This document shows positions 1 to 64,000 of a DNA stretch of 64,000 bases, piece after piece (positions within the stretch are counted from its first letter, which is position 1; each line of letters starts with the position of its first letter). Position numbers and translations under genes: made by a program. Source of the DNA: Gammaproteobacteria bacterium (GTDB lineage: Bacteria > Pseudomonadota > Gammaproteobacteria > HK1); NCBI GenBank assembly GCA_021773635.1, contig JAJFJV010000019.1, positions 186,001 through 250,000 on the forward strand, in the 5' to 3' direction. The notes beneath the pieces were generated by a model. It made no database searches. It saw only the letters and a program-made list of their open reading frames with translations, and was not told the DNA's origin.

Positions 1-687
1 TACCGGGCCAAGGGGTTCTTTGGAGATCACCTCAGGCAACACGACCGCATTACCAGGATTCGCAAGCTTGATACGCAAAGCATATAGCTGGGACTGATCG
101 CTGGTCAGCACGTCGCAACGACCGGACTCAAAGCCCTTGACCGACTGATCCGAGGTGTCGAACACCACTGCCTTGTACTTCATACCTTTCAGGCGGAAGT
201 AATCTGCCAGATTTAGCTCGGTGGTGGTGCCCGCCTGAATACAGACCGCGGCACCATCCAATTCTGTAGCACTCTTGACCCCGAGATTCTTGCTGACCAT
301 GAAGCCCTGGCCGTCATAGTAATTGACGCCAGCAAAGTTAATACCGAGAGAGGTGTCGCGGGTATGAGTCCAGGTGGTATTACGGGAAAGCATGTCGATC
401 TCACCGGATTGCAGCGCGGTGAAACGCTCCTTCGCCGTCAAGGGTGTGTATTTCACCTTGCCGGCATCCCCGAGTACGGCCGCCGCAACCGCCCGGCACA
501 CGTCCACATCCAGACCCGACCAGACGTTCTTGCTGTTGGCATTGGAAAAACCGGGTAAGCCAGTGCTAACCCCGCAGGTGAGACTACCCTTTCTCTTTAC
601 ATCGTCCAGCGTGCCCGCCTGCACGCTGCCCATCATCATGGAAAACGCCGCAGTGGCGCCAAGCAAACCAATGGTTATTTTTTTCAT
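1..687 (-). CDS. aapJ: Amino-acid ABC transporter periplasmic binding protein, partial (AapJ/BztA type)
   Basis: The frame is open from an ATG at 687 to the window edge, so 229 N-terminal residues are seen and the C-terminus lies outside. I translated it by hand. It starts with a Sec signal peptide (MKKITIGLLGATAAFSM, then a small-residue cleavage region near GSVQAG). A typical class 3 solute-binding start follows: TLDDVKRKGSLTCGVSTGLPGFS, then SGLDVDVCRAVAAAVLGD and ALQSGEIDMLSRNTTWTHTRDT. The last stretch is characteristic of general L-amino-acid binding proteins of the AapJ/BztA family, which pass amino acids to AapQMP in the inner membrane. The permease and ATPase genes would be expected beyond position 1. 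Substrate range cannot be read from the sequence. Confidence 0.9.
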   Translation of the reverse strand, partial: MKKITIGLLGATAAFSMMMGSVQAGTLDDVKRKGSLTCGVSTGLPGFSNANSKNVWSGLDVDVCRAVAAAVLGDAGKVKYTPLTAKERFTALQSGEIDMLSRNTTWTHTRDTSLGINFAGVNYYDGQGFMVSKNLGVKSATELDGAAVCIQAGTTTELNLADYFRLKGMKYKAVVFDTSDQSVKGFESGRCDVLTSDQSQLYALRIKLANPGNAVVLPEVISKEPLGPV

Positions 688-917
688 CGTAAATCCCTCT
701 AGCCGGTTAGAAAAAATCCATCTACAACCAACAGGATGAGGCGATGCAGTCACGGTGGGACCTGGAACCCTCATCCGCCGTTCCGATTCTGGTGCTTTCC
801 CGTTGAGATCACAAGGGACGGAAAATACCAGCCCCTCAGGTCCGACCCCGGTTGAGGTTTACAGTTCCACCAAACCGGTCCGCGGAATTAGTCAGCAGGC
901 TCGCCTCGCACGAGGCC

Positions 918-2441
918 TCAACCACCGACCACCGGAATCTTTCCGATGTGAGCCCGCCAGGTTGCGGGACCGCTCTGGTGCACGGATTCCCCACGGCTAT
1001 CTACGGCGACGGTAACCGGCATATCCACTACCTCAAATTCGTAGATCGCCTCCATGCCGAGCTCTTCGAAGGCGAGTACCCGGGCCTTGCGGATAGCCTT
1101 GGAGACCAGGTAAGCCGCGCCGCCTACGGCAATGAGGTAGACCGCCTTGTGTTGGCGGATGGATTCGATAGCCTCTGGTCCCCGCTCCGCCTTGCCGATC
1201 ATCCCCATGAGACCCAGCTCACCGAGCATTTGGTCGGTAAATTTATCCATGCGGGTGGCGGTAGTGGGCCCCGCTGGTCCCACCGCCTCGCCAGCCACCG
1301 GGTCTACCGGGCCGACGTAATAGATAAAGCGGTTACTGAAATCCACGCCTGCGGGTAAGGGCTCACCCTTGTCCAGCAGGCTTTTGAGACGTTTGTGGGC
1401 GGCATCGCGCCCGGTAAGGATGTGTCCGGATAGCAGTAGTCGCTGACCCGGTTTCCAGTCCCGCGTGTCCTCCCGATCGAGCTTGTCGAGATCAATCCGC
1501 AGGGCATCATCACCCGGCTCCCAGCTCACCTGCGGCCAGTCCTCAAGGCGCGGTGGCGTCAACTCGGCGGGACCACTGCCGTCGAGGCTAAAGTGCAGGT
1601 GACGGGTCGCCGCACAATTGGGAATCAGGGCCACCGGCAAGGAGGCGGCATGGGTGGGATATTCAAGAATTTTTACGTCCAGGGCGGTGGTCAAACCACC
1701 CAGACCCTGGGCGCCAATGCCAAGTGCATTGACCCGGTCGCAGATTTCCAGACGCATTTCTTCAATAAAGGTCGATGGGCCGCGGGCACGCAATTCATGC
1801 ATATCTACCGGGGCCAATAACGACTCCTTGGCCAGCAGCATCGCCTTTTCAGCCGTACCGCCGATGCCAATACCGAGGATACCCGGCGGACACCAGCCGG
1901 CACCCAACTTTGGCACCGTTTCCACCACCCAGTTCGCCACACTGTCGGAAGGATTGAGGGTGACAAACGTCGCCTTGTTCTCGGAACCTCCACCCTTGGC
2001 CGCGAGACGAACATCCACGGTATCGCCCGGCACCAGCTCGGTGTAAATCACCGCCGGCGTATTGTCCCGAGTGTTCTTCCGCCCCCCCACCGGCGGCGCC
2101 ACTACCGAGGCACGCAAGACATTGTCGGGGTGGGTATAGGCGCGCCGTACGCCCTCGTTAACCATATCGTCCAGCGACATGCCCCCTTCAAAGCGCACAT
2201 CCATGCCCACCCGGAGGAAGACCACGACGATACCGGTATCCTGGCAGATGGGCCGGTGATTCTCGGCGCTCATACGGGAATTAAGCAAAATCTGGGCAAT
2301 GGCATCCCGGGCCGCGGGAGACTCCTCCCGCTCATAGGCCGCGCCCAGGGCCTGGATATAGTCCAGGGGATGGTAATAGGAAATATATTGCAGGGCGTCA
2401 GCAACGCTCTCGATCAAATGTTCCGCCTGGATCACACGCAC
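918..2441 (-). CDS. fumA: Fumarate hydratase, class I, single-chain [4Fe-4S] enzyme
   Basis: 507 residues. The enzyme interconverts fumarate and (S)-malate in the TCA cycle in the cytoplasm. The N-terminal alpha domain (about 1-290) carries PICQDTG with Cys66, GGSENK, GAGWCPPG with Cys184 and PNCAATRH with Cys276. The spacing of these cysteines matches the three iron-sulfur ligands of class I fumarases. The C-terminal beta domain (about 330-507) has the family signature GPAGPTTATRMD. The start is GTG, with GAGGT seven bases upstream; a second GTG two codons later is equally usable. The stop of metZ lies 36 bases upstream on the same strand, so fum may be read through from metZ. An oxygen-sensitive class I enzyme is as usual in gammaproteobacteria; a FumC elsewhere cannot be excluded. 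Confidence 0.95.
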   Translation of the reverse strand: MRVIQAEHLIESVADALQYISYYHPLDYIQALGAAYEREESPAARDAIAQILLNSRMSAENHRPICQDTGIVVVFLRVGMDVRFEGGMSLDDMVNEGVRRAYTHPDNVLRASVVAPPVGGRKNTRDNTPAVIYTELVPGDTVDVRLAAKGGGSENKATFVTLNPSDSVANWVVETVPKLGAGWCPPGILGIGIGGTAEKAMLLAKESLLAPVDMHELRARGPSTFIEEMRLEICDRVNALGIGAQGLGGLTTALDVKILEYPTHAASLPVALIPNCAATRHLHFSLDGSGPAELTPPRLEDWPQVSWEPGDDALRIDLDKLDREDTRDWKPGQRLLLSGHILTGRDAAHKRLKSLLDKGEPLPAGVDFSNRFIYYVGPVDPVAGEAVGPAGPTTATRMDKFTDQMLGELGLMGMIGKAERGPEAIESIRQHKAVYLIAVGGAAYLVSKAIRKARVLAFEELGMEAIYEFEVVDMPVTVAVDSRGESVHQSGPATWRAHIGKIPVVGG

Positions 2442-2477
2442 AGATATACCTCACTGTATCGGTCTTCAACGACCTCG

Positions 2478-3674
2478 CTATACATCAATCGCATCCAGTC
2501 CTGTGGCCAGATCCGCCTTGATGTCCTCGATATCCTCCAGCCCCACCGCAATGCGCAGCAAGCCATCCTCTATACCAGCCGCTGCACGCTCCTCAGGAGA
2601 GATCCGCCCGTGGGTGGTGGTCGCCGGATGGGTGATGGTGGTCTTGGCATCCCCCAGGTTTCCGGTGATAGAGATCAGGCGGGTGGAATCGACCACCCGC
2701 CAGGCTTCCGCCTGCCCACCACGTACCTCAAACGCCACGATGCCACCAAAGTCTGACTGCTGGCGTGCCGCCAGGGCATGCTGCGGATGACTCTCCAGCC
2801 CCGGATAATACACGCGCCGCACCGCCGGGTGTGCCTCCAGCCAGGCCGCCAGTTCGCGGCCCGCGACACTGTGAGCACGCATTCTCAGGGCCAGCGTTTC
2901 CAGCCCATTGAGGAACACCCAGGCATTGAACGGACTCATGGTAGGGCCGGCAATACGCAGAAAGGCAAAAACTTCCGCTCCGACAGCCTCTTCGGCTGTG
3001 ACCACAGCACCGCCTATACAACGACCCTGGCCATCCAGATACTTGGTTGCCGAATGCACCACGATGTCAGCACCCAACTCCAGTGGACGCTGTAGCGCGG
3101 GGGTACACAGCACATTATCGACCACCAGCAAAGCATCGGCCTCATGGGCAATCGCCGCCAGCGCCGGGATGTCAGCCACCTCGGAGAGCGGATTGGAAGG
3201 GCTCTCGAGAAACAGCATGCGAGTGCTGGGGCGCAAGGCACTTTTCCAGGCATCCAACTCAGTTAGCGAAACAAAGGTGGTTTCCACCCCGAAACGACCA
3301 AGCACCTTGTTAAACAGATTAACGGTTGAACCAAACAGGCTGCGGGAGGCCACGATGTGATCTCCGGCCTTCAGCAAGGCCAGACAGGTGCTCAGGATTG
3401 CCGCCATTCCGGAGGCCGTCGCAATGCCGCGTGCCCCGCCTTCCAGCGTCGTCAGACGCTCCTCAAAGGTCCGTACCGTGGGGTTGGTAAAGCGGGAATA
3501 CACATTGCCCGCCTCCTGATCGGTAAAGCGTGCCGCCGCCTGCGCTGCATTTTCAAATACGTAACTTGAGGTCGTGTAGATAGGATCATTGTGCTCCCCC
3601 TCCACGCCACGCGCCTGCCCCGCCCGCACCGCCCGCGTTGAAAAACCAGGTGTTGCGCCCTTGTCTTCGTCCAC
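2478..3674 (-). CDS. metZ: O-succinylhomoserine sulfhydrylase
   Basis: 398 residues from the preferred start. This is a PLP-dependent Cys/Met metabolism enzyme that makes homocysteine from O-succinylhomoserine and sulfide in methionine synthesis. Visible features are NVYSRFTNPTVRTFEERL, the SGMAAI cofactor loop, VVDNVLCTP, and the Schiff-base lysine in HSATKYLDGQG (Lys211). The frame stays open to a TTG at 3728, but that stretch is the terminator hairpin of the leader. I therefore choose the GTG at 3674, which has AGGGG eight bases upstream. The purF-metZ neighbourhood is the classic Pseudomonas-type arrangement. Expression is probably switched off by S-adenosylmethionine through the SAM-II element upstream. 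Met gamma-lyase or O-acetylhomoserine enzymes are close relatives, but context favours MetZ. Confidence 0.93.
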   Translation of the reverse strand: MDEDKGATPGFSTRAVRAGQARGVEGEHNDPIYTTSSYVFENAAQAAARFTDQEAGNVYSRFTNPTVRTFEERLTTLEGGARGIATASGMAAILSTCLALLKAGDHIVASRSLFGSTVNLFNKVLGRFGVETTFVSLTELDAWKSALRPSTRMLFLESPSNPLSEVADIPALAAIAHEADALLVVDNVLCTPALQRPLELGADIVVHSATKYLDGQGRCIGGAVVTAEEAVGAEVFAFLRIAGPTMSPFNAWVFLNGLETLALRMRAHSVAGRELAAWLEAHPAVRRVYYPGLESHPQHALAARQQSDFGGIVAFEVRGGQAEAWRVVDSTRLISITGNLGDAKTTITHPATTTHGRISPEERAAAGIEDGLLRIAVGLEDIEDIKADLATGLDAIDV

Positions 3675-3699
3675 CGTTGTCACCCCTGAATGCACACAC

Positions 3700-3734
3700 A
3701 AAAAAACCCGCTTGCAGCCCGGAGCCAAAGCAGG
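3700..3734 (-). terminator. Intrinsic terminator of the metZ leader (riboswitch expression platform)
   Basis: On the minus strand CCTGCTT (3734-3728) pairs with AAGCGGG (3713-3707), with one G-T pair, and is followed directly by seven T (3706-3700). The 3' arm also contains GCAAGC (3715-3710). That can instead pair with GCTTGC (3774-3769) inside the aptamer, so a mutually exclusive antiterminator is possible. The metZ start codon is 26 bases beyond the T tract. Confidence 0.8.
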
Positions 3735-3795
3735 TTTCCCTCTCTTTAGCCGAATTTATAAAGCGCCCGCAAGCTGAAACTCAAATCGGCGCTAT
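3734..3795 (-). promoter_or_regulatory. SAM-II (SAM-alpha, metA-motif) riboswitch aptamer upstream of metZ
   Basis: Read on the minus strand, P1 is AGCGCC (3793-3788) paired with GGCGCT (3767-3762). The loop begins with the conserved GATTTG and contains GCTTGC. The 3' segment has TTTATAAATTCGGCTAAAG, matching the A-rich, GCTAAA-containing tail of SAM-II. GTTTC in the loop (3780-3776) can pair with GAAAC (3738-3734), giving the expected H-type pseudoknot. The elements and order agree with the published SAM-II consensus as I remember it. The family is mostly described from Alphaproteobacteria upstream of metA, metX and metZ. A terminator follows, so binding of SAM would stop transcription. Confidence 0.83.
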
Positions 3796-3803
3796 GTGCA
3801 GTG

Positions 3804-3832
3804 AGACTAGTGAAAGCGTTCCTGCCTGTCAA
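3804..3832 (-). promoter_or_regulatory. Sigma-70 promoter of the metZ leader
   Basis: A perfect -35 TTGACA (3832-3827) is followed after 17 bases by TAGTCT (3809-3804). Initiation would fall near 3797, just before the aptamer P1 stem, so the transcript begins with the riboswitch. Confidence 0.75.
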
Positions 3833-3850
3833 ATGTAGCCAGTCTTCTCA

Positions 3851-3868
3851 AGGCCTGTAAACAGGCCT
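3851..3868 (-). terminator. Hairpin just downstream of purF
   Basis: AGGCCTG (3851-3857) and CAGGCCT (3862-3868) form a perfect 7-bp stem with a four-base loop two bases past the purF stop codon. There is no T tract on either strand, so it may be a weak terminator or an RNA-stabilising 3' end. It separates purF transcription from the metZ promoter. Confidence 0.5.
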
Positions 3869-3870
3869 CG

Positions 3871-5382
3871 CTAGGAAACATTATGAATGTCGAGAGTTTC
3901 GTCCTCGCCCACACGCACGTGAGCCTTGTTGCCATTCGAGCGCAGGAGTTCCTGCTGGGCCAGATAGGCCGGGGTCACCTCACCCGTTACATACTCGCCA
4001 TTGAAGCAGGATGTGTCGAAGTGGTGCAGGCTGGGATTGCCCTGCCGAACCGCCGCCACCAGGTCTTCCAGCGACTGGAAGAACAGGCGATCGGCACCAA
4101 TAACTTCAGCTACTTCCTCATCACTGCGATTGTGGGCAACCAATTCGTGTACCGCGGGCATATCGATACCGTATACATTGGGATAACGCACCGCCGGGGC
4201 CGCAGAGGCAAAATAGACCCGCCGTGCGCCAGCCTCGCGCGCAAGCTGGATAATCTGCTTCGACGTTGTCCCCCGGACGATGGAATCATCCACCAACAGG
4301 ACATTCTTGCACCGAAATTCCAAGTCAATGGCATTGAGCTTATGACGTACCGAGCGCTGGCGCTCCCCTTGTTCCGGCATGATAAAGGTACGCCCGATAT
4401 AACGATTTTTGATAAATCCCTCACGATATTTCACGCCCAGCTTGTAGGCCAGCGGTAAGGCCGCAGTACGACTGGTATCGGGAATTGGAATCACCACATC
4501 AATATCGTTGTCCGGCCACTCGCGAAGAATCTTGTCGGCCAGATACTCACCCATGCGCAGGCGCGCCTTGTACACAGAGACCTTGTCGATAATGGAATCG
4601 GGGCGGGCCAGATAAACCAGCTCAAAGATACACGGGGCGTAGGAAGGATGCTCGGCACACTGCCGGGTATGAAGATTGCCCGCGGTATCGATAAACAGGG
4701 CCTCCCCCGGCTCCAGATCCCGCTCCACGCTGAAACCCAGGGATTGCAATGCGACGCTCTCCGAAGCCACCATATATTCTGGTCCCTCCGGGGTCTCGCG
4801 TCGGCCAAACACTACCGGGCGAATGCCGAGCGGGTCGCGAAAGGCCACCACGCCTTGATCGATGATCATGGCCACCGCTGCATAACCACCTCGGCAGCGG
4901 CGATGCACCGCCGCCACCGCCTTGAATATCTCGTCTTTACTGAGCTTCAGCTTGCCCTGTTTGTGGAGTTCATGGGCGAAAACATTGAGCAGTATTTCCG
5001 AATCCGAATCGGTGTTGACGTGACGCAGATCCTCCTCAAAAAGTGCACGCCGAAGGGCATCCGCATTGATGAGATTGCCGTTATGGGCAAGGGCGATTCC
5101 ATACGGGGAGTTCACATAAAAGGGCTGGGCCTCGGCGGAGGAGGCGCATCCGGCCGTGGGGTAGCGCACGTGGCCAATGCCCATATTACCGCCCAGCCGA
5201 AGCATGTGATGGGTTCGGAACACATCGCGTACCAGACCATTGCTCTTGCGCAAATGAACGCCATGCCTCTCGGCGGTAACAATTCCGGCGGCGTCCTGCC
5301 CACGGTGCTGGAGTACGGTCAGGGCATCATAGATAGCCTGACTGACTCCGGTACGCCCCACGATACCTACGATGCCACACAT
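3871..5382 (-). CDS. purF: Amidophosphoribosyltransferase
   Basis: 503 residues, close to the E. coli length of 505. The enzyme transfers glutamine amide nitrogen to PRPP in the first committed step of purine synthesis. I start at ATG 5382 because the mature enzyme needs Cys2 as N-terminal nucleophile: the protein begins MCGIVGIVG. An upstream in-frame extension to 5433 would bury that cysteine. The glutaminase half (about 1-235) contains [11 protein letters not shown] and LAHNGNLIN. The phosphoribosyltransferase half carries the PRPP loop [13 protein letters not shown]. cvpA lies 63 bases upstream on the same strand, the usual cvpA-purF pair. Confidence 0.97.
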
Positions 5383-5445
5383 AGCTTTGACTCCCGCACC
5401 GGTCGTATGACCAAGATTGCTGCCCGGCAGCAATTACAATATTTC

Positions 5446-5934
5446 CTAAAAATTAAAATACACCGCCAGATCTGCAGGCAGATAACTCCGTATTTCAACC
5501 GCGACGCGCTCGAAATATCCCAGCAACAACGCGTCCTTCCACCACGGATCCTGCGGCAACGCGGTGAGCCCCGCGAGCAGCACCAGCACCGAAACGATAA
5601 TCACACCACGCGCTGCACCAAACACCATTCCCAACACCCGGTCGGTCCCGGATATACCGGTCTTGTCCACCAGCTTGCCGGCAATAAAGTTGGCAATGGC
5701 CGTCAGCAGCAGAATACTCAGGAACAGGGCAAAAAAGGCAGCTGCCAGACGAACCGAGGGGATGGCGATGTAGGGCTCAAGATAAACCCCTGCCGGACGG
5801 CTGAAACTCAGCCCGACCCAGAAGGCCAGAATCCAGCCAAATAGTGAAATTGCCTCACGCACAAAGCCCCTCAGCAGGCTGAAGAGCGCCGAAAGGGTTA
5901 TAACCACGAGAAGTGCGTAATCTACCCAAATCAT
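5446..5934 (-). CDS. cvpA: CvpA family inner-membrane protein
   Basis: 162 residues with about four hydrophobic segments (near 4-22, 28-48, 62-86 and 102-124) and a short polar C-terminus. The sequence (VDYALLVVITLSALFSLLRG, later GTDRVLGMVFGAARG) is typical of CvpA, known from colicin V production and envelope homeostasis. It is first in a cvpA-purF unit. In many gammaproteobacteria dedD lies immediately upstream of cvpA, but here the plus-strand motility cassette has come between them. The molecular function of CvpA is not settled. Confidence 0.92.
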   Translation of the reverse strand: MIWVDYALLVVITLSALFSLLRGFVREAISLFGWILAFWVGLSFSRPAGVYLEPYIAIPSVRLAAAFFALFLSILLLTAIANFIAGKLVDKTGISGTDRVLGMVFGAARGVIIVSVLVLLAGLTALPQDPWWKDALLLGYFERVAVEIRSYLPADLAVYFNF

Positions 5935-6232
5935 GTCAGTGCGGGACAGTAATCCGCTCTGGAAAGGGAGCGAAATTGTACAAAGCCTGCCCGAAAATAA
6001 CTACTGTCTCCTCAGATTCAGGTGAGAAGTCAGGAACCTGGGAGCGAGCATCTGGTCGTAGCTCTGAAGTCACGGCATTCCTCTTGTTAACAAGCCTGAA
6101 AATCCTGTCTGAGCACACCGAAATTCTCCATCTATTCGCTAAAGAAATCATCACCATTTCCGATACTAGGGACATAGTGTCTATAAACAGACACCTTGAA
6201 ATAAGCAGAAATCTTAAAACTTTAGGATAATC
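5935..6232. promoter_or_regulatory. Divergent intergenic region between cvpA and pomA
   Basis: 298 bases without a supported gene. For cvpA, a possible -10 TACAAT is seen on the minus strand at 5980-5975, with only a weak -35. A perfect 12-bp palindrome CTTGTTAACAAG lies at 6083-6094. GTGTCT (6177-6182) and AGACAC (6189-6194) form a hairpin near pomA. The ribosome binding site of pomA is AGGA, about five bases before its ATG. I do not see a convincing sigma-28 or sigma-54 flagellar promoter. Confidence 0.4.
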
Positions 6233-7003
6233 ATGGATCTAGCCACCCTTGTCGGACTCTTGGCAGCACTTGGCGTTATTCTCGGTTCTATCGCCATGGG
6301 CGGCGACTTCGGCCAGTTCATCAACGGCCCCTCCCTGGTAGTCGTCGTTGGCGGCACCATCGGCGCCACCTTGATGAAATTCCCCCTTTCCAACTTTCTT
6401 GGCGCCTTCAAGGTCGCCATGAAAGCCTTCTTCAACAAACCAGAAAGCCCTAACTCTCTTATCGAGGAGGCAATGGAACTGGCTGCGGTTGCCCGCAAGA
6501 GCGGCCTGCTGGCACTGGAAGGCCAGGAAATAAAAAACCAGTTTCTGTCCCAGGGAATCCAGCTCTGTATTGATGGTCACGATGCTGCCTTCGTCAAACG
6601 CATGCTCTCCAAGGACGTCAACCTGACCATTGAGCGACATGAAACGGGGCAGAACATCTTCAAGGCCATCGGCGATGTAGCCCCCGCCATGGGTATGATC
6701 GGCACCCTCATTGGCCTGGTACAGATGCTCGCCAATATGTCGGACCCCAAATCCATTGGTCCAGCTATGGCGGTTGCCCTGCTTACCACCCTCTACGGTG
6801 CGGTCATCGCGAATGCCTTTGCCTTGCCCATCGCGGATAAACTCAGTTTTCGCAGTATCGAGGAGCGCACTAACAAGAACCTGATCCTGGAGACGATCAC
6901 GGGGATCCAGGAGGGCTTGAACCCCCGGGTGCTGGAATCCCTGCTCAAGACCTATTTACCGGGCAGCCGGCGCGGGGACAGCGAAGAAGAGGCTGCGGAA
7001 TAG
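6233..7003 (+). CDS. pomA: Flagellar stator protein MotA/PomA (sodium type)
   Basis: 256 residues, the size of Vibrio PomA (about 253) rather than E. coli MotA (295). It is the channel subunit of the flagellar stator in the inner membrane. Four membrane segments are visible: two at the N-terminus (LATLVGLLAALGVILGSIA; SLVVVVGGTIGATLM) and two after the cytoplasmic loop (AIGDVAPAMGMIGTLIGLVQM; AMAVALLTTLYGAVIANAFALPIA). The cytoplasmic loop holds charged residues that contact FliG in the family. The tail is acidic (GDSEEEAAE). motB follows after 30 bases. Sodium coupling is inferred from similarity to PomA and from the partner protein. Confidence 0.93.
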   Translation: MDLATLVGLLAALGVILGSIAMGGDFGQFINGPSLVVVVGGTIGATLMKFPLSNFLGAFKVAMKAFFNKPESPNSLIEEAMELAAVARKSGLLALEGQEIKNQFLSQGIQLCIDGHDAAFVKRMLSKDVNLTIERHETGQNIFKAIGDVAPAMGMIGTLIGLVQMLANMSDPKSIGPAMAVALLTTLYGAVIANAFALPIADKLSFRSIEERTNKNLILETITGIQEGLNPRVLESLLKTYLPGSRRGDSEEEAAE

Positions 7004-7033
7004 CGCCTGCTGGCGTTATTTCAAGAGTTCTAT

Positions 7034-7993
7034 ATGTCTGACGCACCCCCACCATCCAAGCAGGAAGCCGGCGGTGCCCCCGCCTGGGTGATGACCTTTG
7101 CGGACCTTATGTCGCTACTGATGTGCTTCTTTGTACTGCTACTCTCTTTTTCTGAAATGGACGTGCTGAAATTCAAGCAACTGTCCGGCTCCATGGAGCG
7201 AGCCTTTGGCGTACAGCGGAAAATCAAGGCCAAGGAGATCCCCAAGGGCACCAGCGTGGTGATGAAAGAATTCAGTTCGGGCCGACCTGACCCTACCGCT
7301 CTGCCGGTGGTACGCCAACACACCACTGAGGATTTAAAGCGTCACCTCAAAGTCCCCGAGAGTGGTAAAAAGGACGATGCAGAGGCGGAAAAACAAAAAC
7401 AGATAGAGATCCACATCAAAGAGGTACAGGTCGCGGTGGAAGCCGATGCTACCGAGATCAAGAAAGCCTTTAGTAAACAGATTGCTAGCGGCCTGCTGGA
7501 AGTGGAAACGGACAAGAGCCGGGTCATCGTCCGCATCCAGGAGAAAGGTTCCTTCCCATCGGGTAGCGCACGCCTGATGTCCCAATTCGAACCAGTCGTC
7601 ACCGAAATTGGCAATGTACTTTCCAATATCGAGGGCCAAATCATCATCGCGGGACACACCGATAACATTCCCATTAGCGGTGGCCGGTTCCGTTCCAACT
7701 GGGAGTTGTCCGCAGCCCGTTCGGCCACGGTAATGAACTATCTGATGCAGGCGAAAAATCTTAAGGAAGAACGCTTCGTACTCGAGGGCCACGCAGATAA
7801 AGCGCCGCTGGCACCTAACGACTCAGGCGAAAATCGTGCCCGTAACCGCCGGGTGGAGGTGGTTATCATTAAGGGCGATGACGTGGAAAGCGACGTTATC
7901 GAGGCCCTGAAACAGGCGGGAGATGCGGAAAAAGTCAGTATTCCAGCCAATTCTGCGCCCACTCGTCCAGCCCCTGACAGCGCAACACAATAA
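7034..7993 (+). CDS. motB: Flagellar stator protein MotB/PomB with OmpA-like peptidoglycan-binding domain
   Basis: 319 residues. A single N-terminal membrane helix contains the ion-binding aspartate Asp24 in TFADLMSLLMCFFVLLLSF, which with the following SEMDVLKFKQ is very PomB-like. A linker and plug region lead to an OmpA/MotB domain (about 185-285) with GHTDNIPISGGRFRSNWELS and the NRARNRRVEVV arm, which anchors the stator to peptidoglycan. It works with the upstream PomA. A PilZ gene follows 12 bases later, so the three genes probably form one operon. Confidence 0.94.
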   Translation: MSDAPPPSKQEAGGAPAWVMTFADLMSLLMCFFVLLLSFSEMDVLKFKQLSGSMERAFGVQRKIKAKEIPKGTSVVMKEFSSGRPDPTALPVVRQHTTEDLKRHLKVPESGKKDDAEAEKQKQIEIHIKEVQVAVEADATEIKKAFSKQIASGLLEVETDKSRVIVRIQEKGSFPSGSARLMSQFEPVVTEIGNVLSNIEGQIIIAGHTDNIPISGGRFRSNWELSAARSATVMNYLMQAKNLKEERFVLEGHADKAPLAPNDSGENRARNRRVEVVIIKGDDVESDVIEALKQAGDAEKVSIPANSAPTRPAPDSATQ

Positions 7994-8005
7994 GGCACTA
8001 CAAAG

Positions 8006-8599
8006 ATGAGTGAAGATCGCAGGCGATATTTTCGCATCGACGACGAAGTTTCGATGAAATACCGATGCCTTACGGAAAGTGAATTTTCCCAACTCCTGAA
8101 GGAACGCCAGACCGGCTTCCCCGACAAAATCGCGTTGAGCTCCGCCTTCTCTTCCACCAGTCACCAGATGAAGCACCTGGTGGAAACCATACGCCACCGG
8201 GATGCTGACCTCTCTGTCTGTCTGGAACACATCAATGAGAAGCTGGATGTCCTTATCCGCCTGCTTGTAGCAAACGAACACGGGCTGCCCGATCACCCGT
8301 CTCACTCCGTAAGCCTGAGTGCAAGTGGTATCTGTTTCCACGCGGCGGACAAACTTCCGGAAGGGAGCATTCTCGAGATCAAACTGATGATGTTTCCATC
8401 CTTCATCAGCATCCTGACCTACGGGACCATAGTTCACTGTCAGCGCGACGATAACGGAGACCCGGAATATCCCTACAAGGTCAGTGCAGATTTTTCACAT
8501 ATTCAGGAAGAGGATCGTGAGTTAATGGTGAAACATGTGCTGCAGAAACAGGCACAGATACTCCGTGAGGCAAATCAATCTCTGCCCGATCCGGAGTAA
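8006..8599 (+). CDS. PilZ domain protein, candidate c-di-GMP effector linked to the stator genes
   Basis: 197 residues. The N-terminus has the PilZ arginine motif in DRRRYFRIDD. The second PilZ signature is represented by SLSASGICF near residue 107, here without the usual leading Asp/Asn. The roughly 90 residues between the motifs are more than in a minimal PilZ and look helical (ESEFSQLLKERQ; RHRDADLSVCLEHINEKLDVLIRLL). Position directly behind pomA-motB suggests c-di-GMP dependent control of motor function, as YcgR does in E. coli, but this is inference from context. Confidence 0.8.
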   Translation: MSEDRRRYFRIDDEVSMKYRCLTESEFSQLLKERQTGFPDKIALSSAFSSTSHQMKHLVETIRHRDADLSVCLEHINEKLDVLIRLLVANEHGLPDHPSHSVSLSASGICFHAADKLPEGSILEIKLMMFPSFISILTYGTIVHCQRDDNGDPEYPYKVSADFSHIQEEDRELMVKHVLQKQAQILREANQSLPDPE

Positions 8600-8602
8600 A
8601 CA

Positions 8603-9145
8603 CTAGCCCGGATAGCGCCGTACTATTCCTTCAAGCTTGAACTCCGCCTCGAGCTTGCGCTGAATTTTCTCCGCATTTTTCTGCAATAGCTCCGGCCCCA
8701 CATAAACCCGCGTTACCGTGCCTTCGTTTGCGGGCACACTTTCGCTGAAAGCGGCATATCCCTTCTTCCGCAAGCGGTCCCTCAGGACCATAGCATTGGC
8801 TTCTGAAGCGAAGCTCCCCAGTTGTACCGCCCAGGCAGATATTCCCAGGCGTTGCCGGCTTTTGCTGACAGCGCTACTCTCCGCATCCCCTTTCCGGCCA
8901 GGCGCCACCTTGCTTTCCAAGGTCGCAGGGGGCTTCTTGGGAGCGGCGTGCCCATCTGCCTTGAGTACTTTGCCTAGGGGCACAATCCGGGAAATAAATT
9001 CGCGTGCCGGTGGTGGCGGAATCTCGGCGACCCGCTGATGAGCCCCGGATCCCGGCGGTCCTTCCAGCAGCATGGGGATAAAGATGACCCCTAAAGATAC
9101 CAGCACCACAGCACCGACCAGGCGCCTTTTCAATCGCTCATCCAT
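8603..9145 (-). CDS. dedD: SPOR domain cell-division protein, DedD-like
   Basis: 180 residues. A short cytoplasmic start (MDERLKRRLVG) precedes one membrane helix (AVVLVSLGVIFIPMLL). A proline- and alanine-rich periplasmic linker follows, then a C-terminal SPOR domain (about 105-178: SAWAVQLGSFASEANAMVLRDRLRKKGY, ending VRRYPG). SPOR domains bind glycan strands lacking stem peptides at the septum. It lies 24 bases downstream of folC, as in Pseudomonas. Its stop is only three bases from the stop of the convergent PilZ gene. Confidence 0.9.
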   Translation of the reverse strand: MDERLKRRLVGAVVLVSLGVIFIPMLLEGPPGSGAHQRVAEIPPPPAREFISRIVPLGKVLKADGHAAPKKPPATLESKVAPGRKGDAESSAVSKSRQRLGISAWAVQLGSFASEANAMVLRDRLRKKGYAAFSESVPANEGTVTRVYVGPELLQKNAEKIQRKLEAEFKLEGIVRRYPG

Positions 9146-9169
9146 GGGAAAAGTTTCCGGCGGATAGAC

Positions 9170-10447
9170 TCAACTTGCAAGCTGCAATATTGCGCCCGCG
9201 GTCAGGAAGGAACCGAAGGCAACAATCCGATCGGCAGGTTCGGCATTGGCAAGCGCCGCAGCCCAGGCTGCTTCAACCGTATCCGCAGTGCTATGCGGCT
9301 CATCCGTACCGACTGTCGCCAACGCTGCGGCCAGCCTCTCGCTGCTCGCACCGCGCGGCGCCTCAAGGCCACCAAGATACCAGCAGTCCACAACAGGACT
9401 CATCGTTGACAGAACCTCGTCAATTGCCTTGTCTGCAAGCATGCCCACAACCGCCAGAGTGCGTCCTTCACAGGCCCGCTGCCGAAGATTATCGGCTAGC
9501 ATCGCGGCCGCTGCGGGATTGTGGGCAACATCGATGATGCACTCTGTCGGCGGCCCCGAAATCACTTGAAAGCGTCCCGGCAACTGGACCTTCTCAAGCC
9601 CTTGCCGCAAGGCCCTTGAAGACACCGGGAGTCGTGCTGACAGCAATTCCAGTACCATCAAGACAGCCGCTGCATTGTCCAACTGAAACTTGCCGCTCAA
9701 GGCGGGCACAGGCAGATTTTCAATAGACCGGCCCTGACTCCGCCAACACCAATGCAGAGCGTCCGTCCGGTGATATCCGTACTCCCGATCCAGGCAACAC
9801 AAGGATGCGCCGATCTGCTGCGCATGCTGCTCCAGGCTGGCAGGTGGCGAAGACTCGCCGATAACTGCCGGATGGTGGGCGCGAAAAATACCCGCTTTTT
9901 CCTTGCCTATAGCCTCACGATCCGTTCCCAGCCAGTCCATGTGATCCATTGCAATATTGGTAACCAGGGCCACATCCGCAGGAAACAGGTTCACCGCATC
10001 AAGACGGCCCCCCATACCCACTTCGAGAATTGCCACATCCACACCGGCATCCAGAAAAAGGTCCATCGCCGCCAGGGTGCCAAATTCGAAATAGCTGAGG
10101 CTGGTATCGGCGCGGGCGGATTCCAGCTTTTCAAAGGCTGCGATGAGGCAGTGGTCAGAAACCGGGGTTCCCTCGATCTGGATACGCTCGTTATAGCGCA
10201 AAAGATGAGGTGAGGTGTAAGCACCGGTGCGATAACCTGCCGCGCCGAGGACGGCGGCCAGCATGGCCACCGAGGAACCCTTGCCGTTGGTGCCGGCAAC
10301 CGAAATAACGGGAAAGGGAAAAACTGCCGGCCAATTCATCGCCGACATAACCCGCCGGCATCGTGCCAGACCAAGGTCGATGAGGCGTGGATGCAGCCTT
10401 TCTTGCCATGCTAGCCAGTCATCAAGTCCCCAGTTCTCTCGTTCCAG
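9170..10447 (-). CDS. folC: Folylpolyglutamate synthase / dihydrofolate synthase, start codon unclear
   Basis: Mur-ligase family enzyme that adds glutamate to dihydropteroate and folates. The P-loop VAGTNGKGSSVAML, the dihydropteroate-binding TSPHLLRYNERI, DAVN and AMDHMDWLG are all present. The first in-frame ATG (10348) comes too late. Upstream, the same open frame encodes the conserved FolC N-terminus LDDWLAWQERLHPRLIDLG, up to about 10429. No ATG, GTG or TTG precedes that stretch in frame. The coordinates given use the CTG at 10447, which gives 425 residues (E. coli 422). An out-of-frame ATG at about 10466 would work if one base were missing. accD lies immediately upstream and nearly overlaps. 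Confidence 0.85.
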   Translation of the reverse strand: MERENWGLDDWLAWQERLHPRLIDLGLARCRRVMSAMNWPAVFPFPVISVAGTNGKGSSVAMLAAVLGAAGYRTGAYTSPHLLRYNERIQIEGTPVSDHCLIAAFEKLESARADTSLSYFEFGTLAAMDLFLDAGVDVAILEVGMGGRLDAVNLFPADVALVTNIAMDHMDWLGTDREAIGKEKAGIFRAHHPAVIGESSPPASLEQHAQQIGASLCCLDREYGYHRTDALHWCWRSQGRSIENLPVPALSGKFQLDNAAAVLMVLELLSARLPVSSRALRQGLEKVQLPGRFQVISGPPTECIIDVAHNPAAAAMLADNLRQRACEGRTLAVVGMLADKAIDEVLSTMSPVVDCWYLGGLEAPRGASSERLAAALATVGTDEPHSTADTVEAAWAAALANAEPADRIVAFGSFLTAGAILQLAS

Positions 10448-10485
10448 GGTATCCGGCCGGTCATTTTTCTTAGAGTTGAGCGTTG

Positions 10486-11346
10486 TCAGAAGGCTGGCTG
10501 GTGGGTAAGCATGGAGAACAGGGCAGCGACCCTTTCCCGCAATTCCGCACGTGAGACAATCATGTCGACCACACCGTGCTCAAGGAGAAACTCGCTGCGC
10601 TGAAAACCCTCCGGCAGGGTTTCGCGGACAGTCTGCTCAATCACCCGTGGGCCGGCGAATCCGATCAGAGCCTTGGGCTCCGCAATATTAATATCTCCCA
10701 GCATCGCCAGGCTTGCGGATACCCCCCCCATAGTCGGATCGGTGAGCACCGAGATGAAGGGTAATTTGTGTTCGCCGAGGCGACGCAAAGCAGCACTGGT
10801 CTTCGACATCTGCATCAGTGATAACAAGCCTTCCTGCATGCGGGCACCACCACTGGCGGAGAAGCAAATCAGGGGCAATCCTTCCGCTATGCAGCAATCC
10901 ACCGCCCGGACAAAACGCTCCCCTACCGCGGAGCCCATGGAGCCACCGAGAAAACCGAACTCAAAGGCCACTGCAACCATTGGCACGTTCAGCACCTGCC
11001 CCTTGATGACCACCAGTGCGTCCTTTTCCCCGGTGTTCTTCTGTGCCTGGGACAGGCGCTCACGATAACGCCGGCTATCGCGGAATTTCAGTGGGTCAAC
11101 AGGCTCCACTTCGGCACCGATCTCAACCCTTGGCTCGGGATCCAGAAAAAGTTCCAAACGACGGCGTGCAGCCAGGCGAATGTGGTGATCACACTTGGGA
11201 CAAACCTCACTATTACGCTCCAGTTCGGCCCGGTACAAAACAGCACTACAGGCGGGGCACTTGGTCCAGAGCCCTTCAGGAATATTCCGCTTACTCCGCC
11301 CCTCAAGGCGAATCCGCGCCGGCAGTAATTTTTCAAACCAGTTCAT
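10486..11346 (-). CDS. accD: Acetyl-CoA carboxylase carboxyltransferase subunit beta
   Basis: 286 residues. Together with AccA it transfers the carboxyl group from biotin carboxyl carrier protein to acetyl-CoA, giving malonyl-CoA for fatty acid synthesis. A four-cysteine zinc ribbon is visible at Cys30, Cys33, Cys49 and Cys52 (CPAC and CPKC). The crotonase-like carboxyltransferase fold follows, with [19 protein letters not shown] and [16 protein letters not shown]. It lies between trpA (22 bases upstream) and folC, the conserved gammaproteobacterial order. Confidence 0.97.
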
Positions 11347-11368
11347 AAATCACCCTACAGATCGGGAT

Positions 11369-12187
11369 TTAAATTCTTTCGCCTTCGGCATCCATGGCGG
11401 CACGAATTTCCGCCACCAGAGCGGGCACTTTGACAGATATCTCCGCCGGATGGTGCGCTAATTCCTCAAGCTTCTGCACCAGAATACTCCCAATGACCAC
11501 CGCATCACTCACGCGGGCCACACGGGCTGCCGAGGCACCATCACGGATGCCAAAACCGACCCCCACTGGCAAGCGGGTGTGGGCCTTTATCTCGGTAATT
11601 TTTGCGGCGATGGAGTCGATATCCGCCATCTGGCTTCCGGTCACGCCCTTCAGTGAAACATAGTAGACAAATCCACGGGCACGGGCACAAATTGCGGCCA
11701 CCCGCTGCGTGGTCGTGGTGGGGGCAATAAGAAAGATCGGATCGATCCCGACCCCATCCAGGGCACAGACGAACTCATCTGCTTCCTCCGGTGGCAGGTC
11801 AACGGTCAGAACCCCGTCCACCCCGGCGGCACCCGCCGCTTGTGCGAAAACATCGTAACCCATCGCCTCATAGGGATTCAGGTAGCCCATAAGCACTACC
11901 GGCGTTTCATCGTCCTGCTCACGGAATTCCTTAACCATCCCCAATACGCGGTGCAGACAGATCCCCTGAGCCAGGGCACGCTCACTGGCCCGTTGAATCA
12001 CCGGCCCGTCGGCCATGGGATCGGAAAAGGGCACGCCCAACTCCAGCACATCGGCTCCCGCCGCCACCATCTCATGCAGCAACGGGACAGTGACTTCAGG
12101 CCTTGGGTCGCCAGCGGTAACAAAGGGGATAAGTGCCCGCCGCTTGCTCTTCTCCAGCGCGGCAAAACGTCGGCTGATACGGCTCAC
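11369..12187 (-). CDS. trpA: Tryptophan synthase alpha chain
   Basis: 272 residues. TIM-barrel subunit that cleaves indole-3-glycerol phosphate to indole, which is channelled to TrpB. The catalytic residues Glu49 ([11 protein letters not shown]) and Asp60 (DPMADGP) are at the positions known from E. coli. The phosphate-binding end is GVGFGIRDG and VIGSILV. The start overlaps the trpB stop by four bases, so translation is coupled. Confidence 0.97.
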
Positions 12188-13404
12188 AGCGTCATCCCCT
12201 CAATCTCGGCAACGGTATGGATATCTTTGTCTCCGCGCCCGGAAAGATTAACGATAACGATGTTATCAGGTGTCATCTTTCGCGCTATCTTCGCACCATA
12301 AGCAATGGCGTGGCTCGATTCCAGCGCCGGCATAATGCCCTCGATGCGAGTCAGTTCATGAAAAGCACGCAGGGCTTCATCGTCGGTCACCGCGTGGTAG
12401 GCCGCACGCCCGCTATCCTTCAACCAGGCATGCTCCGGGCCCACTCCGGGATAATCGAGACCAGCGGAAATGGAATGGGTGGCGTTAATCTGGCCGTCAT
12501 CATTCTCCATCAGATAAGTCCGGTTGCCGTGCAACACCCCAACCCGACCCATACACAAGGGTGCGGCGTGATGGCCTGTTTCCAACCCCTCACCACCCCC
12601 TTCCACACCGTGCAAGGCCACTTCCATATCATCCAGAAAGGGATAGAAAAGCCCCATCGCATTGGAACCACCACCCACACAGGCTACCAGCGCATCTGGC
12701 AGGCGACTCGCCTGGTCCAGAATCTGGGCACGTGCCTCACGGCCGATAATGGCCTGAAAATCCCGCACCATGGCTGGATAGGGATGGGGCCCGGCCACCG
12801 TACCAATAATATAGAAGGTGTCATCCACGTGCGTGACCCAGTCACGCATGGCCTCATTAAGCGCATCCTTGAGGGTTTTCGAACCGGACTCCACCGCTAC
12901 CACCTGGGCCCCGAGAAGCTTCATGCGGTAGACGTTGATGGCCTGGCGCTGAATATCCTCCACCCCCATGTAAACCACGCACTCCAAACCCAGGCGCGCC
13001 GCCACCGTGGCGGTAGCCACACCGTGCTGTCCGGCACCGGTCTCGGCAATAATGCGGCGTTTACCCATACGCTTGGCCAATAACGCCTGGCCCACCGTAT
13101 TGTTAATTTTATGGGCACCGGTGTGGTTCAGGTCCTCACGCTTCAGGTACAGGCTCGCCCCACCGAGGCTCTCGCTCCAGCGTTGGGCAAAGTACAGCGG
13201 TGAAGGCCGTCCGACGTAATGGCGGAGGTCATCGTCCAATTCGGCAATAAAATCGGGATCCTGGAGATAGCGTTCATAGGCCTCCTGGAGTTCCTCCAAT
13301 GCCGCCATAAGGGTCTCGGAGGCAAAAATTCCGCCGTAGGGGCCAAAGTGGCCACGGGAGTCAGGCTGGCTACCGATGATGCTCTTGTGCTTGGATGTAT
13401 TCAT
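12184..13404 (-). CDS. trpB: Tryptophan synthase beta chain
   Basis: 406 residues. PLP enzyme that condenses indole with serine. The cofactor lysine is Lys99 in HTGAHKINN, and the phosphate-binding loop is [21 protein letters not shown] marks the N-terminus and SGRGDKD the C-terminus. It overlaps trpF upstream by four bases and trpA downstream by four bases, giving a trpFBA unit separate from trpE, G, D and C. Confidence 0.98.
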
Positions 13405-14048
13405 GTTTCGCTTTCATTCACCTGGCGAACAAACGCCGCTATTTTCTTTTCATCCTTGATGCCCTTGGCCGACTCTACGCCACTGCTCACGTCCACGGCA
13501 GCAGGATGGAGTTTGCGGATGGCATCGCCAACATTTTCCGGATTCAGCCCCCCTGCCAACACCAGTGGCCGGGCCATACTTTCCGGAATTAGACCCCAGT
13601 CAAAACTCTTTCCACTCCCCCCTCGTATGGCACCCGCGGGGGTATCCAGCAACAGCGCTCTGGCCCGCCGGTAACGCCGGGAACAAGCGCCAAGATCGGT
13701 CTGCTCACTAACCGCCACCGCCTTGATATAAGGCCGTTCCCAATGCTCACAGGCTTCCGGAGTTTCATCCCCGTGAAACTGCAGGAGATGAATGGGTAGC
13801 GCTCCCAGTACCTGGGCTATATAGGCGGGCTCGGCATTTACAAACAGGGCAACCACGCTGAGAAAGGGCGGCAGGTCCGAAACAAGCTCGCGGGCCTGCT
13901 CAATGCTCACTGCCCGGGGGCTGGGCGGATAGAATACCAGACCGATGGCGTCCGCCCCGAGATCTGCTGCGGCCACGGCATCAGATTGGCGGGTTATGCC
14001 GCAGATCTTGATTTCCGTTCGCCGGCGGGGGGCCTTCATCATGTTCAT
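13401..14048 (-). CDS. trpF: Phosphoribosylanthranilate isomerase
   Basis: 215 residues from ATG 14048. Isomerises phosphoribosylanthranilate in tryptophan synthesis. The signature [26 protein letters not shown] carries the catalytic cysteine, and the catalytic aspartate lies in [18 protein letters not shown] binds phosphate. The frame stays open to 14258, running into truA, but conservation begins at KICGIT. I choose ATG 14048 because GGGG lies six bases before it. ATGs at 14054, 14042 and 14039 are alternatives. Confidence 0.94.
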
Positions 14049-14094
14049 TTTCATCCCCGACGCGCCAATTTCGCCACAAAAGGGAAGCAGACTA

Positions 14095-14883
14095 TCAGAC
14101 CCACTGGGGAGGCGAAACCCTGGGTATGGCGTATTCATCGGGATACTCCACACCCGCGAAATAAAGCCCATTGGGAGAGGCGGTCTTGCCCCCCAGACTA
14201 CGATCCCTGGCATCCAGTACGGTCTGCATCCAATGCGGATCCCGCTCCCCTGCACCAATGGTCATAAGCGCGCCGGCAATATTGCGCACCATGTGATGCA
14301 GGAACCCGTTAGCGACCACATCCAGACGCACGTACTCACCCTGGCGATCTACATCCAGACGATGCAGCGTCCTCACCGCATGCCGGGCCTGACATCGCGA
14401 AGCACGAAAGGAGGAAAAGTCATGCCTGCCGAGGAGATACGCGGCGGCGATCCCCATGCGCTCCACGTCAAGCGGCCGATACTCCCAGGACAGCTGCTGA
14501 CTCAACAGTGCCGGACGTATCGGACGGTTCAACATGACATAGCGGTAATGGCGGCTACGCGCACTAAAACGTGCGTGGAAGTGTTCGGGGACCTGTTGCG
14601 CCCAGAGTACGCGTACGGTGGGAGGTAAATGGGTATTGCTTCCCAACGTCCAGGCCGTCGGGTCACGCGCTACCGGGCTATCAAAGTGGATTACCTGGGA
14701 AATAGCATGCACCCCGGCATCGGTACGCCCGGCACAGATCGTTTTTATGGGGTGGGCAGCAACCCGGGAGAGGGCGGCTTCGACGCAGGCCTGTACCGTA
14801 CAACCATTTAACTGGGTCTCCCATCCATGGAAATTGCTGCCATCATACTCGATGCCTAGCGCGTATCTGGTCACTGGATGCAC
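14095..14883 (-). CDS. truA: tRNA pseudouridine(38-40) synthase
   Basis: 262 residues. Converts uridines 38-40 of the tRNA anticodon arm to pseudouridine. The catalytic aspartate is Asp55 in CAGRTDAGVHA, and GIEYDGSNFHGWE at the N-terminus and GNGFLHHMVRNIAGAL-like sequence (here ANGFLHHMVRNIAGAL) are family signatures. It lies between fimV (105 bases upstream) and trpF, the usual position in Pseudomonas-like genomes. Confidence 0.97.
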   Translation of the reverse strand: MHPVTRYALGIEYDGSNFHGWETQLNGCTVQACVEAALSRVAAHPIKTICAGRTDAGVHAISQVIHFDSPVARDPTAWTLGSNTHLPPTVRVLWAQQVPEHFHARFSARSRHYRYVMLNRPIRPALLSQQLSWEYRPLDVERMGIAAAYLLGRHDFSSFRASRCQARHAVRTLHRLDVDRQGEYVRLDVVANGFLHHMVRNIAGALMTIGAGERDPHWMQTVLDARDRSLGGKTASPNGLYFAGVEYPDEYAIPRVSPPQWV

Positions 14884-14988
14884 GCTCGGGAAGACAACCG
14901 GATGGGCTTATCGGAGGGTCCTGAAAGAATCAGAAATATGGCCCGGCGATTTTCCCGACCGGGCAACAACAAAACCAATATCCGTCCG

Positions 14989-17900
14989 TCAGCCGCCCTT
15001 CATCTGATCGAGTAGTGCCTGGGCTTCCTGCTTCTGGGCTTCATTCCCCTCCGCCAGGATCTCGTCAAGGATGCCACGACCACCTTCCTGGTCACCGGAA
15101 TCCACGTAGGCCTGGGCCAAATCGAGCTTTGCCTGAACCTCATCTACGGGAACGCTCAGATCTGCGTCCATGGGGACATCCGCGGAGTCCGGACTTTCCT
15201 TATCGGCCGGACTGTCCTGCAGCATATAATGAGTAGATTCGAAATCCCCGGAGCTTTCCTCGTTTTCGGTATCTGCCGAAGCTTCCTGCTCCGATCCACT
15301 GGCTCCGTCATCTTCATCGGACAGCTCGGGAACAGCGGTAGAATCCGTGCCCTCGGCCGCGCTTTCTTCTTCAAACAAGGCGCCAAAATCAGCCTCTTCC
15401 TCCGCTTCGGAATCGGCGGCACCTAACTCCAGATCGGGGCCATTGTCACCATCTTCTGCAGGCTCCGCATCAAACAGCGTTGCCAATCCGTCAACGGTCT
15501 CGGCTTCCCCGGGCGCCGGGCTAGCAGATGCTGTATCGTCCTGAGTCGACACACTCTCCTCGTCAGATTCGAACAGGGCAGCAAGGTCATCGTCCACGTC
15601 TGGCAAGTCGCCTGCCGCCGCCTTGTCGTCAACCGAAACCTCTGTCTCAACCACGCCCTCGGGAGCCGGCACCACGACGGTATCCGCCTGCCCGAAGTCC
15701 TCCGCCCCCTCACCAAGATCAAAATCCAGATTGGTATCCTCGGCGGGCGATTCTTCTTCGAAAAGGGCCGCAAAATCACTGTCGGTTTCCGCCTCGGAAG
15801 ACTCGGAGGGCTGATCGTCCAAGCCTAATTCACTGGCGCTCTCTTCCTCGTCCAGAACGATATCCAGTCCTTCATCCGCCTCCGCTTCAGAAGCCCCGGT
15901 CGCCAGCGAGTCCGCTGCTGGTTCATCATCCAGGTCAAGGCTGCTATCGCTCTCCTCCTCGCCCAGAACAATATCAAGCCCTTCATCGTCGGCCGCCGCA
16001 TCAGCAACTTCAGCTGAATCTTCCGAAGCGACCGATTCATCTGCGTCCACAACCTCACCAGAGCCAAGATCAAAATCCACCTCACTATCTGAGCCTAAGG
16101 GTGAAGTCTCGGCAGAGCTCTCTTCTGCCTCATCGGCTTCCGCTGCCAAGCCAAGATCAAAATCCACCTCACTGTCTGAGCCTACCGGAGCCTGCTCCAC
16201 CGCACCCTCTACCCCGTCTTCGGTCTCCTCACCAAAGCCAAGATCGAAGTCCAGCTCACTATCGGTAGCAACCCCGGGAGCTTCTCCTGTCTCTTCCACA
16301 GATTCAGACGCATCACCAAACCCGAGGTCGAAGTCCATACCATCCGCGTGGATGGTATCTGTCATGCCCTGCTCATCCCCCGTAGCCTGAACCTCGTCAG
16401 CTTCATCACCCTCGGTGACATCAAACACCGCATCGTCACCCCCCATGCCTACGTGGGTGTCAGAAAACTCTGCCGGCGGTTCCTCATCAAGCGGTGCAAA
16501 AAGCGCGCGGGATGGTGACAACTCGGCCCACCAGCTATGTGCCTTTTCCATCAAGGCATGGTCTGCGCCAACGGTCTCCTGCAAATCCATGGCCGCCGTC
16601 TCAAACGCCTCAACATTTCGTGCCGCACAGAAGATTTCAAGCAGCTTCAACCTGTATTCGTAACGATCCGGATATTTCTCGACGGCACCACGCACCAGCT
16701 CTTCGGCCTGGTCAAAGCGCTCGTAGGCAAGATAAACATTAACCTCGGCAAGTGGATCCTCTTCCTCGACGGCTTCTGCCGCAGGGGCGGGTTCTTCCTC
16801 ATCAACCTCGACAGCGACCGCCGGCTCATCACTGGCCGGGACTGTATCGTCTACTGCTTCCTCATCGGCGGTCTCAGCGGCCTCTTCTTCCTCAACGCCA
16901 ACCACTTCCTCCGTTACATCGGCACGGGAGGCGACGGGCGCAGTCTCTGCAACGTCATCGGCAGCAGCACGCCGCCGGCGCAACCAGGAGGAGGCACCAA
17001 AGAGCAGTAGCAACAAACCGATACCACCCCCTAACAGAACCGGATCGACCGGCAAAATATCCCGCAGGGTCTCCAGCAAGGTTGGTGGGGGAGGAGTTGG
17101 AGCTACCGGTGTTGGTGCAGCTTCCGGTGCCGCCATCGTTGGCGATGGCATCGTTTCAGTTACTGGCGCAGCTGTATCCGGCGCTCCAATCTTGCTTTGC
17201 AACGCCGCAATATTGTCGTCCTTCAACTCAACCAGACGCTTGAGATCGGCAATCAGGGCGTCCGCTTCCGCCAGGCGGGCGCTCAGGTTCTCATTTTCCA
17301 CGCGCTTGGTGTCTGCATCCTCCAGCGCAACATTAAGTTCATCGCGCAAACCCGCTACGTTTACTTCCGGTTTGGCCATGGAGCCCGCACCTGCCCCCTG
17401 GCCGGCACTTACAAGCTTCAGGCGTGCTTCTGCGGCCTTGTCTTCGACGGCCTTTGCCGGCTCCTCCCGGCTGCCGGCAGCCGGCTTTCCTGCAGGAGTC
17501 CTGGCAACCTGCGCCGTTTTCCCCCGACGCATCTCCTGCCATTCAACCTGCTGGCGCTTCACCTCCGCGAGTGCCTCACGCTTGCTCAAGGACTCAATAT
17601 CCTGATTTCCGGGAATCTGCAGCACCACCCCGGCACGCAAGGTATTGATATTACCTTTGGAAAATGCCTCGGGGTTGGCACGCAAAATCGCCAACATCAT
17701 CTGCTGGATACTGACGGTGGGATCACCGCGAAAACGACGCGCCAACGACCAAAGGGTGTCACTACGCGTGGTTGGCCCGTAGGAGCCGCCAGTGGCCACC
17801 GGCACCGCGGCGGGCGCTGACCCGCCAGATGCAGCTGCTACCGCCGGCGCTGCGGCTGTACGACGCTTTGCTTTACTTGCTGCGGCAGGCGCCCTGGTGG

Positions 17901-18342
17901 CTACGGGCACCGTTGTCTTTACCGCTCTGGAAATGGCGGCGCCGTAAACTGGTGGGTCAAGCAACAGGGTGTATTCCCGGATAACCCGCCCCCGGGGCCA
18001 GCTCACCTCTATGAGGAAATTGAGAAACGGCTCGCTAACCCGTTGCCGGGAGAAAACCCTGACGTATGAAGTCCCATCCGCTGCCGTCTGCGGTCGAAAC
18101 TTAAGTTTGGCGAGAAAAAACGGTCGATCGATCCCGGCGCGCTGGAAATGCTCGGGGGCGGCGAGTCCTACATGCAGGTTCTCCAGATCTCCTGCCTGTA
18201 GCGAGCTGAGTGGGATTCGCGCTTCCAAGGGTTGGTTGAGTCCCGATTTGAGGTCAATGCTACCGAGCCCCAGAGCGCCGACCCAGACCGGCAGGGCGCT
18301 CAGCAAAAGGACACTACCCAAAGCCGCTATACGCTTAATCAC
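14989..18342 (-). CDS. fimV: FimV-type polar hub protein with LysM domain and long acidic repeat region
   Basis: 1117 residues. In Pseudomonas FimV is a polar membrane hub needed for type IV pilus assembly and cAMP signalling. Order of features: signal peptide (1-23, ending LPVWVGALG), FimV N-terminal domain (about 24-155), Ala/Pro linker, LysM motif (about 190-245, SDTLWSLARRFRGDP and ending VVLQIP), coiled coil (about 330-385) and a membrane helix near 437-455 followed by RRRR. A helical TPR-like block lies near 535-620. A very acidic segment of about 400 residues contains repeats of DSEVDFDLG and DEGLDIVLGEEE. The C-terminus is the conserved FimV TPR-like domain (LDLAQAYVDSGDQEGGRGIL, ending LLDQMKGG). 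The asd-fimV-truA order is conserved. Confidence 0.95.
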   Translation of the reverse strand: MIKRIAALGSVLLLSALPVWVGALGLGSIDLKSGLNQPLEARIPLSSLQAGDLENLHVGLAAPEHFQRAGIDRPFFLAKLKFRPQTAADGTSYVRVFSRQRVSEPFLNFLIEVSWPRGRVIREYTLLLDPPVYGAAISRAVKTTVPVATRAPAAASKAKRRTAAAPAVAAASGGSAPAAVPVATGGSYGPTTRSDTLWSLARRFRGDPTVSIQQMMLAILRANPEAFSKGNINTLRAGVVLQIPGNQDIESLSKREALAEVKRQQVEWQEMRRGKTAQVARTPAGKPAAGSREEPAKAVEDKAAEARLKLVSAGQGAGAGSMAKPEVNVAGLRDELNVALEDADTKRVENENLSARLAEADALIADLKRLVELKDDNIAALQSKIGAPDTAAPVTETMPSPTMAAPEAAPTPVAPTPPPPTLLETLRDILPVDPVLLGGGIGLLLLLFGASSWLRRRRAAADDVAETAPVASRADVTEEVVGVEEEEAAETADEEAVDDTVPASDEPAVAVEVDEEEPAPAAEAVEEEDPLAEVNVYLAYERFDQAEELVRGAVEKYPDRYEYRLKLLEIFCAARNVEAFETAAMDLQETVGADHALMEKAHSWWAELSPSRALFAPLDEEPPAEFSDTHVGMGGDDAVFDVTEGDEADEVQATGDEQGMTDTIHADGMDFDLGFGDASESVEETGEAPGVATDSELDFDLGFGEETEDGVEGAVEQAPVGSDSEVDFDLGLAAEADEAEESSAETSPLGSDSEVDFDLGSGEVVDADESVASEDSAEVADAAADDEGLDIVLGEEESDSSLDLDDEPAADSLATGASEAEADEGLDIVLDEEESASELGLDDQPSESSEAETDSDFAALFEEESPAEDTNLDFDLGEGAEDFGQADTVVVPAPEGVVETEVSVDDKAAAGDLPDVDDDLAALFESDEESVSTQDDTASASPAPGEAETVDGLATLFDAEPAEDGDNGPDLELGAADSEAEEEADFGALFEEESAAEGTDSTAVPELSDEDDGASGSEQEASADTENEESSGDFESTHYMLQDSPADKESPDSADVPMDADLSVPVDEVQAKLDLAQAYVDSGDQEGGRGILDEILAEGNEAQKQEAQALLDQMKGG

Positions 18343-18577
18343 CGGTTCCTAACCTCCGTCTTTGGACCGGACTGCTCCAAGTCCGGAGCAGCCTCTACAC
18401 TGTGGTCAATCACATGATTCCAAGCGAGTCTCCGACACACTTGCCACCAGGTCAACGACAACAATTTCCACACCTGAAAAAACTGCTGTACAGAAACCAG
18501 ACAAGCGGGCGGAGAGCCTATCCCCGGCGCCAAAAAAAAGCTCCGAATTTGCTTTATAATTCCCCAGTAACTACAGC

Positions 18578-19612
18578 TTACAGATAGTCTTTTACCAGAA
18601 TTTCCGCGATTTGAACACTATTCAGCGCGGCACCCTTACGGACATTATCAGACACCACCCACAGATCCAGTCCGCGCGGATGAGAGATATCCTCGCGAAT
18701 CCGCCCAACAAACACCGGATCGGTACCCGCAGACTCCGTCACTGCGGTGGGATAACCCCCATCTTCCCGCTCGTCCACCAACTCGATGCCGGGGAATGAA
18801 CCCAGCAGTTCGCGCGCCCGTTCTACGGTGATCTTGTCCCGCGTCTCCAGATGTACGGCCTCGGAGTGACCATAGAAAACCGGAACCCGCACCGTGGTGG
18901 GATTCACCTGAATGGAATCGTCCTCAAAAATTTTGCGCGTTTCCCAGACCATCTTCATCTCTTCCTTGGTGTAGCCATTGTCCATGAAGACATCGATATG
19001 GGGCAGCACATTAAAGGCAATCTGCTTCGGATAAACGTTGGTTTCCACCGGCTTGAGGTTGAGTAACGCGGCAGTCTGGCTTGCCAGCTCCTCCACTGCC
19101 TCCTTACCGGTGCCAGAGACCGCCTGGTAGGTAGCGACATTAATCCGTTCCACCCCTGCCTCGTCATAGATAGGCTTCAACGCCACCAGCATCTGGATGG
19201 TGGAGCAATTGGGATTGGCAATGATTCCACGCCGGGTGTAACCCGCCACTGCGTGCGGATTAACCTCCGGCACCACCAGCGGAATATCGTCGTCATAGCG
19301 AAACTGTGAGGTGTTATCCACCACCACACAACCCGCTGCCACGGCCTTGGGTGCATACATTTCCGACACTCCGGCGCCCGCCGAGAAGAGCCCGATCTGC
19401 ACCTTGGAAAAGTCAAAATCCTTGATATTCTCTACCGTGATCTGCTTGCCGCGGAACTGGATCTTGCTACCCGCCGAGCGGCTGCTGGCAACCGGATACA
19501 GCTGGTCTACGGGGAAATTGCGCTCCTCAAGGATCGCCATCATGGCCTCACCGACCGCGCCGGTAGCTCCCACAACTGCCACACCAAATTTTTTGCTCTG
19601 TTCGTTACTCAT
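18578..19612 (-). CDS. asd: Aspartate-semialdehyde dehydrogenase
   Basis: 344 residues from ATG 19612 (MSNEQSKKFGVAVVG). Reduces aspartyl phosphate to aspartate semialdehyde for lysine, threonine and methionine. VVGATGAVGEAMMAIL binds NADP and the catalytic cysteine lies in NPNCSTIQML. The frame is open to 19657, but that extension overlaps the leuB end and lacks conservation. leuB lies 31 bases upstream. The 235 bases between asd and fimV contain a GCTCC/GGAGC hairpin near 18376-18388 but no gene. Confidence 0.96.
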   Translation of the reverse strand: MSNEQSKKFGVAVVGATGAVGEAMMAILEERNFPVDQLYPVASSRSAGSKIQFRGKQITVENIKDFDFSKVQIGLFSAGAGVSEMYAPKAVAAGCVVVDNTSQFRYDDDIPLVVPEVNPHAVAGYTRRGIIANPNCSTIQMLVALKPIYDEAGVERINVATYQAVSGTGKEAVEELASQTAALLNLKPVETNVYPKQIAFNVLPHIDVFMDNGYTKEEMKMVWETRKIFEDDSIQVNPTTVRVPVFYGHSEAVHLETRDKITVERARELLGSFPGIELVDEREDGGYPTAVTESAGTDPVFVGRIREDISHPRGLDLWVVSDNVRKGAALNSVQIAEILVKDYL

Positions 19613-19643
19613 CTCGTTAAACCCTGACTCTAAATCGTATAAA

Positions 19644-20717
19644 TCACAACGCAGCAATTACTGCATCACCCATCTCTGCCGTACCCACTTCCCGACAACC
19701 GGAAGACATGATATCTGCAGTACGCAAACCCTGCTTCAAAACCGTCGATACCGCCGCTTCCACCTGTTCCGCAAGCCCGGAAGCGTTGAGGCTGTATCGC
19801 AACATCATAGCCACCGAAAGCAAAGTGGCCAACGGATTGGCAATACCCTTGCCGGCTATATCCGGCGCTGAACCGTGCACCGCCTCGTAAACACCCTTGC
19901 CATCGGCATCGAGCGAGGCCGATGGCAACATACCGATGGAGCCCGTGAGCATGGCCGCCAGATCCGAAAGGATGTCACCAAATAGATTGCTGGTCACCAT
20001 CACATCGAACTGCCCTGGCGCCCGCGCCAGTTGCATGGCGGCATTATCCACATACATGTGGCTTAGCCGGCTCTCCGGATAGTCGGCACCCACCTCAGTC
20101 GCCACCGTGCGCCATAGCTCGGTGGCCTCCAGTACATTGGCCTTGTCCACGGAACACACCCGTCCGTGGCGCTTTGCGGCGATTTCGAAGGCCACCCGGC
20201 AGATACGCTCGATTTCGCGCTCGCTGTATACCAGCGTATTGTGACCTTCTCGCTCCCCTTCGGCATTTTCGGCAATCCCGCGGGGCTCACCGAAGTATAT
20301 TCCCCCGGTCAGTTCACGCACGATCATGATATCCAGCCCCCGCACTACCTCCGGACGCAAGGTCGAGGCCGCCTCCAGCCCCGGATAGAGCACCGCCGGC
20401 CGCAGATTGGCAAACACCCCCAACTCGGCACGCAAGGCCAGCAAACCCCGTTCCGGGCGCCGGGCCCGTTCAATGGCCTCCCACTTGGGTCCGCCAACCG
20501 CCCCAAGGAGCACCGCATCCGCCTCCCGCGCCAGCGCAAGACTGGCTGCTGGCAGGGGTACTCCGTCCTGATCTATGGCCGCACCACCAAAGGCACCCAC
20601 CTCAATCTCTAACGGCAGATCGCCGGCATCGGAAAGCGCCTTCAGCAATTTATGCGCCTCACGGGTAATCTCGGGTCCGACACCGTCGCCGGCAAGGACT
20701 AGTATTTTTTTACTCAT
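19644..20717 (-). CDS. leuB: 3-isopropylmalate dehydrogenase
   Basis: 357 residues. Oxidises and decarboxylates 3-isopropylmalate in leucine synthesis. It shows [16 protein letters not shown], the substrate-binding [13 protein letters not shown], the YSEREIERI segment, DKANVLEA, and the metal site [19 protein letters not shown]. It starts nine bases after the leuD stop, so leuD-leuB-asd are probably one transcript. Confidence 0.97.
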
Positions 20718-20726
20718 ATCCGAAAA

Positions 20727-21374
20727 TTATCTGGGTGTCGAAAACAACCATGGCGCCTCGTGTCGCCGCCGAGTCTCGTACGCACGAATGTCCTCGGCGC
20801 GACGCAAGGTCAGACCAATCTCGTCCAGCCCATCGAGCAGGCACTGTTTGCGGAAGGCATCGATCTCAAAAGCAAAATGGCTCCCGGTCTCACTGCCAAC
20901 GGTCTGCGCTTCCAGATCCACGCTAAGGCGGTATCCCGGGGTTGCCTCCACCTCGCCAAACAGTTGGCCGATTTCGGCATCGGCCAGAATCACTGGCAAA
21001 ATACCATTCTTGAAACAGTTGTTATAAAAGATATCTGCGTAACTCGGGGCAATGACAACCCGAAAGCCATAGTCCAGCAGTGCCCATGGCGCATGCTCAC
21101 GGCTCGAACCACAGCCAAAGTTGGCTCGCGCCAACAGGATTTCGGCGCCCTGATAGCGTGACTGGTTGAGCACAAAATCCGGGTTGAGCGGCCGCGTGGA
21201 GCAATCCTGCCCCGGCTGACCAACATCCAGATAGCGCCATTCGTCAAACAGATTAGGCCCAAAACCGCTACGCTTAATCGACTTGAGGTACTGCTTGGGA
21301 ATAATTGCGTCGGTATCCACGTTCGCCCGATCCAGGGGCGCAACCAGGCCAGCAAAACGAGAAAATGCGTCCAT
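20727..21374 (-). CDS. leuD: 3-isopropylmalate dehydratase small subunit
   Basis: 215 residues. With LeuC it isomerises 2-isopropylmalate to 3-isopropylmalate. It has the N-terminal [17 protein letters not shown] and the [16 protein letters not shown] loop typical of LeuD. The large [4Fe-4S] subunit LeuC, normally just upstream, is not here: the next gene upstream is queG on the opposite strand, 94 bases away. leuC must therefore be elsewhere in the genome if the pathway is complete. No strong ribosome binding site is seen before the ATG. Confidence 0.96.
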
Positions 21375-21468
21375 TTCAAAACCAATATCGAAAGCGGGTA
21401 AGGATATCCCATCTTTTTTCCCGGGAACAGCTCAGCGCCATGCTGCTGGCGGGGAATTCCGTTTCCCG

Positions 21469-22590
21469 ATGAAGGGTTCTGAGGATTATTCATCGCTTGC
21501 CAGCCGCATCAAGGCCTGGGCCAAAGAGCTCGGATTTCAGGCAACGGGAATTTCCGACCTGAAACTATCCGGGGACGAAGCTCATCTCGATGCGTGGCTC
21601 GCGGCCGGGCGACACGGGGATATGGCCTACATGGCGCGCCACGGCCATAAACGCAGCCGGCCAGCGCAGCTCTTGCCGGGCACCCTGCGGGTCATCTCCG
21701 CACGTATGGACTATTTTCCGCCCGGAATTACCGGTGCCGACAAAATACTCGGCGAAGCCTGCGCGGCCTATATTTCCCGCTACGCCCTTGGTCGCGACTA
21801 TCACAAACTATTGCGTAATCGCCTCAAACACCTTGCCCGGCGAATCGATAAGGCGGCCAGCTCCACCACCCATCGCGTATTTGTCGACAGTGCCCCGGTG
21901 CTGGAAAAAGCACTGGCCCGCAATGCCGGGCTTGGCTGGATCGGCAAGCACACCAACCTGCTAAGCCGGGACGCCGGCTCCTGGTTTTTTCTCGGTGAGA
22001 TCTATACCGATTTGCCACTGCCCGTGGATCAGCCGCTCACCAGCCATTGCGGCAGCTGTAGCGCCTGCATCGGCGTCTGCCCGACCCGAGCCATTCTCTC
22101 GCCCTTCGAACTGGATGCACGACGCTGTATTTCCTATCTGACCATCGAGCTGCACGGCGCCATCCCGGAGGACCTGCGACCCCTCATCGGGAACCGCATC
22201 TACGGTTGCGACGATTGCCAGCTGGTATGCCCCTGGAACCGCTACGCGACATCCACACCTGAAACGGACTTCCTGCCTCGTCACGGACTTGATGGCGCCC
22301 ACCTCACCACCTTGTTTGCCTGGAGTGAAGCAGAATTTCTGCACAACACCGAAGGCAGCGCCATCCGCCGTATCGGGTACTTGCGCTGGCTACGTAATAT
22401 CGCCGTTGCCCTTGGAAATGCAGCCCCGGAACCCGAGGTCATCACCAGCCTGGAGGCTCGTGCCAGTCACCCGTCAGAGCTGGTGCGCGAACATGTCGCC
22501 TGGGCACTGGGCCATGTTTCTTTGGAGGCCACCCCGGAATCTCCTATACTCCGCCATCTTTCCAGTATCAGAGAACCGACCCATGAGTAA
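21469..22590 (+). CDS. queG: Epoxyqueuosine reductase
   Basis: 373 residues from ATG 21469. Cobalamin and iron-sulfur enzyme that reduces epoxyqueuosine to queuosine in tRNA. Conserved features are [11 protein letters not shown]-like sequence (here [11 protein letters not shown]), [22 protein letters not shown], and two ferredoxin-type clusters, [16 protein letters not shown] (from about residue 194) and [15 protein letters not shown]-terminal HEAT-like helical part follows. The frame is open to 21283, which would overlap leuD; conservation supports the later start. The stop overlaps the dapD start by eight bases. Confidence 0.94.
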
Positions 22591-23404
22591 TCTTCAACAA
22601 ACCATCGAAGAAGCTTTCGAAAACCGTACCAGCCTGAGCCCGGATACGGCGGCTCGCCCAATCCGTGAGGCGGTGGAAGAAGTCATCACACAGCTGGACT
22701 GCGGGGCTCTGCGGGTAGCGGAAAAGGTGGGTGCAGACTGGCAGGTCAACCAGTGGGTCAAGAAGGCGGTATTACTCTCTTTCCGTCTTAACGACAGCGC
22801 CGTGATGCCCGGCGGAGTCACTAACTACTTCGATAAGGTGCCGATGAAGTTTGCCGGCATGGAGCAGGATGCATTCGCCGGGATCGGGGCCCGGGTGGTC
22901 CCCCCGGCCAGCGTGCGCCGCGGCGCGTACATCGCCCCGGACGTAGTGCTCATGCCCTCCTACGTAAACATCGGCGCCCACGTGGGCAAGGGCACCATGG
23001 TAGATACTTGGGCGACCGTCGGTTCCTGTGCCCAGATTGGTGAGGGCGTACACCTTTCCGGTGGAGTGGGCATCGGTGGCGTGCTGGAACCCCTGCAGGC
23101 AGGTCCCACCATCATTGAAGACGGTTGTTTCATTGGCGCCCGCTCAGAAGTTGTCGAGGGCGTGGTGGTGGAGAAAGGCGCGGTCATCTCCATGGGGGTC
23201 TACATCGGCCAGAGTACCCGTATCTACAACCGTGCTACCGCCGAGATCAGCTATGGCCGAATACCCGCAGGCTCGGTAGTAGTATCCGGAAATTTGCCGT
23301 CCAAGGACGGTAGCCACAGCCTCTATTGCGCCGTCATTGTCAAACAGGTGGACGAAAAGACCCGCAGCAAGGTCGGGATCAACGAGCTGCTACGCAACCT
23401 GTAA
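22583..23404 (+). CDS. dapD: 2,3,4,5-tetrahydropyridine-2,6-dicarboxylate N-succinyltransferase
   Basis: 273 residues (E. coli 274) from ATG 22583. Succinylates tetrahydrodipicolinate in the lysine/diaminopimelate pathway. A helical N-terminal domain precedes a left-handed beta helix of hexapeptide repeats ([51 protein letters not shown]). The end is [11 protein letters not shown]. The start overlaps the end of queG, so the two are probably translated together. Confidence 0.97.
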
Positions 23405-23432
23405 GTATCAGAACAGGCGAATACCGACCCGG

Positions 23433-23456
23433 CTCCACATTTTTTATAGTGTGGAG
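23433..23456. terminator. Hairpin between convergent dapD and the lipoprotein gene
   Basis: CTCCACA (23433-23439) and TGTGGAG (23450-23456) form a perfect 7-bp stem, with the T-rich stretch in the loop rather than after the stem. Its location 30 bases past dapD suggests a transcript end, but the missing T tract keeps confidence low. Confidence 0.4.
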
Positions 23457-23467
23457 TTCAGGCAGAT

Positions 23468-23929
23468 CTAGATAGTCTCCCAGGTTCCATCCGGGCGCCG
23501 GCAGGCGGTGCCACGTATGGTTTCCTTACGCCCGTCAATTACCGCGTCGGTGGTGTAATCGCGACATGGCCGTTCCTTGGATCTATAAGTCCGGGTTGGC
23601 GTTACCTCGTATTGATTACCGCTATCGGGATTTTTCCAGCTTTCGGTCTCACCTGTACGCGTGTTCTCAAAGCTGCGATTGGTACGCCGCCGGTCCGCTT
23701 CATCCATGGAGGCACCTACTCGGCCACCAATAATTGCACCAATCATCGTGCCGGCAATCGTTGCGGCTATTTGACCCCGGCCACCACCCACCTGGGAACC
23801 GAGCACACCACCCACTACGCCACCGATGACCGCACCAGCTTCCTGATTACGCACCTCCTGGCAACCGCCGAGAAGTACCAGGGCAAACATTGCCAACACC
23901 ACTTGAACTTTCACCACCCACCTCCTCAA
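23468..23929 (-). CDS. Glycine-zipper lipoprotein, rickettsial 17 kDa surface antigen family
   Basis: 153 residues. A lipoprotein signal peptide ends in the lipobox LLGGC near residue 23. It is followed by glycine-zipper repeats (GAVIGGVVGGVLGSQVGGG and IAGTMIGAIIGGRVGAS) that form a membrane-associated hairpin in this family. The C-terminal part (about 95-153) is a soluble domain with SFENTRTGETESWKNPDSG and paired cysteines (RPCRDYTTD, GTACRRPDG). Proteins of this type sit in the outer membrane or periplasm and are often stress-related; the exact role is unknown. Confidence 0.85.
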   Translation of the reverse strand: MRRWVVKVQVVLAMFALVLLGGCQEVRNQEAGAVIGGVVGGVLGSQVGGGRGQIAATIAGTMIGAIIGGRVGASMDEADRRRTNRSFENTRTGETESWKNPDSGNQYEVTPTRTYRSKERPCRDYTTDAVIDGRKETIRGTACRRPDGTWETI

Positions 23930-24101
23930 TAAATTAAGTGCCCCAACTCAAGGAGCCTCTGATCAGGCGCAGAAAACGATTTATTTTACCTACCCATTGT
24001 CTGCCAGGACTGCCGATAAGGCCGCAAGTTCCCTCCCCCGGTGAACGCGCCAGCAGCCAGCAGGTTGACCAGCTCTCTTGTCGTTAAGCATAGAACAGGG
24101 T

Positions 24102-24130
24102 TTGCACGATACAAACCGCACTCCTACACT
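24102..24130 (+). promoter_or_regulatory. Promoter of the small membrane protein gene
   Basis: TTGCAC (24102-24107) and TACACT (24125-24130) are spaced by 17 bases. An inverted repeat GGTTTG/CAAACC (24099-24104 and 24112-24117) overlaps the -35 region and could be an operator. Initiation near 24137 supports the downstream TTG start at 24162. Confidence 0.55.
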
Positions 24131-24161
24131 GCGGTTACCATTTGCACAGGGGCTTACCGCT

Positions 24162-24512
24162 TTGCCAGAAGAGACTATTTCCAACAGCACACCAACGGGA
24201 TTTTTCGCCCGCATTGGCACCATTCGTGTTCTCATCGCCGCCATGGTGATCGCCGTATTACCCATGGTCTGGCTTCAGGATCTGGAACCCGTCGGCTGGG
24301 CCGTCATCCCCGTGTATGTGGCCCCGGGGCTAACCACCTTCATGGTCTGGGGCCTGCTATTTGATATCCTTATGGCCTCGGTGTTTCGCAGCGCCCAGCC
24401 GGCATCGGAATGTGCCCGTTACACCACCATAATCAGGCTGGATGGTGCTCTGATCCTCGCCCTGCTTATCTGTTGGGGCCCATTCTTCGTGGCCCTGCTT
24501 TCCCGGCCCTAA
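24162..24512 (+). CDS. Small membrane protein of unknown function
   Basis: 116 residues from TTG 24162, which has AGGGG nine bases upstream and lies just behind a good promoter. The open frame reaches back to a TTG at 24078, but that would precede the promoter. Three hydrophobic segments are visible (VLIAAMVIAVLPMVWL; AVIPVYVAPGLTTFMVWGLL; GALILALLICWGPFFVALL). I do not recognise a family. Its stop overlaps the end of the convergent SLOG-fold gene by four bases. Confidence 0.65.
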   Translation: MPEETISNSTPTGFFARIGTIRVLIAAMVIAVLPMVWLQDLEPVGWAVIPVYVAPGLTTFMVWGLLFDILMASVFRSAQPASECARYTTIIRLDGALILALLICWGPFFVALLSRP

Positions 24513-24970
24513 GACGTGCAACCCGTATAAATGCCGCGTAGAAACTCCGCCGCACGCGCCTGTATCCCCGCATAACTACTGGCGCGGGGACCCGCAACGT
24601 TGAGGGTTGCGATCCGGTTTTCCGTAAGCCAATCGCATACACCCGAAACCCCACCGCCATCATCGAGATTTACGACGCATAGTGGCCGCTGATAACGACG
24701 AGTCAGCCGTATAGTTAGCGCGGTGCCACCAGTGGGTTTTCCGGGCGCCAGGATCAGCGTGCCGTCACTGTCCCGCACGTTCCACTTGGTACGCTGACGG
24801 TAGGCCCGACTCGGGGTCTCCTGCAATGGATAGTGACTGGCGATCATTCCATCCTCGGCTCGTCGGTCACGCGGACACCAACCGCCAACCTTCAGACCGT
24901 GGGCAAGCGCGGCATCCAGGGCAGCACGGTCCACCCCGCTTTGCCCGCCTGACACGATTTTGCGCAACAT
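24509..24970 (-). CDS. Putative molybdenum carrier / SLOG-fold protein
   Basis: 153 residues from ATG 24970. The sequence KIVSGGQSGVDRAALDAALAHGLKVGGWCPR, with GTLILAPGKPTGGTALT later, is typical of the putative molybdenum carrier family (a Rossmann-like SLOG fold related to the molybdenum cofactor carrier protein and YpsA). These proteins bind nucleotide-like ligands; transport of cofactor is an assumption from structure. The gene follows sfsA on the same strand with their ends overlapping or abutting, depending on the start chosen (an alternative start is 24994). Confidence 0.8.
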   Translation of the reverse strand: MLRKIVSGGQSGVDRAALDAALAHGLKVGGWCPRDRRAEDGMIASHYPLQETPSRAYRQRTKWNVRDSDGTLILAPGKPTGGTALTIRLTRRYQRPLCVVNLDDGGGVSGVCDWLTENRIATLNVAGPRASSYAGIQARAAEFLRGIYTGCTS

Positions 24971-24984
24971 GAGGAATTTCCGAG

Positions 24985-25689
24985 CTACGGGCAATGAATC
25001 GGCAGGGAGTAGCGGAGTTCCACCCCTTCGGTCGTCACTCGCGCCACATAGGCCAGTGCCTCAACTCCAGCATCCAGGGAAGCCCGCAACTGCTCGCCAT
25101 AGGCCGGATCAATGGCATCCGCCGGGCGCACCTCGCGGGCATCACCCCGCTGCACACAATAGAAAATTACGCCACGACCGCCGTTTCGCACCACAGCGGT
25201 CAACTCACGCAGGTGCTTGGTCCCCCGCGCACTCACCGCATCGGGAAACATCGCCACCCCCTCTTCCACCAGGGTGACGTTTTTTACCTCTACATAGCAG
25301 GGCGTATCTTTGCCTTCCAGCAGCAGGTCAATACGGCTGTTTTCCTGACCGTAACGCACCTCGGCACGGATTTCCGGGTAGCCTGCCAACTCCCGCACCA
25401 CGCCCTCCTCGATAGCCTCGCGCACCAGGCCATTACTGAGCAGCGTATTGATGCCTACCAGCACCCCGGGACATGCCTCCACCAGTTCCCAGCTAAAGGG
25501 GTATTTCCGAGTACTACTGCCGGTGTCCCGTAGCCACACCCGCGAGCCCGGCTCGGCGCAGCCACGCATAGACCCGGTATTGGGGGTGTGAGCGGTCAGG
25601 CATCGGCCGTCGTCCAGTTCCACATCGGCAAGAAAACGCTTGTAGCGGCGCACCAGACGGCCGCCAATGAGTGGCGAGATATATTCCAT
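24985..25689 (-). CDS. sfsA: DNA/RNA nuclease SfsA (sugar fermentation stimulation protein)
   Basis: 234 residues from ATG 25689, exactly the E. coli length. The N-terminal OB-like part has RLVRRYKRFLADVELDDG and ends with HTPNTGSMRGC. The nuclease-like core shows SRIDLLLEG and CYVEVKNVTLVE, a PD-(D/E)XK arrangement. It was named for stimulating maltose use; the physiological role is unclear. The frame extends to 25749, but conservation starts at MEYISPL. The 3' end of the preceding PEP-CTERM gene overlaps its first 94 bases in another frame. Confidence 0.93.
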   Translation of the reverse strand: MEYISPLIGGRLVRRYKRFLADVELDDGRCLTAHTPNTGSMRGCAEPGSRVWLRDTGSSTRKYPFSWELVEACPGVLVGINTLLSNGLVREAIEEGVVRELAGYPEIRAEVRYGQENSRIDLLLEGKDTPCYVEVKNVTLVEEGVAMFPDAVSARGTKHLRELTAVVRNGGRGVIFYCVQRGDAREVRPADAIDPAYGEQLRASLDAGVEALAYVARVTTEGVELRYSLPIHCP

Positions 25690-26441
25690 GGAAATAATTT
25701 CGCTGAGCGGAAAAAGATGGATAGTGTAAGCGAGCCGCGTTGGAACCACATAAGCAAAAGCCCCAGCGAGTACAGCATCAAGGCGGTCGGCTCGGGCACC
25801 GTTTGCACCGGATTGGCGGCACCCGGCGTCTCCTCATTTGAGCCCACTGTCGGACTACCGGCAATGAAGACACCCGACTCATCCGGGGAGCGATAGATAT
25901 GAAAAGGCGCTCCACCCGGGACGGGGCCTACGGTATGGGCGCTATAGACCTGCTCACCAGCCGTCGCCGAGTCGATGAACGCAACGCTATCGATCAGCAG
26001 GGTCCACGGCGTTAGATCCAGCGAACCATCATCATTCGTGTCCAGATCGCTATTCACAATCCCGCTGAATCCCTGAACCAGCAGGTGACTGACATTGTCT
26101 GAGTTTTCGAAATTGAGCGATACCGTGTGATCGGCAATGCCCAGGGAAAACCCACTCTCTGCCACCAGCAGATAACCCGATGTCGGGATTGCCAAGCCAT
26201 CCAGATTGATCGCCGCCTCCACCACACCGCTGCCCAGCGCCGCCGCACCGTCACCGAGCACTACATAGCTGAGACCATTCAATGACTCGCCTGGCGTTCC
26301 GGCCAACTCAAAGTATTCCTCGTTATCAGCACCGGGCTGATCCACCCGGATTTCATTGATGACCAGCGCGGAAACGTCTGCCGGCCCGTAAAAGAACGCG
26401 ATGAGTAACGCAAAAAACAGGCGCACAAGATGATATTTCAC
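25596..26441 (-). CDS. PEP-CTERM protein with lamin-tail-like domain and an abnormal C-terminal extension
   Basis: 281 residues. A signal peptide (1-25, ending ADVSA) precedes LVINEIRVDQPGADNEEYFEL, the start of a lamin-tail-like beta-sandwich domain. A calcium-loop-like DLDTNDDGSLDLTP follows. Near residue 215 there is a PEP-CTERM sorting signal: VPEP, a hydrophobic helix and then a basic residue. Normally the protein ends there. Here the frame runs on for about 45 residues, into the start of sfsA. Either a stop has been lost or the tail is real. PEP-CTERM proteins are processed by an exosortase in bacteria making exopolysaccharide; no exosortase gene is in the window. Confidence 0.75.
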   Translation of the reverse strand: MKYHLVRLFFALLIAFFYGPADVSALVINEIRVDQPGADNEEYFELAGTPGESLNGLSYVVLGDGAAALGSGVVEAAINLDGLAIPTSGYLLVAESGFSLGIADHTVSLNFENSDNVSHLLVQGFSGIVNSDLDTNDDGSLDLTPWTLLIDSVAFIDSATAGEQVYSAHTVGPVPGGAPFHIYRSPDESGVFIAGSPTVGSNEETPGAANPVQTVPEPTALMLYSLGLLLMWFQRGSLTLSIFFRSAKLFPWNISRHSLAAVWCAATSVFLPMWNWTTADA

Positions 26442-26596
26442 GGGTATCCCTCCCCTTGGTTATGTAGTAGAAACCGGGCCGATCCAGCCTCCTTGGCCCT
26501 GGTACATCATAACCAGCCAGTGGCGAAAAATGCCAGGCATGATGGTATTTCCTGCCAACTCCCACCCTGCTGACAAGCTGCGTGGCACGGCTATAG

Positions 26597-29149
26597 CTAT
26601 TCTTCTTTGTCCTCCGTCCGGGAAGCCCGCTTTTTGGGCGCTGGCGCCTTGCCGGCCCCTTGCTGCTTACTTTTGCCGTAGATCGTCCGCGCGACCCCCG
26701 GGGTCAAATAGCTTTCTCCTCCCAATTCTTCCGCGGAAAAATCGTCCACATTGATGATTGCCATCACCTTGGCATCGTAATCCCGCAGTTGAGCAGCCTC
26801 TTCAGCGGAGAACAAACCCAGTTCCTTAGCCTGGTCTACCTGCCGGGGCAAATCGGGGGCCACCACACGACCTTCCTTGACCGCCGCACGCAGGCGCGCC
26901 TCCAGGGGTGCAACCTCGATCGCAAGCTCCAGCGCCTCCTGCAACAGACCGACGGGATTGTCGCCATCGCAGGTTTTGTAAATCCCGTCGCATAAACGCT
27001 CACGAGTCTCCGTCGGGTTGATCACCCGCTCGACCAGTTGCTGTCCCAATACATCACTGGGTGCAAAGTAGGTGCGTCCACGCGGGAAAATCAAAAAACG
27101 CAAAAAGGTGGCAACCAGGGGATTCGGGAAATTCCGCAGAAATCCGTGTAACTGTTCCTGGGCCTCATAAAGCAGATGACGACAAGACCATTCCACCAAT
27201 GGCAGGTCTGTCGCGGGGCACCGTTCATTGTCATAGTGTTTGAGCACCATGGAGGCAAGATAGGTCGCACTCAACACGTCACCAAGCCGCGCTGACAGGC
27301 GCTCTTTCTGTTTCAATTTTCCGCCGAGGGTCAGCATCGCCATATCGGCGGCCAGCGCAAAGGCGGCACTGTAACGGTTGATGTGCTGAAAATAGCGCCG
27401 TGTGGACCCCTGTTCCTGAACCTGAGTATAACGCGCGTGGGTTAGCGCCAGTACAAAGGCCCGCGCTGCATTGCTCAAGGCATAACCGATGTGGCCAAAC
27501 AGGGCCTGGTCAAAATCGGCGAGGGCCTGTTGCTCGTCTTCACTTCCTGCCGCCACCAGCTCCTTGCGCACCCAAGGATGACAACGCACGGCCCCCTGGC
27601 CAAAGATAATCAGGCTGCGGGTAAGGATATTGGCACCCTCGACGGTGATACCGATAGGTACCGATTCATAGCTACGGGCCAGGTAATTCTTCGGCCCCAT
27701 CATGATGCCCTTGCCACCATGTACATCCATCGCATCATTGATGACCTGGCGGTTGAACTCGGTGGCATGACACTTGAGAATCGCCGAGGCCACCGCCGGT
27801 TTCTCACCCCGGTCCACCGCATCGACGGTCACCGCAGTCGCGGCCTTGGCGATATAGGTGAGCCCCACCATACGCGCCAGCACCTCCCCCACCCCTTCGA
27901 ATTTCCCCACCGGCAAGTTGAATTGCTTGCGGATGCGGGTGTAGGCACCGGCCGTATAAACGGCCATCTTGGCGGCGCCGGTAGCGCTCGACGGCAAAGT
28001 AATACAGCGCCCGGCGGACAACAGCTCCATCAACATGCGCCAACCCTGCCCCGCCATCTCCTGCCCACCAATAATGGCATCCAGCGGCACAAACACGTCC
28101 TCGCCAGAGGTGGGGCCGTTCTGAAACGGGGTGTTGAGAGGAAAGTGCCGCCGCCCAATGTCAATGCCGGGGAGTTCCACCGGTATTAGCGCCGCGGTAA
28201 TCCCGTAGTCATCCCGCTCACCGATGAGGTGATCCGGGTCGGAAAGCTTGAAGGCAAGGCCCAGCACTGTAGCAACGGGAGCAAGGGTGATGTAGCGCTT
28301 GCGCCAATTGAGGCGGATACCGATGATTTCCTCACCCTGCCATTCGCCTTTGCGCACCACGCCAGTATCCGGAATGGAGGCGGCATCGGAACCGGCCCGC
28401 GGAGCCGTGAGGGCGAAGCATGGAATTTCGGGACCTGCGGCAAGCCCCGGCAGGTAACGCTGCTTCTGTGCTTTGGTACCGTAGCTCAACAACAATTCCG
28501 CGGGGCCCAGCGAATTGGGTACCCCGATGGTAGATGCCACCGTGGCACTGACGCTGGCAATCTTCTGCAACACCAGCGAGTTGGCCTGGGCGGAAAAACC
28601 CCTGCCCCCGTATTCCTCCGGGATAATCATCGCGAAGAAGCCGTTATGAATAATGAAGTCCCACACCGCCGGGGTCATGTCGAGACGGTGATGGGTGAGG
28701 TCCCATTCATCCAGCATCCCGCAAAGTTCCTCGGTAGGGCCGTCCAGAAAATCCTGCTCTGCCTTGCTGAGTCCCGGCGCGGGTTCGGACATCAGGCGAT
28801 TCCAGTCCGGACGGCCGGAGAATAACTCCCCTTCCCACCATACCGTCCCCGCCTCCAGCGCCTCGCGCTCGGTATCCGACATGGAGGGCAGCAAGGTGCG
28901 GTAAAGGCGCAGCAAAGGCGCGGTTACTACGCGGCGCCGCAGTCCACCGATGTTGAGCAACACGAGCCCGGCCAGCGCCAGCCAGAGCAGTGAAAGCCAC
29001 AACCAGCCACCAGCGCCGAGCCATGTATAGGCCAGCACGGCAAACCCAATCGCAAGGGTGGATGATTTTAGGCCAACGCGGTGGTAGGCCAGCGCGATGA
29101 TCCCGCCAATAAACAATCCCACCCAGAACAAGCTCAAGATTATGGACAT
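26597..29149 (-). CDS. fadE: Acyl-CoA dehydrogenase FadE
   Basis: 850 residues, the long FadE type (E. coli 814). It performs the first oxidation of fatty acid beta-oxidation with FAD. Two N-terminal membrane helices (about 2-22 and 30-68) precede the acyl-CoA dehydrogenase fold: FAMIIPEEYGGRGFS, CFALTAPRAGSDAAS, FVPLDAIIGG and DVHGGKGIMMGPKNYL. A C-terminal FadE-specific helical extension follows, and the last 40 residues are Lys- and Ala-rich. No other beta-oxidation gene is adjacent. The 155 bases between its stop and the PEP-CTERM gene hold no gene. Confidence 0.95.
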   Translation of the reverse strand: MSIILSLFWVGLFIGGIIALAYHRVGLKSSTLAIGFAVLAYTWLGAGGWLWLSLLWLALAGLVLLNIGGLRRRVVTAPLLRLYRTLLPSMSDTEREALEAGTVWWEGELFSGRPDWNRLMSEPAPGLSKAEQDFLDGPTEELCGMLDEWDLTHHRLDMTPAVWDFIIHNGFFAMIIPEEYGGRGFSAQANSLVLQKIASVSATVASTIGVPNSLGPAELLLSYGTKAQKQRYLPGLAAGPEIPCFALTAPRAGSDAASIPDTGVVRKGEWQGEEIIGIRLNWRKRYITLAPVATVLGLAFKLSDPDHLIGERDDYGITAALIPVELPGIDIGRRHFPLNTPFQNGPTSGEDVFVPLDAIIGGQEMAGQGWRMLMELLSAGRCITLPSSATGAAKMAVYTAGAYTRIRKQFNLPVGKFEGVGEVLARMVGLTYIAKAATAVTVDAVDRGEKPAVASAILKCHATEFNRQVINDAMDVHGGKGIMMGPKNYLARSYESVPIGITVEGANILTRSLIIFGQGAVRCHPWVRKELVAAGSEDEQQALADFDQALFGHIGYALSNAARAFVLALTHARYTQVQEQGSTRRYFQHINRYSAAFALAADMAMLTLGGKLKQKERLSARLGDVLSATYLASMVLKHYDNERCPATDLPLVEWSCRHLLYEAQEQLHGFLRNFPNPLVATFLRFLIFPRGRTYFAPSDVLGQQLVERVINPTETRERLCDGIYKTCDGDNPVGLLQEALELAIEVAPLEARLRAAVKEGRVVAPDLPRQVDQAKELGLFSAEEAAQLRDYDAKVMAIINVDDFSAEELGGESYLTPGVARTIYGKSKQQGAGKAPAPKKRASRTEDKEE

Positions 29150-29218
29150 GTGGAAACCTCGAAGATTGCAAACACAGCTACGACATCCGCCGCCGTGTAT
29201 AGACCGGCGTGGCCCAAA

Positions 29219-31066
29219 CTAGTGCCCTTCGCTTCCTGGTACAAACTTCGCTGCGGGCTGGATAGCCGGCCCTGTTTTAGACAGCACCTGTAAACGTTTT
29301 CCGAAATGCTTTGCCTGTTCCGTTTCTCCCATCACAATGGCAAGCCGACGGGCGTTTTCAAGCATGCGCCAGTCGTTGGGCCGCATCTCAAGGCAACGCT
29401 GCGCGATCTGCAATGCCTCCCCTTGCTTGCCCCGTCGACCAAGAACATACACCTGCGTGGCCAACGCCATGTAGTGGGCCGGCTCCGCATGAACCAGCGC
29501 CCGGGCGTATTTTTCTGCCGCCGTCCATCTGCCTCCATAGACTTCCGCCAGCATCAGATAATTCAGCCCCCGCGAGGACAAGGGCTGAGCATCAAGAGCC
29601 TGTTGGGCATGATGCGCTGAACGCGGCCAATCAGTACGTCCCGCGGCCGAGATGGCCTGCTGATAATGCATCTCCTCCAGCCGCTCAGCGGCGTGAAATC
29701 GTAATAGTGGATACAGGCCTGCCAATACGAGTAATGCCAGTCCGGCGAGCACCATCCGGTGTCCCAGCACCCATCGATCACCTTTCACGGCATGCCCGCC
29801 GGCCACGCCAACCAGTAGTCCGGCAAAAGCACCAACGAGAACCAATGGGGTTGCCAATGAAAAACCAAAGCTGAAACAGGCGTTGATGGCCGCGCCGACG
29901 AGTGCAATCAGCACCGACAGTGAGAGTATTTTCGGTTCCCGATCCAAAGTGTGCAGACCATTGATCTTCCTGGCGAACAACAGCAGCCACGCAGCCAGCA
30001 ACAGGACGCCGACAACCCCCGTGGACGCCGCATACTCAAGATAGAAATTGTGGGCGTTCAACACCGGGTACAGGCGCCGATCACCGGCCAGCTCCGGGAT
30101 ATGGGCGGAACTCCGGAGATGCCAGTTACCAGCCGCCACCCCGAGAAACGGATGCGCCCTGATCATGTCAAGGCTTCCCTTCCATAACAGGAATCGACGT
30201 TCGACCGAGCCTGCGGCGCTATATGTGCCATCAGGGGTCGATGTTTCTGTTACTTGACTATCGGTTGGAGCGTCCAGCGGTGAAAGATTGGCAAGCACAA
30301 TGGCCAACGCAATTCCCACAACCACTAACCGGCCAGGCCGCGCCATCCCGAATACAGGCTGCGGGCCGGATCCGGCGCGCATGAACAGGACAGACAACAG
30401 TATCAGTTCCACGCCACCAGCCACGAAAGCCGCCCGTGTGCCGGCATAAAATGCCACGGCTGCAATCAGGGCGATACCGACGGCTGTGAAGATGGCCAAT
30501 ACCCGCCGGTAAGTTGTCATCAGCAACCCGAAACCCAGTGGAAAAACCAGCACCAGGTAATGCATCAGGACATTCTTGTTGCCAAATGTTGCCGCTGGCC
30601 GGTGTACCGGGCGAACTATCCAGTCCGCATTAAACAGGTACTGACAAACCGCCAGCAATGCAATCAGCAGGCCGCTGACAAAAACCAGCATCAAGAACAG
30701 CCGGGCATCTTCTCCGGACCTGAACAGGTTGACGGCGATCAAATAGAAGGCTGCGGCGGCTGACCACTTCAGTACGAGCTGGAAGGTGAACAGGGGGTGG
30801 ATTGCCCAGTACAGGCTGGCCCAGCCCCACGCCACTATCAGCAACAAGGCAAAAAAACTTGCGGGAATACGAACCGGTTTAGCGCACAGTGCGTGGTGCA
30901 GAAAAAACAGGCCCAGTAGCGAAAATGCAGCGACTTCGAAGTAGGCCGCCTTGTAGATTTCGGGGTTGGCCTTGAAGGAGAGGGGAAGAACGAAGGCACC
31001 GCCGGCGAGCAGCACCAGATACAGCCACTGATAACTACGGGTCGCCCAGCCTGACAATATCTTCAC
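29219..31066 (-). CDS. O-antigen ligase / polymerase family membrane protein with TPR tail
   Basis: 615 residues. About 11 to 12 hydrophobic segments span residues 15-455. A large periplasmic loop contains RRFLLWKGSLDMIRAHPFLGVAAGNWHL and LYPVLNAHNFYLEYAASTGVVG, the Wzy/WaaL ligase signature with the conserved histidine. The cytoplasmic or periplasmic C-terminus (about 470-610) is helical and TPR-like (ALDAQPLSSRGLNYLMLAEVYGG; ALQIAQRCLEMRPNDWRMLENARRLA). It probably polymerises or transfers a polysaccharide or glycan; the substrate cannot be told. The gene stands between fadE and rpiB without glycosyltransferases nearby. Confidence 0.82.
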   Translation of the reverse strand: MKILSGWATRSYQWLYLVLLAGGAFVLPLSFKANPEIYKAAYFEVAAFSLLGLFFLHHALCAKPVRIPASFFALLLIVAWGWASLYWAIHPLFTFQLVLKWSAAAAFYLIAVNLFRSGEDARLFLMLVFVSGLLIALLAVCQYLFNADWIVRPVHRPAATFGNKNVLMHYLVLVFPLGFGLLMTTYRRVLAIFTAVGIALIAAVAFYAGTRAAFVAGGVELILLSVLFMRAGSGPQPVFGMARPGRLVVVGIALAIVLANLSPLDAPTDSQVTETSTPDGTYSAAGSVERRFLLWKGSLDMIRAHPFLGVAAGNWHLRSSAHIPELAGDRRLYPVLNAHNFYLEYAASTGVVGVLLLAAWLLLFARKINGLHTLDREPKILSLSVLIALVGAAINACFSFGFSLATPLVLVGAFAGLLVGVAGGHAVKGDRWVLGHRMVLAGLALLVLAGLYPLLRFHAAERLEEMHYQQAISAAGRTDWPRSAHHAQQALDAQPLSSRGLNYLMLAEVYGGRWTAAEKYARALVHAEPAHYMALATQVYVLGRRGKQGEALQIAQRCLEMRPNDWRMLENARRLAIVMGETEQAKHFGKRLQVLSKTGPAIQPAAKFVPGSEGH

Positions 31067-31168
31067 CTCCGGTGTTGGATTTTAGCGGACGATAAAGGAG
31101 TGCCCGGCCGCACACAAGCCAGGCACAACGGTTGATGCGGATAGCGCCACTATACGAAGGACAGACAA

Positions 31169-31197
31169 TAAAAAAGGGGCCAGTTGGCCCCTTTTAT
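31169..31197 (-). terminator. Bidirectional terminator downstream of rpiB
   Basis: GGGGCCA and TGGCCCC form a strong stem flanked by an A run and a T run, so it works on either strand. On the minus strand it lies about 130 bases after rpiB and before the O-antigen ligase gene. The 126 bases between it and the rpiB stop contain no gene I can support. A near copy of this hairpin ends the tRNA-Ser transcript at 35196-35219. Confidence 0.8.
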
Positions 31198-31323
31198 TAC
31201 TTCCGATAGTCCACCAAGTCAGCCGAGCAAGGTACGCCACCGTACCCACAGACGGATACCAAAGAGGCCGAGGCTGATGCCGTGTCAATGCGCAAATTGA
31301 CGAGAATCAGGCTTTTGTTTGCC

Positions 31324-31758
31324 CTATGAAAACTTGGCAACACGGGCCGCGTGGCGTCCCCCTTCGAACTCGGTTCCGAGGAAAACATCGAGGCAGTCAA
31401 GAGCGACCCCCATGCCCGTCATTCTGCCGCCAAAACAGATGACATTGGCATCGTTATGAAGGCGGCACATTTTGGCTCCCAGCGCATCATGAATGAGCGC
31501 GGCCCTGACCTCCGGGTAACGGTTGGCGGCAATACTGATGCCGATACCACTACCGCAAACCAGCACACCGCGCGCGGCCTGGCCTGATTTAATCGCTTCC
31601 CCCATCGCCGCACCAAAATCAGGATAATCAACGGTATCAGGTGAGTTGGTTCCCAGATCGAGGACGCTATGTCCAAGAGACTCCAGATGCTCTAAAAGCC
31701 CGGTTTTCATCTCAAGCCCGGCATGGTCACAGGCGATGGCGATAGTTTCTGATGACAT
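31324..31758 (-). CDS. rpiB: Ribose-5-phosphate isomerase B
   Basis: 144 residues. Interconverts ribose 5-phosphate and ribulose 5-phosphate. Features are IAIACDHAGLEMK at the N-terminus, the catalytic cysteine and anion hole in LVCGSGIGISIAANR, and RAALIHDALGAKMCRLHNDANV. RpiB can also act on allose phosphate in some bacteria; nothing here suggests a sugar-specific operon. It lies alone between oadB and the O-antigen ligase gene. Confidence 0.96.
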   Translation of the reverse strand: MSSETIAIACDHAGLEMKTGLLEHLESLGHSVLDLGTNSPDTVDYPDFGAAMGEAIKSGQAARGVLVCGSGIGISIAANRYPEVRAALIHDALGAKMCRLHNDANVICFGGRMTGMGVALDCLDVFLGTEFEGGRHAARVAKFS

Positions 31759-31878
31759 GATGTGCCCCTAAAATTGTTCACAAAAAAAGACGGGGTGGCA
31801 CCCTTCTGGAGATGCCGCCGTAAAAACTCTGGAAGTCAGTCGGATTCAGGCGCTCGGAACACGGGAAAACTACAGGAG

Positions 31879-33015
31879 TTACTGCCCCCCAACCACCGCC
31901 AGTAACACCCCCGCGGCCACTGCCGATCCGATAACACCGGCCACATTCGGGCCCATGGCGTGCATCAGCAGGAAGTTATGATGGTTGGCTTCCAGCCCCA
32001 CTTTGTTGACCACTCGTGCGGCCATAGGAACCGCGGAAACACCCGCGGCACCGATGAGGGGATTGACCTTGCCGCCGGTCAGGCGGCACATGAGCTTGCC
32101 CATCAGTACCCCCGTCGCGGTGCCAATACAAAAGGCCAGGGCACCAAGTGCCAGAATGCCGAGAGTCTCCAGTGACAGGAAACTTTCGGCGGAAAGTTTT
32201 GAGCCCACCGCCAAGCCCAGAAAAATGGTGACGATATTGATGATCTCGTTCTGGGCGGCTTTGTTCAGGCGGTCCACTACCCCGGACTCCTTGAGCAGAT
32301 TGCCGAACATCAACATGCCGATGAGCGGCGCGGCAGTCGGTAGGAAGATGATGCAGAGCAGTAATACAGTGAGCGGGAAAAAGATCTTTTCCAGCTTGCT
32401 TACTGGACGCAACTGGGACATTTCCAGCCCGCGCTCCGCTTCAGTGGTCAGGGCCTTCATGATTGGCGGCTGGATAATGGGCACCAGCGCCATATAGGAA
32501 TAAGCCGCCACGGCGATGGCACCCAACAGATCGGGCGCCAGACGGGAAGCCAAGAAAATAGCCGTGGGACCATCGGCGCCACCAATGATGGCGATGGCCG
32601 AGGCATCCGCCAGGGTAAAATCAAAGCCGGGAAGCATATTCAGGGCCAGAGCACCCAACAGCGTGGCAAAGATACCGAACTGGGCGGCGGCCCCCAGAAA
32701 CAGGGTCATGGGCCGGGCGATGAGGGCGCTGAAATCGGTCAGTGCACCCACCCCCATGAAGATCAACAACGGGAATACGCCGGTCTCGATACCCACATGG
32801 TAAACAAGACCCAGCAGGCCATCCGGGCCGGCGATGCCGGCGACTGGAATATTGCTGAGAATTGCGCCAAACCCGATGGGCAGCAGCAACAACGGTTCAA
32901 ACTTTTTGGCAATGGCCAGATAGATGAGTAGTGCACCCACCCCCATCATGATGAGCTGGCCCCACTGCATATTGGCAATTCCGGTGGATTGCCAGAGTGC
33001 TTCGGTCGCCTCCAT
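31879..33015 (-). CDS. oadB: Oxaloacetate decarboxylase beta subunit (Na+ pump)
   Basis: 378 residues. Polytopic inner-membrane subunit that decarboxylates carboxybiotin and couples this to Na+ export. Conserved stretches are [52 protein letters not shown]-like sequence ([15 protein letters not shown]) and [19 protein letters not shown]. It overlaps the oadA stop by one base and is the third gene of oadGAB. Confidence 0.96.
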
Positions 33016-34820
33016 CAGCTGAACATCAGCAAGGCATCACCCACCTGTACCGCATCCCCTTCCTTGGCGGCAATGGAGCTGACCGTACCCGCCCGGGGGG
33101 CGCGCACCTCGGTCTCCATCTTCATCGCCTCCAGCACCATCAGTACATCCCCCTCCTGAAAGGCAGCACCCACTGCAGTCTCAACCTTGAAGATGGTACC
33201 GGCCAATGGAGCGGGCAGAGGAGTCCCGCCAGCAGCGGGAGCGGGCGATGCTGCGCCAACCGGTACGACGGCTGGTGCCGCAGGGGCCACATGCTGCACC
33301 TCTCCCCCCTCGGACACCGTCACGCTGTAGGCGGTGCCGTTGACGGTCACGGTGTAAGCCTCAGGCCCGCTCGCCGGGGATACAACAGCCGGTGCATAAG
33401 GCGTGGCAGGCGCTTCAACCTCAGTCCCGGGGACGGGCTCGAAAGCAGCAGGGTTGTCCCGGTTTTCCAAAAACTTGAGACCTACCTGAGGAAAAAGTGC
33501 ATAAATCAGCACGTCTTCAATCTCATTCCCGGCCACCCGGATGTTTTTCTCCTGGGCCAGTTTCTCAAACTCCGCGGACAGTGTATCGACCTCGGGAGAA
33601 AGCAGATCTGCTGGACGGCAGGTGATCGCCTCATCCTCATCACCCAGCACCCGGGCCTGCAATTCTGCATTGACCGGCGCCAGTGAGGCACCGTATTCAC
33701 CCTTCAGAACCGCGGTAGTCTCCTTGGTCAGCGTCTTGTAGCGCTCGCCGGTGAGTACATTCAGCACCGCCTGGGTACCGACAATCTGGGAAGTGGGGGT
33801 CACCAGCGGGATAATGCCGAGATCCTCCCGCACCTTCGGAATCTCGTCGAGCACCTCATCAAAGCGGTCGCTGGCACCCTGTTCGCGGAGCTGGTTCTCC
33901 ATATTGGTCAGCATGCCGCCAGGGACCTGGGCCACGAGGATGCGTGAATCCACCCCCTTCAGGGAGCCCTCGAATTTTGCGTATTTCTTGCGCGCCTCAC
34001 GAAAATAGGCCGCAATCTCCTCAAGCGGCTCCAGTTTCAACCCGGTATCCCGCTCTTCACCCTCAAGAATCGCCACCACGGACTCCGTGGGAGAGTGTCC
34101 ATAGGTGGTGCTCATGGAAGAAATGGAGGTGTCTACCATGTCGATGTCGGCCTCAACGGCCTTGATGATGGCCGCGGTGCTCATGCCGGTGGTAGCGTGG
34201 CTATGCAGGGAGATGGGAACCGCCACCGTCTCTTTCAGCCGGGAAACCAGATCGAAGGCAACGTAGGGCTTCAGCAATCCGGCCATGTCCTTGATACAAA
34301 TGGAGTGGCAACCCATATCCTCCAGCCGTTTTGCCATGTCCAGCCAGTAATCCACGGTGTGCACCGAGCTGATGGTGTACGACATGGCCCCCTGGGCGTG
34401 CTTGTCCACCGCCAGAGTTGCCTTGACCGCAGTCTCCAGATTCCGCACATCGTTCATGGCGTCAAAGATGCGAAACACGTCCATGCCGTTAACCGCCGCA
34501 CGCTCCACAAAGGCCCGCACCACATCGTCGGCATAATGACGATAGCCGAGAATATTCTGCGCCCGGAACAACATCTGCATGCGGGTATTGGGCATCGCCG
34601 CTTTCAGTTTGCGTAGCCGCTCCCACGGGTCTTCGCCGAGATAACGAATGCAGGCATCAAAGGTTGCTCCACCCCAGGTCTCCAGCGACCAGTAACCCAC
34701 CTGATCCAGCTTGGCGGCAATGGGCAACATGTCATCAATGCGCATACGCGTGGCGAACAGGGACTGATGGGCATCACGTAAAACGAGTTCGGTAATACCG
34801 AGGGGCTTTGAATTGCTCAT
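33015..34820 (-). CDS. oadA: Oxaloacetate decarboxylase alpha subunit (carboxyltransferase and biotin carrier)
   Basis: 601 residues. The N-terminal carboxyltransferase TIM barrel (about 1-290) starts with [16 protein letters not shown] and contains ETWGGATFD and RIFDAMND; metal ligands are expected in RDAH and in [10 protein letters not shown] conserved carboxylase region follows to about 470. After a Pro/Ala linker comes a biotinyl domain with the biotinylated Lys567 in LEAMKMETE. It removes CO2 from oxaloacetate and passes it to OadB. A role in pyruvate carboxylase-like reactions is less likely because oadB and oadG are adjacent. Confidence 0.97.
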
Positions 34821-34855
34821 ATTCTTTCTACTTTCCTGCGAAGACCCGTCAAGGG

Positions 34856-35095
34856 TCAGGATTTATGGCTTCGGTAACGTTTAACAGCCGCGGAGATCAC
34901 CGCGATCAGTTCGCCGTCGGTGGCGGCATTTACTACTGGCGCCGCGGCCAACACTTTCGGCTTTCCGCCGAGGGATTGAGCCAGACGCGACATGCCCAGC
35001 ATGGCGACCACCAAAACAGCCAGAAAGCTGAATACCGAGCCCATGCCTAACAGCATGAGGGTCAGTCCATCAAAAATCAGTTCAGTTACGGGCAT
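34856..35095 (-). CDS. oadG: Oxaloacetate decarboxylase gamma subunit
   Basis: 79 residues. One N-terminal membrane helix ([29 protein letters not shown]) and a short cytoplasmic tail, the usual form of the zinc-binding assembly subunit that joins OadA to OadB. It is first in oadGAB, 35 bases before oadA. A promoter with a TAGAAT-like -10 may lie near 35141-35146, but its -35 is poor. Confidence 0.9.
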
Positions 35096-35195
35096 GGCTG
35101 AAAGTCGCCTTCAAACTCTTCAAAGAGGGATGCAAGACGCTGCATTCTACAATAATCTGCAAAGAACAAATGAATTGTGCCTCAATTAAGGCCGT

Positions 35196-35219
35196 GAAAA
35201 AGGGGCCAATTGGCCCCTT
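35196..35219 (-). terminator. Terminator of tRNA-Ser
   Basis: A perfect 20-base palindrome (35200-35219) gives an 8-bp GC-rich stem with an AATT loop, followed on the minus strand by a short T run. It begins nine bases after the tRNA 3' end. Confidence 0.8.
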
Positions 35220-35228
35220 GTTTTTAGT

Positions 35229-35319
35229 TGGCGGAGAGGGTGGGGTTCGAACCCACGTGGGGCGTAAGCCCCCAACCGATTTCGAGTCGGTGCCGTTATG
35301 ACCACTTCGGTACCTCTCC
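35229..35319 (-). tRNA. serU: tRNA-Ser(CGA)
   Basis: On the minus strand the sequence folds as a class II tRNA. The acceptor GGAGAGG pairs with CCTCTCC and G73 plus an encoded CCA end the gene. The anticodon stem-loop CCGAC-TCGAAAT-CGG region carries anticodon CGA, reading UCG. A long variable arm (TGGGGGCTTACGCCCCA) and GTTCGAA T-loop are present. A promoter TTGCAG-17-TAAAAA lies directly upstream at 35357-35329. Confidence 0.95.
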
Positions 35320-35328
35320 TGTTAAAAC

Positions 35329-35357
35329 TTTTTACCGCTACCCGCCCGCACCTGCAA
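35329..35357 (-). promoter_or_regulatory. Promoter of tRNA-Ser(CGA)
   Basis: On the minus strand TTGCAG (35357-35352) and TAAAAA (35334-35329) are spaced by 17 bases, and the tRNA begins about nine bases later. Confidence 0.6.
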
Positions 35358-35460
35358 GGCACTGCCAAGGGTGGGGTGCACTCGGCACTTCCCTGTGCCT
35401 CGCCCTGCGGGCCTCGCTGGAAAACGCTCCGTGCGAATCGGCTATCCTGCCGATTCGTCA

Positions 35461-35532
35461 AACCCACGTGGGGCGTAAGCCCCCAACCGATTTCGAGTCG
35501 GTGCCGTTATGACCACTTCGGTACCTCTCCTG
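35461..35532 (-). pseudogene. Truncated copy of tRNA-Ser(CGA), lacking the 3' end
   Basis: 72 bases identical to 35250-35321, covering the 5' acceptor strand, D arm, anticodon arm, variable arm and the first half of the T arm. Identity stops inside the T loop; the rest of the T arm, the 3' acceptor strand and CCA are missing, so it cannot be a functional tRNA. The break is next to a perfect 9-bp inverted repeat, CGAATCGGC (35434-35442) and GCCGATTCG (35449-35457). The whole gap 35320-35684 holds only the tRNA promoter, this fragment and no protein gene; open frames here are antisense reads of the tRNA. Confidence 0.85.
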
Positions 35533-35684
35533 ACGACGCTTTATTGGGCAAAGGTCATTCCCGAGTAAGTGGAAATACAGTGTTCTGCCCGGCAGCGGGC
35601 GCCAAGGATACGCGCCCGGACAGCATGCAACAATAGGCCCTCTTCTCCTGTTAGACTGCCGCCGGTGCTATCCGGAAACTGCTC

Positions 35685-37073
35685 TTGAAGCTACTTTTTA
35701 TCCTTTTCACCGGCCTCTTTGTCACTTTCTGCTCGCCGCGGGAAGATGTACTGGACGGGGTTCGGAAAGCCGGCGTGCTGCGGGTCGTTACGCGCAACAA
35801 TCCCACCAGCTATTATATTGGCGCCAACGGCCCCACCGGACTTGAATATGATCTCGCCAGAGGCTTCGCGGATAGTCTCGGGGTACAGCTTGAGATCAGC
35901 ACCACCCAGACCCCCCTGCAAGCCATGGAAAAACTACGCCGGGGAGAGGCTCATCTGGCCGCCGCCGGGCTGGCAATAACCCCGGAGCGCAAACGGCGAG
36001 TACGTTTTGGTCCCATCTACCAACAGGTGGGTACCCAGCTCATATACCGACGCGGCGACTGGCGTCCGCGATCCCCGGCCGATCTGCGGCGCAAGGGCCT
36101 GGAAGTCGGTGCCGACAGCCTCCACATTGGCATGCTCAAAGGCCTGGAAGTGCGCCATCCCGGCATTCAGTGGATGAGAAACGCAGCCGCCTATAGCGAC
36201 GAAATGCTCAATCTGGTGCGCCTGCAGATAGCCCGATACACCGTTGCCCATACCAACGAATTTGCCTTGGTACGCCAGATCTATCCGGAACTCGGGGTAG
36301 CATTTGACTTCAAACAAGAGCAATCCCTCGCCTGGGCTTTTCCGCTCAATAGCGACGATTCCCTCTATATCGCCGCCATTCACTATTTCAACCGCCTCCG
36401 TAGTAACGGCAAACTGGCCCAGCTTGTCGAGCGCCACTACGGGCATGTCAGCCGCTTTGATTACGTCGCCACCCGCAAGCTACTGCAACATCTGGATGAA
36501 CGCTTGCCGCGCCTGTTATCCCACTTCTACGAGGCGGGAAAACAGCGTGATCTGGACTGGAAACTGCTCGCCGCCATGGGTTACCAGGAGTCCCACTGGG
36601 ATCCATTGGCTAAATCGCCTACCGGGGTGCGCGGCATCATGATGCTGACCCGCGATACCGCGGCCCAGGTAGAAGTGCAGGATCGCCTCGATCCGCGCCA
36701 GAGCATATTCGGGGGAGCGCGCTATTTTTCCGGCATCCGGAACAAAATCCCGGAGCGCATCCCCGAGCCGGACCGCACCTGGTTTGCCCTGGCTGCATAC
36801 AATGTCGGCTTCGGGCATCTGGAGGATGCCCGCATACTGGCTGAAAAAGATGGCGCCAATGCCGACCGCTGGATCGATCTGAAACGCTATCTGCCACTGC
36901 TCAGCCAAAAAAAATGGTATCGCAAAACCCGCTATGGTTATGCCCGTGGTTACGAACCGGTGCGCTACGTGGAAAATATTCGCCGCTACTATGACCTGCT
37001 GACCTGGCACGAACAGCAACTGGACTCACCACTGGCCGCCCCGCGGCAGCACCCTGACGCTACTCCCGGATAA
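35685..37073 (+). CDS. mltF: Membrane-bound lytic murein transglycosylase F
   Basis: 462 residues, starting at TTG. A short signal sequence ends in TFCSPRED with a cysteine that could be lipidated. An ABC-binding-protein-like domain (about 25-260: LRVVTRNNPTSYYIG, EYDLARGFADSLGV) precedes a lytic transglycosylase domain (about 270-445) with the catalytic glutamate in AAMGYQESHWDP and GVRGIMMLT. MltF cleaves peptidoglycan glycan strands to anhydromuropeptides. Its end overlaps the convergent L,D-transpeptidase gene by 14 bases. Confidence 0.93.
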   Translation: MKLLFILFTGLFVTFCSPREDVLDGVRKAGVLRVVTRNNPTSYYIGANGPTGLEYDLARGFADSLGVQLEISTTQTPLQAMEKLRRGEAHLAAAGLAITPERKRRVRFGPIYQQVGTQLIYRRGDWRPRSPADLRRKGLEVGADSLHIGMLKGLEVRHPGIQWMRNAAAYSDEMLNLVRLQIARYTVAHTNEFALVRQIYPELGVAFDFKQEQSLAWAFPLNSDDSLYIAAIHYFNRLRSNGKLAQLVERHYGHVSRFDYVATRKLLQHLDERLPRLLSHFYEAGKQRDLDWKLLAAMGYQESHWDPLAKSPTGVRGIMMLTRDTAAQVEVQDRLDPRQSIFGGARYFSGIRNKIPERIPEPDRTWFALAAYNVGFGHLEDARILAEKDGANADRWIDLKRYLPLLSQKKWYRKTRYGYARGYEPVRYVENIRRYYDLLTWHEQQLDSPLAAPRQHPDATPG

Positions 37074-37536
37074 GGACCTTGTCCCCTGCTCGTACCTGTG
37101 CAAACAGGGCCAATACGTCTCCATTGCGCATCCGGATACAACCATGTGAGCCGGGAATACCCATGGGCACCTCATCCGGGGCGCCGTGGATATAGATAAA
37201 GCGGCGCCGGGTATCCACCTCGCCGTAGCGATTTTTTCCGGCTTCCAAACCCTCCAGCCAGAGGATACGGGTCAGAATCCAGTCCTGCCCAGGCTGCATA
37301 TTGGCCAGCGCCGGGGCATAGATCTCGCCAGTCGGATGGCGCCCGCAGAATACCGTATTTTCCGCGCAGCCCTTGCCAATACATGCACAAATCTGATGCC
37401 GCCCCCGCGGCGTACACTCACTGCCGTGGAGCTCGCCCGCACCCCGGGTCGCGGTAGAAACCGGATACTCCGCCACCACCTCCATGCCATCCAGAAGCCG
37501 TAAACGCTGCCGGGCCAAATCTATCTCGATCCTCAC
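37060..37536 (-). CDS. L,D-transpeptidase (YkuD domain), no signal peptide visible
   Basis: 158 residues, almost entirely a YkuD domain. It has IEIDLARQRLRLLDG at the N-terminus and the catalytic IHGAPDEVP and GSHGCIRMRNGDV motifs with the active cysteine. Such enzymes make 3-3 peptidoglycan cross-links or attach lipoproteins. I see no signal peptide or membrane anchor. The start overlaps the end of the upstream peptide-binding lipoprotein gene by four bases, so the two form an operon, possibly for murein peptide handling. Confidence 0.88.
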   Translation of the reverse strand: MRIEIDLARQRLRLLDGMEVVAEYPVSTATRGAGELHGSECTPRGRHQICACIGKGCAENTVFCGRHPTGEIYAPALANMQPGQDWILTRILWLEGLEAGKNRYGEVDTRRRFIYIHGAPDEVPMGIPGSHGCIRMRNGDVLALFAQVRAGDKVLIRE

Positions 37537-39014
37537 TGGCGCATCGCCTGCTTCAGACCATCGTAATTACCGTCGCGCGCCAGCCGATAGCCCTGTACCT
37601 CCCGACGTGAAACAAAGACATTGTCCTCGTACCATAGAGGCACATAGGGCAACTCTTGCAGCAACAATGCCTGCAATTCCCGGTAGTAGGCTGCCTGCTG
37701 CTCGAGGGACGGGGCCACCTCAGCGGCCTCGATCAACCGATCTACCCGGGTATTTTGCAGACGGCCACGATTGGCACCATCGGGCGGCATGGCGGCGCTG
37801 TGGAAGGCATACCGGAAGATATCGGGCATCTGAATTCCTATCCACGCCAGGCTGTACATCTGAAAGCGCCCGGCCTTCACGTCGCCATAGAAGGTTCCCC
37901 AATCGTAACTTTGCAGACGCACGTCGATCCCGACCGCCGCCAGCTGATGCTGGATCACCGTGGCCAGGCGGATGCGAAAGGGATCACTGGAAGTCTTGTA
38001 ACTGATGCGTGGCGGATGAGCGGCATCAAAACCGGCCGTGCCCAGCAGCTCGCGGGCACGCGCGGGCTCATGGGCAAGAACGGGGAGTTCCTTGTGGCCC
38101 GCCCAGTGATCCGGTGGCAACAGGGCACTGGCGGGTCGTGCCGCCCCACGCAACAGGTAGCGAATGATCGCCGGTCGGTCGAGGGCATGGGCGATGGCCT
38201 TGCGTAGCGGCAGCTGCCCCGTGAGCGGATCCCCCAGATTAAAACCGAGATAGGCAAAGCCACTACCCTGCCCGCGCTGCAGGGAAAGCTCCGGGCGCTC
38301 CGCCAGCCAAGCCACCAGTTCCGCCGGCAGATCGCCCTGCAACATGTCGATCTCGCCACGCAGCAATTTCAGGGCGCGTACCGTCGGCTCGGGAACGTGA
38401 ACAAATTCCAGGGTCTGACCGTCGGCCAAGCGACCGAGACGCAGCACCCCCTCCTCCGGCCAGGCAAGAAATTCAAACTCGCCGCTGCCCAGCGGACGGG
38501 AATGAAAGGGGTGCCCGGAGACTATTCCCGGTGCCGGCAGAATGCCCACCACCAGCCGACCCGGGAAGAGCACGTCGGGACGCCGCAGATGGAACTCCAC
38601 GGTGTCATCATCGATAACTTTCATGCGCTCGATATTCTCCAGTGAAGAACGGTGAGGCGAAGCAGTTTTCGGTGCCAACAGAGAGTCGTAGGTGGCTTTG
38701 ACATCGCGGGCACCCAACCGGCTGCCGTCGTGGAATGTTCTGCCTTCGGTTCCCAGTCTGAAGCGATAGCGGGTCGGGGCCAGACGTTCCCAACTGGCCA
38801 ACGACGGAATGGCCTTGAAGGCGTCATCGAAATCCACCAGACGACGATAGAGGAGCCGATTTATGCGGGTGGAAGCGGCATCGGTGGCATAACGCGGGTC
38901 GAGGGTGACCGGACGGGAGGAAAGCCCAAAGCGGAGGTTATCCCGCGGTGCTTCACCGCAGCCCGAAAGCAGCAGGACATTGACTAAAATGATTAGGCGT
39001 ATGGAGGAAAACAT
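37533..39014 (-). CDS. Peptide/nickel-type ABC transporter substrate-binding lipoprotein
   Basis: 493 residues. Lipoprotein signal with lipobox LLSGC (Cys19). The protein is a family 5 solute-binding protein: LRFGLSSRPVTLDPRYATDAAS, FRLGTEGRTFHDGSRLGARDVKATYDS, and a long second lobe with RLQSYDWGTFYGDVKAGRFQMY. It binds oligopeptides or similar ligands in the periplasm. No permease or ATPase gene is adjacent. Coupling with an L,D-transpeptidase suggests cell wall peptides as ligands, but that is only context. Confidence 0.9.
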   Translation of the reverse strand: MFSSIRLIILVNVLLLSGCGEAPRDNLRFGLSSRPVTLDPRYATDAASTRINRLLYRRLVDFDDAFKAIPSLASWERLAPTRYRFRLGTEGRTFHDGSRLGARDVKATYDSLLAPKTASPHRSSLENIERMKVIDDDTVEFHLRRPDVLFPGRLVVGILPAPGIVSGHPFHSRPLGSGEFEFLAWPEEGVLRLGRLADGQTLEFVHVPEPTVRALKLLRGEIDMLQGDLPAELVAWLAERPELSLQRGQGSGFAYLGFNLGDPLTGQLPLRKAIAHALDRPAIIRYLLRGAARPASALLPPDHWAGHKELPVLAHEPARARELLGTAGFDAAHPPRISYKTSSDPFRIRLATVIQHQLAAVGIDVRLQSYDWGTFYGDVKAGRFQMYSLAWIGIQMPDIFRYAFHSAAMPPDGANRGRLQNTRVDRLIEAAEVAPSLEQQAAYYRELQALLLQELPYVPLWYEDNVFVSRREVQGYRLARDGNYDGLKQAMRQ

Positions 39015-39130
39015 CTGGCTGCATTATCTCCCACCACTCAGATCAACACGAGTACTGCCATAGCAGCCGCCCACTGGCTTCGATAAACTTGTCGGCTTCC
39101 CATTCGAGCACAAGCAGTTAAAGCGAAGCC

Positions 39131-40282
39131 ATGTCCGACTCCATCTCCGTAGCGAAACACGACACACCCGACTGCATCATTATTGGAGGCGGCGTCATCG
39201 GCATGCTCTGCGCCCGCGAACTGGCCGGCGAGGGCCTGAAGGTCACGCTGCTGGACAAGGGGCAGACCGGACAGGAATCCACCTGGGCCGGTGGTGGCAT
39301 CCTCTCTCCATTACATCCTTGGCGCTATCCGGATGCGGTCTCGGCCATGGCACGCTGGAGCCAGGCCCACTACCCGTCCTTTGTTGAGGCGCTGAAGATA
39401 GAAACTGGCGTCGATCCGGAATGGGTACAAAGCGGTGTGCTGGTACTTGACCCGGAGGATATTGAAGGTGCATTGGCCTGGGGCAAAAAATGGCAGACTC
39501 AAATCGAATTGCTATCTGCCGACCAGGCGGCGAGTTGTGAGCCGGCGCTGGCCGCGCGGAGTACTGACGCCGTATGGCTGCCAAAGCTCGCCCAGGCCCG
39601 CAATCCGCGCATGGGCCGTGCACTCACCGAAAGCCTGTACCGGCGCAGGGTTGATGTTCGTGAACACTGCGCGGTAACCGATCTGGAAATTGTCGACGGC
39701 CAGATCCGCGGTGTAAACACTACCGAAGGGTTGCTACGGGCCGAGCGGGTGATTCTGGCCGCGGGAGCCTGGAGCCCACAGCTTACAGATAGTCTACAAA
39801 CCACGATTAAGGTACTGCCGGTACGCGGGCAGATGCTGGTATTCCGCGCTCCTAAAGGTCTCGTCACCCGCATCGTTCTCGATGGCCCACGCTATGTCAT
39901 TCCACGCCTCGATGGCCGTGTGCTGGCAGGCAGCACGGTGGAATTTGTCGGCTTCAACAAGGACACCACGGTAGACGCACGAAAAGATCTCCACGTCGCC
40001 GCTATCGATTTAATCCCGGCACTGACCGATTGCGAGATTGAACACCATTGGGCAGGTCTGCGTCCGGGCTCTCCCAACGGTGTGCCCTATATTGGCGAAC
40101 ATCCTGAAATTTCCGGCCTCTTTATCAATACCGGACACTACCGCAATGGCCTCGGTCTGGCCCCGGCCGCAGTGCACCTGCTTCTCGATCTGATGCTCGA
40201 CCGCCCACCGATCCTGCCGCCGGAAGACTACGCTCTCGGACAGCAGCGCCCACCCAGCGTCGAGTTTCCACAGGATACGTAG
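39131..40282 (+). CDS. thiO: Glycine oxidase ThiO
   Basis: 383 residues. FAD-dependent amine oxidase of the DAO family that makes iminoglycine for the thiazole of thiamin. It shows the dinucleotide-binding CIIIGGGVIGMLCARELA, ESTWAGGGILSPLHPW typical of ThiO, and VLPVRGQML. The C-terminus has HWAGLRPGSPNGVPYIGEHP and TGHYRNGLGLAPAA. thiC is also in the window but 10 kb away on the other strand; thiS and thiG are not here. Confidence 0.92.
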   Translation: MSDSISVAKHDTPDCIIIGGGVIGMLCARELAGEGLKVTLLDKGQTGQESTWAGGGILSPLHPWRYPDAVSAMARWSQAHYPSFVEALKIETGVDPEWVQSGVLVLDPEDIEGALAWGKKWQTQIELLSADQAASCEPALAARSTDAVWLPKLAQARNPRMGRALTESLYRRRVDVREHCAVTDLEIVDGQIRGVNTTEGLLRAERVILAAGAWSPQLTDSLQTTIKVLPVRGQMLVFRAPKGLVTRIVLDGPRYVIPRLDGRVLAGSTVEFVGFNKDTTVDARKDLHVAAIDLIPALTDCEIEHHWAGLRPGSPNGVPYIGEHPEISGLFINTGHYRNGLGLAPAAVHLLLDLMLDRPPILPPEDYALGQQRPPSVEFPQDT

Positions 40283-40474
40283 TAGGGCGGACATGGTCCG
40301 CCCTGTGAAAATTGTCATCCCGGATAACGGGACGTAAATCGTATGTGGTGTGGGTGTTAGGAGCACTGCTACACTCTGAATCAGGCGCCACATTCCAGGC
40401 TGGAGCGGAATCCGGGGGGACGTCCAGGCCATAGTTACCCCGCCGACATCTAGTCTCTGCACAGGTGACCAGGC

Positions 40475-42931
40475 GTGCCCATCTCTGAAACCGTATTGGT
40501 GATCATGAGTCTGTTGGCAATAGCGATTATTGCCGCCGGACTGTGTCGTAATCTCCCTGTCCCCTTCACCGTTTTACTCGTGGTGATCGGCATTGGACTC
40601 GGCAGCCTTGCGGACATCTGGCAACCACTCGCCCCGCTACAATCATTCCGCCTCAGTCCGGAAATTGTGTTCTTTATCTTCCTGCCGGCGCTAATCTTCG
40701 AATCCGGTTTTAACCTGAATGCCCGCCAGTTACTCCGTGACCTTGCGCCGGTACTCATGCTGGCGATCCCTGCCCTGCTGATCTCCACCTTCCTCATCGG
40801 CGCAGGTCTCAACCTGTTCATCGGCATGGCACCGGTCACCGCCCTGCTCTTTGGCGCCTTGATCTCGGCCACCGACCCGGTGGCGGTGGTGGCCCTTTTC
40901 AGGGAACTGGGTGCGCCTCAGCGACTGACCGTGCTGGTAGAGGGCGAGTCCCTCCTCAACGATGCCACCGCAATCGTATTGTTTGCCATCCTGCTCGGCA
41001 TCAGCGTCGAGGGTGGAGAGCATGACTGGACCCTGTTCGGTGCCGCGGTACTCGACTTTCTGCGTATCTTTCTCGGCGGCGCACTGGTGGGTGCGGTACT
41101 GGGACTGGTGGTTTCCGAACTGCTCTATCGGCTGAAAAGCGGTTTGAGCGCCATCCTCACCCTGTCTCTGGCGCTCGCCTATGGCAGCTTCATCCTTGCC
41201 GAGCATGTGTGGCACGTCTCAGGGGTCATGGCGGCAGTCAGTGCGGCCCTTGCACTGGGGATTTATGGCGTCGCCCGTCTGCACCAGGAGGCCACAGACA
41301 GCCTTGGCGAAACTTGGGAATTTCTCGCCCTGATTGCCAATTCCCTGCTGTTCCTGCTGGTGGGTCTCTCCATCCATCCCGCGGCACTCGCCTCACGCCT
41401 CGATCTCATTGTCCTGGTGGTCATCCTGGTCATGGCCGCCCGGGCCGCCACCCTCTACAGTCTGGTACCGCTGACCACCCGGTTTTTCGCGCTGCCTAAA
41501 ATCAGCCGCGGCGAACAGCACATCATGTGGTGGGGCGGGCTCAAGGGCGGGCTCGCCATTGCCATCGTGCTCTCTATCCCCGAGGATTTTCCTGGCCGCC
41601 CCCTGCTCCTTGACCTCACTCTCGGGGTAGTGCTCTTTACGCTACTGATCAATGCACCCACCATCCGCCCACTGATGCGCTGGCTGGGACTTGATCGCAT
41701 GACCCGTGAGGACCGAGCCGAACTCAAGCAGGGCATACTGGAAGCTCATCACCAAGTCGAACAGAGCATCGGCGAGATGCACAATTCCGGGGTCATTTCC
41801 AAAGCGGGCGTACATCGCTTTCGCAGGGATCTTGCTGCCGTACTGGAGACCGGCACGACGGAAATCGCCGAGGGTGAAGCCACCCGGGATGTCTATCTCT
41901 TTGCCCTGCGTATCGAGCAGGTCGAACTGGCCCGGCTTTATGATTTGAATCTCATCACCCAGTACAGCTACATCGACCTGCGCAACCTGCTGCAGCGGGA
42001 CCGGGACCGAAGCCGCCGGGAAGACCCGGGCGCGGCGGCCAGGCCGAACCGGGAGAAGAGCCTGTTTCTGCGTCTGGAGAACACACTGCTGCGCCGCCTG
42101 CGGGAACGCGATTGGGCCAGTGGCTTTTTATCCCGCTATCAAAACCTGCGCCTGTCGCAACGCCTGGAGCGCACCATCGCGGGCATCCTCATGGCCGATG
42201 CCGTCCTCCGCGCCCTGCAGGCACATGCAGAATTTCCCGCCGGGGCTTGCGCCCCCATCCAGGATACCTATACAGATCGGCTGCAGCGTCGGCGCCAGCG
42301 GCTGGAAACGATTCGACGTGAGTTTCCCGATTTCTACCGGCGTTATGAGTCCCGCCTGTTCAGCCGCGTAGCACTGAGCTCGGCACTGCAAAATACCGGA
42401 CAGGCACACCACAACGGCACCGTGGGCGCCAAGGCCTATGCCCACATCGCCGAGCGTATCCACGAGGCACTGGAGGCGCTGCCACCGATTTCGGTACCGC
42501 TGCCGCAACCCAAGCCCGAGGAACTCATCCAGATGGTGCCGCTGTTCTCGGGCCTTTCGGTCAATGCGCTCGGCGCCCTTGCCCGCCATGCCCGTCAGGT
42601 CACCTTTCTGACCCGTGACGAGATCATTGGCGAAGGCGAAAAGGGTGACGCCCTCTACATCCTCATTCGGGGTGAAGTCGGGGTCTTTCATAGCGCGCCG
42701 CAAGGTGGAGAAACCCGGCTCAGTTGCCTGACCGAGGGCGCCTTCTTCGGGGAAACCGCATTGCTGGGCGACCCGTTGCGCACCGCAACCGTACGGGCCG
42801 AGACCCCGGTTACCCTGTTACGCCTGACCCGTAAAGATATACTCCGACTGGCCGGACAACACCCGGAAGTCAGGCAGCGGCTTGTCGAGGCCAGTAAAGA
42901 ACGCCGGAAAAGTCCGGAACAGGAATCCTGA
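40475..42931 (+). CDS. CPA1-family Na+(K+)/H+ antiporter with C-terminal cyclic-nucleotide-binding domain
   Basis: 818 residues from a GTG. The membrane part (about 1-400) has roughly 12 helices with the CPA1 signatures FFIFLPALIFESGFNLN, ISATDPVAVVALFRELG and EGESLLNDATAIVLF, including the ion-binding Asp of the ND motif. A long cytoplasmic, mostly helical region (about 410-685) follows. The last part (about 687-800) is a cyclic-nucleotide-binding domain with FFGETALLGDPLRTATVRA, whose GE and RTA residues form the phosphate cassette, so binding of cAMP or cGMP is plausible. It is first of an operon: its TGA shares a base with the ATG of the DUF1538 gene. NhaP-type Na+/H+ exchange is the likely activity. 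Confidence 0.88.
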   Translation: MPISETVLVIMSLLAIAIIAAGLCRNLPVPFTVLLVVIGIGLGSLADIWQPLAPLQSFRLSPEIVFFIFLPALIFESGFNLNARQLLRDLAPVLMLAIPALLISTFLIGAGLNLFIGMAPVTALLFGALISATDPVAVVALFRELGAPQRLTVLVEGESLLNDATAIVLFAILLGISVEGGEHDWTLFGAAVLDFLRIFLGGALVGAVLGLVVSELLYRLKSGLSAILTLSLALAYGSFILAEHVWHVSGVMAAVSAALALGIYGVARLHQEATDSLGETWEFLALIANSLLFLLVGLSIHPAALASRLDLIVLVVILVMAARAATLYSLVPLTTRFFALPKISRGEQHIMWWGGLKGGLAIAIVLSIPEDFPGRPLLLDLTLGVVLFTLLINAPTIRPLMRWLGLDRMTREDRAELKQGILEAHHQVEQSIGEMHNSGVISKAGVHRFRRDLAAVLETGTTEIAEGEATRDVYLFALRIEQVELARLYDLNLITQYSYIDLRNLLQRDRDRSRREDPGAAARPNREKSLFLRLENTLLRRLRERDWASGFLSRYQNLRLSQRLERTIAGILMADAVLRALQAHAEFPAGACAPIQDTYTDRLQRRRQRLETIRREFPDFYRRYESRLFSRVALSSALQNTGQAHHNGTVGAKAYAHIAERIHEALEALPPISVPLPQPKPEELIQMVPLFSGLSVNALGALARHARQVTFLTRDEIIGEGEKGDALYILIRGEVGVFHSAPQGGETRLSCLTEGAFFGETALLGDPLRTATVRAETPVTLLRLTRKDILRLAGQHPEVRQRLVEASKERRKSPEQES

Positions 42932-44703
42932 TGAGCACGAGAATCCGTTTTGGTACCTTTATTCAGGAGATAGCCGGACGCGAACTTCCGCTTAGTTACA
43001 ACGAGCTGATTCCCGAGATGGAGACGGATGCGGCGGGCGAGGCACTGCCCTATCGTCCCGGTCGGCTGCGGCTCCGGCCCGCGGAGGTGTATTCAGTCAT
43101 CCAGCCCTACGTGAGCGTACGCCTGCTGGAACAACTGCGTGCGGTAGTTCCACTGGCGCTGTACCTGATGCTGTTCCAGTTGCTGGTGCTGCGCCAGAAT
43201 GTAACCGACTCATCGATCATCACCGCCGGGCTGCTATCCGTCATCGTAGGATTGATGCTGTTCATGGAGGGCCTCAAGGTAGGCCTCATGCCCTTTGGGC
43301 ACACCATTGGCACCATCCTGCCATCCCGCTCGGCGCTGCCCACGGTACTCACGATCACCCTGCTGCTCGGCATCGGCGTCACCTTTGCCGAGCCCGCCAT
43401 CGGCGCCCTTAAAACCGCGGGTTCCAACGTGCGTGCGGAAGACGCCCCCTACCTGCACGCCCTGCTCAACCAGTGGGCCGACACGCTGGTACTGGGCGTG
43501 GGGGCCGGAGTGGGACTCGCGGCGGTCATCGGCACCTTGCGTTTCCTGTATGGCTGGAGCCTCAAACCACTGGTCTACCTGACGCTTGTCCCCACCATCG
43601 GCCTCAGTCTTTATATCTCGCTTGATCCGGAACTCCGGGAAATCCTGGGCCTGGCCTGGGATTGTGGCGCGGTCACTACTGGCCCAATCACCGTGCCGCT
43701 GATGCTCTCCCTCGGTATCGGCATTGCCGCGGCCGCCGGTAAGGGTGACTCCTCCCTGTCCGGCTTCGGTATCGTCACCTTGGCCTCCCTGTTCCCCATC
43801 ATGACCGTCATGCTGCTCGCTCTGTATGTAGCTAATGTCAGCTCGCCCGCCGAACTCATTGCGACCGCTGCCGCAATTCCTGCGGGCACAGATTCGCTGG
43901 CATGGTATGCACACACCCCGGGGCTGGAAATACTGGGCGGTGTTCGTGCCATCGTGCCACTGGTGATCTTCCTGATGCTTGTGTTGAGCCTGGTACTGAG
44001 AGAAAAACTCAGCAAGCCGGGCGAGATCAGCTACGGCATTACCCTCGCCCTGCTGGGGATGATCATATTCAATATCGGCCTTAGTTACGGCCTCGCCAAG
44101 TTGGGCGGACAATCCGGTGGCCTCGTGCCTGCCGCCTTTACCCGCATCGATGTCGTCGCCAACTCACCACTCTATTCCTTTGTCTTCGGCATCCTCGTGG
44201 CACTGATTTTTGCCTGGTTCCTGGGTTTCGGAGCTACCCTGGCCGAGCCCGCCCTCAACGCCCTCGGACTCACCGTGGAAAATCTCACCAACGGCGCGTT
44301 CCCAAAGAAATTGCTCATGTACGCAGTGTCCTTTGGGGTCGGCTGCGGCATTGCCCTGGGGGTACTGAAAATTATCTTTGCTATCCCGATCATGTATCTG
44401 CTGCTTCCAGGCTATCTGCTGGCGGTGATCATGACCGCCCTGTCCACCGAGGAGTACGTCAACATCGCCTGGGACAGTGCCGGCGTAACCACCGGCCCGG
44501 TCACCGTCCCGCTGGTGCTTTCCATGGGGATTGGATTTGGCAACGCCGTCGGAGCTATTGAAGGCTTCGGCATCCTGTCCATGGCATCTATCGGCCCTAT
44601 TCTGGCGGTACTGGGCACCGGGCTGTGGATCCAGCGAAAGATCCGCCGCCGCCATGAAAAATCCGAACAAGAGTCCATTGCTACGCTGGAGACTGCGACA
44701 TGA
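42931..44703 (+). CDS. DUF1538 polytopic membrane protein (putative transporter)
   Basis: 590 residues. A soluble N-terminal stretch of about 65 residues precedes some 14 hydrophobic segments arranged as two repeats. Paired motifs show the duplication: GVTFAEPAIGAL near 149 and GATLAEPALNAL near 433; AWDCGAVTTGPITVPLMLS near 241 and AWDSAGVTTGPVTVPLVLS near 512. These match the DUF1538 family, which has no known function. The twofold repeat and conserved Glu, Asp and TTGP motifs look like a transporter core. The ATG overlaps the antiporter stop and its TGA overlaps the next start (ATGA), so expression is coupled to the antiporter and the PII-like proteins. Confidence 0.88.
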   Translation: MSTRIRFGTFIQEIAGRELPLSYNELIPEMETDAAGEALPYRPGRLRLRPAEVYSVIQPYVSVRLLEQLRAVVPLALYLMLFQLLVLRQNVTDSSIITAGLLSVIVGLMLFMEGLKVGLMPFGHTIGTILPSRSALPTVLTITLLLGIGVTFAEPAIGALKTAGSNVRAEDAPYLHALLNQWADTLVLGVGAGVGLAAVIGTLRFLYGWSLKPLVYLTLVPTIGLSLYISLDPELREILGLAWDCGAVTTGPITVPLMLSLGIGIAAAAGKGDSSLSGFGIVTLASLFPIMTVMLLALYVANVSSPAELIATAAAIPAGTDSLAWYAHTPGLEILGGVRAIVPLVIFLMLVLSLVLREKLSKPGEISYGITLALLGMIIFNIGLSYGLAKLGGQSGGLVPAAFTRIDVVANSPLYSFVFGILVALIFAWFLGFGATLAEPALNALGLTVENLTNGAFPKKLLMYAVSFGVGCGIALGVLKIIFAIPIMYLLLPGYLLAVIMTALSTEEYVNIAWDSAGVTTGPVTVPLVLSMGIGFGNAVGAIEGFGILSMASIGPILAVLGTGLWIQRKIRRRHEKSEQESIATLETAT

Positions 44704-45089
44704 GCGAAAAAGAAATTCCTGTCCTCACCGATGCCGCGCTCATCACCTGCATCGTCCAGCGCGGCATCGCCGATAAAATTGTCCGGGCGGCCCAGGAGGC
44801 TGGCGCCCAGGGGGCAACCATCCATTACGGCAAAGGCAGCGGGGTGCGGGAACGACTCGGTATCATTGGCCTGGCCATTGAGGTAGAGAAGGAAGTTATC
44901 ACTACCGTAGTCGCAGATGATCAACTCGATCGCGTGTTTGAACGTATGTACCACGCTGGCGATCTTGGCACCCCGGGCATGGGTATGATGTACGTCACCC
45001 GTCTGGAGAAGGCCGCCACCTACATCCCCCACGAGATCGTCGAACGCCTGGCTAAACGCCAGGCACGGCGTAAGCCCGGACAACGGTAG
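44700..45089 (+). CDS. PII-like signalling protein, first of two
   Basis: 129 residues. The ferredoxin-like PII fold is suggested by DAALITCIVQRGIADKIVRAAQEAGAQGATIHYGKG, then IEVEKEVITTVVADDQLDRVFERMYHAGDLGTPGMGMMYVTRLEKAATYIP. The GTPGMG and MMYV part matches the C-terminal nucleotide-binding strand of PII proteins. The T-loop region (GSGVRERLG) is short and lacks the uridylylated tyrosine of GlnB. A basic tail (KRQARRKPGQR) is extra. It probably binds a nucleotide or small ligand and regulates the DUF1538 protein or the antiporter; this role is inferred from the operon. Confidence 0.85.
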   Translation: MSEKEIPVLTDAALITCIVQRGIADKIVRAAQEAGAQGATIHYGKGSGVRERLGIIGLAIEVEKEVITTVVADDQLDRVFERMYHAGDLGTPGMGMMYVTRLEKAATYIPHEIVERLAKRQARRKPGQR

Positions 45090-45095
45090 AGCAAG

Positions 45096-45428
45096 ATGGG
45101 CACCGAAAAACTCATTAGCTGTATCCTTCCCAAAGGCACTGCCATGCCGGTCATGAAGGCGCTGAAGGAAGACAAAGGCATCATCACCGCCAACATTCAC
45201 AGCGCCCGGGGGGCCGGTCGCCTGACCCCTCTGGATTACCGCGGTATGGGCGAAACCACGGAGAAAGAAGTCCTGGATGTCATCGTGGACACCAGCAAGG
45301 CAGACGAGATCTTCGGGTTTCTCTACACAGTGGCGGAAATCGATCAGCCCCACGGGGGACTGATGTACATGCAAGCCCTGATCAGGGCTACGCCTTACCG
45401 GCTTCCAGAAATTAAGGAGGAGGCATGA
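45096..45428 (+). CDS. PII-like signalling protein, second of two
   Basis: 110 residues, a typical PII length. KLISCILPKGTAMPVMKALKEDKGIITANIHSARG gives strand-helix-strand. LDYRGMGETTEKEVLDVIVD aligns with the GlnB segment around YRGAEY and the following strand, but with a shorter T-loop and no tyrosine at the modified position. PHGGLMYMQAL is the last strand. It differs strongly from its neighbour, so this looks like a heteromeric pair or two sensors, not a recent duplication. The gene begins six bases after the first PII stop and overlaps the DUF4124 start (ATGA). Confidence 0.85.
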   Translation: MGTEKLISCILPKGTAMPVMKALKEDKGIITANIHSARGAGRLTPLDYRGMGETTEKEVLDVIVDTSKADEIFGFLYTVAEIDQPHGGLMYMQALIRATPYRLPEIKEEA

Positions 45429-45874
45429 AGGCAGGGTTGGCGGCAGTATTCGTTATCCTGTGGTATGCAGGGCCGGTTCTGGCGGGAGATATCTATCGCT
45501 GGTTGGATGAACACGGCAAGGTGCATTACGGTGACCGACCCGGAATATCATCGGCCCGAAAAGTTTTGGTGGACAGCCGGGACAAAATACCCGCCAATCC
45601 TGCCGGCGGAGAACGAAAGCAGAAACAACAGCGCCTGTTAAAGGCCTATGAGATCGAACGGCAACGCAAACAGGAGAAGCGGCAGAAAGTCCGGAAGGAA
45701 AAGCACAAACTGGCCAACGACTGCGCCACAGCACGCAAGAAATTACGCGAGATCCGGGACGCCCGATATCTGTACCAGAAAGGAAAGGACGGGAAACGCG
45801 CTATTTACACCGCTGCCCAGCGGCAGGCGGCAACCCGCGAACTCAGGGATGCCATCGCCCGGCATTGTGACTGA
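45425..45874 (+). CDS. DUF4124 domain periplasmic protein
   Basis: 149 residues. A signal peptide (1-20, ending PVLAG) is followed by the DUF4124 motif IYRWLDEHGKVHYGDRPG and a Lys/Arg/Gln-rich, probably coiled-coil, segment (about 55-105). Two cysteines (DCATARKKL and ARHCD at the end) could form a disulfide. DUF4124 proteins are common in gammaproteobacteria and mostly unstudied. Its start overlaps the second PII-like stop, so it shares the transcript, though a functional link to the membrane proteins is unproven. Confidence 0.85.
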   Translation: MKAGLAAVFVILWYAGPVLAGDIYRWLDEHGKVHYGDRPGISSARKVLVDSRDKIPANPAGGERKQKQQRLLKAYEIERQRKQEKRQKVRKEKHKLANDCATARKKLREIRDARYLYQKGKDGKRAIYTAAQRQAATRELRDAIARHCD

Positions 45875-45890
45875 GGAATATCGGTACCCG

Positions 45891-45918
45891 TCGACAGAAG
45901 AGACAAAGAGGGTATATT
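45891..45918 (+). promoter_or_regulatory. Promoter upstream of the unrecognised helical protein
   Basis: TCGACA (45891-45896) and TATATT (45913-45918) are spaced by 16 bases; a second -10-like TATACT lies at 45925-45930. Confidence 0.45.
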
Positions 45919-45938
45919 CTCTCCTATACTTCTGATGA

Positions 45939-45997
45939 GGGGCTGTTTTCGACGACGAGATGTCCTGACCAAACGAACACAACTTCCGGGCAGCCCC
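45939..45997 (+). promoter_or_regulatory. Leader stem-loop of unknown type
   Basis: GGGGCTG (45939-45945) pairs perfectly with CAGCCCC (45991-45997), enclosing 45 bases rich in CGACGACGAG and AAACGAACAC. It starts shortly after the predicted transcript start and ends about 95 bases before the gene. I cannot assign it to a known riboswitch class. Confidence 0.4.
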
Positions 45998-46092
45998 CAC
46001 AGTCTTGAACGCATGCAATGGATGCAGTGCGAATTACCAGCGCCATCTCCGCGCGGATGCGGTTAGGCGCTTTGCGTGTGGGGGGCCGCTAC

Positions 46093-47307
46093 ATGACACA
46101 ATTGAATACCGTGGACGCCCCGGCCATTATTGATCCTGGCTTTCGCCGGAACAGCCACCGACGCGCGGCCTTGCTCAACGTAGCCGTCCAGGCCGGGCAC
46201 CTGCGCCGGGCTAATACATCCGCCCAGATCGATCAGCATACCGTGAACCTCTCGAATCTGATCGAGCGCTCTCTGGACAACCACACCAACAGCCGGCGTG
46301 TGGAAACGACCCGCGAGTACCTGCTCTACACCCTGAACAAATGCCCCCCAACGCAGCGTGGCAACCATCTGGAGACCGCCGCGCTAGCGCTACTGGTTGG
46401 CGACAAGGGAGCACACGAGATCGTCGCCCCAGCCGGGATTTTGTATGAAACGACGGCCCTGTGGCCCTCGCTATCGAAGTCGCAATCAGGGCTCGCACTG
46501 GTATATGCCAACTCGGGAGATCCAAAGCTGGCCCTGCAGCGCGCCGCGCTGGCCCAGAACCACGCGCTGGATGGCTGGAAGCTCAATGCAGCCGAAGTGG
46601 CGAGCCTGCTGCACTTTGATCGGGGTGATTTCCAGGGTGTCATCAAAGCGGTTCAACAGGCGGTGCGTCGTCGTATCCAGGTGCCCGCAAAAAGCGACCA
46701 GCGAACGATCCTTGCCCGCCTTTACCTCGTTCGCTGTTACGCGGAGATACGCCTGGGGATGCCGACAGATGCCTTCCATACCCTGGCCGCGTTGTACAGC
46801 AATATGACCGTAACCGACCCCACGCTGCGACGAATCCGGGCCATCTATGCCGAGACACTGCGCTCTTTTCTCGACCAGGGGGCCAAGCAGTCGCCTGCTT
46901 TCGCTTCGACCCGGGTGCAGCTCATGGAAACCGGCTCCATGGGGCCTGGTGCGGCCCCGCTACCGGATATTGAGGCCATCTACAAAGGGAATGATCCGAG
47001 GGATCCGTCGAATATCTTTGAGGACCCCTTCCAGTCGGTACAGGCGCATGACGTCGCCGTGAACGTGCTGCATCAGGGGGATGCCGTGCTCACCGTAGGC
47101 ACTACCCAATACGAATTCTCCCTGCCGACGCACAGGCGGCGAGCCGTGACGCCTGACAGCCAGGAATCCTCACCGGTACGGGCCGTTCGTCGCAACCGCA
47201 GGGGCAGATGGCCAAGTCCCCGCGACCTGTTGCCCATGGCTGCCCGAATCCTGGCACGGCTGAGACAATATGCTCCTGCCTGGGCAAGACCGGTTGAGGG
47301 TACCTGA
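46093..47307 (+). CDS. Hypothetical protein, probably helical repeat (TPR-like)
   Basis: 404 residues from ATG 46093, chosen because GGGGG lies seven bases upstream; the frame is open from ATG 46018. I do not recognise a family. No signal peptide or membrane helix is seen. Residues about 90-270 look like an alpha-solenoid (SGLALVYANSGDPKLALQRAALAQNHAL; FDRGDFQGVIKAVQQAV; LYLVRCYAEIRLGMPTDAFHTLAALYS), reminiscent of tetratricopeptide repeats. The last 60 residues are strongly basic (RRAVTPDSQESSPVRAVRRNRRGRW), which could bind nucleic acid or acidic partners. It has its own promoter and is followed by a convergent gene. Confidence 0.7.
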   Translation: MTQLNTVDAPAIIDPGFRRNSHRRAALLNVAVQAGHLRRANTSAQIDQHTVNLSNLIERSLDNHTNSRRVETTREYLLYTLNKCPPTQRGNHLETAALALLVGDKGAHEIVAPAGILYETTALWPSLSKSQSGLALVYANSGDPKLALQRAALAQNHALDGWKLNAAEVASLLHFDRGDFQGVIKAVQQAVRRRIQVPAKSDQRTILARLYLVRCYAEIRLGMPTDAFHTLAALYSNMTVTDPTLRRIRAIYAETLRSFLDQGAKQSPAFASTRVQLMETGSMGPGAAPLPDIEAIYKGNDPRDPSNIFEDPFQSVQAHDVAVNVLHQGDAVLTVGTTQYEFSLPTHRRRAVTPDSQESSPVRAVRRNRRGRWPSPRDLLPMAARILARLRQYAPAWARPVEGT

Positions 47308-47324
47308 GCAAGCAACACCGTGAA

Positions 47325-47837
47325 TTAAATGGGTAAGCCTGCCCATAACGGCTCCAGCAACATCCTGTTTCGCGCCGACCGTTCAAGATCCGGATCGGCC
47401 ATACTCTCAGCCTTGAGGATCTGCTCCACCTGAGTATCAGGCAAATCGTGTTCCCGGGCCCCCTGAAGTACCAGCGCCTTGTACCAGGCATAGGGCTTGA
47501 GGCCGGGCTCCAGCCACTCGTCCACTCCCTGATAAGCGCAGGCCAGCAAAGGCCCCTCGATGGTATTTAACTGCAACTCCACGCGCCGATAGCCGGCTCC
47601 CTCAAATGCATCCAGCTGGTTGATTTGTGCCAACTCCAGCTCGTACACGACACCATACAGGCGGCTCGTCAGTTCCGCCGACAGAGAAAAATCACATTTC
47701 CCGGAACCATCCTTGCCACGCTTCTGAAAACACAGGCGATAGCCATCCAAATAGGCTGATACCGCCACACCACAGGCGCCAATGCGGGCCTCCAGACGCT
47801 GGCGACACATATTCGATCCATAGGCAAAATAGAGCAT
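47325..47837 (-). CDS. Gamma-glutamylcyclotransferase-like protein
   Basis: 170 residues. The N-terminal YFAYGSNMCRQRLEAR is the substrate-binding loop of the gamma-glutamylcyclotransferase fold. The catalytic glutamate is expected in LDAFEGAGYRRVEL. LYGVVYELE and WYKALVLQGAREHDLP are also typical. Such enzymes release 5-oxoproline from gamma-glutamyl peptides or amines. The exact substrate is unknown. Convergent with the preceding helical protein, 17 bases apart. Confidence 0.88.
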   Translation of the reverse strand: MLYFAYGSNMCRQRLEARIGACGVAVSAYLDGYRLCFQKRGKDGSGKCDFSLSAELTSRLYGVVYELELAQINQLDAFEGAGYRRVELQLNTIEGPLLACAYQGVDEWLEPGLKPYAWYKALVLQGAREHDLPDTQVEQILKAESMADPDLERSARNRMLLEPLWAGLPI

Positions 47838-48187
47838 CGCTACAATCCTTGGCCGCCCCCGCTTCTACGGGTTTGTAGCCCAACTTCCTGTGTTATAGTT
47901 TGTGTGAAGTGTGTCACAAAACCGCCAAGGGAGAATAATAAGGCGGTATCAAGAATAGAGTTAAGGATTTGTGGAGTGGTGCGGCAATTTACGGCCCACC
48001 AGCTAATCTGGTCTTCCGGTTTATCTCCCTGCGACTCTCTCGGGATGCCCCAGCGCCTGTTGGCGCCGGTGCCCTGCTCCCGACAGGAGGGGTGGCTTCG
48101 GTTCATGGGCTCCTCCTCTTCCCGGAATCAATATCAAACCACGATTTGCCCGTTTGCGGGCAGGGGAAGCGATTGTTTGGAAGCAAA
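47838..48187 (+). promoter_or_regulatory. Long upstream region and leader of the small secreted protein / znuA unit
   Basis: 350 bases without a supported gene. A promoter TTTGTA-16-TATAGT lies at 47872-47899. An inverted repeat TTTGTG (47899-47904) and CACAAA (47915-47920) straddles the start region and could be an operator. The leader contains a TGCCCG/CGGGCA hairpin at 48147-48162. I found no match to a Zur box or to a known riboswitch. Confidence 0.45.
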
Positions 48188-48454
48188 ATGCTAACGGTCA
48201 CCTCGAAGCCGGCGCTGGTCGCTGGCCTCGTCCTGTGTTGCCTGATGACAGGCGCCCGGGCGAACGTGGGTGATCGGACGGCACTACGCGCCGAAGCGTT
48301 TCCAGAGGCCGTTCCGGCCCATGTGCCGGCTTTGCCTGCCGGATCGCCGTGGCTGCGCAACTCCCTCCGCTACCTCACCGGTGTTATCCTTCATCACGGT
48401 CCTGCGCCAGTACGGCAGATCTCTCAGGTGGCCACCATGGGTATCCGGATGTAA
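48188..48454 (+). CDS. Small secreted protein of unknown function upstream of znuA
   Basis: 88 residues from ATG 48188. The frame is open further upstream, but conservation-like features begin with a signal peptide (LVAGLVLCCLMTGARA, cleavage near residue 22). The mature part is about 66 residues, with LPAGSPWLRNSLRYLTGVILHHGPAPVRQISQVATMG. No family is recognised. It stops 35 bases before the ZnuA-like gene, so a shared transcript and a link to metal handling are possible. Confidence 0.5.
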   Translation: MLTVTSKPALVAGLVLCCLMTGARANVGDRTALRAEAFPEAVPAHVPALPAGSPWLRNSLRYLTGVILHHGPAPVRQISQVATMGIRM

Positions 48455-48489
48455 TTTGTTCCCCCGCACGGGCCTGGTCCGTGCCAGCA

Positions 48490-49425
48490 ATGTCCCAAAC
48501 TATAGTGAAAGCTCAAAGACTGCGGCTCTGGCTTGTCCTGGCCGCCCTGCTGGCAACGGGGTGTCCCGTTGGCGCCACCCCGCAGGTGGTCGCCACTATC
48601 AAACCGGTGCACTCCATCGTAGCGGGAGTAATGGCGGGTGTAGGCGTTCCTGAACTGCTTCTTTCCCGGCAAGGTTCACATCATCACTTTCATTTGCGCC
48701 CCTCGGAGGCCCGTACGCTGCGCCGCGCCGATCTGGTTTTTTGGGCTGGTCCCGGCCTCGAGACTGGATTGGTGACTCCCCTGTCTCAATGGCTGCCCGA
48801 AGAACGGGTTATTGCACTCGCCGACGTTTCCGATGTCACTCACCTTCGCAAACGTTCCGCCGGCATCTGGCTCGATGAAACCGCCTCTCCGCCCGGGCGG
48901 GAGGCGGCTGCGCTTGATGCCCATCGCTGGTTCGATCCCCGCAATATGCAGGCCTTCGTCGCTAGTGTGGAGCAGGCTCTGACCGACATCGATCCCGCCA
49001 ACCAGGCCCGTTATCGGCAAAACGGAAAACACCTGAGACTGGCCCTGGCACGCCTTGACACTGAGCTGGCCGCTCTCCTGGCCCCGCTTTCAGAGACCCC
49101 CTACGTCATCGTCCATGATGCCTTTCACTACCTGGAGCAGCGTTATAACCTCCACGCTTCGGGCGCCCTGCTATCCGACAGCGAGGTGCCGCTGGGAGCC
49201 AAAGGCCTGCGGGAAATGCGCAGCCTGATTGCCAGGCGGCGGCTACGCTGCGTCTTTTATGATGGGGGGGAGGAAAAAAGGCTTGCCCGGACCCTGACAG
49301 AAGGTGGCCCGGCACGCGCCATACCTCTGGATTTACAGGGGCGGGATATCGCCCCCGGAACCGACTTTTATTTTCAACTGATGCGCGGACTGGCCACCGA
49401 TCTGCGCCACTGCCTTAAGAAATAA
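48490..49425 (+). CDS. znuA: ZnuA-like metal ABC transporter substrate-binding protein
   Basis: 311 residues from ATG 48490. A signal peptide (ending VGATP) precedes a cluster A-I binding protein. The zinc-binding histidines are expected in GSHHHFHLRPSEARTL, DAHRWFDPRN and HDAFHYLEQRY, and the fourth ligand region is FYDGGEEKRLA. The long charged His-rich loop of E. coli ZnuA is reduced to HHHFH. No ZnuB or ZnuC is adjacent; instead SCO1 follows after 12 bases. It may serve zinc uptake or supply a metalloprotein. Confidence 0.88.
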   Translation: MSQTIVKAQRLRLWLVLAALLATGCPVGATPQVVATIKPVHSIVAGVMAGVGVPELLLSRQGSHHHFHLRPSEARTLRRADLVFWAGPGLETGLVTPLSQWLPEERVIALADVSDVTHLRKRSAGIWLDETASPPGREAAALDAHRWFDPRNMQAFVASVEQALTDIDPANQARYRQNGKHLRLALARLDTELAALLAPLSETPYVIVHDAFHYLEQRYNLHASGALLSDSEVPLGAKGLREMRSLIARRRLRCVFYDGGEEKRLARTLTEGGPARAIPLDLQGRDIAPGTDFYFQLMRGLATDLRHCLKK

Positions 49426-49437
49426 CCCTAGACAATC

Positions 49438-50073
49438 ATGCCAAAAAAACCCGCCTTGCTGATAGCTTTTGCCCTGCTCACCGCCATCTCGGGAGGCCTT
49501 GGCCTGTTTGCCGGTAACTGGTTCTTTGCTCCTCCTTCCGTACCCGCACTGACGCATGCAACGGGCCTCTTTGGCCAGGAACGCCCCCTGCCAGAGTTTC
49601 AGCTCAGGGATCATCATGGCCAGGGGTTTAATCGCGGACGGCTGCAAGGGCACTGGAGCATGCTGTATTTTGGCTACACTCATTGCCCTGACGTTTGTCC
49701 CACCACCCTGCTCTCCCTCAGCCAGATGCTTCCCCATCTGGCTGGCGAAACCAAACCACAAGTGGTGTTTATTAGCGTCGATCCGGAGCGAGATACGCCT
49801 GAGGTGCTATCCAAATACACCCCGTATTTCCACCCATCCTTTCTCGGCGTTAGCGGGGAGGCAACAGAGCTCAAGCGCTTGAGTTCTGCTATCGGCGTGC
49901 TCTCCATGAAGGTTCCGGACCCGCAAGGCGGAGACAACTACCTCATGGACCACAGTAATGTGGTGATCCTCATCGACCCCAGTGGGCGCTTTGCCGGTGT
50001 ATTTCCACCACCCCACGACGGCGAAAACATGGCCAAAGATCTACAGGCGATCATCGACTACTATCAGCACTGA
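49438..50073 (+). CDS. SCO1/SenC family copper chaperone-like thioredoxin protein
   Basis: 211 residues. One N-terminal membrane helix (about 5-30) and a periplasmic thioredoxin fold. The copper site CPDVCP and a downstream histidine in YLMDHSNVVILIDPSGRF are present, with FGYTHCPDVCPTTL as the family hallmark. SCO proteins deliver copper or reduce cysteines for cytochrome c oxidase assembly. It lies 12 bases after the ZnuA-like gene and ends at a strong terminator. Confidence 0.93.
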   Translation: MPKKPALLIAFALLTAISGGLGLFAGNWFFAPPSVPALTHATGLFGQERPLPEFQLRDHHGQGFNRGRLQGHWSMLYFGYTHCPDVCPTTLLSLSQMLPHLAGETKPQVVFISVDPERDTPEVLSKYTPYFHPSFLGVSGEATELKRLSSAIGVLSMKVPDPQGGDNYLMDHSNVVILIDPSGRFAGVFPPPHDGENMAKDLQAIIDYYQH

Positions 50074-50086
50074 ACATTCTCCCAGG

Positions 50087-50119
50087 CAAAAAAAACCCGC
50101 CGTATTGGCGGGTTTTTTT
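50087..50119. terminator. Bidirectional terminator between SCO1 and thiC
   Basis: CCCGCC (50096-50101) and GGCGGG (50107-50112) form a 6-bp GC stem with an A run before and a T run after, serving both converging genes. Confidence 0.9.
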
Positions 50120-50137
50120 ATTTAAGCCAACAGGAAG

Positions 50138-52033
<1,896 letters not shown>

Positions 52034-52043
52034 CTACAACAAG

Positions 52044-52075
52044 AAAAAACAGGATATCGGGACTCCCCGACTCCT
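52044..52075 (-). terminator. Terminator-like hairpin in the thiC leader
   Basis: On the minus strand AGGA-TCGGG pairs with CCCGA-TCCT (52075-52051), interrupted by a small internal loop, and is followed by a run of six T (52049-52044). The stop would come before the thiC ribosome binding site, so it could be an attenuator. Confidence 0.55.
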
Positions 52076-52147
52076 AGGGAAAGCTTTGCGCAACGGTCAG
52101 AACAGACTTTCAGGTATATTGGCTAGCTGAACGCTGAAACGGAGCGA

Positions 52148-52153
52148 TATAAT
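52148..52153 (+). promoter_or_regulatory. -10 element upstream of tolC
   Basis: A perfect TATAAT lies about 100 bases before tolC. The matching -35 (AGCTGA at 52125-52130, 17-base spacing) is weak. Confidence 0.4.
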
Positions 52154-52251
52154 ACCCGATCTGTAGTGCACGGCGCTCGAAAAATTGCGGGCCACTGCCC
52201 TTTTCTCCCGACTTTCAACACAGCCCGACACCCAATTGGGCCTTAACGGAC

Positions 52252-53619
52252 ATGAGAATGACTCTCATCAAGGCGTATGTTAACAGGACTGTCCCAGCAA
52301 CGCTGGCGCTGTTCATCCTGGGTATCACCCTCCCCGGGCTGGCCGGTGCCACCGATCTGCTGGCGGTCTATCGCCTGGCCCTCGACAGTGACCCCAGCTA
52401 CCTGAGCGCAGGAGCCACCAACCGGGCAGCGCAGGAACTTCGCCCCCAGGCCGTGGCCGCCTGGCTGCCCAGCATTGACTTTGAGGGCAACACAACCGCT
52501 AACCGCCTGGACGTCCGCGGCGGAAATGCCATCGCTGCCGGAACCGGTGTGAGGCGCTTCAATAGCAGTGACCTGGGCCTGAACATCAACCAGGCAATCT
52601 ACCGAAAGGATCTGGAAATTCAGCTATCCCAGGCCAACACCCGCATCCGCCAGGCCAACACCGAATTTGGCTTCGCCCGCCAGGATCTCATGCTGCGTAC
52701 GGCCGAGCGCTATTTTGCGGTACTTGCGGCGATTGATGACCTGGAGTTTGCCCGCGCCTCCAAGGAGGCCATTGGTCAGCAACTGGAACAGAGCCAACAG
52801 CGTTTCGAGGTGGGCCTGATTGCCATCACCGACGTGGAAGAGGCCCGAGCCGGCTATGACCTCGCCATCGCCGAGGAAATCGATGCTGAAAATGCCCTCT
52901 CCAATGCGCGCGAGGCCTTGCGAGAAATCACTGGTTCGTTTCCACGAGGCCTCACTCCACTGGGAGAGAATATGGCCCTCGTACGGCCGGACCCCAACGA
53001 CATTGATCGCTGGAATGCCATCGCGCTCGATCAAAATCTTCAGCTCAGTGCTGCCCGGCTGGTGGCCGAAAATGCCGAAGAAGAAATTCGCCGCATTGCC
53101 GCCGGTCATGTACCCACGGTGGCCTTGCAGGGCAGTTACGGCCACAGCTCCGCCAATGGCGGTTTCTCCGGAGGCAGCGAGACACGTACCGCAACCATCG
53201 GCTTGCGCTTGAATGTTCCACTCTATGCGGGCGGCCTGGTTCTTTCCCAAACCCGTCAGGCACGCCATCTCTACCAGCAAAGTCTGGATGAGCTGGAACG
53301 CCAGAAACGGGCAACACAGAGACAGGCTCGCGACGCCTTTCGTGGCGTGGTATCGGGCATCTCGCGAGTCAAGGCACTGAAGCAGGCACTGGTGTCCACC
53401 CAATCCGCCCTGCAGGCGGTGGAAGCCGGTTTTCGTGTCGGCACCCGCACCTCGGTGGATGTACTCGACGCCCAACGGGACCTGTTTCGTGCCAAACGGA
53501 ACTATGCCGGCGCCCGCTATGACTACCTCCTTGACATCCTGCGCCTGAAACAAGCTGCCGGCACCCTGTCTGAAGATGACCTGGGACAAATTAATGGCTG
53601 GCTCGCGCTGGCTCCCTGA
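52252..53619 (+). CDS. tolC: TolC family outer membrane efflux channel
   Basis: 455 residues. A signal peptide (ending GLAGA, near residue 33) is followed by two tandem outer membrane efflux protein repeats with long helices: LLAVYRLALDSDPSYLSAGA, AERYFAVLAAIDDLEFARA, QQRFEVGLIAITDVEEARAGYD and, in the second half, VEAGFRVGTRTSVDVLDAQRDLFRAKRNY. The protein forms the trimeric outer membrane duct for efflux pumps and type I secretion. No pump genes are adjacent; an esterase gene follows after 51 bases. Confidence 0.96.
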   Translation: MRMTLIKAYVNRTVPATLALFILGITLPGLAGATDLLAVYRLALDSDPSYLSAGATNRAAQELRPQAVAAWLPSIDFEGNTTANRLDVRGGNAIAAGTGVRRFNSSDLGLNINQAIYRKDLEIQLSQANTRIRQANTEFGFARQDLMLRTAERYFAVLAAIDDLEFARASKEAIGQQLEQSQQRFEVGLIAITDVEEARAGYDLAIAEEIDAENALSNAREALREITGSFPRGLTPLGENMALVRPDPNDIDRWNAIALDQNLQLSAARLVAENAEEEIRRIAAGHVPTVALQGSYGHSSANGGFSGGSETRTATIGLRLNVPLYAGGLVLSQTRQARHLYQQSLDELERQKRATQRQARDAFRGVVSGISRVKALKQALVSTQSALQAVEAGFRVGTRTSVDVLDAQRDLFRAKRNYAGARYDYLLDILRLKQAAGTLSEDDLGQINGWLALAP

Positions 53620-53670
53620 CGCTCCGAAACGCGGGATCGTACGCCGCTCCAGCTACTCCACCGGCAAGCC

Positions 53671-54597
53671 ATGAGCTGGCAGGGCACAGTCCTTAACAAA
53701 CTCCTCCGTGCCGCGGTAAAGCGGCGCCTCAGCCGTATCGGCACCATCAATCCCGCTGTTGCGCTCGATGCCCGGACACGCCTGGAGAGAATTGCCCGCT
53801 GCATTCCGCCTGCTGCCTTCGGCGTCTCCGTTGAGCAAATCGACATGGATGGCATTTGTGTGGAGCGAGTCCTGGCTCCGGGCGCTCGCCCTGAGCGCGC
53901 CATCCTGTATGTTCACGGTGGTGCCTACATCATGGGCTCACCGCGCCTGTACCGCGCGCTGGCAGCCCGGCTCTCCGCCGCTGCCCGCGCGGCAGTGCTG
54001 ATACCCGCCTACCGGCTCGCCCCGGAGCACCCCTGGCCCGCCGCACTCGAAGACATCCGTCACTGCTGGCACTGGCTGCTGACGCAAGGCTATGCGAACC
54101 AGAAGCTGATCATTGCCGGCGACTCGGCGGGTGGCGGCCTGGCTCCCGCCACGCTGCTCGATCTCCGTGATCGAAACGAGCCGTTGCCAGTGGCTGCAAT
54201 CGCATTTTCACCGTGGACCGACCTGTTGGGTGAGGGTGAATCACTCCAGCGCAATGCCCAGGCCGATCCCCTGCTCGTTGCCGGGCTGCTCAAGCCGGTA
54301 GCAAAGCTCTATCACGCGGATGTGGATCCCCGAATACCGGGCGTGTCACCGCTTTACGGCAATTTGGCGGGCCTGCCTCCACTACTCATCCACGCCGGCA
54401 CTACAGAGATCCTGCTGAGTGATGCCGAACGCTTCGTGGCCAAGGCACAGTCGGCCGGCGTGCACGCAGAGCTAAGAGTGTGGGACGGTACACCCCACGT
54501 ATTCCCGCTATTCGCGCCGCTACTGCCCGAGGCAAAGCAATGCATCAGGGAGTCTGGCACTTACGCGGACGCGCATTTTCAGACGAGCAAAACATGA
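53671..54597 (+). CDS. Alpha/beta hydrolase, hormone-sensitive lipase family
   Basis: 308 residues. The oxyanion-hole motif HGGAYIMGS and the nucleophile elbow GDSAGGG place it in the HSL (family IV) esterases. YRLAPEHPWPAALED is a further signature. The acid and base of the triad are expected near HAGTTEILLSDAE and DGTPHVFPLF. Likely hydrolyses short-chain esters in the cytoplasm. Its stop overlaps the following start (ATGA). Confidence 0.93.
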   Translation: MSWQGTVLNKLLRAAVKRRLSRIGTINPAVALDARTRLERIARCIPPAAFGVSVEQIDMDGICVERVLAPGARPERAILYVHGGAYIMGSPRLYRALAARLSAAARAAVLIPAYRLAPEHPWPAALEDIRHCWHWLLTQGYANQKLIIAGDSAGGGLAPATLLDLRDRNEPLPVAAIAFSPWTDLLGEGESLQRNAQADPLLVAGLLKPVAKLYHADVDPRIPGVSPLYGNLAGLPPLLIHAGTTEILLSDAERFVAKAQSAGVHAELRVWDGTPHVFPLFAPLLPEAKQCIRESGTYADAHFQTSKT

Positions 54598-55814
54598 GCA
54601 CTCACAAAATCTCTGGCCCCATTCTGGCTGCCTTGTCCACCATTGTGGCCGGTACCGGTCTGGCCACGGAAGCCGACTCGCCCTCTGCCTTGCAGTACCA
54701 CAAACACAGCCTCATGGCGGAGGGACGACAGCACCGCGTGCGGGTACCAAAGGGTTACCGGCTGGAGCTGCTCACCACGGCACTCGATGGCCCGCGCATG
54801 GCACATTTCGATGCACAGGGCGTACTCTGGCTCGGCTCACACTCGGGAAAGATCTATCGCCTCTATCCTCCGTATCGTGATGCCGAGGTAATTGCCAATT
54901 TGCCGGGTTACCCCCATAGCCTGGCGATACGTGGCAAGGAGATTCTCATTGCCCGTACAGAGGGGGTCTGGCGCGGGCGGCGCCCCGCCCGCGGGGAGAG
55001 ACTACGTCCCGGCGACCTGCAATTGCTCGCCCCCCTGCCCGGAGGCCGCGGACATAACAGCCGCACCCTGGGGATTGGACCCGATAACCGCATCTACCTG
55101 AGCCTTGGTCTGAGTGGTAATTGCTCCAATCAGTATCTGCATCCAAGCTATCCCGCCGCCGCCCGCCGCGGTGGCATCCTGGTACTTAATGAAGACCTTG
55201 GCCCCCCACAATGGCAACCCTACGGCTCAGGCCTGCGCAATCCGGTAGGCTTTGACTGGCAGCCGCACACTGGAGCGCTCTACGCCTCTAACAACGGCCC
55301 GGATCACCTCGGCTTCGACCAGCCCCCCGAGTATTTCAGCCGCATCGATCCCGGCTCCTTCCACGGTATGCCCTGGTTCCAGTTCGACGGCAAGAAAATC
55401 CGGCGGGATGACTGCATTGCCAAATCCCCGCCGCGCCCCGCCAGCGATGTCACACCACCAGCCGTCACCTTTCCCGCGCGCAACGCGCCCTTGGGCATGG
55501 CCTTTGTGCCAGCCGCACCCCAACAGCCGTGGTCAGGCGATGCCGTGGTGGCCTTGCATGGATCCTGGGGTACCCGTCCGAGCGGCTCCTACCTGGGTTC
55601 CCGTTCCACCCGGCGCCCGCCAAAGCTGGTGCTGGTTCGCTTTGCCGGGGGAAAAGCACAGCGGGTGGAAGATCTGGTCACCGGATTTCAACTCCGGAAC
55701 GGTTCCCGCTGGGCACGCCCGGCCGGCGTCGCGGCCGGCCCCGATGGCGCGGTCTACTTCACCAGCGACGCCGATACCCATGCCCTCTTTCGTCTCTATC
55801 GGGTGGCGCAATGA
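54594..55814 (+). CDS. PQQ-dependent sugar (sorbosone-type) dehydrogenase-like beta-propeller protein
   Basis: 406 residues from ATG 54594. A signal peptide-like start (ILAALSTIVAGTGLATEA) precedes a six-bladed propeller: LDGPRMAHFDAQGVLWLG, LPGYPHSLAIRGKEILIA, RGHNSRTLGIGPDNRIYLSLG and WQPYGSGLRNPVGFDWQP. These resemble soluble PQQ-dependent glucose or L-sorbosone dehydrogenases. Whether it binds PQQ is not shown; no PQQ genes are in the window. It overlaps the esterase upstream and the methyltransferase downstream by four bases each. Confidence 0.85.
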   Translation: MSTHKISGPILAALSTIVAGTGLATEADSPSALQYHKHSLMAEGRQHRVRVPKGYRLELLTTALDGPRMAHFDAQGVLWLGSHSGKIYRLYPPYRDAEVIANLPGYPHSLAIRGKEILIARTEGVWRGRRPARGERLRPGDLQLLAPLPGGRGHNSRTLGIGPDNRIYLSLGLSGNCSNQYLHPSYPAAARRGGILVLNEDLGPPQWQPYGSGLRNPVGFDWQPHTGALYASNNGPDHLGFDQPPEYFSRIDPGSFHGMPWFQFDGKKIRRDDCIAKSPPRPASDVTPPAVTFPARNAPLGMAFVPAAPQQPWSGDAVVALHGSWGTRPSGSYLGSRSTRRPPKLVLVRFAGGKAQRVEDLVTGFQLRNGSRWARPAGVAAGPDGAVYFTSDADTHALFRLYRVAQ

Positions 55815-56410
55815 AGGTCAAAGACAGCGGGATGCCAGAAGAAATCTACTGGAACAGCCTGTTCGATGTAGACGGCATTATCGAATGGCTGGCCCTCCCC
55901 GGGGAGGCTGCCAAAATAGTCGAAATTGGCTGTGGTTACGGCACCTTTACCGTACCGCTCGCGAAACAATCAGCGAGTGAAATTTATACCTTTGATATTG
56001 AGCCATCGATGATTGAAGTTGCGCAGAGAAATGCGCAAGAGGCAGGCCTGTCAAATATAACCTTTGAATTACGCGATGTTCTTGAACAGGGCACGGGGCT
56101 TGAGTCCGACAGTGTCGATATGGTGTTACTTTTTAACATTCTCCACTTCCGTGAGAAAAGAAGCTTCCTTGAAGAGGCCGCACGAATTCTCAAGGACGGC
56201 GGCACTGTTGCCATTATTCATTGGCGAAAGGACATAGCGACTCCACGTGGCCCCGCCATTAATACCCGGCCGGATAACGCTCAGATACTCAGCGCATCAG
56301 AGGACCTGATGCTGGATTATGGTGGTAACAGTAAAATTCTCGAGCCCTACCATTGGGGTATTCAATTAGTCAAAGGGGTGACAGCAATCAACAGGATCAG
56401 AGTCGATTGA
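55811..56410 (+). CDS. SAM-dependent class I methyltransferase
   Basis: 199 residues from ATG 55811. Motif I is VEIGCGYGTFTVPLA, followed by YTFDIEPSMIEVAQRNA, and motif post-II and III by LLFNILHFREKRSFLEEAARILKDGG. The fold is clear (Methyltransf_11/25 type) but the substrate is not. Base composition is AT-richer than its neighbours in the second half, hinting at transfer. A MITE-like element begins six bases after its stop. Confidence 0.88.
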   Translation: MKVKDSGMPEEIYWNSLFDVDGIIEWLALPGEAAKIVEIGCGYGTFTVPLAKQSASEIYTFDIEPSMIEVAQRNAQEAGLSNITFELRDVLEQGTGLESDSVDMVLLFNILHFREKRSFLEEAARILKDGGTVAIIHWRKDIATPRGPAINTRPDNAQILSASEDLMLDYGGNSKILEPYHWGIQLVKGVTAINRIRVD

Positions 56411-56415
56411 TTGCG

Positions 56416-56578
56416 AGCCCGAATTTCTCACCAGTACGTGTGATGATCGTACAGCTATTTGGATTCACAAGGGATTTTCCGAGGAAGCGGAATACCCGGT
56501 GTATTTCCGACTGAAGAAAATTTCTTGTGAATTCAAATAGCAAGCGAGGGCGCGCGTATCTGGTGAGAAATTCGGGCT
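56416..56578. mobile_element. MITE-like element with nested inverted repeats
   Basis: 163 bases. The ends are perfect 19-base inverted repeats, AGCCCGAATTTCTCACCAG (56416-56434) and its complement (56560-56578). Inside is a second pair of 18-base repeats, GCTATTTGGATTCACAAG (56454-56471) and its complement with one mismatch (56524-56541). No open frame is contained. GCGA occurs just outside both ends (56413-56416 and near 56580-56583), but it is not perfectly placed for a target duplication. It looks like a non-autonomous transposon remnant. Confidence 0.75.
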
Positions 56579-56670
56579 AGCGACAACTTGTCATTGATTA
56601 GCTGCTGAAAGACAATCGGGCGCAGTTGACGAAGCGCCAGACCCATCCGATCAACAGGCCACAAGGGATT

Positions 56671-58251
56671 ATGACCAACGACCAGCCGACTGCTGCCCCC
56701 TCTCCGGCTGATGCGGATCCCGAGGATATTCCACTACCCGTCATCGTCTATATGTCCGGACGGCGACGCGGTACGTTTGCACAGCTTTCAGAACAGACTC
56801 ATTTCATTCACAGCCCGGCCCGCGACGAAGTAGAGATCATGGCCCCGAAAGATCGCCCGGACGGCGATCCTCCCGCAAAACTGCACCATGCAGGCCTGAG
56901 CTACGAGCTGAACGTGAGCCCCGACCACGAGGTCTGGGTAAACGGTAAAAAAGTAGCACAAAAGATGCTGGCTTCCGGCGATGTACTGGAGATTGGCCGC
57001 AACGGTCCCATGCTTCGCTTTCGCTTGTATACACCGGGAACCGCCCCACTCCACTCGACCGCCGACGCCTTCGCCGATTGCATTGACTGCGTCCGTTACT
57101 ACGATGAGACCTTCGTTAAGCGCTCCGGCCGATTCATCGGCTCCATATCAAGAGAATTCCTGATACGGAGCCCTCTCTGGTTTCGTGTCGGGGTGCTCTC
57201 GGCCCTCGCTTTGCTGTTCCTGAGCGTCATCCTCCTGACTTACCAAAGCGGAAATTTGCGCGAGCGTCTCGCCCAGGAGGAGGCGCGAATGCAGGGCATC
57301 TCCGGGATACTTGAGCATGCACGGAAACAGGCCGTCACCGAAAAGGACCTCGCCGCCGTCCGCGCCGAGATCGAGGTTCATCTGTCAACCACGGCGGAAC
57401 GCGTTGCCGCCCTGGAAGCCCGCTCGGCCGCTACTATCCAAATTATCTCGACGGCATCAAAATCTGCTGTCTTCCTGCAAGGCAGTTACGGTTTTGTCGA
57501 AAAGGACACGGGGCGACCATTACGCTACGTTAGTTCAGGCCCGGATGGCCAGCCTCGGATGACAGAGCAGGGACCGGAAATCACCCTCGAAGGCAATGGA
57601 CCAGTCGTCGAGTTTCAGTACACGGGAACGGCATTTGTCGCGACCGCGGACGGCCTGCTGCTGACCACCCGCCACGTCGCGCTTCCCTGGGAGGAGGAGG
57701 ATGCGCTCCGGATCATCTCCGCGATGGGCCTGAAGCCTGTTAGCCGCCGCCTGATCGGCTATCTGCCCGGTGTCGAGCAATCGTTTACGGTGAAACTGCT
57801 CCATGCGAGTGACGAAGCCGATATCGCCGTTCTCCAGGGCGACAAGATTAGCGGCCAGGTTCCCCATCTGAGTGCAAGTTCCACACCGGTGCGTCCCGGC
57901 GACGAGGTGATCGTCATCGGTTATCCGACCGGGATCCGGGCCATGTTGGCGAGAACTGACGAACACTTCCTGAAAAAACTCCGCGAAGGCGATGATCTCG
58001 ATTTCTGGAACGTCGTTGAAAAACTTTCCAAAGAGGGCCGGATAACACCTTTGGCAACCCGTGGGATCGTTGGCCAGGTTACCCCCGAGGCGGTGGCCTA
58101 CGATGCAGAAACCACGCGCGGCGGTAGCGGTGGGGCAGTGCTGAACATGAATGGGGAGGTCATCGCCATCAATGCAGCGGTGCTGCTGGAGTTCGGTGGC
58201 TCAAACCTCGGGGTTCCCATCGCGCGGGCGTTGCCACTATTAAAACGCTAA
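56671..58251 (+). CDS. Membrane-anchored trypsin-like serine protease with N-terminal FHA-like domain
   Basis: 526 residues from ATG 56671 (AAGGG upstream; the frame is open from a TTG at 56626). The N-terminal part (about 20-125) resembles an FHA domain, with VWVNGKKVAQKMLASGDVLEIG. One membrane helix follows (about 172-191), then a coiled coil (about 194-265). The C-terminal trypsin-like domain has the triad His335 (LLTTRHVALP), Asp384 (DEADIAVLQ) and Ser486 (TTRGGSGGAVLN). The topology puts FHA in the cytoplasm and the protease in the periplasm, like DegP-type quality-control or signalling proteases but without a PDZ domain. Substrate unknown. Confidence 0.85.
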   Translation: MTNDQPTAAPSPADADPEDIPLPVIVYMSGRRRGTFAQLSEQTHFIHSPARDEVEIMAPKDRPDGDPPAKLHHAGLSYELNVSPDHEVWVNGKKVAQKMLASGDVLEIGRNGPMLRFRLYTPGTAPLHSTADAFADCIDCVRYYDETFVKRSGRFIGSISREFLIRSPLWFRVGVLSALALLFLSVILLTYQSGNLRERLAQEEARMQGISGILEHARKQAVTEKDLAAVRAEIEVHLSTTAERVAALEARSAATIQIISTASKSAVFLQGSYGFVEKDTGRPLRYVSSGPDGQPRMTEQGPEITLEGNGPVVEFQYTGTAFVATADGLLLTTRHVALPWEEEDALRIISAMGLKPVSRRLIGYLPGVEQSFTVKLLHASDEADIAVLQGDKISGQVPHLSASSTPVRPGDEVIVIGYPTGIRAMLARTDEHFLKKLREGDDLDFWNVVEKLSKEGRITPLATRGIVGQVTPEAVAYDAETTRGGSGGAVLNMNGEVIAINAAVLLEFGGSNLGVPIARALPLLKR

Positions 58252-58305
58252 ACGAACGACTTCGATTCCACCCGAAAGCGGCTGTGGGACAGGGAAACTC
58301 CTTTA

Positions 58306-58371
58306 TTCCTAAACTTAGGAACCTCTCATACACAGGATCTTTAAACCCATTAAAAAATTAGGAATATCCTA
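58306..58371. repeat. Paired palindromes with TTCCTAA/TTAGGAA half-sites
   Basis: TTCCTAA (58306-58312) and TTAGGAA (58315-58321) form a near-perfect palindrome. A second palindrome TAGGAATATCCTA lies at 58359-58371 and starts with the same half-site. They may be operator sites between the protease gene and the convergent sensor gene, or part of a repeat element. Confidence 0.45.
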
Positions 58372-58376
58372 TAGTC

Positions 58377-58397
58377 GGGTTAGCGATAGCGTAACCC
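58377..58397. repeat. REP-like dispersed repeat (GGGTTAGCG...CGTAACCC)
   Basis: GGGTTA (58377-58382) and TAACCC (58392-58397) flank a GCGATAGCG core. This short imperfect palindrome resembles the REP-type GGGTTACGCTNNGCTAACCC elements dispersed in many bacterial genomes. Confidence 0.55.
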
Positions 58398-58472
58398 CAC
58401 AAGCACACTAACGTACGAGGAATCTCTGATTTATTCTGGGCGTGTTTGCCCGGCGTGGGTTCAGTAACGAAA

Positions 58473-59708
58473 TCACGGATCGGCGTTACTCTTATCGTCA
58501 CCTTTCTGCTCCGTCAATCGCCGCAGCAAGGTCTGGCCCTGATCGGAAATAGTACGCATTTTCTCCTCCAGCACCGCCATTTCCTCAAGCCAACGCGAAA
58601 AATTCCGCACCCGGGTAGACAGCCCGGTCAAATCCAGCCCGACCCGGGTCTGCAGTCCAAAGGCCTCTCCCGCACCCCTGGCAAGATGTTTAAGCGGACC
58701 CACAAGTTTTCTGATCGCCTGACTCTGTTCCTTTGTCACGCCATCCGTCCGTTCGATTTTCTCCAGGCTCGAGAGTAACCCGTCTACGCTGGATAGCCAT
58801 TGCTCCGATAACACGGGGTTTATGCGCGCACCGGTGTGGGCCCGCGTGACGATCTCCAGAGTCCTGGAATCAACGTCGTGGTAATGACCCGCCATCTGAT
58901 CATGCACGGTGATCAAGCGCTTGTTTATACCGGTGATATGCGTCAGCACACCCCCCAGATCCTCGACGATCTGGCACAGCCGATCGAGAAACAGATTCAA
59001 ATCACGGGCGAGTTCTCCAAATTCATCCCTGGATCGTACCGGCGCACGATGCGAAAGATCAGCGCCGGCCTTTGCCAGCAGCGCAATGACGGCCTGCAGG
59101 GAAACCAGAGGCTCCATGCGTATCTTCAGCAACAGGAACAGCACGATGGTGTGCAGCAGGATCTTGGCCATGCCCAGGGTGCCGGTCAGCTTTACCTCAT
59201 GCCACCAGTCCTGTAGCTGCCGATCCAGATAGGCCCGCACGGTCACCGTACCCAGAATATCTCCCGGTTTGGCGGTCACATGGCATTGCACACAGAATTG
59301 CTCCGCCCGAATCGCTACCCGGGCCTCCTGAAATCTTCCGCCCGGCCACTCGGCGGGAATTCCCTCCGGGGTGAAGTCGAAAACACTTTTAATTGAGTCG
59401 ATGGTAATAACCGACGGCTGGATGGCGACGGAAAAACCAAGCCGGTTGTGATTTCGGCGCAGGATGGGATAGACGGTCCGTGCCGCCACCGCACCACCAC
59501 GATTAAGCATGATGGTCTGGACATCCGTTGCCAAACGTTCGGCGGTACGCCGGGCCACGGCTTTCTGCTCAGTATTGAAGTCGTATATGACCAGCGCAAA
59601 ACGTATCCCCAGTTCAATCAGAATGACGCCGAGCAGCACCAGGAAAAAATCCCGGATCATCTGGACCGAAAAGGACTCGTCGAAGCGTTGCGTCGCCGAA
59701 ATTTCCAT
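58473..59708 (-). CDS. Membrane sensor with c-type heme-binding motif and HAMP domain, no output domain
   Basis: 411 residues. Two membrane helices (about 19-41 and 175-195) enclose a periplasmic domain of about 130 residues that resembles heme sensor domains (DUF3365/Tll0287 type). It carries a CXXCH heme c motif, CVQCH (Cys139, Cys142, His143). A HAMP domain (about 197-250: MEPLVSLQAVIALLAKAG, RDEFGELARDLNLFLDRL) is followed by about 160 helical residues. I see neither a histidine kinase, GGDEF nor methyl-accepting signalling motif there. It may act with a separate partner or as a redox or ligand sensor. Start may be Met17 instead. Confidence 0.8.
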   Translation of the reverse strand: MEISATQRFDESFSVQMIRDFFLVLLGVILIELGIRFALVIYDFNTEQKAVARRTAERLATDVQTIMLNRGGAVAARTVYPILRRNHNRLGFSVAIQPSVITIDSIKSVFDFTPEGIPAEWPGGRFQEARVAIRAEQFCVQCHVTAKPGDILGTVTVRAYLDRQLQDWWHEVKLTGTLGMAKILLHTIVLFLLLKIRMEPLVSLQAVIALLAKAGADLSHRAPVRSRDEFGELARDLNLFLDRLCQIVEDLGGVLTHITGINKRLITVHDQMAGHYHDVDSRTLEIVTRAHTGARINPVLSEQWLSSVDGLLSSLEKIERTDGVTKEQSQAIRKLVGPLKHLARGAGEAFGLQTRVGLDLTGLSTRVRNFSRWLEEMAVLEEKMRTISDQGQTLLRRLTEQKGDDKSNADP

Positions 59709-59936
59709 GAGCCGGAACCACCGTTGCCAGGGGAAAACCGACCTCGCTCACTACGCTGTGCATCGGCAGGCCGATGGTTTTACTGACTCACGGGGGTGAG
59801 AAGGGTTCCTCCCGGGCGGGAGCACAAACCCGATTTTCACAACTAAGACAATGCCTGACCTCCGGCTGTACGCCGGAAAGCGGGATAGATACGCCCCGGA
59901 AGGTGAGGCCACACATCCACCTCCGGGGATTATTCG
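59709..59936. other. Intergenic region with several hairpins
   Basis: No gene is supported. Three stems are present: CATCGG/CCGATG (59761-59776), CTCCCG/CGGGAG (59809-59822) and a 10-bp GC stem with one bulge, CCCCGGA...TCCGGGG (59894-59928). The last lies downstream of the minus-strand SDR gene and could end its transcript, although there is no T tract. Confidence 0.4.
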
Positions 59937-60692
59937 CTAACGCGGGAAGCCGGCCCCGATACCGCCATCCACGGTGAGAATCGTACCGGTGGTAGCCTCC
60001 GCCTGGGAAAGTAGCAGAAAGCCGTTCGCCACATCATTGGCCGTGACCTCGTGCTGGAGCAGGTTGCCGCGCATATATTCCTCTTTGGAGACACCACGAG
60101 CCTCCGCACGCTCAGCAATAAACTTGTCAGTAGTAATACCCGAACGCACCCGCGCCGCATTCAGTGCGTTGCAGCGAATGCCGTCCTTGCCATGCTCAAC
60201 CGCATATTGACGCATCAAATAAAGTACCGCGGCCTTGGGCGCACCGTAGCCACCAAGATTCGGTCCAGGGTTCACCGCAACCATGGACGCATTGTAGAGA
60301 ATGCAACCGCCGCCCCCTTCACGCATCAGCTTGACCGCTGCACGGCTAACCAGATGATGGGAAAAGAAATTGACCTCGAAACTGCGGTGAAAGAGCTCGT
60401 CGGATATCTCAAGCATATAACCCGGCGCGGAAATCCCGGCATTGGAAATCACCACATCCACCCGCCCGAACTCTGCCTTGATGGCGGCAAAGGCCGCTAC
60501 CACCGAATCATTGTCACAGACGTTGCAACTTAAACCGATACCACCGGTCTCCGCCGCGACGGCATCAGCCGCATCCTTGTCCAGATCCAGCACCGCCGGC
60601 CTGGCACCCGCGGCAGCGAAAACCCGCACCGTTTCCGCCCCAATCCCCGAACCACCACCGGTTACCGCAACTACCTTCCCTTTCATCGACAT
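59937..60692 (-). CDS. Short-chain dehydrogenase/reductase
   Basis: 251 residues from ATG 60692, which follows GAGGAAAG. The Rossmann start VVAVTGGGSGIGAETVRVFAAAG has the TGxxxGIG cofactor motif. NAG lies in VISNAGISAPG, the catalytic Ser is in YNASMVA and YxxxK is YGAPKAA. The acidic residue after strand 2 (VLDLDKDAA) favours NAD over NADP. The end, TTGTILTVDGG, is the classic SDR C-terminus. It resembles the dehydrogenase half of rhamnulose-phosphate aldolase/dehydrogenase proteins; the true substrate is unknown. Confidence 0.9.
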   Translation of the reverse strand: MSMKGKVVAVTGGGSGIGAETVRVFAAAGARPAVLDLDKDAADAVAAETGGIGLSCNVCDNDSVVAAFAAIKAEFGRVDVVISNAGISAPGYMLEISDELFHRSFEVNFFSHHLVSRAAVKLMREGGGGCILYNASMVAVNPGPNLGGYGAPKAAVLYLMRQYAVEHGKDGIRCNALNAARVRSGITTDKFIAERAEARGVSKEEYMRGNLLQHEVTANDVANGFLLLSQAEATTGTILTVDGGIGAGFPR

Positions 60693-60911
60693 GAGCTTCT
60701 TTCCTCTGTTAAAAAAGTGAGAAGTGACAAACCGCTTAAAGGCACGATGCCCAGCCGCCAAGGGCGAGCGCCCGACCGCACCGGATATACACGCGGTACA
60801 GTCAAAAATATACCATCGATTAAGAATACATCTTATCTATTTTTTTAGCTTTTCCGGTGTACGCCAGACCGGGATAGAATGGACGAACAGCCCACATCAG
60901 GAAGCCCTCAA

Positions 60912-61253
60912 ATGCCCCACTGCATCATAGAATACGCGCAGGAACTGGAATCGAGCCTCGATATCAAGGCACTGGTTCAGTGCGTACATGAAAGCGCGAT
61001 GGCTTCCGGCCTGTTTTCAGAGAAGGCTATCAAGACCCGGGCCATCGCCGTCGAATATTTCCGGACAGGAACATCTGAGCAGGCATTCATTCACGTTACC
61101 GTCAGGCTTTTTGATGGCCGTACAACGGAGCAGAAGGCGGCATTGAGTCGTGCGGTACTGGAGGATGTCATCGGACTGGTGGGGAAGCTTAAGAATGTGA
61201 CGGTCGAGATAACGGAAATCGATCAGGCCTGCTACTCAAGTCGCCCAAGCTGA
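60912..61253 (+). CDS. 5-carboxymethyl-2-hydroxymuconate isomerase family tautomerase
   Basis: 113 residues from ATG 60912. The catalytic N-terminal proline follows directly after the initiator Met (MPHCIIEYAQELE), as in the tautomerase superfamily and CHMI/HpaF. The first in-frame ATG at 60879 would hide that proline, so the later start is preferred. The family isomerises homoprotocatechuate breakdown products, but no other aromatic degradation gene is near, so the in vivo substrate is open. A TAGAAT -10 lies at 60875-60880. Confidence 0.88.
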   Translation: MPHCIIEYAQELESSLDIKALVQCVHESAMASGLFSEKAIKTRAIAVEYFRTGTSEQAFIHVTVRLFDGRTTEQKAALSRAVLEDVIGLVGKLKNVTVEITEIDQACYSSRPS

Positions 61254-61345
61254 TCATTTCCGGCGCAGCGCCACCCCGGAAAATGACATAGGGGAAAGTG
61301 CATGTCGGGAGTTGTTATCTGGCGGGAAGGGGTTAGATTTCAGCT

Positions 61346-62077
61346 ATGAGATTTCTTTTGTACAACATCTGCTACGCCACCCATGGCAACCAGAAGAAGC
61401 TCCCTTTGCTTGGAATGCTGGGACGGACCCACGACCATTTGGACGAGATCATCGAATTCATCCGGCCGTTCGATCCCGACGTAATCGGACTGATCGAGGT
61501 GGATAGCGGGTCCTACCGCTCCGGAAAGAAGAGTCAGGTGGAGAAGATCGCGGGCGAGTTAGGGCACTTTCACTCCTACCGCTCGAAGTACGCCGAGGAT
61601 TCACGCTGGCAGAATATTCCGATCTATAACAAGCAGGGAAATGCCTTTCTGGCCAAGGACACGATCCACGGCGAGAAGTATCACTATTTCGAACGCGGGA
61701 TGAAGAAGCTGGTGATCGAGCTTGAGCTGGAGCACGTCACGTTTTTTCTGGTCCACCTTGCGCTCGGCTACAAGGCGCGGCAAGACCAGCTGTTGCACCT
61801 CTATCAGATGATCAAGGAGACCGATCGGCCCTATGTTGTGGCGGGCGACTTCAATGCCTTCAAGGGCGAGAAGGAGCTTCAGTTGCTTCAGGCGGCCACT
61901 GGATTACAGAACGCCGACAGAGACATGCAGCCCTCCTTCCCGAGCCACAACCCGAAGCGGTATCTGGATTTTATCCTTCACAGTCCGGAGATTAAAATCA
62001 ACAGCTTCGATATGCCACGCGTGCAGCTCTCCGACCACCTCCCGCTGATCGTCGACTTCGACATACAGGAGTCATGA
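61346..62077 (+). CDS. Endonuclease/exonuclease/phosphatase family protein
   Basis: 243 residues, no signal peptide. Motifs of the EEP superfamily are all present: LYNICYATHG near the N-terminus, VIGLIEVDSGS with the metal-binding glutamate, LVHLALG, AGDFNAF, LDFILHS and the terminal SDHLPLIVDFD with the catalytic His. It could cleave nucleic acid or phosphoesters such as inositol phosphates or lipids; sequence alone does not decide. AAGGGG lies about twelve bases before the ATG. Confidence 0.9.
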   Translation: MRFLLYNICYATHGNQKKLPLLGMLGRTHDHLDEIIEFIRPFDPDVIGLIEVDSGSYRSGKKSQVEKIAGELGHFHSYRSKYAEDSRWQNIPIYNKQGNAFLAKDTIHGEKYHYFERGMKKLVIELELEHVTFFLVHLALGYKARQDQLLHLYQMIKETDRPYVVAGDFNAFKGEKELQLLQAATGLQNADRDMQPSFPSHNPKRYLDFILHSPEIKINSFDMPRVQLSDHLPLIVDFDIQES

Positions 62078-62152
62078 TTTCATGGATGGCCGGATGAAGG
62101 GATTTCCGGACGGGTGGGCCAGAGCCTACCCGGGCGACCAACATTCAAATCG

Positions 62153-64000
<1,848 letters not shown>

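Follow-up and report, generated by a model that had tools for sequence, protein, structure and literature searches.

The window analysed here, a stretch of 64,000 nucleotides from a gammaproteobacterial contig (JAJFJV010000019.1), carries between positions 40475 and 45874 five tightly coupled plus-strand genes that form one operon (Table 1). Stop and start codons overlap at three of the four junctions, as TGATG at 42929-42933 and as ATGA at 44700-44703 and 45425-45428, and the fourth, between PIIa and PIIb, is a gap of six bases (45089 to 45096). The first-pass annotation of this DNA had given that gap correctly and had assigned all five genes to the right families; its count of four genes overlapping a neighbor should read five.

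Table 1. Genes of the operon, with positions in the window
Feature	Position	Strand	Product and basis of assignment
CPA1-CNBD antiporter	40475..42931	+	818 aa, GTG start; PF00999 + PF00027
DUF1538 membrane protein of fused UmpA-UmpB type, halves homologous (module core)	42931..44703	+	590 aa; PF07556, two stretches
PIIa, PII-like protein A (module core)	44700..45089	+	129 aa; PF00543
PIIb, PII-like protein B, divergent (module core)	45096..45428	+	110 aa; second PII-like protein by profile match to PIIa and predicted fold
DUF4124 protein, apparent signal peptide (by eye)	45425..45874	+	149 aa; PF13511

The membrane protein at the center of the operon belongs to the DUF1538 family, matching PF07556 at 351.6 bits (gathering cut-off, 22.6), and its two halves are 33% identical to each other. 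DUF1538 had been described as having no known function, a view that we reject, since the family includes UmpAB of Halomonas zhaodongensis, a DUF1538 pair shown in 2017 to be an Na+(Li+,K+)/H+ antiporter. According to the accessible parts of that study, umpA and umpB alone conferred NaCl and LiCl tolerance on Escherichia coli KNabc and antiport in everted vesicles (PMC5484666). The window protein shares PF07556 with UmpAB and has a UmpA-like half before a UmpB-like half in the same order, but it is a single chain, extended by about 55 residues at the N terminus, and its best NCBIfam matches, to UmpA and UmpB (NF041627 and NF041628; 204.5 and 161.4 bits), fall far under the equivalog cut-offs of 490 and 500. 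An unfused UmpA/UmpB-type pair in the same genome scores 357.4 and 350.9 bits, likewise below these cut-offs. Because of this family membership, the fused protein probably moves a monovalent cation against protons rather than an unknown nutrient, although, being only distantly like UmpA and UmpB, it may differ from them in substrate. An AlphaFold2 model (pLDDT, 80.2) gave no Foldseek match to a solved structure at an E value of 0.001 or below, and the best VIA-align score among the families compared, a Z of 5.8 to NCX_Mj (190 residues at an rmsd of 6.4), was too low to be meaningful, so the fold adds no independent support for antiport.

The two small proteins encoded next are distinct PII-like proteins, as first proposed. 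PIIa matches PF00543 at 32.6 bits (cut-off, 25), and of 30 family members scanned, 29 match at an E value of 0.01 or below. PIIb itself stays under the cut-off (14 bits, E = 0.065), with 19 of 30 members of its family matching at an E value of 1 or below, but profile-profile comparison joins it to PIIa (99.5%, E = 7e-23), its profile finds solved PII chains in the PDB (best E, 1.6e-5), and its predicted fold (pLDDT, 88.2) has GlnK1 and GlnK as top Foldseek matches (E = 3.9e-7; TM of the best, GlnK1, 0.70/0.66). By profile and structural model, PIIb is thus a PII fold. In canonical GlnB and GlnK, the T-loop is complete and includes the uridylylated tyrosine, and the C terminus carries a RIRTGE motif. 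Five T-loop residues and RIRTGE are missing from both PIIa and PIIb, in contrast to the three canonical PII proteins of the same genome, which have them; we therefore rejected an assignment of either protein to canonical GlnB/GlnK, and their ligand is not legible from sequence. A metal signal may also be considered, by analogy with the PII-NG protein encoded beside CzcABC, a proposed metal sensor in the available sections of PMC7726332.

Surveying other genomes, we found that the order fused DUF1538, PIIa, PIIb recurs, among the matches listed, in all 77 loci with at least 800 nt of sequence downstream; the remaining 6 of the 83 fused loci end at contig edges. These 83 are the best 80 of at least 497 confirmed stretches, with L111 dropped as a duplicate of L037 and with L034 and L036-L038 added; L054 and L035 are one locus. 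They come from records, nearly all metagenome-assembled genomes, labeled Pseudomonadota, Nitrospinota, Nitrospirota, Planctomycetota, Bdellovibrionota, Campylobacterota, and Thermodesulfobacteriota. The gap between DUF1538 and PIIa is at most 50 nt in 78 of 80 fused loci and exactly -4 in 47, measured on longest open frames, which perhaps overcounts overlaps. Given its recurrence in every locus with room, the DUF1538-PII-PII architecture is not a chance arrangement, and it is this core, rather than the five-gene set originally noted, that forms the conserved unit. The DUF4124 gene (PF13511, 35.7 bits) adjoins the module in only 3 of the 83 fused loci among the matches listed, all in the genus of the window; we rejected it as a part of the system, and it is probably a genus-level passenger. 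Judged by the refuting condition proposed at first, a gene set that other genomes do not share, the core thus stands and the DUF4124 gene falls.

The association with PII extends beyond the fused form. A PII gene is present in all 75 unfused-type loci (60 from the best-scoring rows of class genomes, far enough from the contig start, and 15 from relatives), in 7 of 7 plasmid loci (from nine plasmid records with DUF1538), and in 5 of 5 loci with room of a third DUF1538 subfamily (six fetched, of which L246 is cut by the contig end; partial matches G226, G252, and G253 were left out). In total, PII lies immediately or shortly downstream of DUF1538 in every one of the 164 examined loci that have room, across four groups, the distance reaching 1.4 kb in one unfused-type locus (L210). 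The PII profiles were built from the same loci that they score; Pfam, run on 30 members of each PII set, was the independent control. What varies is the second regulatory slot: some loci fill it with another PII gene, some with additional PII domains within a single chain, and some with a CBS-domain protein. Fused loci carry two PII genes, whereas UmpAB-type unfused loci carry a single PII gene, accompanied in most cases by a CBS gene; in the second-slot family of the latter (A6), 30 of 32 scanned members are CBS proteins by Pfam, and the other two, open reading frames of L052 and L053, are Amidase_2. Moreover, 8 of the 75 unfused-type loci encode a DUF1538 fusion of about 500 aa in the PII-CBS layout.

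The first gene of the operon encodes a second putative antiporter of the NhaP/SOS1-like cation/proton type, with PF00999 at 213.8 bits, over the cut-off, and a C-terminal cyclic-nucleotide-binding (cNMP) domain at about residues 684-815 (PF00027, 72.2 bits); it does not reach the NCBIfam a_cpa1 equivalog cut-off (221.2 bits against 279.6). Its GTG start is consistent with two congeneric relatives, which likewise begin MPISETVLVIM, and N162-D163 of its NDAT motif are invariant in all 14 aligned proteins. The phosphate-binding cassette of cNMP domains is marked by a glutamate and an arginine. Both occur in the window protein (FFGETALL....RTATV), the arginine being residue 769 and nearly invariant in this family (A8). 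Of the 14 aligned proteins, 13 have the domain (L060 lacks it), 12 of them reading FFGE and one FFGD (L079). In the genome, the guanylate/adenylate cyclase family has three matches. Plant SOS1 is built alike, with a transmembrane antiporter, a helical cytoplasmic region, and then a cNMP-type domain, but, according to the available sections of PMC10372031, that domain has lost the key arginine, whereas the window protein keeps R769 and ends after the domain.

This CPA1-CNBD antiporter is a recurrent yet optional partner of the core. It adjoins fused DUF1538 in 15 of the 83 loci among the matches listed (weak matches, scoring below 100 bits in L083, L104, and L123, were left out) and in 10 of the 45 that have room on either side. 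Three arrangements occur (upstream on the same strand, divergent, and downstream), with at least six label changes on the tree. Apart from CPA1, no cluster of neighboring genes is found near the module in more than 8 of the 83 loci among the matches listed. Such recurrence, together with its place in the same overlapping gene string, could mean that PIIa and PIIb regulate both antiporters encoded here, or mainly CPA1-CNBD. We consider this unlikely, since CPA1 is missing from 35 of the 45 fused loci that have room on both sides while PIIa-PIIb is constant, and the 82 unfused-type and plasmid loci have no CPA1 and PII in every case. PII thus tracks DUF1538, not CPA1.

Known systems offer precedents for such linkage. 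In AmtB-GlnK and SbtA-SbtB, a transporter gene neighbors the gene of its dedicated PII-superfamily protein. The module resembles them in joining a membrane transporter to an adjoining dedicated PII gene and in the conservation of that coupling, but the transporter is of another family, and the two distinct PII proteins that would bind it have noncanonical T-loop and C-loop. Tandem PII paralogs also have a parallel in the neighboring NifI1 and NifI2, which act on nitrogenase, whereas the proposed target here is a membrane antiporter; PDB entry 9p1x, presumably NifI1/NifI2, contains two different PII chains in 12 and 6 copies. SbtB, in the accessible text of PMC10991534, binds SbtA in the presence of AMP or ADP, while ATP or cAMP hinders it. 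A further parallel is the PII-NG gene, which, citing Sant'Anna 2009, the available sections of PMC7726332 place in an operon with the proton/cation antiporter CzcABC: a noncanonical PII gene is likewise coupled to a proton-driven cation antiporter, but CzcABC is a metal exporter of a different family with one PII gene and a proposal of metal sensing.

Our analysis suggests that the core is probably a PII-gated monovalent cation/proton antiporter, although adjacency of genes does not amount to binding. We infer antiport by the fused DUF1538 protein, its ion, PII binding, the direction of control, and the ligand as follows. The fused protein would unite the two parts of a UmpAB-type antiporter in a single chain, and PIIa and PIIb would be its dedicated sensors, possibly as one mixed oligomer, docking on its cytoplasmic face to inhibit or release transport. 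PII and CBS families bind adenine nucleotides, and docking could be set by a signal of that type, either energy charge or a cyclic nucleotide. In the genus of the window, the same operon would supply CPA1, with its own cyclic-nucleotide domain, as a second antiporter, so that two cation/proton exchangers with separate nucleotide inputs could be set together. Since UmpAB was active from umpA and umpB alone in the portions of PMC5484666 available, activity would need no PII protein of its own, which fits PII as a brake. Of the earlier proposal of an undescribed ion or nutrient transport system with two signal inputs, the transporter coupled to two conserved PII genes stands, and no description was found in the literature searches made; it is revised in that transport is probably cation/proton exchange, CPA1 is optional, and DUF4124 lies outside.

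Two other readings were weighed. Canonical PII proteins have many soluble targets, and PIIa and PIIb could act elsewhere, on enzymes, on gene expression, or as free metal sensors such as the cytoplasmic one proposed for PII-NG (PMC7726332, in the sections available), their genes being no more than operon companions of the transporter gene. This is distinctly improbable, since the DUF1538-PII linkage is constant in all four groups while other neighbors change. The module could also serve bicarbonate (inorganic-carbon) uptake in autotrophs, with SbtB/CPII-like sensors, instead of cation/proton exchange. Many fused loci are named for Nitrospina, Mariprofundaceae, Thiobacillus, and Chromatiaceae, which are lithoautotroph or phototroph lineages, and DUF1538 other than the fused-A type co-occurs with RuBisCO in the class sample (89/113 versus 109/257; Fisher p = 6e-11, uncorrected for kinship). 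However, fused-A is not enriched with RuBisCO in that sample (5/14 versus 193/356; p = 0.19), neither the window's genome nor its two congeners have a RuBisCO match, and the sole characterized relative is a cation/proton antiporter. The hypothesis is weakened by the RuBisCO data, and we regard it as very improbable. RuBisCO matches occurred in 198 of the 370 class genomes, above expectation.

Few metabolic sensors are as widespread in bacteria as PII proteins, whose best-known transporter targets concern nitrogen and inorganic carbon. The pairing kept in distant bacteria suggests that an antiporter family may be switched by small sensors as ammonium channels are. If so, a common family (in a sample of 370 genomes from the window's class, 127 have DUF1538) would be under PII control, sodium and pH homeostasis would be wired directly to energy or nucleotide status, and UmpAB would have been assayed, as umpA and umpB alone, without a possible regulator; the prediction is testable for every DUF1538 antiporter. 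Antiport by UmpAB was known already (PMC5484666, accessible parts), and the literature searches made brought up no paper that links DUF1538 to PII, although the PII-NG group adjoins a different proton/cation antiporter, CzcABC (PMC7726332, available sections). One candidate source, PMC7221264, was discarded, its "PII" being part of a peptide motif only.

A wider reading, which we offer tentatively and with some doubt, is that all DUF1538 antiporters are PII gated and that in the fused forms the gate is necessarily a PII hetero-oligomer, such as one PIIa joined to two PIIb, allowing one antiporter to read two metabolite signals simultaneously. It draws on three cases that are apparently separate inventions: PIIa with a covalent PIIb-PIIb in L117, neighboring proteins with three PII domains per chain in the third DUF1538 subfamily, and tandem PII in clostridia. 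Multi-PII-domain proteins beside DUF1538 would offer a natural route to the study of mixed PII oligomers.

The DUF1538-PII module is real and conserved, and the first-pass annotation of the five-gene operon that carries it was partly a misreading. The coupled gene string described there is borne out: all five genes lie on the plus strand and overlap or are almost contiguous, and all five also occur in two congeners, whose DUF1538 proteins show 90 and 95% identity. Named genomes were searched with the fused DUF1538 protein; the best 80 of at least 497 matches, plus four loci from relatives and minus one duplicate, make up a set of 83 fused loci. In this set, PIIa and then PIIb follow DUF1538 in 77 of the 77 loci with at least 800 nt downstream, and in the remaining six the contig stops short, in three of these beyond PIIa. 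On longest open frames, 78 of 80 loci have no more than 50 nt between DUF1538 and PIIa, and in 47 the spacing is exactly -4. The DUF1538-PIIa-PIIb part of the proposed gene set is conserved, and the CPA1 antiporter is an optional partner that adjoins fused DUF1538 in 15 of the 83 loci (10 of the 45 whose flanks are long enough on both sides); the next close neighbor cluster occurs in 8 of 83.

Features of the operon, its flanks and the compared loci (L, loci outside the window; plain coordinates, the window)
Feature	Coordinates	Strand	Description
Operon	40475-45874	+	five genes
Gene 1			Na_H_Exchanger + cNMP_binding (Pfam)
Junction genes 1/2			overlap TGATG
Gene 2			DUF1538, two stretches (Pfam)
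Junction genes 2/3			overlap ATGA
Gene 3 (PIIa)			P-II (Pfam, over cut-off)
Junction genes 3/4			gap of six bases
Gene 4 (PIIb)			P-II (Pfam, sub-threshold)
Junction genes 4/5			overlap ATGA
Gene 5			DUF4124 (Pfam)
Upstream gene	39131-40282	+	glycine oxidase ThiO-like (TIGR02352, 284.2 bits, over cut-off)
Downstream open frame	46018-47307		429 aa; no match in Pfam or NCBIfam
Second operon, window's genome (G000 contig C3)	L039:4879-7156	-	unfused umpA-umpB-PII-CBS
Tandem PIIb-PIIb	L117:12142-12885		247 aa, after PIIa in a fused locus
Multi-PII protein	L243:4486-5661		~390 residues, directly after third-subfamily DUF1538
Multi-PII protein	L244:7659-8813		same
Multi-PII protein	L245:335-1525		same
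Multi-PII protein	L247:4379-5596		same
Multi-PII protein	L248		same

DUF1538 had been taken to have no known function, which does not hold, since the DUF1538 proteins UmpA and UmpB from Halomonas zhaodongensis are reported to carry out cation/H+ antiport (PMC5484666). There, the antiporter-deficient E. coli strain KNabc regained growth on NaCl and LiCl with umpA and umpB together, a single gene did not suffice, and everted vesicles of cells with both genes displayed Na+, Li+ and K+/H+ antiport. The UmpA model fits best on residues 65-297 of the window protein and the UmpB model on residues 338-575, both below the curated cut-off. The two halves are 33% identical, and aligned DUF1538 halves (10 rows, four groups) share a set of invariant positions: an AEP triplet, one aspartate, one threonine and several glycines. 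Judged from its sequence, the protein is an UmpA-like and an UmpB-like half in a single chain. Its structure model (75 relatives; pLDDT 80.2, pTM 0.79) had no clear match among solved structures. The first ~55 residues, which lack a counterpart in two aligned unfused UmpA proteins and are modeled with low confidence, could be a docking segment.

Both PII-like assignments stand, that of gene 3 by the Pfam cut-off and that of gene 4 by profile comparison and predicted fold. Compared as family profiles, genes 4 and 3 match (hhalign 99.5%, E 7e-23), and the gene 4 profile also matches solved PII chains; the gene 4 model (pLDDT 88.2) has the strand/helix order of PII, with confidence lowest at the T-loop region, and its best Foldseek matches are GlnK structures. 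Five T-loop residues and the RIRTGE at the C-terminus, kept in the three canonical PII proteins of the same genome, are missing from both proteins, which places PIIa and PIIb in the PII superfamily but outside GlnB/GlnK. In a PII tree with few columns and an unsure deep branching order, three groups separate with good support (PIIb, canonical PII and the PII from unfused-type operons), and PIIa forms no group of its own.

PII also accompanies DUF1538 beyond the fused loci. Among unfused-type loci (15 from relatives and 60 from class-mates), a PII gene lies downstream in 75 of 75, one at a distance of 1.4 kb, and a CBS-domain protein follows it in 70; the window's genome (2.55 Mb, 99.6% complete) holds such an operon as well. 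Of nine plasmid records found with DUF1538, seven were examined (five clostridial, two alphaproteobacterial), and PII is present in all seven. Each clostridial protein carries two PII domains; in four of five both score E<1e-6, and in the fifth the first one is weak (E 0.0035). A third DUF1538 subfamily has a single long PII protein directly downstream in 5/5 loci with room, with three ordered domains in four (the third weak in two) and two in the fifth. In total, PII was found in 164 of 164 DUF1538 loci with room (fused loci from the best 80 of at least 497), using profiles built from those same loci, with Pfam as a check: P-II was matched at E<=0.01 in 29/30 PIIa and 30/30 unfused-type PII, and, with the threshold relaxed to an E of 1, in 19/30 PIIb. 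In the class sample of 370 genomes, non-fused-A DUF1538 co-occurs with RuBisCO, matched in 89 of 113 genomes versus 109 of 257 (kinship uncorrected), and the overall RuBisCO count, 198 of 370, is above expectation.

In the tree, domains 1 and 2 of the triple proteins group together (87/73), as do the clostridial tandem domains (90/97), and the L117 PIIb pair falls elsewhere, inside PIIb (100/92). Because these domains are placed apart, the PII multiplications look like separate events, with moderate tree support. The L117 tandem hints at a 1:2 PII ratio, and the multi-domain proteins suggest a mixed PII oligomer.

Open-licence papers on PII and antiporters, UmpAB or the neighborhood yielded no description of the DUF1538-PII pairing, which is not proof of absence. 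Neither "PII" nor "P-II" occurs in the text of PMC5484666, PMC10030654 and PMC13255231, "P-II" does not occur in PMC12093952, and PMC7221264 has "PII" solely within a peptide motif. The adjacency is visible to anyone, since NCBI annotates these PII genes, with "P-II family nitrogen regulator" given in all five plasmid records that have gene annotation. A near precedent is PII-NG, a non-canonical PII reported in an operon with the proton/cation antiporter CzcABC and interpreted in that work as sensing metal (PMC7726332).

PII-controlled transport is an already known kind of control, and we infer that the DUF1538-PII module belongs to it. The fused protein would exchange a monovalent cation for protons, with PIIa and PIIb docked on its cytoplasmic face and setting its activity through a nucleotide-type signal. 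With umpA and umpB sufficing for UmpAB activity in E. coli, PII probably acts as a brake and not as a required subunit. The closest working model is SbtA-SbtB, in which SbtB with AMP or ADP is reported to bind and plug SbtA (PMC10991534).

Where present, the CPA1 protein would contribute another exchanger under a separate input. Its gene lies upstream of, divergent from or downstream of fused DUF1538, its presence requires 9 changes on the tree (at least 6 on supported branches) versus 14.1 in shuffles, and it was not found at 82 other DUF1538 loci (flanks of ~3-4 kb in most). The window protein, an 818-residue NhaP/SOS1-like antiporter with a cNMP domain, is the sole one of its kind in the genome. 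Among 14 of the 15 proteins (L096, cut off, was left out), the ND motif is invariant and the cNMP domain is present in 13, L060 lacking it. The layout of plant SOS1 resembles this one, except that its cNMP-type domain has lost the key arginine and presumably binds no cyclic nucleotide (PMC10372031). In the window's organism a cyclic nucleotide signal is plausible, given three genomic matches to the nucleotidyl-cyclase family PF00211. The ThiO-like gene ends 192 nt before the operon, and 3 of 83 fused loci have a member of its cluster close to the module.
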